Source: Candidatus Caenarcanales bacterium (lineage in GTDB: Bacteria > Cyanobacteriota > Vampirovibrionia > LMEP-6097). From it: a stretch of 41,863 bases of DNA. Below the pieces are notes generated by a model, which had not been told where the DNA came from, made no database searches, and was given only the letters and a program-made list of their open reading frames with translations. Made by a program: the position numbers and the translations under genes. This document shows, one piece after another, positions 1 through 41,863 of the stretch (the first letter of the stretch is position 1; every line of letters begins with the position of its first letter). Location of the stretch: positions 1 to 41,863 of the forward strand of contig CANHDW010000006.1 of assembly GCA_947459525.1 (NCBI GenBank), in the 5' to 3' direction.

Positions 1-78
1 AATACCGAAAGAATGCATACCGCTCTTAAAGCTAGTCCAAATGAGTTTCTTGCTGCATATTATCAACAAACTGCTTAA
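1..78 (+). pseudogene. C-terminal fragment of a probable transposase / integrase-core protein (cut by window edge)
   Basis: Frame 1 is open from base 1 to TAA at 76-78: NTERMHTALKASPNEFLAAYYQQTA*. The NTERxHxALxxxPxEF pattern resembles the C-terminal end of DDE integrase-core transposases. Confidence 0.4.
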
Positions 79-92
79 TTAAACTCATACTC

Positions 93-1778
93 CTAAAAGT
101 TTAATTTCTTAAGTCGTAAATTAGGAAGTTGACACTTACCATGAGCTCCAGCTAAATCATTAGGTGGAAAACCCAAAAACCCCAACAAATGCTCACGTTC
201 CTCTGAACTGATTTGAAAATATCTATTATTGTCTAAAACAGTTGGTGCTCTTCTAATACTAAAGTGAAGTATATCTGGATATAAAATCTGAGCTCCATTT
301 AAATATGTTTCATGAGCATAATCAGTCGAAAGTAAATTTACAGCTATAAATTTACAGGGTTTCACCATGCTATCACTAAAATCCTTTTCTGGAAAAGCTT
401 TCATATAAGTATTTTCAAACAACGTTGTCATATCAATAACACTGGTCCCTGAACCAGCAAAATCATCAAGCATTACAATTAATTTATTGTCAATATTTAA
501 AATATCACTAGCTGAATGCTGAAACTGAGTCTTATTAATACCAAATTTTTCAAATAAGATAAGGTTCATTATGGATAAACTTTTTAAAGAACATTCTTCT
601 GGCGTATAAAAAACAATATTTTCTTTAGGTATACCTAACTTTTCTGCATGTAATTCAACTTTTTCCAGCGCTTGACCAATCAAATCTGTTATATCTCTAT
701 GATTCAGAGTTACTAAAGATTTATTATAAAACTCTAAAAATAATAATTTTTCAGTGTCGCTCATCGGTTTAAGAAATTTTTCTAAAGCTAACTGAACTTT
801 TGAAAAATCAGTATATTGAGAAGAAAAGCATCTTGATATTTTTTTAAAACTATCTCCTGAAAATTGTTCTTCTGAGGGTTGTTTAATTATCACCGCATAA
901 GAGTCTAAACGTAGCTTCTCTAATTGTATTAAAAAAGGACTATTTGTTAAATTACTGACCAATTCAGGTATTTCATCCAAAGTGATATCGGTCTTAAGTT
1001 CTTTAATTTGTTCTACCAACTCCTTAGTTCTCTGTTTCACCTTTTCAAAAGAAAATGAATAAGGGTTCGAAATATCATTCAAACCATCTAAAATCCATAA
1101 TTTAACTTTTTTTTCTTTAATGTAATTTACTAACTCGGGACTATTTCGCAAAGTATTGATGACATCATGATCTATTATCAAAACAGCTTTTTCATGATCA
1201 CTTCTAAACAACTTCTGCTTTAATCTTTGTTCATTACCTTCATTATCTTTATAGTATCGGTTGTTTTTTTTCTCTAATAAATACCTCAAAGTTTTTGTTA
1301 AAGAAACTCCAGAGTTATCATGATCTATATCTAAAATATAAGCATGTCCAACATTATCAGCAATCATTTGAGATATCTTATTTAAACTATCAAAATTTGA
1401 ATATGGAAAAGCATGCATTAATACTTTCTTTGCAAGCTCTCTATCTTCTTTTGGAAATGAATTTACAAAACCTCTTATTTCGTTTGTTTTAGCCAATAAT
1501 CGACTGTTTATAAACTTACTAATTAATTCTCTGCTTTCAATTTCAACTCTTCGCCTACGATGTACTGGATTTAAATTTTGCAATGCAACATTTAAATCAT
1601 GATAATAAGGTCTTATATTCTGAGGAATTACAATCTTATTAGAATCACGAGAAGGTAATTCTTGAGTGGTTATCTTTTCTGACCTTGGATTTTTTTTAGT
1701 AATGCCTTGCTGAAGCAGAGGCGATCCAAATTTAAACTCATTTGGTAATATAGATGCATTTGACATTTCACAAATCAC
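93..1778 (-). CDS. Hypothetical protein with a phosphoribosyltransferase-like C-terminal region
   Basis: 561 aa ORF; KLIVMLDDFAGSGTSVIDMTT resembles the PRPP-binding loop of type I phosphoribosyltransferases (hydrophobic strand-DD-x-x-G-S-G-T). Confidence 0.6.
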   Translation of the reverse strand: MICEMSNASILPNEFKFGSPLLQQGITKKNPRSEKITTQELPSRDSNKIVIPQNIRPYYHDLNVALQNLNPVHRRRRVEIESRELISKFINSRLLAKTNEIRGFVNSFPKEDRELAKKVLMHAFPYSNFDSLNKISQMIADNVGHAYILDIDHDNSGVSLTKTLRYLLEKKNNRYYKDNEGNEQRLKQKLFRSDHEKAVLIIDHDVINTLRNSPELVNYIKEKKVKLWILDGLNDISNPYSFSFEKVKQRTKELVEQIKELKTDITLDEIPELVSNLTNSPFLIQLEKLRLDSYAVIIKQPSEEQFSGDSFKKISRCFSSQYTDFSKVQLALEKFLKPMSDTEKLLFLEFYNKSLVTLNHRDITDLIGQALEKVELHAEKLGIPKENIVFYTPEECSLKSLSIMNLILFEKFGINKTQFQHSASDILNIDNKLIVMLDDFAGSGTSVIDMTTLFENTYMKAFPEKDFSDSMVKPCKFIAVNLLSTDYAHETYLNGAQILYPDILHFSIRRAPTVLDNNRYFQISSEEREHLLGFLGFPPNDLAGAHGKCQLPNLRLKKLNF

Positions 1779-1870
1779 AAGATTTAGTCTTAATCAGATT
1801 TCTGTTTAAGACTAAATCTACAAAACAAAATGCCTGTTATTTTGACAAATATTTTCTATAAAAGCCTTAA

Positions 1871-2446
1871 TTAAAACCCCAAAACCTGCAAACAAGACAA
1901 AGCCAGCTCTTTACCCTTATCATCTTGAGTAACACTCGCCCTCGCTAAAGCCTGCTCTTCTGTATTTACCGTAAGAACCCCATTAATAATCGGCTTAGAA
2001 TAATCCAGCATTACATCCATAATGCCTCTGGCTGATTCGTTCGCCACTATCTCAAAATGATAAGTTTCACCACGAATAATAGTGGCAAAGCAAATAATTG
2101 CATGATAACCAGTAAAACTATCATGAGACTGTTCCCAAACTCCAATTTCTGCGTTTTCGTCTAAATCTTCATCACCCTCTAAATCCTCGTCATCCTCTAA
2201 ATCCTTCTCAAAAAGCTTCTGGCAGGCATAAGGCATCTCGAAAGCACCAGGAGTGTAATAGCTATCTATATTTTCAGCTCTAATACCAAATTTAATTAAA
2301 GTCTCTTTCGCTGAATCTGCCATTTCTTGGTTATAGCCTATGTTCCAGTTAGCGATAACTAGAGCTATTCTGATATTCTCAAGATAAAGGTTTTCAAGGA
2401 TTTCTTCTAATTTAAATTCTGGTCTTGAGTGTCGCATATGATGCAT
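1871..2446 (-). CDS. ribH: 6,7-dimethyl-8-ribityllumazine synthase carrying an acidic in-frame insertion
   Basis: RIALVIANWN, TPGAFEMP, AIICFATIIRGETYHFEIVANESARGIMD and INGVLTVNTEEQALARA match RibH motifs; LEDDEDLEGDEDLDENAEIGVWEQSHDS interrupts the normal TPGAFE...YDAVI connection. Confidence 0.88.
   Translation of the reverse strand: MHHMRHSRPEFKLEEILENLYLENIRIALVIANWNIGYNQEMADSAKETLIKFGIRAENIDSYYTPGAFEMPYACQKLFEKDLEDDEDLEGDEDLDENAEIGVWEQSHDSFTGYHAIICFATIIRGETYHFEIVANESARGIMDVMLDYSKPIINGVLTVNTEEQALARASVTQDDKGKELALSCLQVLGF
2125..2209 (-). repeat. Dispersed-repeat copy inside ribH, in frame, with adjoining 18-bp tandem repeats
   Basis: Reverse complement contains GACGAAAACGCAGAAATTGGAGTTTGGGAACAGTCTC, matching the core of the intergenic copies at 2497-2617 and 36258-36378. 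Confidence 0.85.
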
Positions 2447-2460
2447 TCTAGCTTAGTCCG

Positions 2461-2617
2461 CGATGAAAAACTTCATTTTTCATCGTTTCCTTAAATGGGC
2501 ATGTAGCCGAACGAACAAGTTCAAGGCTGAGGAGGACGAATGACCGCAGTGTACCAAGCGTACATGAGGATCATGAGGACGACGAAAACGCAGAAATTGG
2601 AGTTCGGGAACATGCCC
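2461..2617 (+). repeat. Full-length dispersed repeat copy A: hairpin I (2461-2485) plus unit with inverted arms (2497-2617)
   Basis: CGATGAAAAA-CTTCA-TTTTTCATCG perfect hairpin; arms GGGCATGTagCCGAAC / GTTCGGgaACATGCCC; internal sequence nearly identical to copy B. Confidence 0.9.
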
Positions 2618-4009
2618 CTAAACGAACTCTCCACGCAATGCCCAAGGATTAGTCCTAGTAATCCTCACATCAGCAAAAGTACCAATATATTTATCATGCA
2701 AAGCTGGATCACACTCTATGTTTACAGTCTTATTATTAAAAATTCTACCCGTTAGCCTATCTGGGTTACGCACTGATTTACCCTCGACTAGGACTTTCTC
2801 TACCTTGCCTACATATCTTAAAGCCTGCTTCTCAGCGACTTCCGTGCAGATAGCATTTAAAAGTCTAATTCTTTCCTGCTTTTCAGCATGGGTAATATTA
2901 TCCTCCCACTCAGCAGCTGGTGTAAATGGACGTTTAGAATAAATAGCAGTATTGCAAGCATCATAGCCCACTTCTTGAACGACTTTCACTGAATCCATAA
3001 ACTGTTCATGCGTCTCACCAGGAAAGCCGACGATAATATCACCAGTAATCGAAGCCTCTGGCATTAGCTTACGAATATAATTTACTAATTCCATATACCT
3101 AGCTACAGTGTATCTACGAGCCATACGCTTAAGAACCTCATCATTACCAGCTTGTATCGGCACATGAAAATATTTAGAAACCTTAGGTAGCTCTGCTACT
3201 GTCTCTATAAGTTCATAGGTCATATCACAGGGATGTGAGGTTAAAAACTTAATTCTTTCTATACCATCCACTTTATGTACTTCTCGCAGTAAGGCTGCTA
3301 GATTAGTTCCTATATCTAGACCATAACCATCGACATTCTGCCCTAATAATATAATCTCTTTAAAACCTTCAGCAGCTAAAGCCTGCACTTCAGATACTAT
3401 ATCGGTCGTAGATCTAGAACGCTGATCACCACGAGTTTTAGGCACTATACAGTAAGTGCAGCGATAATTACAGCCATAGATAACATTTACCCAAGCATAA
3501 TACTTAGTTTTTCTAAATATCGGGGTCTCTGGAATATCCTCTGGCAGCTCTTCCCAGATTTCAGCTACCTGAGGGCGGCTTGCATAGACACCTTTATTCT
3601 TAATAGCTGGCTCTATACCATTTAAAAGATTAATCTGGTGCTTCGCCTCTGCTTCTAAAACTAAATCTGGAAGACGATGTAAATTATGAGTACCGATGAC
3701 TATATCAGCAGTTCTTACATCAGTAGCGAGTTTAGTTCCCTCCTGCTGCGGCACACAGCCCGCTAAAGCTATCATACTACCCGGCTTACGAGTCTTATCC
3801 CACTTACCCATATAGCTACGCATCTTATCTACAGCGTGTTCTCTGATACTACAAGTATTTAAAATAGAAAGATCCGCTTCCATTCTATCTTCCGTTTGAA
3901 CATAATCGATTTCATCTAAAAGCCCTAACATTCTTTCAGTGTCGGCGACATTCATTTGGCAGCCTAGGGTCTCTATAAAAACTTTCTTTTTAGTTTTAGT
4001 AATCGACAT
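2618..4009 (-). CDS. miaB: tRNA-2-methylthio-N6-dimethylallyladenosine synthase (MiaB family)
   Basis: ETLGCQMNVADTERM, NTCSIREHA, YGCNYRCTYCIVPKTRG radical-SAM CxxxCxxC, GFPGET, C-terminal TRAM-like region. Confidence 0.95.
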   Translation of the reverse strand: MSITKTKKKVFIETLGCQMNVADTERMLGLLDEIDYVQTEDRMEADLSILNTCSIREHAVDKMRSYMGKWDKTRKPGSMIALAGCVPQQEGTKLATDVRTADIVIGTHNLHRLPDLVLEAEAKHQINLLNGIEPAIKNKGVYASRPQVAEIWEELPEDIPETPIFRKTKYYAWVNVIYGCNYRCTYCIVPKTRGDQRSRSTTDIVSEVQALAAEGFKEIILLGQNVDGYGLDIGTNLAALLREVHKVDGIERIKFLTSHPCDMTYELIETVAELPKVSKYFHVPIQAGNDEVLKRMARRYTVARYMELVNYIRKLMPEASITGDIIVGFPGETHEQFMDSVKVVQEVGYDACNTAIYSKRPFTPAAEWEDNITHAEKQERIRLLNAICTEVAEKQALRYVGKVEKVLVEGKSVRNPDRLTGRIFNNKTVNIECDPALHDKYIGTFADVRITRTNPWALRGEFV

Positions 4010-4016
4010 TATTTAT

Positions 4017-6317
4017 TTAGACGAAAGTAGGCTCTAGAACTGGTTCTTGTTCAATCAACTGTACAGCCTGAACCGCAAGCTCTGTAATCTTTCTATCAAG
4101 ACTACTAAGTTTGGATACCTGCTTGCACATATCAACAGTGCGTCTAAGGGCTTTTAAAGCATCACCATCATCAGCTCTATTAGAAGACATCAGCTCTTCC
4201 CAATTCTGGGATTCCATCCACTTAGTAATTACAGCAGATACATCCATGTTTATATCAACAGGTTTCATTACTCTAAAATCACGCTGAACTTTTACTACGC
4301 TTCTAGCGATATTTTTTAAATTCTCAAAAACCTCATAATTATCTGCCTGAGCTTTAAGACCAAAACTATCTCTAGAAGATCTTGATTCCACGACCACCGC
4401 AGATAATAAACAAGCAAACTGAGTAACATCTAAATTCTTCACAAAATCCTTAGTTAAAACTTCTGTGATATATAGAGAATTCTCAGAGCGAATCGCAGCA
4501 CATATTTTACCAAGTTCTGTAGGCTTATAATTACTATCTAAATATGCTTTCTCTTTTAAAAGCTCCGTAACATCTTGGAAATTCTGCCAGTAAGTCTCTT
4601 CTTTAGCCTTAAGAATCTGATTTAATTCTCTTATCTTTTTACGATAACGCCTTAAAGTAGAAAACTGCTTAGAACAGGGCTTCTGTTTAGGACAGCCATT
4701 ACATGGATAATTCTGAGCCTCTAGAGTTAATATCTCTAAAAGTTCCTCCATCGCAGTAACATCTGGCGACATTTCTTCTTCTAATTTTTTCTTACTTTTT
4801 CTCGTCTCATCGAGTTTATCTTGCATCGATCTATAATGCTGAAGATCGCCAATTTCACCAGGGCAAAGCGGTGTCTGCAAGTCGAACTGCTTATTTTCAA
4901 GTAAACTCTTCTCAGCTAATATAGGTTTAATATCTCTAAGAATTAAAGAATGACCAAAGCTTTTAAATATAAGTGCTTTCACCTCATCAAGAGAATGATT
5001 AGTAAGTAAGTTAAGAACCATCTCATAGCTTGGTCTGAAATTACTTTCTATGTCCTCAGCCTTAGAAACCGCTAAAGAAGCAGCATCTCCAGCAGTCTGA
5101 TTACTGTTCTTAACAGTAATTACATAACCAACATCGTCCATGCCTCTTCTACCAGCACGTCCAGACATCTGAAGAAATTCAGAAGCTTTCAGGGATCTAA
5201 ATCCATGATCACCCATCTTCTCAAGACTACTAATAATAGTAGTTCTAGCTGGCATATTAATACCAGCTGCTAATGTTTCAGTAGAAAATACTATTTTAAT
5301 AAGTCCTTTCGTAAATAAATCTTCGATTAATACTTTTAAAGCTGGTAATAGACCTGAATGATGCGAAGCCACGCCTTTACGAATAAGATTTAGGTGTGGG
5401 TAATTCGCTATAAAACTACTAGACTTAATCTGCTCATCGATGATTTTATTTAATTCACTAGATTCTTTTTCAGTAAGTAACTTAAGCTCCTCACACTGCT
5501 TAGCGTAGTTATCACAGCCTTTTCTACTAAAGACGAAATAAATAGCAGGCAGCATACTCTTTTTAGCTAATTCTTCTACTACTAAATCTGGGGAAACTGG
5601 CTTACCAAAACCACCACCACGATGAGAAAATTTATGCTTAGAGCCAGAACGATTATCATTCCTTTCTTTAAGCTTCGGATTTAACTTACCATTAGGCGTA
5701 ATTAAAGGAAGCAGCTGCTCATCTTTAAAATAAAAATGATGCAGGGGAACTGGTCTAAAATCAGTCTTCACTAAAGCACACTCACCATGCACATTAGAAA
5801 TCCAATCTCTAAGCTCTTCAGGGTTATTAATAGTCGCAGATAAAGCGATTAATTTAACTGATTTAGGACTGTATATTACACTCTCTTCCCAAACAGTTCC
5901 TCTAGACTCATCCCCAATATAGTGAAACTCATCAAAAATAACAAACTTCAAATCTTCAAGATAAGGATCTAAAGAACCAAATGTCGTGCCATAAAGCATA
6001 TTACGGTAAATTTCATTCGTCAGAACCATAATCTGAGCATCTCTATTCTTAGAGGTGTCTCCAGTGAGTATGCCTACCTTCTCAATCCCGTAATCTCTTT
6101 GAAATTCTAAAAATTTCTGATTAATTAAAGCCTTTAAAGGTGCTGTATAAAATACTTTCTTGCCTTCTGCTATAGCCATCGCAATAGCTTCAGAGGCTAT
6201 CGCCGTTTTACCTGCACCAGTAGGTGCACTAACGATTAAATTTTTTGAGTCCTTAATGAAAGCTATCGACTCTTCTTGAAAAGCATCAAGCTTGAACTTC
6301 GTCTTAGTTATTACCAT
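4017..6317 (-). CDS. Ski2-like superfamily 2 DEAD/DEAH-box RNA helicase (HelY/Mtr4-like)
   Basis: SAPTGAGKTAIASEA Walker A, FDEFHYIGDESRG, LSATINNPEEL, MSGRAGRRGMD; Cys cluster YPCNGCPKQKPC in the C-terminal half. Confidence 0.9.
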   Translation of the reverse strand: MVITKTKFKLDAFQEESIAFIKDSKNLIVSAPTGAGKTAIASEAIAMAIAEGKKVFYTAPLKALINQKFLEFQRDYGIEKVGILTGDTSKNRDAQIMVLTNEIYRNMLYGTTFGSLDPYLEDLKFVIFDEFHYIGDESRGTVWEESVIYSPKSVKLIALSATINNPEELRDWISNVHGECALVKTDFRPVPLHHFYFKDEQLLPLITPNGKLNPKLKERNDNRSGSKHKFSHRGGGFGKPVSPDLVVEELAKKSMLPAIYFVFSRKGCDNYAKQCEELKLLTEKESSELNKIIDEQIKSSSFIANYPHLNLIRKGVASHHSGLLPALKVLIEDLFTKGLIKIVFSTETLAAGINMPARTTIISSLEKMGDHGFRSLKASEFLQMSGRAGRRGMDDVGYVITVKNSNQTAGDAASLAVSKAEDIESNFRPSYEMVLNLLTNHSLDEVKALIFKSFGHSLILRDIKPILAEKSLLENKQFDLQTPLCPGEIGDLQHYRSMQDKLDETRKSKKKLEEEMSPDVTAMEELLEILTLEAQNYPCNGCPKQKPCSKQFSTLRRYRKKIRELNQILKAKEETYWQNFQDVTELLKEKAYLDSNYKPTELGKICAAIRSENSLYITEVLTKDFVKNLDVTQFACLLSAVVVESRSSRDSFGLKAQADNYEVFENLKNIARSVVKVQRDFRVMKPVDINMDVSAVITKWMESQNWEELMSSNRADDGDALKALRRTVDMCKQVSKLSSLDRKITELAVQAVQLIEQEPVLEPTFV

Positions 6318-6407
6318 TTAGTAAATCCAAATTCCTTGTATAAACACTATTATTCATGTTTATTTTTAGCATGGATAATGAAAAAGAGTTAACTAGTCAA
6401 GCTTTTT

Positions 6408-7160
6408 TTAAGTATTAGATTTTTTTAAATCACTAAAATCATAAGGGTTATAGCCATTAATAAAACTACCATTTAGACTCACACTGCGAGCAGTGAAAGG
6501 ATATAGATATCCATATTTAACGCCGGTAGTAAAACCTTTAGCCGCACCACTAAGAGCACCCGCAACAGCACCCACACCAAGGCCACTTACATTACCAGTA
6601 GCCTCGCCTAAAATCCCAGGTCCCATATATTCAGAAAAACCATCTGCGTAAGTTATAGCTTTAGAAATACTACCTCTAACAGCTCCGATAGGCGTACCAG
6701 CAGCTATTCCAACAGGAACGCCTACTAAAGTACCAAAAACTCTATGAAAAATACTAGTTTCATCAGCCTTTGCTACTTCAGGCTTAGCTTCAATTTTTAC
6801 TGGAACTACTGGTGGTGCTACTGCAAGTAGATCAGCCTTCGCTTTATATTCACCAACTTTTCTATTTAATTCTTGATTTTCACTTCTTAGATTAGCAATC
6901 GCTCCATCTAACTGGGATTTATCACGATAACAGTCATTACATTTTTGATTAGTAGAATCTAAATCTGTCCTCAATTTTTCAGCTTCAGCTTGCTGATCAA
7001 GATAAAGATTTTTATACTCATCAGCGTTAAGTCTTGCACGCTCAAGTTCATTTCTTAAATCTGAACTTAAATCCTTCATCGGTCTTGGTAAACCACCTGC
7101 AAAAGCTGACTGCTGAGACCCCAATGCCAAAAATACTAAACATAATATTACTTTTTTCAT
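6408..7160 (-). CDS. Secreted/envelope hypothetical protein: signal peptide, coiled coil, Gly/Ala-rich segment
   Basis: MKKVILCLVFLALGSQQSAFA signal peptide, heptad-like charged region, then GVPVGIAAGTPIGAVRGS / GVGAVAGALSGAAKG. Confidence 0.6.
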   Translation of the reverse strand: MKKVILCLVFLALGSQQSAFAGGLPRPMKDLSSDLRNELERARLNADEYKNLYLDQQAEAEKLRTDLDSTNQKCNDCYRDKSQLDGAIANLRSENQELNRKVGEYKAKADLLAVAPPVVPVKIEAKPEVAKADETSIFHRVFGTLVGVPVGIAAGTPIGAVRGSISKAITYADGFSEYMGPGILGEATGNVSGLGVGAVAGALSGAAKGFTTGVKYGYLYPFTARSVSLNGSFINGYNPYDFSDLKKSNT

Positions 7161-7243
7161 ACAAAGACAATTATCTTACCACGTCAAGGTGTGCTAGTTT
7201 CTTATACCCAAAGAGACTGAAAAGAAGAGCAAAGGTTCCATTC

Positions 7244-8572
7244 TTATGAAAAAAGTGAGAAGGGATTCTTCACATTCAAGAGAAGTTTTGGCTTCGTAAC
7301 AGCTGTATGACTAAAAGTTATCGCTTTTAAAAACTCTGCTGCGACAAAATTTAAATCAAGCTCAGCTTGACTTGAAAATACAGTAAATATGGTATCTCCA
7401 GCTTTAACTTCATCTCCCACTTTAGCCAAGAAAGTTATACCAGCTGTATAATCAATGCCGCTATTTTTTGACTTATTAAGACCGAAGGCTAGCTCATTAG
7501 CTAGGCGGCCGACTTGCTCACAGGAAATATCTTTTATAAAAGCATTCTCAGAAGCTTTAAAAGCATATTCATGCTTAGCTCTACTAGTATCTTTAAAAGC
7601 CTTTAAATCACCGCCCTGCGCAGAAATCCATTCATCAAATTTCACATAAGCTTTACCAGAAGCAATCGCAGAAATAACTTCAGCCTTATCCACTAACAGA
7701 CTCGCTAACTCAACCACTAATTCATAGGTATCATTCTTCAAAGTACCTTCTAAAATTTCCATAGCTTCTATAATTTCAAGTGCATTACCCACAGCATAAC
7801 CCAATGGCTGACTCATATTCGTAATCAGAACTTTAACATTCAGTTTAAGCTCCGTGGCAATAGCCAGAATCTCATCTCTGAGGGCTTTAGCTGAATTTAA
7901 ATCTTTCATGAAGGCTCCATCACCACATTTAATATCTATTAAAATGACATCAGCACCACCAGCTATTTTTTTTGACATGACACTAGAAGCGATAAGTGGT
8001 ACAGAATCTACAGTAGAAGTAAGATCTCTAAGAGCATAAAGCTTTTTATCAGCAGGCGCAAAATCAGTGGTTTGCCCAGAAATAGCGATACCAATTTCTG
8101 CAATCTGTTTTTCAAAAGCTTGAATATCAATGTCAATCTTAAAACCTGGTATAGACTGGAGTTTATCAACAGTCCCGCCTGTATGACCAAGAGCCCCACC
8201 TGAAAATTTAGATACCTTAAATCCTAAAGCTGCCAGCAAAGGAGATAGTACAATGGTCACTTTATCACCAACCCCGCCAGTACTGTGCTTATCAACAAAG
8301 CCTCGTGTGCTAGCCTCTCTTTCACCACTAATATCGCAAGCTTGATCATGCCTTTTCAAAGTAAGTACATGTCCGCTGTAAGCCATAGCTCTAGTTAATT
8401 CAGCAGTTTCACGATGATTTAAGCCATTTAATCGCACAGCCATTAACCAAGCACTTAACTGAAAATCTGGGATGGAGGAGATATTATTGATAAGCCAATT
8501 AATCTCATCTAAACTGTGTTCCAGTCCATTTTTTTTCTTATTAATAATTTCAACTACACTGTATTTAGACAT
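7244..8572 (-). CDS. Pyrimidine-nucleoside (thymidine) phosphorylase
   Basis: From MSKYSVVEIINKKKNG: DKHSTGGVGDKVTIVLSPLLAALGFKVSKFSGGALGHTGGTVDKL is the thymidine/pyrimidine phosphorylase signature. The track ORF extends to 8650; start placed at ATG 8572. Confidence 0.92.
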   Translation of the reverse strand: MSKYSVVEIINKKKNGLEHSLDEINWLINNISSIPDFQLSAWLMAVRLNGLNHRETAELTRAMAYSGHVLTLKRHDQACDISGEREASTRGFVDKHSTGGVGDKVTIVLSPLLAALGFKVSKFSGGALGHTGGTVDKLQSIPGFKIDIDIQAFEKQIAEIGIAISGQTTDFAPADKKLYALRDLTSTVDSVPLIASSVMSKKIAGGADVILIDIKCGDGAFMKDLNSAKALRDEILAIATELKLNVKVLITNMSQPLGYAVGNALEIIEAMEILEGTLKNDTYELVVELASLLVDKAEVISAIASGKAYVKFDEWISAQGGDLKAFKDTSRAKHEYAFKASENAFIKDISCEQVGRLANELAFGLNKSKNSGIDYTAGITFLAKVGDEVKAGDTIFTVFSSQAELDLNFVAAEFLKAITFSHTAVTKPKLLLNVKNPFSLFS

Positions 8573-8624
8573 TAAGAACCAACGAAAGAAGTTAGATAAT
8601 TTAAAAGCTTTAAAGCTCTTAATA

Positions 8625-9518
8625 TCAAGCCAAAGCAGCAGAGCCACCAACTATTTCAGATATTTCTTGAGTAATCGCTGATTGGCGAGCCTTGTTATAA
8701 GAAAGTAATAACTTATTAATAACTGCATCAGCGTTATTACTAGCGTTATTCATCGCAGTCATTCTTGACGCAAGCTCACTAGTAGTAGCGTCAAGAATAT
8801 CAGTATAAACAGTATTATTTAAATACATCGGAGTTAGAGTATCAATTAACGCTCTAGCATTAGGTTCTAAAATCACATCACCAGACTGAACAGAATTAGC
8901 TAAGCTCTGCGGCTTTTCTACGGGAAGAAAGTTTTTAATTTCAGCCACACTATTAACCATACTAATAAAACGTGTAGAAATAATTTCTACCTTTTGAACC
9001 TCGCTTGAAGTAAATCTTTCAGCAGAAAACTTACTAATCTCCTCCACCACTTCTAGACTAGGTTTAGTCTGTAAATTCATATATGATCGAACAACCTCTA
9101 TCCCTTGTTCCTTATAAACTATTTTAGAGAAGGCATCAGTAGCTTTTCTACCAATAGTAAGCAAAGATATTTTCAATCCCTCTGACTGTAAATCCTTAAT
9201 CCTCTTTCTAGCAAGCTTAAGGATATTAGCATTATACGGGCCGCACAGACCAATATCTGAAGAAATCACAATCAATAAAACACTATTAACCTTTATTACT
9301 TTTTTTAATAAAGGGTTTTGATCTAATTCTTCTTGATCTAAGCACCCCTGAAGCTGAGTATATAACTGCTTCACACCATTAGCGTAAGGTCTAGCTGCCT
9401 TAATTAACTTCTGCATTTTATTTACCTTAGCCGCAGCGACAAGTTTCATCGCAGCCGTAATCTTCTTGGTTTTTTTAGTGCTATTAATTTTAAGTTTAAT
9501 TTCTTTAAGACTAGCCAT
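8625..9518 (-). CDS. atpG: F-type ATP synthase gamma subunit
   Basis: MASLKEIKLKINSTKKTKKITAAMKLVAAAKV N-terminus; SDIGLCGPYNANI; C-terminal AMNNASNNADAVINKLLLSYNKARQSAITQEISEIVGGSAAL. Confidence 0.95.
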   Translation of the reverse strand: MASLKEIKLKINSTKKTKKITAAMKLVAAAKVNKMQKLIKAARPYANGVKQLYTQLQGCLDQEELDQNPLLKKVIKVNSVLLIVISSDIGLCGPYNANILKLARKRIKDLQSEGLKISLLTIGRKATDAFSKIVYKEQGIEVVRSYMNLQTKPSLEVVEEISKFSAERFTSSEVQKVEIISTRFISMVNSVAEIKNFLPVEKPQSLANSVQSGDVILEPNARALIDTLTPMYLNNTVYTDILDATTSELASRMTAMNNASNNADAVINKLLLSYNKARQSAITQEISEIVGGSAALA

Positions 9519-9540
9519 ACAGTCTAACTATTTTAGCTTA

Positions 9541-9575
9541 ATCAAGACCGATGTACAACTCCATGTTCTCTTCAG
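9541..9575 (-). repeat. Degenerate copy of the dispersed repeat (tentative)
   Basis: Reverse complement GAGAAC-ATGGAGTTGTACATCGGTCTT aligns with GAGAACGCAGAAAATGGAGTTGTGCAGTGGTC of the 41401-41440 copy after a short deletion. Confidence 0.35.
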
Positions 9576-9623
9576 CATTAAAAACGCAAACTCAAGATTA
9601 AATCTCCATAAACTACAATTAAG

Positions 9624-10544
9624 CTATGCTAATGCCTTTGATAAATAATTTTTATTAATCTTTAATAGCTCAGTAGCAGAATCAAAGTCCAAACCCTTTT
9701 TAAGATAAAGAATAGCCTGCTTCACTCTATTATGAGACAGTGTCAAAGCCTCTTCAGCTAAAGGTTTATCAGAGCCTGTGATTAAACTTATTAATCTAAC
9801 AGCTCTTTCCTTAAGCTTTTTATTACTGACCTTAACATCTATCATTAGATTACCAAAAGTCTTACCAAGCTTAACCATAACCGAGGTACTTATAATATTA
9901 AGTACTATCTTTTGTGAAGTTCCAGCTTTAAGCCTAGTACTACCTGAAAGTATCTCCGGTCCAGTATCTAGGAAAATAGAGTAATCTGCATATTTAATAA
10001 TCTCCGCGGCACGGTTATTAGTAATCACCACAGTCTTAGCACCTTTCTCTTTTGCGGCTTTCAAAGCTCCTATAACATAAGCTGCTCCACCACTAGCTGA
10101 AATACCGATAACCACATCGAGGCACTGTTGCCTAACTCCAACTTCTGCGTTTTCGCTACTCTTTAAATTCATTTTCGCTAAAACATCAGCATAACCAGCA
10201 GCTTCATCATCTTCAGCGCCTTCTACTGCGTACTGGATAGCTCTTTCACCGCCAGCGATAATAGCTTTTACTAAATCCGGCTCAGTAGAAAAAGTAGGCG
10301 GACATTCGACTGCATCTAAAACACCAAGACGCCCACTAGTACCAGCTCCTACATAAACAAGTGAGCCACCCTGCCTTAAAGATTCACTAACGACTTCGAT
10401 GACCACTCCGATATCTTCTTTAACATCAGCCAGGGCTTTTAAAATCTGCTGGTGATCATCCACAAAAAGCTGCACTAAATCGGAAGAACTCAACTGATCT
10501 AAATTTTCAGAAAGTGGGTTTATCGATTCTGTTATAGGAAGCAT
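9624..10544 (-). CDS. murQ: N-acetylmuramic acid 6-phosphate etherase with in-frame repeat insertion
   Basis: YVGAGTSGRLGVLDAVECPPTF, AVEGAEDDEAAGYADV, ISASGGAAYVIGAL, STRLKAGTSQKIVLN. KSSENAEVGVRQQC precedes DVVIG. Start taken at MLPITESINP. Confidence 0.93.
   Translation of the reverse strand: MLPITESINPLSENLDQLSSSDLVQLFVDDHQQILKALADVKEDIGVVIEVVSESLRQGGSLVYVGAGTSGRLGVLDAVECPPTFSTEPDLVKAIIAGGERAIQYAVEGAEDDEAAGYADVLAKMNLKSSENAEVGVRQQCLDVVIGISASGGAAYVIGALKAAKEKGAKTVVITNNRAAEIIKYADYSIFLDTGPEILSGSTRLKAGTSQKIVLNIISTSVMVKLGKTFGNLMIDVKVSNKKLKERAVRLISLITGSDKPLAEEALTLSHNRVKQAILYLKKGLDFDSATELLKINKNYLSKALA
10121..10158 (-). repeat. Dispersed-repeat copy inside murQ, in frame
   Basis: GGCACTGTTGCCTAACTCCAACTTCTGCGTTTTCGCTA; encodes SENAEVGVRQQC on the minus strand. 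Confidence 0.8.
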
Positions 10545-11578
10545 TATTGAATATTCTCCTGATAAAGCAAGCATGATACTTGATGATTTTGCTCAATAAG
10601 TCCAGATTCTCTATCGTCAACAACAGTATCGTTATGAAACAAGGATACTGAAATAGGTTTCAGCAACAATGGCGTATTAAGCTCACAAGCCTCAAAACAC
10701 TCAGGGCATCTAGTACGAAAAGCACAACCACTAGGTATTTTACTTGCACTAGGTATTTCACCATACAAAAAAGTACGCTCTCTATCACGCTTAGTCGGGT
10801 CTGGGACTGGAGCTGAACTTAAAAGAGCTTTAGTATAAGGGTGCAAAGGATTACGAAAGAGATCATCTTTAGCTGCTATCTCTACTATTTTCCCCAGATA
10901 CATGACAGCAACTCTATCTGCGATAAATTTAGCCACGGCTAAATCATGAGTAATAAAAAGAAAACTAATACCCAGTTCCCGCTTGAGTTTCAGCATTAAA
11001 TTCAATATAGTCCACTGAATCGATACATCCAAGGCGCTCACAGCTTCATCTGCAATAATCAATTTAGGATTACAAGCTATCGCTCTAGCTATGCAGACTC
11101 GCTGATTCTGTCCACCTGAACACTGATGTGGATACTTAGAAGCCAATTCAGCATCGAGTTCCACAAGCTGCATAAGCTCAAATACTCTTTCTTTAATATT
11201 CTTTTCTTTATTTACCCGAAGAGGCTCTGCAATGCTGTCATAAATCTTAAAGCGTGGGTCTAAGCTGCTAAAAGGGTTTTGAAAAATCATCTGTAAACTT
11301 TTCCTTCTATCTAAAAGCTTAGATCCTTGAAGATGTAAAAAATCTTCACCTTCAAAATTAATCTCACCCGAATCCGGCTCTGTGAGACGAGTTATAAGCC
11401 TTGCTAAAGTAGATTTACCGCAGCCAGATTCGCCCACTAAAACAAGTATTTCTCCTGTCTCAATAGATAAATCCACTCCCCTCACGACTTGAAGCAGCTC
11501 TTTAGCCCTCAGCCCCCATCCCCCATCTTTTGAGATGGGGAAGGATTTAGATAAATTTTTAACCTCTAATAAAGCCAC
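10544..11578 (-). CDS. Oligopeptide/dipeptide ABC transporter ATP-binding protein (OppF/DppF family)
   Basis: GESGCGKSTLARLI Walker A, CSGGQNQRVCIARAIA signature, LIIADEAVSALD, C-terminal CAFRTRCPECFEAC. Confidence 0.92.
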   Translation of the reverse strand: MALLEVKNLSKSFPISKDGGWGLRAKELLQVVRGVDLSIETGEILVLVGESGCGKSTLARLITRLTEPDSGEINFEGEDFLHLQGSKLLDRRKSLQMIFQNPFSSLDPRFKIYDSIAEPLRVNKEKNIKERVFELMQLVELDAELASKYPHQCSGGQNQRVCIARAIACNPKLIIADEAVSALDVSIQWTILNLMLKLKRELGISFLFITHDLAVAKFIADRVAVMYLGKIVEIAAKDDLFRNPLHPYTKALLSSAPVPDPTKRDRERTFLYGEIPSASKIPSGCAFRTRCPECFEACELNTPLLLKPISVSLFHNDTVVDDRESGLIEQNHQVSCLLYQENIQ

Positions 11579-11650
11579 TATTTAAGAACATAACATATTC
11601 AAGACCGATGAAAAAGTAGAAGAAAGTTTTTTCCAGATTAAAATGGTATT

Positions 11651-12571
11651 TTGGTATTAGTGGGAAAAAATATTTTAAATCTCTCAATAATCGGTGCTGG
11701 AGCTATGGGTTCAGCGATAGCCTCTGGCATTCATTTATCTCAAAAAAAAATATTATTAGCTAACACAGAAATTAGAGTTCCTCAGCGATACGAAAATACA
11801 GAAATTAAACTAAGTATCTGTAACCGTAGTCAAGAGAAATTAGATAAATTAAGTAAAAAGATAGACTTCACGGCTTACGAAGAAATCGAGAATATGATTA
11901 GTGCAGAAAAACCAAACCTACTAATCATCGCAGTTAAACCTAAAGATATTTCTGAAATCCTAAATTCTTTAAAAGGCATAAGCAGTGAATGTATTATCGT
12001 CTCTGTCCTTGCTGGAATAAGTATTCAAACAATAGAAAGGAAATTCCCATCTAATCCAATTTTCAGAGCTATGCCGAATACACCTGCGAAAATCGGCTCT
12101 GGAATTACCGCTCTAACGTACAATAAACACTGTAATGATGAGCATAAAAGCTTAGTGCAAGGGATTTTTAATGCAATCGGTGACATCATTTTTATAGATG
12201 ATGAAAATAAAATGCATGCGGTTACAGCTCTTTCTGGATCTGGACCTGCTTACTTTTTCTTACTTGCAGAAGCTTTAATTCAGGCTGGAATCAATCAAGG
12301 ACTTAGCTTAGAAGAAGCCAGTATTTTAGTAAATAAAACATTTCTAGGTTCAGGACTATTACTAAATGCTGCTAACGAAGTGTCTCCTAATGAATCTGCA
12401 AATTCAATATCGAACAGTCCAAGCCCAGAAACGCTAAGAAAGGCAGTCACTAGCCCAAACGGCACTACCCATGCTGCTATTAGCAGCTTAGAAAATAATA
12501 GATTTTTAGAAATAATCAATCAGGCAATTCAAGCAGCAAGTCAAAGATCTAAAGAACTAGCTGCAAGTTGA
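11651..12571 (+). CDS. proC: Pyrroline-5-carboxylate reductase
   Basis: SIIGAGAMGSAIASGI, VKPKDI, FRAMPNTPAKIGSGITAL, ALSGSGPAYFFLLAEALIQAGINQGLS, TSPNGTTHAAISSLE. Confidence 0.9.
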   Translation: MVLVGKNILNLSIIGAGAMGSAIASGIHLSQKKILLANTEIRVPQRYENTEIKLSICNRSQEKLDKLSKKIDFTAYEEIENMISAEKPNLLIIAVKPKDISEILNSLKGISSECIIVSVLAGISIQTIERKFPSNPIFRAMPNTPAKIGSGITALTYNKHCNDEHKSLVQGIFNAIGDIIFIDDENKMHAVTALSGSGPAYFFLLAEALIQAGINQGLSLEEASILVNKTFLGSGLLLNAANEVSPNESANSISNSPSPETLRKAVTSPNGTTHAAISSLENNRFLEIINQAIQAASQRSKELAAS

Positions 12572-12599
12572 TCTTTAAAAATTACTAGCTTAAATCTGC

Positions 12600-13958
12600 T
12601 TAAGTTAAACCTTTAGCCCACTTACCATTTCTCATATAAATAAAGCAGGGGATAAATAAAACAACCCAATAGAGCCATTCACTAGCCCAAGCCCAGATTA
12701 ACGATAAATGGAGCTGCTCTAAAACTATATAATTATATACGGAGTATATGATTACGGCTAAAAGCTCAGCTAGTAAAGCAGTTTTCGTATGACCAGTACC
12801 AACCACCGCATTCATCCATATAGTCGAAAATGAAGTAATAAAGAGTCCAACTAAAACCACTTTCAAAACTGGAGTAGCTACTGTAATAAAACCCTCACCC
12901 TGACCATAAATACCCAGCCAAAAATTTAAATTCATCATAACTAAAGCACATGAAATCAAAGCAGAAATTGCTGACAATCGTGATATTCTCCAAACCAAAC
13001 CCATCACAGCATCTTGTTTACCTTGTCCGATTAAATTACTCACCATGGTATTAGTAGTCGCAGAAAAAGCCCAAGTAAAGCAACCAAATAAGCCTAAAAT
13101 ATTTCTCATAGTATTAGAAATAGCGAGTTCGAGTGAACCATAATGCTCTACCAAAATATAAAAATACTCCCAGCTGAGTATACTAATAGCGTACTGAAGG
13201 ATTAAAGGCGAAGAGTGCTTTAGGATGATTTTACAGAGAGAAAAATCTAAGCTTCTTGGTTTAAATAATTTAAAAGTATTTTTAATACCACTGATATTTA
13301 AAACTAAATAAATAACCAGAAATCCTGAAAATTCAGCTATTAATGAAGCATAAGCTGCACCATTAAAACCTAATTCTGGAAAACCAAATTTACCATAAAT
13401 CAAAACATAATCAAAGAATATATTTACAAGCGTCTCAATAAAAGTACCAATAATTAAAAGGCGAGAATTATTAGTACCCACTAAAAGCGTGTTACCAAGC
13501 TGATATAAATAAAGAAAAAACAAACCCCAAATTCGAATTTTCAGAAAACTAAAGGCAGCTACAAAGTTACTAAAATCTTTTAAAGAAATTGCAAATATAT
13601 GACCAGCAAAAACATAAGTGAAAAGCAATCCTAATAAGGCAATGAAAATACTAATAATCGCTCCTTGATAAAAAAGCTTACCTATCTCATCTGGATTATT
13701 TTCTCCAGCTCGCCTGGCGATAAGGACTCTGACACCATTACTAAAGCCCATACCAATCACAGCAAAAATTAAATAATAAATACCAGTTAAACCAGCTAGC
13801 CCTAAGGCTTTCTCACCAAGCGTACCAAGAAAAATATTATTAATAACAAAATTAAACTGTGGCACGACAATAGCAGCAGCTATCGGCAAAGCAATGCCTA
13901 AAATCTCTCGGTTAGAGGATTTCACTTGAAGATTTTTATTACTGTTGGGACTGAGCAT
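12600..13958 (-). CDS. MATE family efflux transporter
   Basis: 452 aa polytopic membrane protein with two-fold MATE-like organisation (REILGIALPIAAAIVVPQFNFVINNIFLGTLGEKALGLAGL). Confidence 0.85.
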   Translation of the reverse strand: MLSPNSNKNLQVKSSNREILGIALPIAAAIVVPQFNFVINNIFLGTLGEKALGLAGLTGIYYLIFAVIGMGFSNGVRVLIARRAGENNPDEIGKLFYQGAIISIFIALLGLLFTYVFAGHIFAISLKDFSNFVAAFSFLKIRIWGLFFLYLYQLGNTLLVGTNNSRLLIIGTFIETLVNIFFDYVLIYGKFGFPELGFNGAAYASLIAEFSGFLVIYLVLNISGIKNTFKLFKPRSLDFSLCKIILKHSSPLILQYAISILSWEYFYILVEHYGSLELAISNTMRNILGLFGCFTWAFSATTNTMVSNLIGQGKQDAVMGLVWRISRLSAISALISCALVMMNLNFWLGIYGQGEGFITVATPVLKVVLVGLFITSFSTIWMNAVVGTGHTKTALLAELLAVIIYSVYNYIVLEQLHLSLIWAWASEWLYWVVLFIPCFIYMRNGKWAKGLT

Positions 13959-14424
13959 TTACCTGAGCCATATTTAATATCTCATCCCATTCTTCTTTAG
14001 TCACTGGCTGCACTGATAAGCGAGAGCCTTTCTGCACCAGCTTCATATCTTTTAATTTAGGATTAGCCTTTATCGTTTCAAGGGAAATAAAAGGTAAATC
14101 CTGAAGATGCTTTACATCTACTAGCCACCAACGCGGATTATTTATATCGCTCTGTGGATCATAATATTTAGATTGCTTATCAAACTGCGTAGGATCTGGA
14201 TATGCTTCTTTAGTAACGATTTCAACTATGCCAACAACACCAGGTGGCTTAGCATTACTGTGATAAAAAAATGCTTTATCACCAGTCTTCATCTCATTCA
14301 TCATAATATTTCTAGCTTGATAGTTTCTAACACCATCCCACATATCAGTTTTGTTCGGCAGAGATTTTAAATCATCTATAGAAAAAGATGATGGTTCTGA
14401 TTTTATAAGCCAGTAATTACTCAT
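13939..14424 (-). CDS. EVE domain-containing protein
   Basis: YWLIKSEPSSFSIDDL, WDGVRNYQARN, MKTGDKAFFYHSNAKPPGVVGIVEIV are EVE-domain hallmarks. Confidence 0.93.
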   Translation of the reverse strand: MSNYWLIKSEPSSFSIDDLKSLPNKTDMWDGVRNYQARNIMMNEMKTGDKAFFYHSNAKPPGVVGIVEIVTKEAYPDPTQFDKQSKYYDPQSDINNPRWWLVDVKHLQDLPFISLETIKANPKLKDMKLVQKGSRLSVQPVTKEEWDEILNMAQVNAQSQQ

Positions 14425-14525
14425 AAATTAAATCTTAGCGAAAAGCAAAGAAATGCTTCTAAATTTTACAAGTAAATCACTTAAGGGCTTACAAAATAGA
14501 CATAATTTACGCTAATATATTATCC

Positions 14526-15584
14526 ATGCGTATTGGTGTACTTACTGGCGGTGGTGATTGTCCGGGTTTAAATTCCGTGATAAGAGCTTTAGTTTTCAAA
14601 TCTGTTAAAGAATATGGATCAGAGGTGATCGGTATTAAATATGGCTGGAAAGGTGCAGTGGAGAACATTACCACTGAGCTTAGTTTAGATAAGACAGAAG
14701 ACATCATCAGAGAGGGTGGAACTATCCTTAAATCTTCAAGAACTAATCCTTTCAAGATAGAAGGTGGTCCTGAGGCAGTAATTAAAACCATGAAGGATAA
14801 TAAATTAGATGCTCTAGTAGCAATAGGCGGCGAAGATACTTGTGGCGTGGCTTCTAAACTTTATAATCAATATAAAATCAATGTAATCGGTGTACCGAAA
14901 ACTATAGATAATGATTTATCTGGTACTGATGTGACTTTCGGTTTTGATACCTGTATCAATATCGTTACAGATGCGATAGACTCTCTGCATACTACAGCCT
15001 GCTCTCACGAGCGTGTTCTAGTCTGTGAAGTTATGGGCAGGCACGCTGGCTGGATAGCTTCTTTCTCTGGCATTTCAGGGAATGCTGATTACATATTAGT
15101 TCCAGAAGAGGAAGTAGATACTAAAGAACTCTGTGAAACCATTAAGAAAGTTTATGCGAAAAAATCCTATGCGATAATCGTCGCAGCAGAAGGGGCTAAG
15201 CTTTCTAATCAAGACGTAACCAAGGACACTGAGTTAGATGCTTTCGGGCACGTTAAGCTAGGTGGTATCGGTGAGAAGATCGCTAAAATTATTGAGAAAG
15301 AGACTGGTATAGAAACTAGATCTACGACTTTAGGTCATATTCAAAGAGGCGGCAGACCATCAGCTTTCGATAGAGTATTAGGCACTAGACTTGGCTGGAA
15401 AGCAGCCGAAATGGTACAGAATGGCGAATGGGGTAAAATGTCTGCGATAGTAGGTAATAAAACTGAAGCTGTATCTCTTAATGAAGCTGTTGGTTCATTA
15501 AAGACTCTAGAGCTGTCTATCCATGAAGACTCTAAATTATTCTTTGGTACAGAGACTGATAAACAGTTAGCTAAATCTCATTAG
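14526..15584 (+). CDS. 6-phosphofructokinase, group III type (probably PPi-dependent by motif)
   Basis: GVLTGGGDCPGLNSVIRALV, AIGGEDT, VPKTIDNDLSGTDVTFGFDT, MGRHAGWIA, LGHIQRGGRPSAFDR. Confidence 0.93.
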   Translation: MRIGVLTGGGDCPGLNSVIRALVFKSVKEYGSEVIGIKYGWKGAVENITTELSLDKTEDIIREGGTILKSSRTNPFKIEGGPEAVIKTMKDNKLDALVAIGGEDTCGVASKLYNQYKINVIGVPKTIDNDLSGTDVTFGFDTCINIVTDAIDSLHTTACSHERVLVCEVMGRHAGWIASFSGISGNADYILVPEEEVDTKELCETIKKVYAKKSYAIIVAAEGAKLSNQDVTKDTELDAFGHVKLGGIGEKIAKIIEKETGIETRSTTLGHIQRGGRPSAFDRVLGTRLGWKAAEMVQNGEWGKMSAIVGNKTEAVSLNEAVGSLKTLELSIHEDSKLFFGTETDKQLAKSH

Positions 15585-15629
15585 TTAAAAGATATTAGAT
15601 CGGATTAAAGTTTCAAGAGAGATACTAAA

Positions 15630-16883
15630 GTGCTTAAAGATAAAACTACTGTTCTTAAATTCGGGGGGAGTTCTGTCGCAAACGCAGACTGTATTAAGCA
15701 GGTCTGTGAGATAGCTGTCCGAGAGAGTGAAAATGCTAACTTAGTTATAGTGGTCTCTGCCATGGGCAAGGCGACCGATTCTTTAGTAAAATTAGCAAAA
15801 GAATTTAATCCATTACCAGAAGGGCGAGAGCTTGATATGCTTCTCTCTACAGGTGAACAGGTCACTGTTTCCTTAGTCGCGATGTGTTTACATCAAATGG
15901 GCTTTAAAGCCATATCACTAGTAGCCTCACAGGCTGGCTTTATCACAGAGAGAGCACATAATCGTGCAAGAATCGCTCAGATTAAGACAGATAGGATAGA
16001 GAAGCATTTAAACCTTGGAGAAATCGTTATAGTAGCTGGTTTTCAAGGTATCACGGAAGATGGTGAAATAACCACTCTTGGTAGAGGTGGTTCAGATACA
16101 TCTGCTGTAGCGATAGCTGCTGCTTTAAAAGCTGAAAGATGTGATATATACACGGATGTAGATGGAGTCTACACGACTGACCCTCGTATAATTCCAGAAG
16201 CCAGAAGATTAGATCTTATAAGCTACGAAGAAATGCTAGAACTTGCTAGTCTCGGAGCTAAAGTCTTACATCCACGTTCAGTAGAATTAGCTAAAAAATA
16301 TAATATAAATCTAAGAGTGAGAAGTACTTTCAAGCCAGATGACTTAGGTACTAGAGTAGTTAAATTAAGTGAGGTAAGAAACATGGAATTAACGCAAGCT
16401 GTGACTGGAGTTGCGATAGATGATAAACAAGCTAAATTAGGCTTTATGGGAGTACCAGATAAACCAGGTATAGCCTGTAAAATCTTCGATAGACTAGCGA
16501 AAGAAAATGTGAGCATAGATGTCATTCTGCAATCCATTCCTAGAGACGGAGTTATAGATATAGCTTTCACCGTCCAGCAAGATTATTTACAAAAAGCAGT
16601 AAGGATCGCAGAAGAGTTAGCACTAGAAGTCGGAGCAGATAAAATAGTTTTCGATGAAAATATCGCTAAAGTATCCATAGTCGGAGCGGGAATGTTGAAT
16701 AAACCGGGTATAGCTGCTGAAATGTTCTCATCTCTATATAATGCTGGCATTAATATACAGATGATCACCACTAGTGAAATTAAAATCAGTTGTATTATAA
16801 AAATCGAGGAAAGCCACAAGGCAGTTAAAGCGATACATGATCAGTTTAATCTAGCTTATTCTAAAGAAGAAATTATTGTATAG
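15630..16883 (+). CDS. lysC: Aspartate kinase with ACT domains
   Basis: VLKFGGSSVANADCI, TLGRGGSDTSAVAIAAAL, DVDGVYTTDPRI; C-terminal ACT motifs (ISIDVILQS, VSIVGAGMLNKPG). GTG start. Confidence 0.95.
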   Translation: MLKDKTTVLKFGGSSVANADCIKQVCEIAVRESENANLVIVVSAMGKATDSLVKLAKEFNPLPEGRELDMLLSTGEQVTVSLVAMCLHQMGFKAISLVASQAGFITERAHNRARIAQIKTDRIEKHLNLGEIVIVAGFQGITEDGEITTLGRGGSDTSAVAIAAALKAERCDIYTDVDGVYTTDPRIIPEARRLDLISYEEMLELASLGAKVLHPRSVELAKKYNINLRVRSTFKPDDLGTRVVKLSEVRNMELTQAVTGVAIDDKQAKLGFMGVPDKPGIACKIFDRLAKENVSIDVILQSIPRDGVIDIAFTVQQDYLQKAVRIAEELALEVGADKIVFDENIAKVSIVGAGMLNKPGIAAEMFSSLYNAGINIQMITTSEIKISCIIKIEESHKAVKAIHDQFNLAYSKEEIIV

Positions 16884-16940
16884 TTTTAAAATCCCTATTA
16901 ATAAGATCCTTCAAGAAACTAATAATAAGAAAGAGAGAAT

Positions 16941-17420
16941 ATGAGTACAATCGAATCAAGCACTGAAAATCAAGTTATCAAGATGGATATACAGGATATA
17001 TTCAATACATTACCCCATAAATACCCTTTCTTAATGGTGGATAGAGTTACTGAATGTTTAGCTGGTGAATACGCTAAAGGTTATAAAAACATTTCTGTAA
17101 ATGAACCTCAATTTCAGGGACACTTTCCAGATGTATCTATTATGCCAGGAGTATTACAGCTCGAAGCGTTAGCTCAAATGTGCTGTATATGCATGCTTCA
17201 TGTAAAAGATTATTCTGTCGGTTATAAAGGAATATTTACTGGACTAGATCAGATTAGATTTAGGAAAATCGTAGTACCAGGAGACAGATTAGATATAGAA
17301 GTAAAGAAAATAAAATTCAGATTTCCTTTCGGAAAATTTGAAGTAAAAGCTACAGTAGATAGCGAAGAGAGCTGCTCTGGAGTACTTTCTTTTGCCATGA
17401 TAAAAAATACTGAGCTATAA
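16941..17420 (+). CDS. fabZ: 3-hydroxyacyl-ACP dehydratase FabZ
   Basis: TLPHKYPFLMVDRV, NEPQFQGHFPDVSIMPGVLQLEALAQ. Confidence 0.95.
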   Translation: MSTIESSTENQVIKMDIQDIFNTLPHKYPFLMVDRVTECLAGEYAKGYKNISVNEPQFQGHFPDVSIMPGVLQLEALAQMCCICMLHVKDYSVGYKGIFTGLDQIRFRKIVVPGDRLDIEVKKIKFRFPFGKFEVKATVDSEESCSGVLSFAMIKNTEL

Positions 17421-17430
17421 ATCCGATTAT

Positions 17431-18876
17431 ATGAATTCAAGTTATAATGTTAAGGCAATGAATTCTAAAGCAGTTGACCTAAATTTACTATCCACTTTCC
17501 ATCCTAGAAAGACTTTTGCGCAAAGATCAGCATTAGTTCAGGCTTTTAAGTTTTTTATTCTAGCTGTAGTTTGGTTATCAATTATTTTCGTCGTGGCAGC
17601 TGGTGCTGGATTAACTTTCGCTTGGAAAGCACCTTTCGTATTTAACGAACTGATGCCTACTTGGTTCCCTGCTATAGATAAACAGATATTTAAAAACCTC
17701 GCTGACATTCATGCATATCTAGCTCCTACTGTCGTAGTAGCTACTATTATTCCAGTAAATGCACTATTCATGGTGCTTTGTGAAAGAAAATTCCTATCTT
17801 TACTCACTGTAAGAATCGGACCAGATGCAGTCGGACCAAATGGCGGCTTGCAAACATTAGCTGATGCTTTAAAGCTTCTTTTTAAAGAAGATACTGTACC
17901 TAAGAATTCAGACCCTATTCTATTTTTCCTAGCTCCAGCATTATTCTTCGCCCCTTCCATGGTAGTTTTTCTACCTTTATTAGCTGTAGCTGCTAATCGC
18001 CTAGGCGGTTTCATCTATGCCGATCTTGATATCAGCTTGATATTTATACTAGGATTTTTATCACTTGGCACTATGTCATTAGTTATGGCAGGTTGGGCAT
18101 CTAATAATAAATATTCACTCATGGGTGGTCTAAGAGCCGCTTCGCAAGCTATCAGTTATGAAATCCCTTTAGTCTTAGCCATAATCTCTATCATCATGCT
18201 CTCTGGCTCAGTAAATCTTTTCGAAATATCTGAAGCTCAAGCTGGTGGAATACTTAACTGGAACCTTCTTGGTAACGGTGAACTACCGAGAATACTAAAT
18301 CTGTTTGCAAGCACTAATGGTAATTTCTTTGATGGTTTCGTAACTTTAGTTTATGTGACCCTTTGCGTTAGCTTATTTTTAATCTTTATTACTGCTTCTA
18401 CGGCAGAGGTTAACAGAATTCCTTTTGATATTCCAGAAGCTGAGTCAGAATTGGTTTCAGGGTTTAACACTGAGTTTAGCGGCATGAAATTCGCATTATT
18501 TTTCTTAGCCGAATATACTAATCTGTTCATCGCTTCAGCTATAGCTTCCATATTATTCCTCGGTGGTTCTCATCTACCTATCAGCATAGAAGCAGAACAA
18601 GCACTTTACTCAGCTCTTACTAATCTAAATATTAGTCTCCCTGTTATTGGTACTTTTAATGGTATGTTCGAAGGCTTAAATTTCGTCTGGGTAATAACAT
18701 CCATAACTCTCTTGGTAAAGATCTATCTTATGTTCCTTATTGCTATCTGGGTTAGGGCTACTTTGCCAAGATTGAGACAGGATCAATTAATGGAATTTGG
18801 TTGGAAATACCTTATCCCTCTTACACTTGCCATTCTGTTCCTTATGGCTATAATTTTGGAGTATATTAAATCATGA
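17431..18876 (+). CDS. nuoH: NADH-quinone oxidoreductase subunit H
   Basis: CERKFLSLLTVRIGPDAVGPNGGLQTLADALKLLFKED, EVNRIPFDIPEAESELVSGFNTEFSGMKFALFFLAEY. Confidence 0.95.
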   Translation: MNSSYNVKAMNSKAVDLNLLSTFHPRKTFAQRSALVQAFKFFILAVVWLSIIFVVAAGAGLTFAWKAPFVFNELMPTWFPAIDKQIFKNLADIHAYLAPTVVVATIIPVNALFMVLCERKFLSLLTVRIGPDAVGPNGGLQTLADALKLLFKEDTVPKNSDPILFFLAPALFFAPSMVVFLPLLAVAANRLGGFIYADLDISLIFILGFLSLGTMSLVMAGWASNNKYSLMGGLRAASQAISYEIPLVLAIISIIMLSGSVNLFEISEAQAGGILNWNLLGNGELPRILNLFASTNGNFFDGFVTLVYVTLCVSLFLIFITASTAEVNRIPFDIPEAESELVSGFNTEFSGMKFALFFLAEYTNLFIASAIASILFLGGSHLPISIEAEQALYSALTNLNISLPVIGTFNGMFEGLNFVWVITSITLLVKIYLMFLIAIWVRATLPRLRQDQLMEFGWKYLIPLTLAILFLMAIILEYIKS

Positions 18877-19379
18877 ATTTCTCAAATACATTAAAATCAT
18901 TCACTAAATTTCCTCTTGGAATCTATAACATTCTTCTAGGTATGTTTACAGTAGTGAAACACACTACTAGAGACCCTATTACCTCTGACTATCCAAATAA
19001 AATGCCTGAACTTTACGCAAGGTCAAGACACAGACTAGCTTTAAACGTAGACCCTATTACAGGTGAACATCTGTGTATCGCCTGCAAACAATGCGAAAGA
19101 GTCTGCCCTGATGCTTGTATTTCAGTTATCCCACATACTGAGGTGAAAGCCAAGTCTACACAGTTTTATATAGATCACGGTCTATGCATGTTCTGTGGTC
19201 TATGTACAGAGGTCTGCCCTACTGACTGTATTATAAACACTGTAGATTTTGAAATGTCAGAAGAGACTAGGGAAGATCTTATTTACGATATTAAAAAACT
19301 CACTCTTAGCCAAGAACAATCTAGGGAATACTTTAAGATGAAAGGCTATACACCTAAACCTAAGAAAGCTGCTGCTTAA
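18873..19379 (+). CDS. nuoI: NADH-quinone oxidoreductase subunit I (two 4Fe-4S clusters)
   Basis: CIACKQCERVCPDACISV and CMFCGLCTEVCPTDCI; 4-nt overlap with nuoH. Confidence 0.95.
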   Translation: MNFSNTLKSFTKFPLGIYNILLGMFTVVKHTTRDPITSDYPNKMPELYARSRHRLALNVDPITGEHLCIACKQCERVCPDACISVIPHTEVKAKSTQFYIDHGLCMFCGLCTEVCPTDCIINTVDFEMSEETREDLIYDIKKLTLSQEQSREYFKMKGYTPKPKKAAA

Positions 19380-19430
19380 GGGGGCTCCCGACGGAAACGC
19401 AAAAATTAAAGCTTGAGAGCAGCCCCTCCC
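19380..19430 (+). repeat. Divergent copy of dispersed repeat between nuoI and the convergent ORF
   Basis: GACGGAAACGCAAAAATTAAAG...GAGAGCAGCCCC vs copy B GACGAAAACGCAGAAATTGAAG...GCGAGCAGTCCC; GGGGCT/AGCCCC pair at its ends. Confidence 0.65.
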
Positions 19431-19431
19431 C

Positions 19432-20544
19432 CTAAGCGAAACTGTATGCTAGGCTGTTTTGTTTAATCTTCCCAGTTTTATATAACTCTTGCCTTAAAGT
19501 ATCATATAAATTACCGGGAGTGGGGTTTTGAGAGATATCATGTAATTTAGATTTATGAGAGGTATCATCTAATTTTACTTTCAATAGTAAATGAGCAACT
19601 AAATCACTACACACTATTTTACTTGGTATTTTTTCTGCTTTTTCTTTGATCGAATGGGTTTCACTAGTCTCTCTGGTTTTGACATGTTCAGAATTATCTG
19701 TGGATGAAGAAAAAGCAGGAAGCCTAATATTTAAAAGACTGTCCCGTAAATGATTTAAATACTGTTTTGGTAGCTTATCTGCTAAATCACTTAAATATTT
19801 TTCAATTGAGGGTCCTAATTTCTCGTTTCCCAAAATTTGCATAGCTTTTGGAAACAATGCTGGGACATAATATTGAAGTTCTTTTTTAATTTCTTTCAAT
19901 TCAGTTAAAAAATTCGCCGTATTCTCGACATGCCCAACTTTAAAAAACTCAAAATCAGTATGGTAAGCAACAGCTCTTTTACTTGCTTCCTGAATATCCT
20001 CTATCTTCAGTTCACCATTAAATGGACTTGGATTTTCTTTACTTGGCTTCTTTGAGCGAAGATCTATATGAATAAATAATAATCCCTCTGGATTATCAGG
20101 AGTAGGGGAAATTTTCACTACTAAACCCGTATGAGTTGGGTTTAATGCCATATTTAAATATTCCTCAACCTTTAAACCTTGTTTTTTAAATTGAGCCTTT
20201 AAGTCATCTGGTAAAGGATTAGACCGAAGAATATCTTGAAGAGCTTTCTGAAGATCGTTAGTTAGCTTGTAAGGTCCGGCTTGATGAGCATCTGAAAAAA
20301 ACACAGCAGTATCACCTACTTTAGGTAAAAGCAGATTTAATTCCTTAGATAAAGCCTTAGCATGCTCAGATGCACTGACATCTGCATGTAAACTTTTCAA
20401 GTCCTTTGAAGAGACTTTCGTCGTCGTAATACCTAGAAATTTTTGAGCAAAAGGAGGTAATACCTGATAAATTTTAGCGAGACTCGACTTCGCTAAATTC
20501 ATAACAGGATCAAAAAATTTATTAACAGTTAAGTTAATAGACAT
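19432..20544 (-). CDS. Hypothetical protein
   Basis: 370 aa ORF with no family recognised. Confidence 0.6.
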   Translation of the reverse strand: MSINLTVNKFFDPVMNLAKSSLAKIYQVLPPFAQKFLGITTTKVSSKDLKSLHADVSASEHAKALSKELNLLLPKVGDTAVFFSDAHQAGPYKLTNDLQKALQDILRSNPLPDDLKAQFKKQGLKVEEYLNMALNPTHTGLVVKISPTPDNPEGLLFIHIDLRSKKPSKENPSPFNGELKIEDIQEASKRAVAYHTDFEFFKVGHVENTANFLTELKEIKKELQYYVPALFPKAMQILGNEKLGPSIEKYLSDLADKLPKQYLNHLRDSLLNIRLPAFSSSTDNSEHVKTRETSETHSIKEKAEKIPSKIVCSDLVAHLLLKVKLDDTSHKSKLHDISQNPTPGNLYDTLRQELYKTGKIKQNSLAYSFA

Positions 20545-20658
20545 TAAGACACTCTAACGCCCTAATATGGCAATAATACCAATACGTATATATATTATAC
20601 CCTAAATTGAGCTAAAATATCTATAATTGACGATTAAGCAAGGTAATAACTTGATATT

Positions 20659-21615
20659 TTAAGGTGTAAGCTGCCTAAGCTCATCTAATCTTTGAATATT
20701 TTTACGAACTGACTCTGCTGAAGATTTAAGTGCAGCTAACTCAGACTCAGTAAGCTTAAGCTCTAGAATCTGCTCAATCCCCTTACTAGACAGCTTAGTA
20801 GGCACACCAACGAAAACACCAGAAATACCATATTCACCTTCTAAATAACAAGAGCAAGGCAGTATCTGTTTTTTATTCAATAAAATCGCATCTATCATTT
20901 CTACAGCAGAACTAGCTGGCGCATAGAAAGCTGAACCGGTCTGTAAAAGATTAACTATCTCTATGCCACCTTTCTGTGTTCTTTCAACAATCGCATTAAT
21001 TTTTTCTTCTGAAAGCAGCTCTGTAAGTGGAACTCCAGCTACAGTAGTATATCTTGCGACAGGTACCATATCATCCCCGTGACCACCGAGCACACAAGGT
21101 TGAATATTTTTAACAGAAACATCTAAAGCTTCAGCGATAAAGAAAGCCATACGAGAACTGTCTAGAACGCCGGCCATGCCGATAATTTTATGCTTAGCGA
21201 CACCTTTCGCTGAAAGTATCTGGTAAGTAAGCTGAGTCATCGCATCTACTGGATTAGAAACTACGATAAATATCGCATCTGGAGAATATTTATAAGCATT
21301 TTCAATACAAGTAGTAACTATATCTGCATTTATCTTTAAAAGATCATCTCGACTCATACCCGGTTTTCTTGCTAGCCCAGCTGTCATTAAAACCACATCA
21401 GACCCTTCAGAAAGTGCATAATCAGAGCCACCTAAAATATATCTATCCTCTAGCTCTACAGGCCTTGCTTCCATAAGATCTAAAGCCTTACCTTTAGCGA
21501 TGCCCTCTGCGACATCAATTAAAACTACGTTCGCTATATTCTTTTCTGCTAATCTCTGAGCTGCCGTAGCCCCGACATTACCAGCACCAATAACTGTTAC
21601 TTTGGATTGTTTCAT
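20659..21615 (-). CDS. mdh: Malate dehydrogenase (LDH/MDH superfamily)
   Basis: VIGAGNVGATAAQRLAEK, LMTAGLARKPGMSRDDLL, VVSNPVDAMTQL, GMAGVLDSSRMAFFIAE, GGHGDDMVPVARY. Confidence 0.93.
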   Translation of the reverse strand: MKQSKVTVIGAGNVGATAAQRLAEKNIANVVLIDVAEGIAKGKALDLMEARPVELEDRYILGGSDYALSEGSDVVLMTAGLARKPGMSRDDLLKINADIVTTCIENAYKYSPDAIFIVVSNPVDAMTQLTYQILSAKGVAKHKIIGMAGVLDSSRMAFFIAEALDVSVKNIQPCVLGGHGDDMVPVARYTTVAGVPLTELLSEEKINAIVERTQKGGIEIVNLLQTGSAFYAPASSAVEMIDAILLNKKQILPCSCYLEGEYGISGVFVGVPTKLSSKGIEQILELKLTESELAALKSSAESVRKNIQRLDELRQLTP

Positions 21616-21674
21616 AAATTCATTTTACCCAGATATGCTTAGATTGCCAAATTTCAGATTTAAAAACTTAGCAT

Positions 21675-22889
21675 TTAAGTAAAATTCTTGGATTGATTTA
21701 GCGATTCTAAATCAATCCTCTCAATCAACTCAGTTAAAGAATTCTTCTCAGTCGCTGAAATAAAAATAGGGAAAAAAGCTGCAAACTCAGATTCAAGCCT
21801 CATAATCAATAAATCTTTCTCTTCTAAAGTCATCTCCCCCTCTGTGACAGCTTCGTCCAATTTATCTAACTTATTAAATATATAATACTTTTCCTTATCC
21901 TTGTCTACATGCAACTGCCTAAGGACATCTTCAACTACACGAATTTTCAGAAAAAGACTTTTATCCGAAATATCTATTAAATGAAAAATAATATCAGCCT
22001 CAACTATCTCTGCTAGTGTGGATTTAAAAGCATCGATTAAATCTGGTGGTAAATCTTGGATAAAACCGATAGTATCTGCGATCATCACTTTCTGCTGTGA
22101 AAGCGGCAAGTAAAGCTCACCTACCGTGGAATCCAACGTAGCAAAAAGCTCATCTGCGACATAAGTATTCTGCTTTTTGGTCAGTGCGCGCTTCAGAGTA
22201 CTTTTGCCAGCATTGGTATAACCAGCGAGGGCGATAGTTTTAAAATTTTTATTTCGGCGTGAATCGCGGTGACGACGCTGTACATCACCATACTGCTCTA
22301 TCTTTCCCTCTATAAGCTTTTCACGTTTCTGTAAGTGGCGTTTCATCATCTGGGTATTCGATTCACCAGCACCGATAGTACCGATACCACCAGCCTGACG
22401 AGAAAGCTCTAGACCCATACCAAATATACGTGGTCCCATATGTTTAATACTTGCAAGCTCAATCTGCAACTTAGCTTCAACGGTAGTCGCATGTTTATCA
22501 AAAATCTTTAAAATTAAATCAACTCTATCCCAGACCTTAATCTTTTTCGGATTTTCCCAGCGTAAGCTCTCCTCATCCTCTTTTTTCTTTCCGATCTGAT
22601 AATTAATACAAAATTCTTCTAAATTATATATCTGCCGAGGTTTAAGAATATTATTAATAATAATTACATCTAAATCATCGAAATTTTCAAAACGATCTAA
22701 CAGCTCAGTAAGCTTGCCCTCACCGACATAAGTCTTATAGTTAGGACTGCTTCTTTTCTGTACTATATATTCAGAACTCACTCCACCATAAGTTTTAACT
22801 AAGCTATTAAGCTCTTCAAGCCTAAGCTCTGATTCTCTTTTAGTGACATCTGAACTAATTATGTCAATTAAGACTGCTTTTTCTTTCAT
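21675..22889 (-). CDS. hflX: GTPase HflX
   Basis: TIALAGYTNAGKSTLKRALT, DELFATLDSTVGELYLP, IADTIGFIQDLPPDLIDAFKSTLAEI. Confidence 0.93.
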   Translation of the reverse strand: MKEKAVLIDIISSDVTKRESELRLEELNSLVKTYGGVSSEYIVQKRSSPNYKTYVGEGKLTELLDRFENFDDLDVIIINNILKPRQIYNLEEFCINYQIGKKKEDEESLRWENPKKIKVWDRVDLILKIFDKHATTVEAKLQIELASIKHMGPRIFGMGLELSRQAGGIGTIGAGESNTQMMKRHLQKREKLIEGKIEQYGDVQRRHRDSRRNKNFKTIALAGYTNAGKSTLKRALTKKQNTYVADELFATLDSTVGELYLPLSQQKVMIADTIGFIQDLPPDLIDAFKSTLAEIVEADIIFHLIDISDKSLFLKIRVVEDVLRQLHVDKDKEKYYIFNKLDKLDEAVTEGEMTLEEKDLLIMRLESEFAAFFPIFISATEKNSLTELIERIDLESLNQSKNFT

Positions 22890-22892
22890 CCC

Positions 22893-24206
22893 TTAATGGA
22901 CTTTTCCAAAAATCTTTGAAGTATGCTCTGTGATTTCATCTGCGACTAAATCTAAAAGCTCTTCCCTTAATCCACAAATAGGCACGCGGATGAACTGCTC
23001 ACAAAGAACAGGAATGTAAACACTACTAGAGATAAAGCTTTCAGAAAGCCTTTTCGCGAAATCAGGGAAACGTCCTAATACCTCATCTCTCAGCCTAAAG
23101 GACAGGAAAAAACCACCATCTGGACTTATCATCTCTAATTCTTCAGGTAAACTCGCGCTAATTTTATTTACAAAATGCTCACGGCGCTTATTAATCATAG
23201 CAACGGTATTACGCTGAAATTCATGAATAGAAGCTAATCTAGATGAATCTGACAGTATCTTTAAAGCTATTTCTTGACTGGTTCGAGAGAGGTTACTTAA
23301 AGTACCTCTGAGTACACCACCAGCTATATCTTTCCACTCAGAGACATTTTCATATTCAGGCGAAAATAGCGTCGCAGCCCCGACTCTAGCACCATACATC
23401 GCAAAGCTCTTAGATAAAGTAGAAGCGACTATTAGACTTAAATGCTCTAAACCAGCCTTCTTAAAGAAATCACCGATAAAAGATAATTTCGTATAATCCT
23501 TAGCAGTAGGTCCGAAGTCTATATAAGCTATATCTAAAATTACTAGAAATTTTTGGTTTTTATAAGTACCTAGAAGATTCGCTATCTCCATTAAATCAGC
23601 ATGGCTAATTTCTTTACCTAGAGGATTATCAAAAGGAGTATTTAAAATAAGAGTAATCTTGCTCGTAGAATCCAGCGGTAAAGACTTAACAGCGAAGTTT
23701 AAAGCCTTAGCCAAGCTATCAAGGTTAAATTTTAAATCTTTATCTAAAAGCTCAAAGTTAATAAGATTACTGCGCCCTATACCTAAAGCGACACTGTCAT
23801 AGCCCGCCCAATGTGGTCTCTGAACAATTATAGGATCATTAGACTTAGTACAAGTCATTAAAGAAAGAGAAATAGCGTTAGTACCACCACCAGTAACCAC
23901 TTCTGCACGGCGAATATTTTCAGAGTAAAGCTTATGTAAATTATCTTTACCCACGAACTCCTCAGTAATTAAAGGAGCTAAGTCCTTTAAACCACCACTA
24001 GGAGCATATTCCATATTAAGCCCTTGCTGAACTATCTCCAAAGCAGCTTGATTGAGGGCATCTGGAACTATCAACTTACCTGCATCATCCATCGCCGAAC
24101 CAACTATGGCAAGGAGCTTCTGTGAATTAGTATCCTCGCTAGCCTTTTGTACAAGACCAACTATAGGGTCTAGTGAAATTTTAGCCTTTGTTTCAAAAAA
24201 AACCAT
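22893..24206 (-). CDS. Pyridoxal-phosphate-dependent aminotransferase class I/II
   Basis: VVTGGGTNAISLSL, LILNTPFDNPLGKEIS, LDIAYIDFG, ASTLSKSFAMYGARVGA. Confidence 0.88.
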   Translation of the reverse strand: MVFFETKAKISLDPIVGLVQKASEDTNSQKLLAIVGSAMDDAGKLIVPDALNQAALEIVQQGLNMEYAPSGGLKDLAPLITEEFVGKDNLHKLYSENIRRAEVVTGGGTNAISLSLMTCTKSNDPIIVQRPHWAGYDSVALGIGRSNLINFELLDKDLKFNLDSLAKALNFAVKSLPLDSTSKITLILNTPFDNPLGKEISHADLMEIANLLGTYKNQKFLVILDIAYIDFGPTAKDYTKLSFIGDFFKKAGLEHLSLIVASTLSKSFAMYGARVGAATLFSPEYENVSEWKDIAGGVLRGTLSNLSRTSQEIALKILSDSSRLASIHEFQRNTVAMINKRREHFVNKISASLPEELEMISPDGGFFLSFRLRDEVLGRFPDFAKRLSESFISSSVYIPVLCEQFIRVPICGLREELLDLVADEITEHTSKIFGKVH

Positions 24207-24250
24207 TTTATAATAAGCTATGATAGCAAGACTCGATACTTTCTTTCTTC

Positions 24251-24895
24251 ATGAATGAAACTAAACAAAAATTTGAATTAAAAAATTTTTATGGCTCAAC
24301 CTTAAGCCACATCTCTCAGTTAATAGGAGTTTTTTTTCTTTCTTTTTACTTTAATCTTATATATAAAGTAGAAGTAGAGTTTACTGGAAAAAAATTCGAT
24401 CAAAATAAAAACTATATCTTCGCAGCTAATCACCGCTCTTTAAATGATCCACCTTTATTAGGGCTATTCATTAGACCACCCATTAGCTTTCTTGCTAAAC
24501 GTGAACTATTTTCAAACCCCATACTAGGCTACCTTATCAGCCTTTTATCTGCCGTTCCTGTAGACAGAGATAATACTGGAAGCTCTACTCTAAAATTAGT
24601 AAAAAAGATTCTTAATGAAGAAGCGTGGAAATTAGTAATCTTTATAGAAGGCACGCGTTCTAAAAATGAATATCTAGGAACACCCAATAATGGTGCGGTA
24701 TTCATGTCTAGATTAACTAAAACTCCCATAATTCCTACTGGCATAAGCTACCGAGATGATGGCAAAGTACTTATTAAATTTGGGGAGCCCTATATGCCAG
24801 AGATGAAAACTCCTATCGAAAGTGAATCAAAAAGATGTCTTGAGCTTATTTCTCAGCTTTGCGACTATAAGATAGAATCTAGTGAAAAGGTTTAA
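24251..24895 (+). CDS. 1-acyl-sn-glycerol-3-phosphate acyltransferase family
   Basis: AANHRSLNDPPLLG (NHxxxxD), FIEGTRSKNEYL acyltransferase motifs. Confidence 0.88.
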   Translation: MNETKQKFELKNFYGSTLSHISQLIGVFFLSFYFNLIYKVEVEFTGKKFDQNKNYIFAANHRSLNDPPLLGLFIRPPISFLAKRELFSNPILGYLISLLSAVPVDRDNTGSSTLKLVKKILNEEAWKLVIFIEGTRSKNEYLGTPNNGAVFMSRLTKTPIIPTGISYRDDGKVLIKFGEPYMPEMKTPIESESKRCLELISQLCDYKIESSEKV

Positions 24896-25048
24896 CTGTT
24901 TATAATTTTTATACTACTTACAGATTAATCATCAGCCATGTTCACTAAGCACTTCCAAGAATACACGTAAACTAAATTAAATTAAACACTATAGAATCAG
25001 TGCATTGAATTAGCTTTTAAACACTAGCCTTGAAAGCTAAAATTTATT

Positions 25049-25100
25049 TAAAACTTCAAGCATCCTCCCGACCTAGGTTTCTCCACTATTACCGATTTAT
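25049..25100 (+). promoter_or_regulatory. Possible flagellar sigma28-like promoter upstream of flagellin (weak)
   Basis: TAAA at 25049-25052 followed ~15 nt later by CCGACCTA, and a separate CCGATTTA at ~25092; both are partial matches to TAAA-N15-GCCGATAA. Confidence 0.2.
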
Positions 25101-25177
25101 ATACTTGTAAGCAACGCACAAGTTTACAAAACGCACAAAACAACAAAAGAACAACAAAGTCAATTTGGAGGAGAACA

Positions 25178-26458
25178 ATGGGACTAGTAATTAACACAAA
25201 TAGATTAAGCCTTGACGCACAGGCAGCTTTAAGAACAAATAATAGAGACTTAGAAGTCACAGCAAAAAGATTATCAACAGGTAAAAGAGTTAATAACGCT
25301 GGTGATGATGCCGCTGGCATGACTATCTCTCAAAGAATAACGTCTGACGTTAGAGCCTATAGAAAGACTATCCAAAACCAAATGGATGGCATAAGTTTAA
25401 TTCAAGTAACAGAGGGTCAGCTCCAAGCTATGCAAGATGATTTGCAGAGAGTAAGAGAGCTGATGATTCAAGCAGCTAACGGTAGCAACGGCGCCGATGA
25501 AAGAAATGCTTTACAAAGAGAAATTAACGAACGCGTGAAAAACGTCGAAGATATTTCCAATACGACTAGGTTCAATAGCGTAACAATGCTTAAAGGCGCT
25601 AGCACTAATAGAACTAACCAGACCGATAGAACTATTCAAAGTGGTATTACGTTTAGTGAAATTACTAATTTACAATTTGGTCCGGCTTATATTGACAAAA
25701 CAGCAGTCGCAACACCAGTTTTCGTCTCTGAAAGAGGAATAAACATAGATGCTAACTATTCTTACACTCCGCTCACTGCAACTCAAAACTCAGCAGCAGC
25801 AGAAGTTACAGCTGGAACAGCTAGCTTCGATTATGTTACCAAGGTAATAGGTGACATCAGAGCTGAATTAACAGCTCAAGGTGCAAGCAGCACAGCTCTT
25901 GATACTTGGCTCGCAGGATTCTTGAATGGTGGAAACTATCAAGCTGATAGCATGGATGACTTATTGCGCGATGCCTATGACAGTAACAGAGCGGTGATTG
26001 GTAGCAGAACAGCTGCTCCTCTCCTAGCTGCAAGCTCGGTAACTAATAAAGCTCTCGACATTATCAAATACTTCCTGCATGATGGCGGGCAATTAGTCGA
26101 AAATGCTAACACTCCAGGCTTTACTTTAAGCCGCCTTAGAGTGACTGGAGCTACTATTAATTCATACGCAAATACTTCACAATCTCATGGTAATTTAGAT
26201 GACATCACTAAGATGATCGATAATATTTCTCGCATGAGATCACACCTTGGTGCCATTCAAGTAAGCATGGAGAGTAAAATTAATTCTCAAGATATATCAG
26301 TAGTAAATCTCGAAGCATCTAAATCTAGAATAATTGACGCAGATATGGCAATGGAAAGCAGCTCTCTCGCTAAACAACAAATTCTGCAAAAATCTGGAGT
26401 AGCTATGCTTTCACAAGCTAATGCTCAACCACAACAGCTACTAGATTTATTACCATAA
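25178..26458 (+). CDS. Flagellin
   Basis: N-terminal D0/D1 INTNRLSLDAQAALRTNNRDLEVTAKRLSTGKRVNNAGDDAAGMTISQRI; C-terminal DADMAMESSSLAKQQILQKSGVAMLSQANAQPQQLLDLL. AGGAGG upstream of the start. Confidence 0.96.
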   Translation: MGLVINTNRLSLDAQAALRTNNRDLEVTAKRLSTGKRVNNAGDDAAGMTISQRITSDVRAYRKTIQNQMDGISLIQVTEGQLQAMQDDLQRVRELMIQAANGSNGADERNALQREINERVKNVEDISNTTRFNSVTMLKGASTNRTNQTDRTIQSGITFSEITNLQFGPAYIDKTAVATPVFVSERGINIDANYSYTPLTATQNSAAAEVTAGTASFDYVTKVIGDIRAELTAQGASSTALDTWLAGFLNGGNYQADSMDDLLRDAYDSNRAVIGSRTAAPLLAASSVTNKALDIIKYFLHDGGQLVENANTPGFTLSRLRVTGATINSYANTSQSHGNLDDITKMIDNISRMRSHLGAIQVSMESKINSQDISVVNLEASKSRIIDADMAMESSSLAKQQILQKSGVAMLSQANAQPQQLLDLLP

Positions 26459-26545
26459 AGTAAGACCCTTATTAATAATTTAATTTTCGTAACGTAACAC
26501 AACTGTAACTAAAATAACTGTAACTAATCAAACTAGGTCACTAAG

Positions 26546-26570
26546 TGCCCGAATTCATTCGGGCATCAAT
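26546..26570 (+). terminator. First hairpin of a tandem terminator downstream of flagellin
   Basis: TGCCCGAA-TTCA-TTCGGGCA followed by TCAATTTTAT. Confidence 0.7.
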
Positions 26571-26612
26571 TTTATAAATTTTGCATCGTACTAGTCGTAT
26601 GCAATGTGCGTT

Positions 26613-26650
26613 AGCCCTGCTGTCTCCTCAGCGGGGCTATTTTATTTTTT
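26613..26650 (+). terminator. Second, strong rho-independent terminator
   Basis: AGCCCTGCTG-TCTCCT-CAGCGGGGCT stem followed by ATTTTATTTTTT. Confidence 0.8.
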
Positions 26651-26666
26651 GGGACTGCTGCCAAAA
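26651..26666 (+). repeat. Possible solo left-arm fragment of dispersed repeat
   Basis: GGGACTGCTGCCAAAA vs copy B arm GGGACTGCTCACAAAC. Confidence 0.3.
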
Positions 26667-26794
26667 TGCCTCAAGAATACAGAAGGATTAATTTTTCAAA
26701 TATCTAAGGTTAACTCTTGACAGAATACTGGATTAATAGGATTCTATAAGCATGGCCGAGTTTCGGCCCAAAAACACTCAAAAATCCTTTATAA

Positions 26795-27463
26795 ATGGGC
26801 TTAAAAGAAAAACTAAAAACAATAAATGAAAACATTAGCAAATTTGCCAAGCAAAGTAGCGTAAAACTTGTTGCAGTTAGTAAATATGCTAGTGATGAAC
26901 AGATTTTAGAAGCTTATGCAGAGGGAGTTAGGGTTTTTGGTGAAAATTACGTTATTTCTGCTTTAGATAGGATAAATAGAATCAGTAATAATTTTAATAA
27001 CGATGTCGAATGGCATCTTATTGGTACTTTACAGAAAAATAAAGTGAATAAGGCTGTAGGTAATTTTAGACTTATACAATCAGTCAATTCATTAGAGCTT
27101 TTGAAGAGTATTGATAAGCGTTCTGCTTCACTCGGCATAAAACAAGCTGTTTTATTACAGATTAATATATCTAACGAGGCTAATAAAAGTGGCTTCACTT
27201 CTTCAAATTTTGCAAATGAATTAAGTGATTTACTTGATTTTAAAAATATTGAAATTCGTGGATTGATGGCAATGAATGCCTACTTAAGTTCAGAATCAAT
27301 ATTAGATGAAAATTTTAGAATAATGAAAAATCTTCTTGGTCTTCTACAAAATCAAAGACCAGATGCGGAATTTGATTTATCTATAGGAATGTCTAGTGAT
27401 TATTGTGCTGCTCTTCAGCGGGGTTCAACAATGATTAGAATAGGAAAAGCGTTGTTTGGTTAA
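26795..27463 (+). CDS. YggS-family pyridoxal phosphate homeostasis protein
   Basis: LVAVSKYASDEQILEAYAEGVRVFGENYV, EWHLIGTLQKNKVNKAV, IRGLMAM, DLSIGMSSDYCAALQRGSTMIRIGKALFG. Confidence 0.93.
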   Translation: MGLKEKLKTINENISKFAKQSSVKLVAVSKYASDEQILEAYAEGVRVFGENYVISALDRINRISNNFNNDVEWHLIGTLQKNKVNKAVGNFRLIQSVNSLELLKSIDKRSASLGIKQAVLLQINISNEANKSGFTSSNFANELSDLLDFKNIEIRGLMAMNAYLSSESILDENFRIMKNLLGLLQNQRPDAEFDLSIGMSSDYCAALQRGSTMIRIGKALFG

Positions 27464-27484
27464 TAGTAAGGAGTGAGGTAAATT

Positions 27485-28006
27485 ATGTTCAATATAAATA
27501 GGTTATGGTTAGGTCCCAAGTCAGATTCATTAGATGATGGTTTTGATAGTTTATTTGCAGTGAAAGACTCTCAGATACCAGCTCCTAGTCGTGAAGTGGA
27601 AGCCAAATTAAAAGAACTAGACAGAAAATCATCGGAGAGTGGGTCAATGGATGTTATATTTGGAAGTAAAAATACTAACAGTAATCATCTAGAGGCTGTT
27701 ACTACTAAATCAAAATCTATGAATATATTAGTAATAGAGCCAAGAAGCTTCGAAGATAGCATGGAAATAGTGAAAAATTTAAAATCGCGCAATACCGTGA
27801 TCGTCAATCTTCAATATCTAGATAATGAGAGCTCTCAAAGAGTAATAGACTTTGTTAGTGGTGCTGCCGTAGCGATGGATGGTTCTTATGAAAGAGTAGG
27901 TTCTGGTGTTTTCATTTTCGCTCCTATAAACTGTAACCTAAAATCTAATACGAATTCTGACGTATATAACGAGATATTTAATAAAGCCTTTAACCAGCAG
28001 TTCTGA
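27485..28006 (+). CDS. sepF: SepF-like cell division protein
   Basis: LVIEPRSFEDSMEIVKNLKSRNTVIVNLQYLDNESSQRVIDFVSGAAVAMDGSYERVGSGVFIFAP. Confidence 0.92.
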   Translation: MFNINRLWLGPKSDSLDDGFDSLFAVKDSQIPAPSREVEAKLKELDRKSSESGSMDVIFGSKNTNSNHLEAVTTKSKSMNILVIEPRSFEDSMEIVKNLKSRNTVIVNLQYLDNESSQRVIDFVSGAAVAMDGSYERVGSGVFIFAPINCNLKSNTNSDVYNEIFNKAFNQQF

Positions 28007-28979
28007 AGAACTCTCCATTAATCGCTCTGCCTATTTCACCTTTTACCTCTAGCCGTGATAAAAGCATGGAAAGAGTGGTCGGATTTATTTCAGCCTTTAT
28101 TTTCAAATGCTCAAAACTATGAATCCCAGATTCAATCAAAGTTAGCAAAGCATCAGCAAGTATTTTATTATTACAAAATTCTGATCCATGACAAGGTTTC
28201 ATAATCTCCGTTTTTGTATTTTCAGCACAAGCATCTTGGAACTGTCTCAGCCCTGAAACCGCACGTGGTGCAGAGGTCTCAATTAAAGAGGGGAACTGCT
28301 GAAAAATAATATCCTCAGCTGAATTTAAAGATTTCGCTTTTCCAGACTCTAATAATTCGTGATTCCCTGCAAAATTAAGATTAAATCCTTGAGCTGAAAA
28401 AGCGAAAAGATTTTTTTTATATTTCAACGCATATTTAGCCGTAATTAAAGAACCACTTTCCTTAGCAGCTTGAATTAATACCGTAGATCTAGATAAGGCA
28501 GCTATCAAGCGATTACGATAAGCAAAAGTCCAACGCTGAGCAACCGCAAAGGGCTCAAATTCACTAATAATCAAAGACCCCTTCGTTTCCCTCAGTTTTT
28601 TAATAAAAAAAGAATTCATATCAAACTGAGAAGCTAATATGCCTGAACCAAGAACAATAATAGTCGGCATAGAGTTTTCTAAAGCTGCAACATGGGCTGT
28701 CATATCAATCCCTTTAGCACCACCACTGACTATGGTCGCTGGGTAGGGTGATAATGCTTTCACTAAAGAATTTGTAAAATGCTTAGCGTAAAGATCAGCA
28801 TTACGCGCTCCGACTATAGCGATATTATTAGCTTCATTAAGCAGCTCAATATCACCAATATAGTAAAGTTTTTTAGGTGCATCATTAATTAAAGCTAAGG
28901 ATAAGGGAAAGCCCTCATCTGTAATTTTTAAAGATTTTACTCCTAAGTTATTTAATATTTTACTTTCAGCATTATTCAT
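27990..28979 (-). CDS. dprA: DNA processing protein DprA
   Basis: IVGARNADLYAKHFTNSL, VSGGAKGIDMTAHVAAL, ISEFEPFAVAQRWTFAYRNRLIAALSRSTVLIQAAKESGSLITA. Confidence 0.92.
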   Translation of the reverse strand: MNNAESKILNNLGVKSLKITDEGFPLSLALINDAPKKLYYIGDIELLNEANNIAIVGARNADLYAKHFTNSLVKALSPYPATIVSGGAKGIDMTAHVAALENSMPTIIVLGSGILASQFDMNSFFIKKLRETKGSLIISEFEPFAVAQRWTFAYRNRLIAALSRSTVLIQAAKESGSLITAKYALKYKKNLFAFSAQGFNLNFAGNHELLESGKAKSLNSAEDIIFQQFPSLIETSAPRAVSGLRQFQDACAENTKTEIMKPCHGSEFCNNKILADALLTLIESGIHSFEHLKIKAEINPTTLSMLLSRLEVKGEIGRAINGEFFRTAG

Positions 28980-28984
28980 TGCAC

Positions 28985-29010
28985 GATACCCTTATATTCA
29001 TAAGGGTATC
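28985..29010. other. Perfect 11-bp hairpin just 5' of dprA
   Basis: GATACCCTTAT-ATTC-ATAAGGGTATC. Confidence 0.75.
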
Positions 29011-29043
29011 ATGGATTTGAAAAGTTTTCATATTAAGGGACTG

Positions 29044-30207
29044 TTATTGGCGTGTAACTGTTTTAGAAACTGGTTCCTTGGAAATCATCCCCCAGAAAGC
29101 AGAAATAGTTTCATTAGCACCACAGAATAGTTGAGCAAGACTATCTTGGACTGGCGGAGGAACATATCTATTCAATAATTCACCAACAGAGACAAGTGTA
29201 TATGGGAATCCAACTTTAAAGTCATTACTTTTCATTACCTCTGCTAGTGCTTTCTCTGCCCCATACTTTTCTCTAGCTTCCTTATAAGCTTTATACATTA
29301 GCCATAAATCACCACCCACGCCGCTTAAATTTCTAACAAACCCTATAGACTTAGCTTTATTAGTACTAACTTCATCTCCAATAATACTTGAGCCGATTAG
29401 GGTAGAAGAAATGAGTCCAGTAGGGACTATAATTTTTAAAATATTCTCAATAGGGTCATCACCTTTTTTCAATTTACTAAATGAATCTCCTATACTATTT
29501 TTAAGCTCACGAAGAAAAAAATTAATATTCTCCCCTAGGGATTTAAAATTCTGAGCATCATATTTTTCCTTGCCTATAGCTAATTTCGCCATTTGTACAC
29601 CAGGAAAGAATCCAGAAGAAACACTGAAATTAGCTGGCTTGGACTGAAATAACTTAGCGACTAAAGAATAAATTCTCGAAACACCATCCATAAAATCATT
29701 CTTCACGAGGGAATTTATACCAGCTAAAGCATTCGGTAAAACAGTAATCGTCTTTGAATACCAAAGCGAGGCATTATAAGATAGTTTTTTTATCGCTGGA
29801 GGTAAGTTAGAACCTTCGACAAAACTATCTAAAAAATGTAATGCCGCGCCAATAGAAGAAATGATTACAGGTCTATAGCCCTTATTCAATCCATCTATCG
29901 CAGGTTTAAAAATTTTTTGAATAGTCTTAAAAAATTGATTTTCAGAAACTGCTACTTCTTTTTTATTCTCTAAATTTAGTTCATTATTAAGGGACTGTTG
30001 CGGAACTCCAATTTCGGCAACTGTGCCATTAAGGGTCTGCTGATCCTTAACCTCTGCCTGAGCTAAATTCTTCGCAAAAAGCTTAGAAGATGACGGAGAA
30101 ACGTCTTCTATTTTCTTTTCAGCAGCAGGCTTTATCTCAGGCTCAATAATGCCTAAAGAAGAATTTATACTTTGCTCTGGAGAGAGCGTATTTGTAATTA
30201 ATGCCAT
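29044..30207 (-). CDS. Lineage-specific hypothetical protein, paralog family member 1 (probable membrane-associated helical protein)
   Basis: 387 aa; WYSKTITVLPNALAGINSLVKNDFMDGVSRI and AKSIGFVRNLSGVGGDLWLM are shared with the 30442-31992 product. Confidence 0.65.
   Translation of the reverse strand: MALITNTLSPEQSINSSLGIIEPEIKPAAEKKIEDVSPSSSKLFAKNLAQAEVKDQQTLNGTVAEIGVPQQSLNNELNLENKKEVAVSENQFFKTIQKIFKPAIDGLNKGYRPVIISSIGAALHFLDSFVEGSNLPPAIKKLSYNASLWYSKTITVLPNALAGINSLVKNDFMDGVSRIYSLVAKLFQSKPANFSVSSGFFPGVQMAKLAIGKEKYDAQNFKSLGENINFFLRELKNSIGDSFSKLKKGDDPIENILKIIVPTGLISSTLIGSSIIGDEVSTNKAKSIGFVRNLSGVGGDLWLMYKAYKEAREKYGAEKALAEVMKSNDFKVGFPYTLVSVGELLNRYVPPPVQDSLAQLFCGANETISAFWGMISKEPVSKTVTRQ
29989..30018 (-). 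repeat. Partial dispersed-repeat copy inside paralog 1, in frame
   Basis: AAGGGACTGTTGCGGAACTCCAATTTCGGC; encodes AEIGVPQQSL on the minus strand. Confidence 0.7.
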
Positions 30208-30441
30208 TTAAGGTATAAAAATATAAGAACTAAAATAAAAAAAATTTACAGGATTCTTAATTAAAGAATCTCAAAAAGCCATTATCAGCTACACATTCGC
30301 TGTGCTGAAAAAATATTGGAATTAGTTGTGATTACCAACATTTGAAATACTTGTTATTATTGTAACATCATTTCGTATTTAATATTTACATTAAGACTCC
30401 AGTCAATGTGTTAATATATATTCACATCAACTCACATATTC

Positions 30442-31992
30442 GTGCTAAATATCACTTCCGACCAAGTTAGACTTCAAGAGCCTGTTGGACTAGTCAGTCA
30501 ACAAGTAGATAAACACGCTCATCACACAAAAACTGATTTAGCAAATCACAGCAACCCAAGTCCTGAAAACCAATTATCATCACAAAAAGGAATCCATGAT
30601 AATAAAGTACTTTCAAATAACACAGTTATCCATGAAACTGAAGAATTTCGCGACTTTCTGCACTCTTTTAAAGAGCTTTTAAACTCCTCGACCCCTGAGC
30701 AAAATATCAATATTGATATATTAAAGACTTTCCTCCAAGCTAGTGCTGGAATTATTACTGGTTCTCACTTAGAAAAATCCCATCAAGGATTAGATAAATT
30801 TACTGATGATGCTATAAAAAATTCTCTAACGAAAATAAATCTTGATATTCCGCACCAAGAATCCAAACTTAGCGTAAGAAATTCTTTCCAAGAATTAATT
30901 GAAGGCATTTACAGTAAAGCGCCTCAACTAATTATAAAAAATCAAGAAGACAGCACCTCAGACCTCCCAAAATATACTAATAAAACTTTTGAGACTATTT
31001 TTAATAAGATTAGACCTATTACAGATTTAATTACAAAAAAACAGATACCATTATCCGTATTCGGCTCAATCACACATGGCTTAGATGCATTAATTAGAGT
31101 TACAGGCTTCGGGAAAAACCACGAAAAACAAATCGGCGACCTGTCTATGTGGTGGTCAAAAGTAGTAAACCCCCTCGGTAACATTTTAATGGGAATAGAA
31201 TCATTAGCGAAAAATGATTTAATAGATGCCCTAACTAGGTTTTCAATGATCGAAAAATTTACGGTTAAAGAACCTGCTAATTTAGGAATTCCACTAGGGC
31301 TATTCCTCTCCCATAAAATGGCAGTAATGACGGCACAGAACACTGGCATTATCCCTAATGTACAAAAATCTTTCAAAAGCATGGGAGAATCAGTTAACTA
31401 TTATGCTAATTTTTATAAGAAATTTTTAGGGACTTTAACCAAACAGCTTAAAGAGAATGTAGGTGTAGCTAGAAAATTAGAAAACCTCGCTGTTCTCTAT
31501 AGCTATCCCGTATTAGCTATTTCTGGCATAATCGGTTCTCTTACGATTAAAGATCAACTTAATACTCCTTATGCAAGGTTAATTGGTTTTTTACGTAATT
31601 CGGCAGGTGGATTATGTGACATAACTTTCAGTGCACAAAGAATGCGCAAATTAACAGAAACGGCAAAAGAAAATCAGGAAGCGAAGCCAGAACTTAAAGA
31701 TTTCTTTAAAGATTATCAAATAAGCTTTATGTGGAAATATTTAGCAAATTCATTACTAGATTTAACTATGCGTATTTGGAATGATCCTAAAGCAGTAACA
31801 GTTCAATCACAGATATCTAACTCAATCTATGAAATAGCTAATGCTGAATCTGGTCAAGATCACGAAGAACCAAAATCTAAAATTCTAAAAGCTCCATTAA
31901 ATGCCGCAAATAATATAGTTCATTTTACTCAAAGACTCAAATCAATCAATGAAACAAGACAAGCCAACCACGTAGCAGCAAGCATAACATAA
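30442..31992 (+). CDS. Lineage-specific hypothetical protein, paralog family member 2
   Basis: 516 aa; MWWSKVVNPLGNILMGIESLAKNDLIDALTRF and ARLIGFLRNSAGGLCDITF match paralog 1. Start codon uncertain (GTG at 30442 in the track). Confidence 0.6.
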   Translation: MLNITSDQVRLQEPVGLVSQQVDKHAHHTKTDLANHSNPSPENQLSSQKGIHDNKVLSNNTVIHETEEFRDFLHSFKELLNSSTPEQNINIDILKTFLQASAGIITGSHLEKSHQGLDKFTDDAIKNSLTKINLDIPHQESKLSVRNSFQELIEGIYSKAPQLIIKNQEDSTSDLPKYTNKTFETIFNKIRPITDLITKKQIPLSVFGSITHGLDALIRVTGFGKNHEKQIGDLSMWWSKVVNPLGNILMGIESLAKNDLIDALTRFSMIEKFTVKEPANLGIPLGLFLSHKMAVMTAQNTGIIPNVQKSFKSMGESVNYYANFYKKFLGTLTKQLKENVGVARKLENLAVLYSYPVLAISGIIGSLTIKDQLNTPYARLIGFLRNSAGGLCDITFSAQRMRKLTETAKENQEAKPELKDFFKDYQISFMWKYLANSLLDLTMRIWNDPKAVTVQSQISNSIYEIANAESGQDHEEPKSKILKAPLNAANNIVHFTQRLKSINETRQANHVAASIT

Positions 31993-31998
31993 TAACGC

Positions 31999-33096
31999 AT
32001 GAATTTAAGCCTTGCCACGAAGCATAATCACATACTGAAATCTGATATTAAAAATCGGGTCGAAAATTCCACTTCATTAGAGCAGCAAAATCCTCATACA
32101 TCAATAGCACATGAGAATCACGAGAATAAGGAAAACGCAGAAAATGATATTACGCATCAATCTCTAGCTTCTAATCTGCATGCTCCTCAGCAGCCTCTTA
32201 ATCCACTTCTTCAGTTTTACCAAAACAACTCAGAATACCTAAATAAACTTGCGATGTCTGGTTCTTATGTAGGTATAGGCTTACACGGTCTAGCATCAGT
32301 GGCACCATTCTTAAAATCCCTTCCTAAGCCAGTTAGAGAGATGCCCCACAAATTAGCCACCTTCTATTCACGCTACCTGAGTGGCATTCCCATGGTAATA
32401 TTCTCTATCCCTCAATTTATCGCCAAAGATACTATTAAAGCTATCGGTCAAATTAGTGCTGCTGTCTCATTTCCTTTTATTAAAACCGTCGAAAATATGC
32501 CCGTAGGCTCTAGCCTTTTCTGTGGGATAAAAACTGCGATAGAAGCTATAGAAGAATATAAAGGTCCTAAGGTTAGCAGGAAATCCGATTCTTTATTACA
32601 TCAGATAGAAGAATTTACCTCTAATTACGGACGAATGTGGAAAGATTCTTTATCTAAACTATTATCAAACGAAAGTTCTCTTGAAGAAAAATTTAGACAT
32701 TTCTGTAATATCTCATTCTTACCTGGTTACTCTGGAGCTCAAGCCTTAGGAATGCTCTTTTGTAGAGAGCGTATCTCAGATAAAAATAGCTCTAAGATAA
32801 TAGACGGGATTGCAAGAGGAACTCGAACTGAACGTGGTATTCTAGGAGTCGTTACTGATATATTCTTGCTTGGTTCTAAAATAGCTGCATCTCGAACTGT
32901 TGGTATAACTTTTGCTGGTAGCAGCCTTCTTTCCTTAGCCACGCCTTGGGTAGATAAAATATTCAGTAAGCATCCAAAAGAAACTCAAGAGAAAATTCTT
33001 AATACTCTCGGTCAAACCTGCAAGGCTTTAGATGAATTGGGTAACGTACTCTGGTCTAAAATACCGAAAGAATCCAATTTAGCAGCAGTTTCTTAA
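31999..33096 (+). CDS. Lineage-specific hypothetical protein, paralog family member 3
   Basis: 365 aa; FYSRYLSGIPMVIFSIPQFIAKDTIKAIGQI aligns with the WYSK/WWSK motif; lies 7 nt downstream of paralog 2. Confidence 0.62.
   Translation: MNLSLATKHNHILKSDIKNRVENSTSLEQQNPHTSIAHENHENKENAENDITHQSLASNLHAPQQPLNPLLQFYQNNSEYLNKLAMSGSYVGIGLHGLASVAPFLKSLPKPVREMPHKLATFYSRYLSGIPMVIFSIPQFIAKDTIKAIGQISAAVSFPFIKTVENMPVGSSLFCGIKTAIEAIEEYKGPKVSRKSDSLLHQIEEFTSNYGRMWKDSLSKLLSNESSLEEKFRHFCNISFLPGYSGAQALGMLFCRERISDKNSSKIIDGIARGTRTERGILGVVTDIFLLGSKIAASRTVGITFAGSSLLSLATPWVDKIFSKHPKETQEKILNTLGQTCKALDELGNVLWSKIPKESNLAAVS
32110..32147 (+). repeat. Dispersed-repeat copy inside paralog 3, in frame
   Basis: CATGAGAATCACGAGAATAAGGAAAACGCAGAAAATG vs CATGAGGATCATGAGGACGACGAAAACGCAGAAATTG; encodes HENHENKENAEN. 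Confidence 0.7.
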
Positions 33097-33159
33097 AATT
33101 AGCTAAAAAATAAGCTTCTAGATATTTACAAAAAGAACCCCACTGATTATACTTGAGGC

Positions 33160-33420
33160 ATGATGAAAAAATTGATCAGTTCTTTAGTTGTTCTTGGTTT
33201 TGTATCTACTCCAGCCTTCGCTGATGGTGTTTACAAATCAAAGCCTACATGCAAAAATGGCAAGTGTAAAACTTGTGATTTTGGTTGTGGACTTTGGAAA
33301 GCTACTAAATTCACTCTTAAGCTTCCATTCAGAATCGTTACTTCAACAGGTAAAGGTGTCTATGATCTAATCGTTGATCAAGATTTCTCTGGATTTGAAG
33401 AAGGTTACGAATTAATCTAG
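33160..33420 (+). CDS. Small secreted Cys-containing protein
   Basis: MMKKLISSLVVLGFVSTPAFADG signal peptide; CKNGKCKTCDFGC cluster. Confidence 0.6.
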   Translation: MMKKLISSLVVLGFVSTPAFADGVYKSKPTCKNGKCKTCDFGCGLWKATKFTLKLPFRIVTSTGKGVYDLIVDQDFSGFEEGYELI

Positions 33421-33446
33421 TATAGTTTTACTGAACAATTAATATT

Positions 33447-34637
33447 ATGTTTCAAAGCTCGGATTTTCAGCGTTATGATGAATCCGAGCTTTGGATTTTT
33501 CATGACTATTATTTTAAAAATATTGGTTTAAAAGCATGGGATTCTGGTGCTATACCTTTTGCTGGTGCTACCAATTATAACGAAGCTCGTAAAAAAGCCT
33601 TACTTTTAACAGAGAATCTTCGTCTCTGTGGCCTAGAAAACTCAGATGACACCATAAAAATCCTTGAAATTGGTGCTGGCTCTGGAGCTTTTGCAGAGAA
33701 TTTTCTATTAGCTTTTGAAAATATCTGCCAGACTGAAAATTTAAATTTTCATAAACGCTTAAAATATTTTCTTACAGATTATTCTCAGTTTACTTTAGAT
33801 GAACTTCAAAGAAAAAAACGCCTAAAAGAATTTCCTAATATTATCTTCCAAAGCTATGATGTCTTAGAAAATATTCAAAGCAGCTCACTAAGTGCATCCA
33901 TTGGATCATTCCATTGCATTTTATCGACATATCTTTTAGATCAGCTTCCTTGCAGAGTTATAGCGAAGATAGACAATAAGTACAAAGAAAAATACATCAA
34001 GTTAATAATTCCAGAAAAATACCTCAATGATGAAAAGCTGCTAAATGAAAAGCTTTTAAAGAAAAAAAAATGGATTAAAAAAATAAAAAAAGTCTTTCAC
34101 TATGAAGAAATCGATGAGGAAGATGACATACCAGCTGAAGATTTCGAAATTCTTAAAACCTGTTTCAGAAAAACTAAAGAATCCACTATTATTTACTCTT
34201 ATGGAGCGAAATTGGCTCTTGAAAATTCTTTCAAATTACTGCATCCTAAAAACGGCTTAATTATAGCCTCCGATTTTAATGCCGCCGCCCGAGGCGGCGT
34301 CGACCTCTATGAGCCATGCTATTACGGAAATTCACTCGCTCAGCCAGTTAACTTTGATTTTCTTTATAAATCCTTCGCGAAACAACAAAAAGTCGTTCTC
34401 TTTGAAGATCCCATCAGACCTTTACATACTTTAATTATTTGTGCTGAAAATTTCGAACATCCATTAAGACTAGGTATCACTTATGAACGGGTTTTTAAAC
34501 AAAATATGATATTAAGAATGTTTTATCAGTTTCTTTTAGAAATCAAGCAAAGCATCCACATTCTTTTAATTATAAGCATCCTATACATAGGCTATTATAT
34601 TTTCAATCTATACGAGCAAAATTTTTCTGCCCCATAA
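33447..34637 (+). CDS. SAM-dependent methyltransferase (MidA-like), C-terminal transmembrane helix
   Basis: ILEIGAGSGAFAENFLLAFENI motif I; YFLTDYSQFTLDEL; C-terminal HILLIISILYIGYYIFNLYEQ. Confidence 0.7.
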   Translation: MFQSSDFQRYDESELWIFHDYYFKNIGLKAWDSGAIPFAGATNYNEARKKALLLTENLRLCGLENSDDTIKILEIGAGSGAFAENFLLAFENICQTENLNFHKRLKYFLTDYSQFTLDELQRKKRLKEFPNIIFQSYDVLENIQSSSLSASIGSFHCILSTYLLDQLPCRVIAKIDNKYKEKYIKLIIPEKYLNDEKLLNEKLLKKKKWIKKIKKVFHYEEIDEEDDIPAEDFEILKTCFRKTKESTIIYSYGAKLALENSFKLLHPKNGLIIASDFNAAARGGVDLYEPCYYGNSLAQPVNFDFLYKSFAKQQKVVLFEDPIRPLHTLIICAENFEHPLRLGITYERVFKQNMILRMFYQFLLEIKQSIHILLIISILYIGYYIFNLYEQNFSAP

Positions 34638-35436
34638 TATCTTCTAAAAAGACTTGGTGAGCTCCTCTTGCTTTCATATGCTTTATAAAACTATTTCTGA
34701 GTATAGAAGCTGATATTTTCTTTTCTATTCCAACTACTGCAGCCTTAGCCTGAATGCTGCGATAAACCTCTCTTGCACTAATACTGAAAAGGCGATTTAC
34801 TGATTTTAAATTATTATCATTAATGTATTTTTCTAATAAAAGTTTTACCGAGTCTATCATCGGCACTAATCTTGATTTAGAGGTAGAAGAACGATTTATA
34901 AAAATAAGCTCCTCCGTAAAAGAAATATCCTCTATCGTAAGCGTTAAAAGCTCATTTACCCTTAAACCACAGGAATACAGTAATTCTAAAAGTAGCGCAG
35001 TGCTCCCATCGTTAAAATGTTCGCAATCTTCAATTTCTGCGTTTTCGCCCGCCTCATTTTTGACTTTACTTAAAAGTAAATCTACTTCCTCTTCACTTAA
35101 AATTTCAGCTTTTTTATTGCGGTATTGCGTATCTCTAACTATTTGAGTAAAAGGGTCACGTGAGACTAAAGAATTTTCTTTCAGCCAATTCCACATTTTA
35201 TGCACTGCCGTTAATTTTCTATTAACAGCAGCCGTACTAGCACCAGATTTCCTTATTTCCTGAGAAAAATATTCTAAATTATCAGCACTCAAATCTATTA
35301 TCTTGAAATTTTCTCCAAGATTGGCTCTTACAAAGTTAGAAAAATCAATTAAATCTCTTTTATAAAGCCTGAGCGTATTGTAGCTAAGTCCACTAAAATT
35401 TTCTAAATAATCAAGAAACTCTACAACGACCTGCAT
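34603..35436 (-). CDS. XerC/XerD-like tyrosine recombinase, catalytically degenerate and C-terminally truncated
   Basis: VEFLDYLENFSGLSYNTLRLYKRDLIDFSNF, LLLELLYSCGLRVNELLTL, SKSRLVPM, SASILRNSFIKHMKARGAHQVFLEDIMGQ; ends before the Tyr position. Confidence 0.8.
   Translation of the reverse strand: MQVVVEFLDYLENFSGLSYNTLRLYKRDLIDFSNFVRANLGENFKIIDLSADNLEYFSQEIRKSGASTAAVNRKLTAVHKMWNWLKENSLVSRDPFTQIVRDTQYRNKKAEILSEEEVDLLLSKVKNEAGENAEIEDCEHFNDGSTALLLELLYSCGLRVNELLTLTIEDISFTEELIFINRSSTSKSRLVPMIDSVKLLLEKYINDNNLKSVNRLFSISAREVYRSIQAKAAVVGIEKKISASILRNSFIKHMKARGAHQVFLEDIMGQKNFARID
35019..35056 (-). repeat. Dispersed-repeat copy inside the xerC-like gene, in frame
   Basis: Reverse complement ATGAGGCGGGCGAAAACGCAGAAATTGAAGATTGCGAAC; GAAAACGCAGAAATTGAAGATTGCGA is identical to copy B. 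Confidence 0.85.
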
Positions 35437-35497
35437 ATTATAATTCTAAATGACATAGTCACTGAAACATAGATAAAGCTCAAGAAGATATTTTAAT

Positions 35498-36217
35498 ATG
35501 ACAGAGAAGAAGAAAATTTTCGCGGTTATCCCTGCTGGTGGCATGGGTAGCAGAATGAATAGTCGCAAACCTAAACAATTCCTCACCATATTTGATCAAC
35601 CGATATTAGCAGTGACTATCAGAGCCTTAGCAAATACTGGGTTATTCAGTAAATTTATTATCCCAAGTATAGATATCATAATGACTAAAAAATTAGTAGA
35701 ACAAAAATTACCCGATTTAGATATCAGCATAGTTAAAAGTGGGAAAACGCGCCAAATGAGTGTCCACAGTGGTTTAGATTTTATTAAAAGCCTAGATGAG
35801 CAGCCAGACTTAATCCTAGTGCATGATGCTGTTCGTGTATTAATCACGAAGGAGACTATAAATAAAGTAGTCGATAAAGCCATAAAGACAGGGGCCGCTA
35901 TAGCTAGTAACAGGATCTATGATACTTTAAAACTCAGCCAATCAGAAGCTGATGAAGATGTATTAATTAAAAAAAATATTTCTCGTGAAAACATGTGGCA
36001 GGCACAAACTCCACAAGTCTTTAAATCAGAGATAATACTCTCGGCTTACGATAAAGCAAAAATTGATCATTTTGAAGGTACTGACTCTGCGAGCCTTGTA
36101 GAAAGATTAGGAATCCCTATTCATTTAGTTGAGACTACTAGATTTAATTTTAAAATCACCACTCCAGAAGATTTAGAAATCGCAGAGATTATACTTTCTC
36201 ATAGGAAAGATAATTAA
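35498..36217 (+). CDS. ispD: 2-C-methyl-D-erythritol 4-phosphate cytidylyltransferase
   Basis: AVIPAGGMGSRMNSRKPKQFLTI, ILVHDAVRVLI, QAQTPQVFKSEII, FKITTPEDLEIAE. Confidence 0.93.
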   Translation: MTEKKKIFAVIPAGGMGSRMNSRKPKQFLTIFDQPILAVTIRALANTGLFSKFIIPSIDIIMTKKLVEQKLPDLDISIVKSGKTRQMSVHSGLDFIKSLDEQPDLILVHDAVRVLITKETINKVVDKAIKTGAAIASNRIYDTLKLSQSEADEDVLIKKNISRENMWQAQTPQVFKSEIILSAYDKAKIDHFEGTDSASLVERLGIPIHLVETTRFNFKITTPEDLEIAEIILSHRKDN

Positions 36218-36380
36218 TTAAGTGATGAAAAACGAAATTTTTCATCACTTAATTAAAGGGACTGCTCACAAACGTACAAGTTCAAGGCTGAGGAGGACGA
36301 ATGACCGCAGTGTACTCGAAGTACATGAGGATCATGAGGACGACGAAAACGCAGAAATTGAAGATTGCGAGCAGTCCCTT
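36214..36380 (+). repeat. Full-length dispersed repeat copy B: hairpin I (36214-36256) plus unit with inverted arms (36256-36380)
   Basis: 19-bp perfect stem TTAATTAAGTGATGAAAAA-CGAAA-TTTTTCATCACTTAATTAA; arms AAGGGACTGCTCaCAA / TTGcGAGCAGTCCCTT. Confidence 0.92.
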
Positions 36381-37428
36381 AAAATGGTGGATTGATTTTA
36401 AAGATCGGATCTAACCCTGGTATAGTAGCACCATCTATGATTTGGTTGATTTGCAAGCGCACCTGAGCTTTAAAATTCTGCTGCATAGGGTGACATTCTG
36501 GTCTGCAGCCAGATGGACAGAAACGCCCTCCCCAAGCATTACCTATAACTACCTCTGCCCCCATATTCCTTGCTGCAAGCTTCGCTGCATTATTAATAAC
36601 GTTACCCACGAAAACCACTTCATCATTAGGTTTTAAAGCAGCAGCACCCGTTTCTTTCTCTTGAGTTATAACCCAAATTAAAGTTCCATCATCGAATCTC
36701 TCAACAGAATTTTGTGCTAAGCCCCCACCTTTCCTACCGACATGGGCGATTTGTCTAAGGTTCCCAAATTTATCAATCTTCGATTCATTCAAAATATATG
36801 GGGCATTATTATCAAAACTACAATGCTTTATAGAGTTTACATGATTCTCTTCATCGTACTGAACGACCTGAGCAAAGAGGGACTGAAGTGATTTACGATG
36901 CGGATATACAGTAATAATCTGCCTAGTTTTTTTGATAATTTTATAATAAACTTTAAAATCCCTTTTATCTGGACGAGGAATATCCATCATCTGATTAAAA
37001 GCATAAGGACTCATATGTGAAAGCTGCTTCTGGAGTTTGCTTAGGCGATCTTTAGTCATCGGCACTATTGATAATTGAAAATTATTTTTTTCTAAAGTCT
37101 CTACATCTACCATCACCTCATAAGGCTGTAAATCACGAGAGGGCAGTAGTTCTAAATTAGTCTTAAACTCATCTACAGAATTATGCTGCGGAAAAACTCC
37201 AGCTCTTTTATCCGCGTCTGGCATGGCTAAGCTCACTTTACGAGCCTTGCCGTAACCTATCATCATAATCGTCTCACGAAAATTATCCTCACTTATACTT
37301 TTTTTTATATTTTTACTATTCTTGTAAGCAAAAGCCCCACCTACATAATTAAATGTATGTCTAAGATCCACATCTACTGGTTCTTTTTCTTCTTCGTCTT
37401 TTTTATCTGGTGGTTCTTTTTCGGTCAT
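36379..37428 (-). CDS. Hypothetical protein with C-terminal Cys motif
   Basis: 349 aa ORF, acidic N-terminus, GRFCPSGCRPECHP near the C-terminus; no family recognised. Confidence 0.6.
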   Translation of the reverse strand: MTEKEPPDKKDEEEKEPVDVDLRHTFNYVGGAFAYKNSKNIKKSISEDNFRETIMMIGYGKARKVSLAMPDADKRAGVFPQHNSVDEFKTNLELLPSRDLQPYEVMVDVETLEKNNFQLSIVPMTKDRLSKLQKQLSHMSPYAFNQMMDIPRPDKRDFKVYYKIIKKTRQIITVYPHRKSLQSLFAQVVQYDEENHVNSIKHCSFDNNAPYILNESKIDKFGNLRQIAHVGRKGGGLAQNSVERFDDGTLIWVITQEKETGAAALKPNDEVVFVGNVINNAAKLAARNMGAEVVIGNAWGGRFCPSGCRPECHPMQQNFKAQVRLQINQIIDGATIPGLDPIFKINPPF

Positions 37429-37490
37429 TATTCCAAGCTTTAAGAAAGATTATCTTTGATAGAATAGAAGTCTATACTTTCATTATAGCC

Positions 37491-40469
37491 ATGCAAACAG
37501 AAAAAATATCATCTGAAGACTACAAAAAAGCCATAAAGGAATCTATAGACCTGCCTATTACAGAATTTCCTATGCGCGGAAATGGACCAATCCGTGAACC
37601 AGAGTTTCAAAAACTCTGGGAAGAATTAGATATTTACAAGCAGGGATTAAGGATTAGGGAAGATGAAGGTGCGAAACGCTTCATATTACATGATGGACCT
37701 CCGTATTTAAGCTCCGATAAAATCCACATAGGTACTGCCTTAAATAAAATCCTTAAAGATATAATTTGCAGATTTAGATACCAGCAGGGTTTTAAAGTAC
37801 CTTTCATTCCAGGTTATGATTCTCATGGCTTACCAATTGAGAATGCTGTAGTTAAAGAAATTAAAGGCGGTAGAAATGCTGTCTCCGTAGTTGAGTTACG
37901 TGAAAAATGTAAAGAATTTGCTTTAAAAAACCTGAAAGGACAGGAAACTAAATTTAAACGCCTCGGTATAAATGCTGACTGGGAAAACCCTTATATAACT
38001 TTAGACCCTAAGTATGAAGCTGAACAGATAAAACTATTTAGTGAAATGGCTGAAAAAGGCTATATCTACCGAGGTCTAAAATGTGTTCACTGGAGTTATG
38101 GCTGCCAGACAGCTTTAGCAGATGCTGAAATAGAATATGAAGAACATACTTCTGATTCTATATATGTAAGATTTCAGATCAGTGATTTATCTATCCAAGA
38201 AAGCACTCAGAAAGAAAATCATAACTCTCTTGGTAAATTAAAAACAGAACTCTCTAATGCTTCCTTTGTGATCTGGACTACCACTCCATGGACCATGCCT
38301 GCGAATTTAGCTATCTGCTTAAACGCTGATATAGACTACTGCATAGTAAATTCAAGCGAATTTGGGAAATTAATAATAGCGAAAGATCTTTTCGAAGATT
38401 TTAAAACTAAAACAGAGTTAACAGATTTAGCGATAATTACAGAAGGTCTTAAAGGCTCTGACCTAGAGGGCATTAAAACTAAACACCCTCTGTATAATCG
38501 TGAATCACCTGTAATACTTGGCGATCACGTTAGCACTGAAACTGGTACAGGCTGCGTTCATACTGCACCAGGTCACGGACAAGAGGATTTCGAAGTCGGT
38601 AAAAAATATAATCTAGGTGTACTCTGTCCAGTAGATCCTAAAGGTGCTTTCACTAAAGAAGCTGGTGAAGTTAGAACAGAGAATGATGAAATAGTTTCTT
38701 TAGAAGGCTTACACATCGCGAAGGAAGCTAACCCTACTATTATTTCTGCTCTGAAAGCCGCTACAGCATTAATTAAGCACAGTAAATTTAGACATAGTTA
38801 CCCTTATTGCTGGCGCTCTAAAACTCCACTATTGTTTAGAGCTACTGAGCAGTGGTTTGCGAGTATAGATAGTTTTAGAGAAAAGGCTCTTAGTGAGATA
38901 GATAAAGTTAAATGGTTCCCAGCTAGAGCTAGAAACCGCATCTACAGCATGGTAGAAGGTCGCGGTGACTGGTGTATATCTCGCCAGAGAACATGGGGAG
39001 TACCTATTCCTGTTTTTTATGATAAATCTATCATCGAAACTAACGGTAATTTTAAAGTGATTTTAGATTTTGAGATTATTGACCATGTAGCGAAAATATT
39101 TGCAGCAGAAGGTTCTTCTGCTTGGTACGCTAAAGAAATAATAGAACTCATTCCTAGTCACCTAACTAGCGGAGCTGATCCTAAATACAGAGTAGAAAAT
39201 CTTTCTAAAGAGACTGACACTATGGATGTCTGGTTTGATTCTGGTTCTAGCCATAGAAGCGTAGTTAATTTACGTGAAGAGCTCAAGTCTACTGAATTTG
39301 AGCCAGTAGATCTTTACCTAGAAGGTTCAGATCAGCATCGAGGCTGGTTTCAGTCGAGCTTACTTACATCAGTAGCCGTAAATGATATTAGACCATATAA
39401 TAACGTTCTCACCCATGGCTTCGTAATGGATGAACAGGGACGTAAAATGTCTAAATCTTTAGGTAACGTCGTAGACCCAGATGAAATCATGCAGGAATAC
39501 GGCGCTGACGTACTTAGACTATGGGTAGCAAGTGTAGATTACTCTGTAGACATTAAAGTCGGTAAAAATATATTTAAACAGCTAAGTGAAATTTATCGAA
39601 ACTTTAGAAACACGAGTAGGTTTATGCTTGGCAACCTCTTCGACTTTAACCCAGAAGAAGATTCAGTTCCTTACGCAGAATTACATGACTTAGATAAACT
39701 GATATTACATAAATTACAGGAATTAAGCTTAAAGATCACAGAAGCTTTTAATAGCTATGAATTCGTGAAATTTTATCAGCTTATACAGAATTTCTGTTCA
39801 GTAGATCTATCTGCTTTCTACTTCGACATCTGCAAAGATAGACTTTATACACATGGTAAAAAATCTGCATCACGCAGAGCTGCTCAGACAGTCATACTTG
39901 AGATATTGTCGAGTTTAAATCGTTTCTTTGTGCCGATACTACCGCATCTAGCAGAAGATGTGTATCAGCATACGCCAGAAAAAATTAAAGAATATTATGT
40001 AAATTCAGCGGGTTTAAATGGAAGTTTCTTTTCGCCTAAGCTTACTACATCTAAATCTATCCAGCTAAGTAACTGGCCTTTAGTAAATGATACTTACCTC
40101 AATCCAGAATTAGGTAAAAAATGGGAAGAGATCCTCTCCATCAGAGAGCTCGCTAATAAAGAACTAGAAGAGCTTAAGGCAAATAAAACAGTTAGTAAAT
40201 CACTTGAAGCTGAATTAATCATCGAATTACCTAAAGCTAAACTCAATGAATACGAAAGCATTCTTGAAGATATTAAAGCCTGCTTTATAGTCTCTGAGCT
40301 GATATTCAAGGAAGCTAATGAGATTAAAGTTACAGCCAAGCCTTTTGAGAATTCAGTAAAATGTGAACGCTGTTGGAAGCATTTTAAAACAGAAGAAGTA
40401 AATGCGGAGCATATCTGTCAAGTCTGTGATGCTGCTATACAAGGGCATCTTGACCTTAATAATGCTTAG
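37491..40469 (+). CDS. ileS: Isoleucyl-tRNA synthetase
   Basis: HDGPPYLSSDKIHIGTALNKILKD, PGYDSHGLPIE, GRGDWCISRQRTWGVPIPVFY, DEQGRKMSKSLGNVVDP, C-terminal zinc motif CERCWKHFKTEEVNAEHICQVC. Start taken at ATG 37491 rather than the track start at 37410. Confidence 0.96.
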   Translation: MQTEKISSEDYKKAIKESIDLPITEFPMRGNGPIREPEFQKLWEELDIYKQGLRIREDEGAKRFILHDGPPYLSSDKIHIGTALNKILKDIICRFRYQQGFKVPFIPGYDSHGLPIENAVVKEIKGGRNAVSVVELREKCKEFALKNLKGQETKFKRLGINADWENPYITLDPKYEAEQIKLFSEMAEKGYIYRGLKCVHWSYGCQTALADAEIEYEEHTSDSIYVRFQISDLSIQESTQKENHNSLGKLKTELSNASFVIWTTTPWTMPANLAICLNADIDYCIVNSSEFGKLIIAKDLFEDFKTKTELTDLAIITEGLKGSDLEGIKTKHPLYNRESPVILGDHVSTETGTGCVHTAPGHGQEDFEVGKKYNLGVLCPVDPKGAFTKEAGEVRTENDEIVSLEGLHIAKEANPTIISALKAATALIKHSKFRHSYPYCWRSKTPLLFRATEQWFASIDSFREKALSEIDKVKWFPARARNRIYSMVEGRGDWCISRQRTWGVPIPVFYDKSIIETNGNFKVILDFEIIDHVAKIFAAEGSSAWYAKEIIELIPSHLTSGADPKYRVENLSKETDTMDVWFDSGSSHRSVVNLREELKSTEFEPVDLYLEGSDQHRGWFQSSLLTSVAVNDIRPYNNVLTHGFVMDEQGRKMSKSLGNVVDPDEIMQEYGADVLRLWVASVDYSVDIKVGKNIFKQLSEIYRNFRNTSRFMLGNLFDFNPEEDSVPYAELHDLDKLILHKLQELSLKITEAFNSYEFVKFYQLIQNFCSVDLSAFYFDICKDRLYTHGKKSASRRAAQTVILEILSSLNRFFVPILPHLAEDVYQHTPEKIKEYYVNSAGLNGSFFSPKLTTSKSIQLSNWPLVNDTYLNPELGKKWEEILSIRELANKELEELKANKTVSKSLEAELIIELPKAKLNEYESILEDIKACFIVSELIFKEANEIKVTAKPFENSVKCERCWKHFKTEEVNAEHICQVCDAAIQGHLDLNNA

Positions 40470-40470
40470 T

Positions 40471-40520
40471 AGCACTGTTACGGAACTCCAATTTCTGCGT
40501 TTTCGCCCGCCTCATCATCC
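40471..40520 (-). repeat. Dispersed-repeat copy between ileS and purU
   Basis: AGCACTGTTACGGAACTCCAATTTCTGCGTTTTCGCCCGCCTCATCATCC; starts 1 nt after the ileS stop. Confidence 0.85.
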
Positions 40521-40522
40521 TT

Positions 40523-41395
40523 ATGAATAAATTCACACTACTTATAGACTGCTTCGACCAGAAAGGCATAGTAAATGCCGTCAGTGGCTTCATTTCAGAA
40601 AACAATGGAAATATCATAGACTCACAGCAGTATTCGTCTGGCTTAACTGCTCATTTTTTCATGCGAGTTTTAGTTGATGCAAGTGAGTTTAAGATAAAGA
40701 TAGAAGATTTAGATTCAGCCTTCAGCTCAATAGCAGCTAGGTTTTCAATGAATTTCAAATTTTCACACCATGCAAAAAAAATGGCTATCTTAGTTTCTAA
40801 ATATGATCACTGTCTCTACGACCTGCTTTTACGTAAACAGTACGGCGAGATAAATGTCGAGATACCAGTAATCATCAGTAATCATTTAGATCTTAAGCAT
40901 GTCGCTACCGCATTTAATATTCCTTTTGAATATTACCCCATAGAAAAACTTAGCGATAGCACCAATGCTAGCTACGACAGCAAACTCAATCAAGAAGCCC
41001 AAGTCATCAAGAGGCTAAAAGAACTTGAGATAGATTTTATCGCTCTTGCTCGTTACATGCAGATTCTCACGCCACAGTTTATAAATTCATATCCATATCG
41101 AATTATTAATGTACACCACGGCTTCTTGCCATCTTTCAAGGGTGCTAAACCCTATCACCAAGCCTATGACAAAGGTGTGAAAATTATCGGAGCTACTGCA
41201 CATTATGCGACTGAAGATTTAGATATGGGACCTATTATAGAACAGGGTGTTATAAACATAGATCATCGCGATACTGTTGAGGACTACATTTCTAAAGGTA
41301 GAGACATAGAGAAGCAGGTTCTAGCGAAAGCAATTCGCGCCCATGCGGAAGATAAGATTATAGTCCATGACGGAAAAACCTTAGTCTTCGACTAA
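40523..41395 (+). CDS. purU: Formyltetrahydrofolate deformylase
   Basis: DCFDQKGIVNAVSGFI ACT region; ARYMQILTPQFINSYPYRIINVHHGFLPSFKGAKPYHQAYDKGVKIIGATAHY. Confidence 0.93.
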   Translation: MNKFTLLIDCFDQKGIVNAVSGFISENNGNIIDSQQYSSGLTAHFFMRVLVDASEFKIKIEDLDSAFSSIAARFSMNFKFSHHAKKMAILVSKYDHCLYDLLLRKQYGEINVEIPVIISNHLDLKHVATAFNIPFEYYPIEKLSDSTNASYDSKLNQEAQVIKRLKELEIDFIALARYMQILTPQFINSYPYRIINVHHGFLPSFKGAKPYHQAYDKGVKIIGATAHYATEDLDMGPIIEQGVINIDHRDTVEDYISKGRDIEKQVLAKAIRAHAEDKIIVHDGKTLVFD

Positions 41396-41400
41396 GAGAG

Positions 41401-41440
41401 ACCACTGCACAACTCCATTTTCTGCGTTCTCGTCGTCCTC
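41401..41440 (-). repeat. Dispersed-repeat copy between purU and ABC-2 permease fragment
   Basis: ACCACTGCACAACTCCATTTTCTGCGTTCTCGTCGTCCTC; ends 1 nt before the permease stop codon. Confidence 0.75.
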
Positions 41441-41733
41441 TTAGGCCTTAAGCCTATAACCAGTTTTAAATATCCAACGAATCGCAAGTAAACTAATAAT
41501 AAGAAAAACTGAGATCATAATGCCACTTACACTCGGGCTTAAATCAGATTTACCATAAAAGCTCCATCTAAAGCCGTTTACAAGATAGATAACGGGGTTC
41601 AGCAAAGAGACTTTCTGCCAGAACTCTGGCAGCATATTTATTGAATAAAAACTACCACCTAAAAAGGTTAAAGGCGTTATTACTAATGATGGAAATATCT
41701 CTAATTGCTCAAAGCTTTCAGCAAGAATACCCT
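41441..41733 (-). pseudogene. C-terminal fragment of ABC-2 type transporter permease (YadH-like), 5' part missing
   Basis: GILAESFEQLEIFPSLVITPLTFLGGSFYSINMLPEFWQKVSLLNPVIYLVNGFRWSFYG...IFKTGYRLKA; upstream frame hits TAG at ~41731-41733 where similarity ends. Confidence 0.75.
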
Positions 41734-41768
41734 AGAATCTAGCCTGAAGTTAAATTAAGAAAAAGAAG

Positions 41769-41863
41769 CTCATTGTATAAAGGTTTCAATAGTAAAAAGT
41801 AACCTAAAACAATGAGCAAATATAACCATATCACAGAAGCAATGCGTCAAAAGATAGAGGCGA
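41769..41863 (+). mobile_element. Probable 5' end of an IS30-like insertion sequence (cut by window edge)
   Basis: GCTCATTGT...ACAATGAGC inverted repeat, then a frame reading YNHITEAMRQKIEA, resembling the N-terminal HTH of IS30-family transposases. The nearby ATG at 41813 is not in this frame. Confidence 0.45.

Follow-up and report, generated by a model that had tools for sequence, protein, structure and literature searches.

The lumazine synthase RibH of a Candidatus Caenarcanales bacterium contains an acidic insert that very probably holds the remnant of a short, nonautonomous, MITE-like element whose sequence is compatible with coding and which, within genes, would be translated and tolerated. 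RibH is not special in this respect and is one among dozens of host genes. Our window is the complete stretch of 41,863 nucleotides analyzed here (contig CANHDW010000006.1), and its element copies are collected in Table 1. The genus, which we place in Caenarcaniphilales, belongs to what we take to be a nonphotosynthetic lineage related to cyanobacteria. For comparison, we used three congeners, the MAGs LMEP_6097 (Candidatus Melainabacteria), REEB446 (Cyanobacteria), and WB4_1_1465 (labelled Proteobacteria), and studied the copies in targeted stretches.

Table 1. RibH and the copies of the element in the window
Feature	Position	Strand	Evidence or remark
ribH, 6,7-dimethyl-8-ribityllumazine synthase	1871..2446	-	191 aa, intact ORF; Pfam and TIGRFAM profiles
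Acidic insert, 28 aa, residues 83-110 of RibH	2117..2200	-	Alignment to 1rvv and family relatives
Repeat-derived part of the RibH insert: element 3' end (GACGAAAACGCAGAAATTGGAGTTTGGGAACAGTCTC), read as DENAEIGVWEQS	2125..2161	-	33/37 nt identity
Full 121-bp element, taking up most of the spacer of miaB and ribH; antisense to the two genes	2497..2617	+	Covariance model, 137 bits
In-frame short copy (SENAEVGVRQQC) in murQ	10119..10155	-	Additional unit of 126 nt at this site in the G001 orthologue
Diverged in-frame copy (VAEIGVPQQSLN), ORF of unknown function	29985..30018	-	Direct repeat D3, ORF list
Diverged in-frame copy (HENHENKENAEND), ORF without Pfam match	32102..32146	+	Repeat search
In-frame short copy (EAGENAEIEDCEH), XerC/XerD-type tyrosine recombinase	35010..35061	-	Host by Pfam/NCBIfam
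Full 121-bp element, intergenic, flanked left and right by an exact target duplication of 5 bp (TTAAA)	36258..36378	+	Fold z
Short intergenic copy, ileS-purU spacer	40474..40525	-	Repeat and core search
Diverged intergenic element fragment	41401..41446	-	Direct repeat D1, 67%

The acidic insert of RibH

The host gene is well preserved. RibH matches the Pfam family DMRL_synthase (PF00885) at 4.8e-40 and 137 bits (cut-off 26.7) and TIGR00114 at 122.2 bits (curated cut-off 84.6). Lumazine synthases are recognized by a PGAFE motif, the RGxxxHF catalytic stretch, and a C-terminal R...K pair; in RibH, the motifs PGAFEMP, RGETYHFE, and RASVTQDDKGKE are all kept and align to the Bacillus subtilis enzyme (1rvv). 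The gene is present once in the genomes checked, where we found no second copy that could have replaced it, and the intact frame, single copy, and intact motifs rule out a pseudogene. These results uphold the core of the initial annotation, an in-frame repeat-derived peptide inside an otherwise intact, single-copy RibH.

The insert lies after helix alpha-2 and before the next strand. The alignment to 1rvv passes from query 81 and chain 69 to query 113 and chain 71, with about 31 residues standing where 1rvv has about one, and the peptide spanning the insert reads KDLEDDEDLEGDEDLDENAEIGVWEQSHDSFTGYHAIICFATIIR. All six family relatives compared (L005-L010) have an ordinary short loop at this junction, and among the sister sequences none from outside the repeat-bearing genus carries the insert. 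The alignments thus confirm the roughly 28 acidic residues first noted as extra to the short canonical loop, and move them by about 8 nt from the interval originally given (2125-2209, equal to residues 80-108) to that in Table 1. AlphaFold2 prediction of RibH with four congeners gave a mean pLDDT of 39 and was unusable, and it is for this reason homology that suggests an exposed position for the loop. The lumazine synthase of Magnaporthe grisea (1c41) likewise has a long natural insert at the same junction, across which the alignment with RibH runs uninterrupted; it differs in that it is a fungal enzyme and its insert is unrelated in sequence to that of RibH, with no known repeat source. The M. 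grisea enzyme is a homopentamer (PMC2935281). Since this pentamer has its own long insertion there, a long loop is compatible with a folded RibH, which presumably tolerates the added peptide and, by the same analogy, may possibly form a pentamer instead of a 60-mer.

Only a part of the insert derives from the repeat. The distal 37 nt agree at 33 positions with the full element of the miaB-ribH spacer (2497-2617), and the search for inverted repeats lists a match of 32 nt at 97% (I6). They code for no more than about 12-14 of the insert's 28 residues. The proposal that the inserted DNA matches the intergenic repeat therefore stands for these 37 nt and fails for the proximal acidic rest. The proximal residues (LEDDEDL...) are found in all four congeneric species, including G001 and G002, which are without the repeat core and whose ribH has 27 nt fewer in net than that of the home genome (G000), an in-frame difference. 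In G003, the match spans CATGAGGACGACG through the element 3' end at the same place. As the proximal acidic part is shared with congeners that lack the core, the insert is, judged from these alignments, composite, with a repeat remnant joined to an acidic loop that belongs to the genus.

Slippage in GAT/GAG/GAC-rich codons could in principle have produced the whole acidic stretch as ordinary lineage-specific loop growth, its likeness to the repeat being coincidental. The proximal part is of low complexity and common to all four species, two of them without the core, and slippage is the likely origin of residues 83-95. For residues 96-107, the alignments refute it: the distal part matches the element over its 37 nt, the match in G003 runs to the element 3' end at the same place, and chance matches to the element are near zero. 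The element match rules out a distal part made purely by slippage, and we consider the explanation improbable for the stretch taken as a whole.

The age of the RibH copy is a separate matter. The core is present in two of the four species, G000 and G003, and absent from G001 and G002. The ileS distances among the four are 5.5-8.3%, with G000 and G003 8.3% apart, and the four-species ileS tree, with a bootstrap of 45, does not settle the branching. Given this split and the weak tree, the insertion cannot be called recent, as had been suggested at first; an older single insertion that was later lost, or lineage sorting, is just as probable as recent acquisition. The RibH copy is without the element 5' end, like most short copies, and insertion boundaries are for this reason not provable copy by copy. 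The full element in the adjacent miaB-ribH spacer, which has positional counterparts in G001 and G002, could affect ribH expression.

Anatomy and reach of the element

The element from which the RibH remnant stems is a hairpin of 121 bp whose ends are complementary and which is flanked by target duplications of 5 bp. Its anatomy was determined from 74 candidate copies with paired ends, of which 14 showed exact target duplications of 5 bp against 0.32 expected; duplications of 4 bp or of at least 6 bp were not found. The candidate lengths have their mode at 121 (26 copies), and a nested form measures 202 (4 copies). With the duplicated target, these lengths become 121 + 5 = 126 and 202 + 5 = 207, both divisible by 3, and the reading frame is therefore never shifted; each insertion of the 121-bp form lengthens its target by 126 nt, equal to 42 codons. 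In the nested form, the hairpin loop is extended by a 78-nt insert, for which one orthologous site shows both presence and absence. Comparison of L038 with L165 placed this insert in the apical loop; its length is divisible by three, and it is open when read in the coding frame.

The fold is strongly conserved. The consensus contains 37 pairs with 98.3% of cells paired, and we counted 126 compensatory cells against 38 in shuffled data, a signal that was lost once partners were slid by one column. The fold z scores of the two full copies in the window are -4.8 (2498-2620, in the miaB-ribH spacer) and -4.95 (36259-36378). Mean column identity is 0.73 at the ends and 0.97 in the interior, the ends being still complementary. 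At the intergenic site 36258-36378, the G003 orthologue (L217) has the end type GAGACCCC...GGGGTCTC and G000 has GGGACTGC...GCAGTCCC; the ends appear to have been exchanged, or the site to have been hit twice. The open peptide of the preferred reading frame is hydrophilic and acidic, approximately RTSSRLRRTNDRSV-x-VHEDHEDDENAEIGV.

We searched for the core as a 15-mer with at most one mismatch and used the reversed 15-mer as a control. The home genome (a 54% complete MAG of 1.02 Mb) has at least 104 copies and the three congeners have 177, 208, and 245, while the reversed control gave 0 matches in all four; with 104 matches against none, chance is excluded for the core. A second genus has 19 copies, and most other genomes are at background. 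The covariance model matches in all six genera sampled of the family, the home genus included, and also in a second family, where three genomes have the element; the other genomes sampled of the class have no matches. In the phylum sample, only two genomes from outside the class match, G099 (8) and G070 (1), which may represent contamination or a wider family. The relatives of the element in other genera are divergent, and their full copies are again in frame. In-frame copies beyond the genus include those in CimA, citramalate synthase (L213), and MurC (L193), and a ZigA-type GTPase (L186) has one close to its N-terminus. On an IMG/VR 'viral' contig (L065:626-3928), a type I restriction gene for HsdR also has an in-frame copy; this contig may represent host DNA or else a mobile island. 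One further viral contig (L216) has a pattern match.

The fetched stretches, which cover a part of the genomes, contain no autonomous partner with these ends; an end-motif search for one returned a single spurious mixed pair and no transposon. The plasmid collection gave short chance matches only, and the variant hairpin pattern had no match in viral contigs. A literature search in a limited library for comparable repeats in Melainabacteria or Caenarcaniphilales found nothing relevant.

Copies within genes

Copies inside genes keep to one frame of the possible six. In the home genome, we distinguished 99 copies; 46 of them lie 40 codons or more within an open frame, and 42 of these 46 use the preferred frame. 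Across three genomes, it is used by 101 of the 105 copies deep in open frames and by 84 of the 88 in-gene copies without the 5' half. Under six equal frames, this gives P < 1e-59, a value to be read with the copies being kin by descent or tandem duplication and not fully independent. The hosts named by Pfam/NCBIfam are conserved enzymes, many of them normally essential, and include ArgRS, ValRS, PheRS beta, ArgJ, MurQ, the XerC/D-type recombinase, FolE2, signal peptidase, TsaE, HemD, a PyrK-type protein, TruA, LexA, AroQ, NadC, QueG, a DegT-type aminotransferase, MnmG, MurT, and TatC.

Orthologous sites differ between the species by multiples of 3: by 126 nt in murQ, where G000 and G002 have a short copy and G001 an extra unit, and likewise in phoX, by 78 nt for the nested form, and by 27-45 nt for short in-gene copies. 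Two pairs of loci, L099 with L172 and L098 with L154, have short and full copies at one site with a common 3' junction, from which it follows that the short copies come from loss of the 5' half. TruA contains tandem units in frame. A gene for an oligopeptide-transporter-type ATPase (window 10544-11578 compared with L142) has a C-terminal short and full in-frame unit in G002 but not in G000 or G001. In IleRS (window 37491-40466 compared with L178), an in-frame segment of 18 residues in the STQKENHNSLGKLKTELS region distinguishes G000 from G001 and is possibly another eroded insert.

These patterns can be arranged into a mechanism. The 121-bp hairpin, with a transposase presumably supplied in trans, inserts and duplicates 5 bp of target, adding 126 nt and keeping the frame. 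Insertions in the acidic open phase and orientation would be translated along with the gene and persist at sites that the protein can spare, probably for the most part in surface loops. They then erode by in-frame deletion, losing the 5' half and leaving short DENAEIGV cores, or alternatively grow as in-frame tandem units.

The peptide might instead have been recruited for a function, such as that of an acidic tag for solubility or interaction, and kept by selection. That it is acidic in all cases would agree with this, and so would the strong preference for one frame, which holds even for short copies although none of the six frames of their core contains a stop. The substitution patterns speak against it. 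In aligned orthologues, synonymous and nonsynonymous codon changes number 35 and 126 in the inserts versus 680 and 547 in the flanks (Fisher p ~3e-16), counts that are approximate, as pairs were taken both ways and a few rows were poorly aligned, but clear in direction: insert codons change the amino acid faster than their flanks and are under relaxed constraint. Departures from the consensus show a similar mix in coding (18 synonymous, 119 nonsynonymous) and noncoding copies (15 and 98), and copies have been gained and lost between congeners. Because coding and noncoding copies depart alike and the constraint on inserts is relaxed, tolerated ballast fits better than a conserved function, and we regard recruitment as unlikely.

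We consider it very unlikely that the element is removed from the RNA in the manner of an intron or skipped by the ribosome, leaving mature proteins without it. A full element does form a strong hairpin (z -4.95) and does occur within conserved enzymes. However, neither removal nor skipping requires an open frame, and the strict use of one frame in the three genomes (101 of 105) disfavors both; the hairpin is out of reach for most in-gene copies, whose 5' half is gone, and in the window no Rfam family, self-splicing intron or other known RNA, matched at the gathering threshold. Translation and retention of the insert in the mature protein is accordingly the reading we would expect from the conserved frame. 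An assembly or binning artefact is scarcely credible: the home MAG is 54% complete and in 48 contigs, some ending near repeats, but LMEP_6097, REEB446, and WB4_1_1465, from other projects, have the element and its in-frame copies, with synteny and high DNA identity.

Relation to known elements and significance

The nearest known counterparts appear, by analogy, to be the Rickettsia palindromic elements (RPE), reportedly described by Ogata et al. in 2000 and 2002. RPE and the Wolbachia palindromic elements are hairpins of ~100-150 bp with terminal inverted repeats, located between genes or in frame inside conserved genes, where they encode a family peptide, and different RPE groups can occupy orthologous sites (PMC2229807, PMC10969869, PMC3767692). 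Our element resembles them in its length of 121 bp and covarying ends and in its in-frame position in conserved, Pfam-named hosts, a likeness by description. What is new with respect to RPE is the unrelated phylum, the 5-bp target duplication (entered for RPE as '?' in Table 1 of PMC2229807), the geometry of exactly 126 added nt, the nested 78-nt insert, the in-frame tandem arrays, and a reversed conservation pattern. Enterobacterial ERIC/IRU, Yersinia YPAL/RU-2, and the 107-bp Neisseria Correia elements are also small and nonautonomous, with long hairpins and open frames fused in frame (PMC2229807); our element differs in lying often in core enzymes and in a single frame, and the window is without an Rfam match at the gathering threshold.

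The element resembles classical MITEs in being short, coding for no transposase, and having inverted ends and a fixed 5-bp target duplication (14/74). It departs from them in that the ends vary yet remain complementary and the interior is near-invariant (0.73 versus 0.97), the reverse of the textbook pattern, and in that no partner element was found in the stretches fetched from parts of the genomes. A bolder and so far doubtful proposal is that it forms a class of its own among the mobile DNA of bacteria, known by its fold and invariant interior rather than its end sequence, whose 126- and 207-nt geometry with one open frame makes genes a harmless landing zone. If true, element ends would drift freely as long as they are complementary; between species, they differ even at one genomic site.

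In-frame mobile repeats in core enzymes have so far been shown mainly as a peculiarity of Rickettsia and Wolbachia. Large-scale in-frame insertion is now seen in an unrelated lineage, with clear signs of transposition, in dozens of housekeeping enzymes and with four close species that differ in the presence and absence of copies. RibH offers a clean bench case, since a solved pentameric lumazine synthase has a natural long insert at the same site. The target duplications and the family-wide relatives make it testable how such elements move, why they use one frame, and how mobile DNA supplies new peptide to old enzymes.
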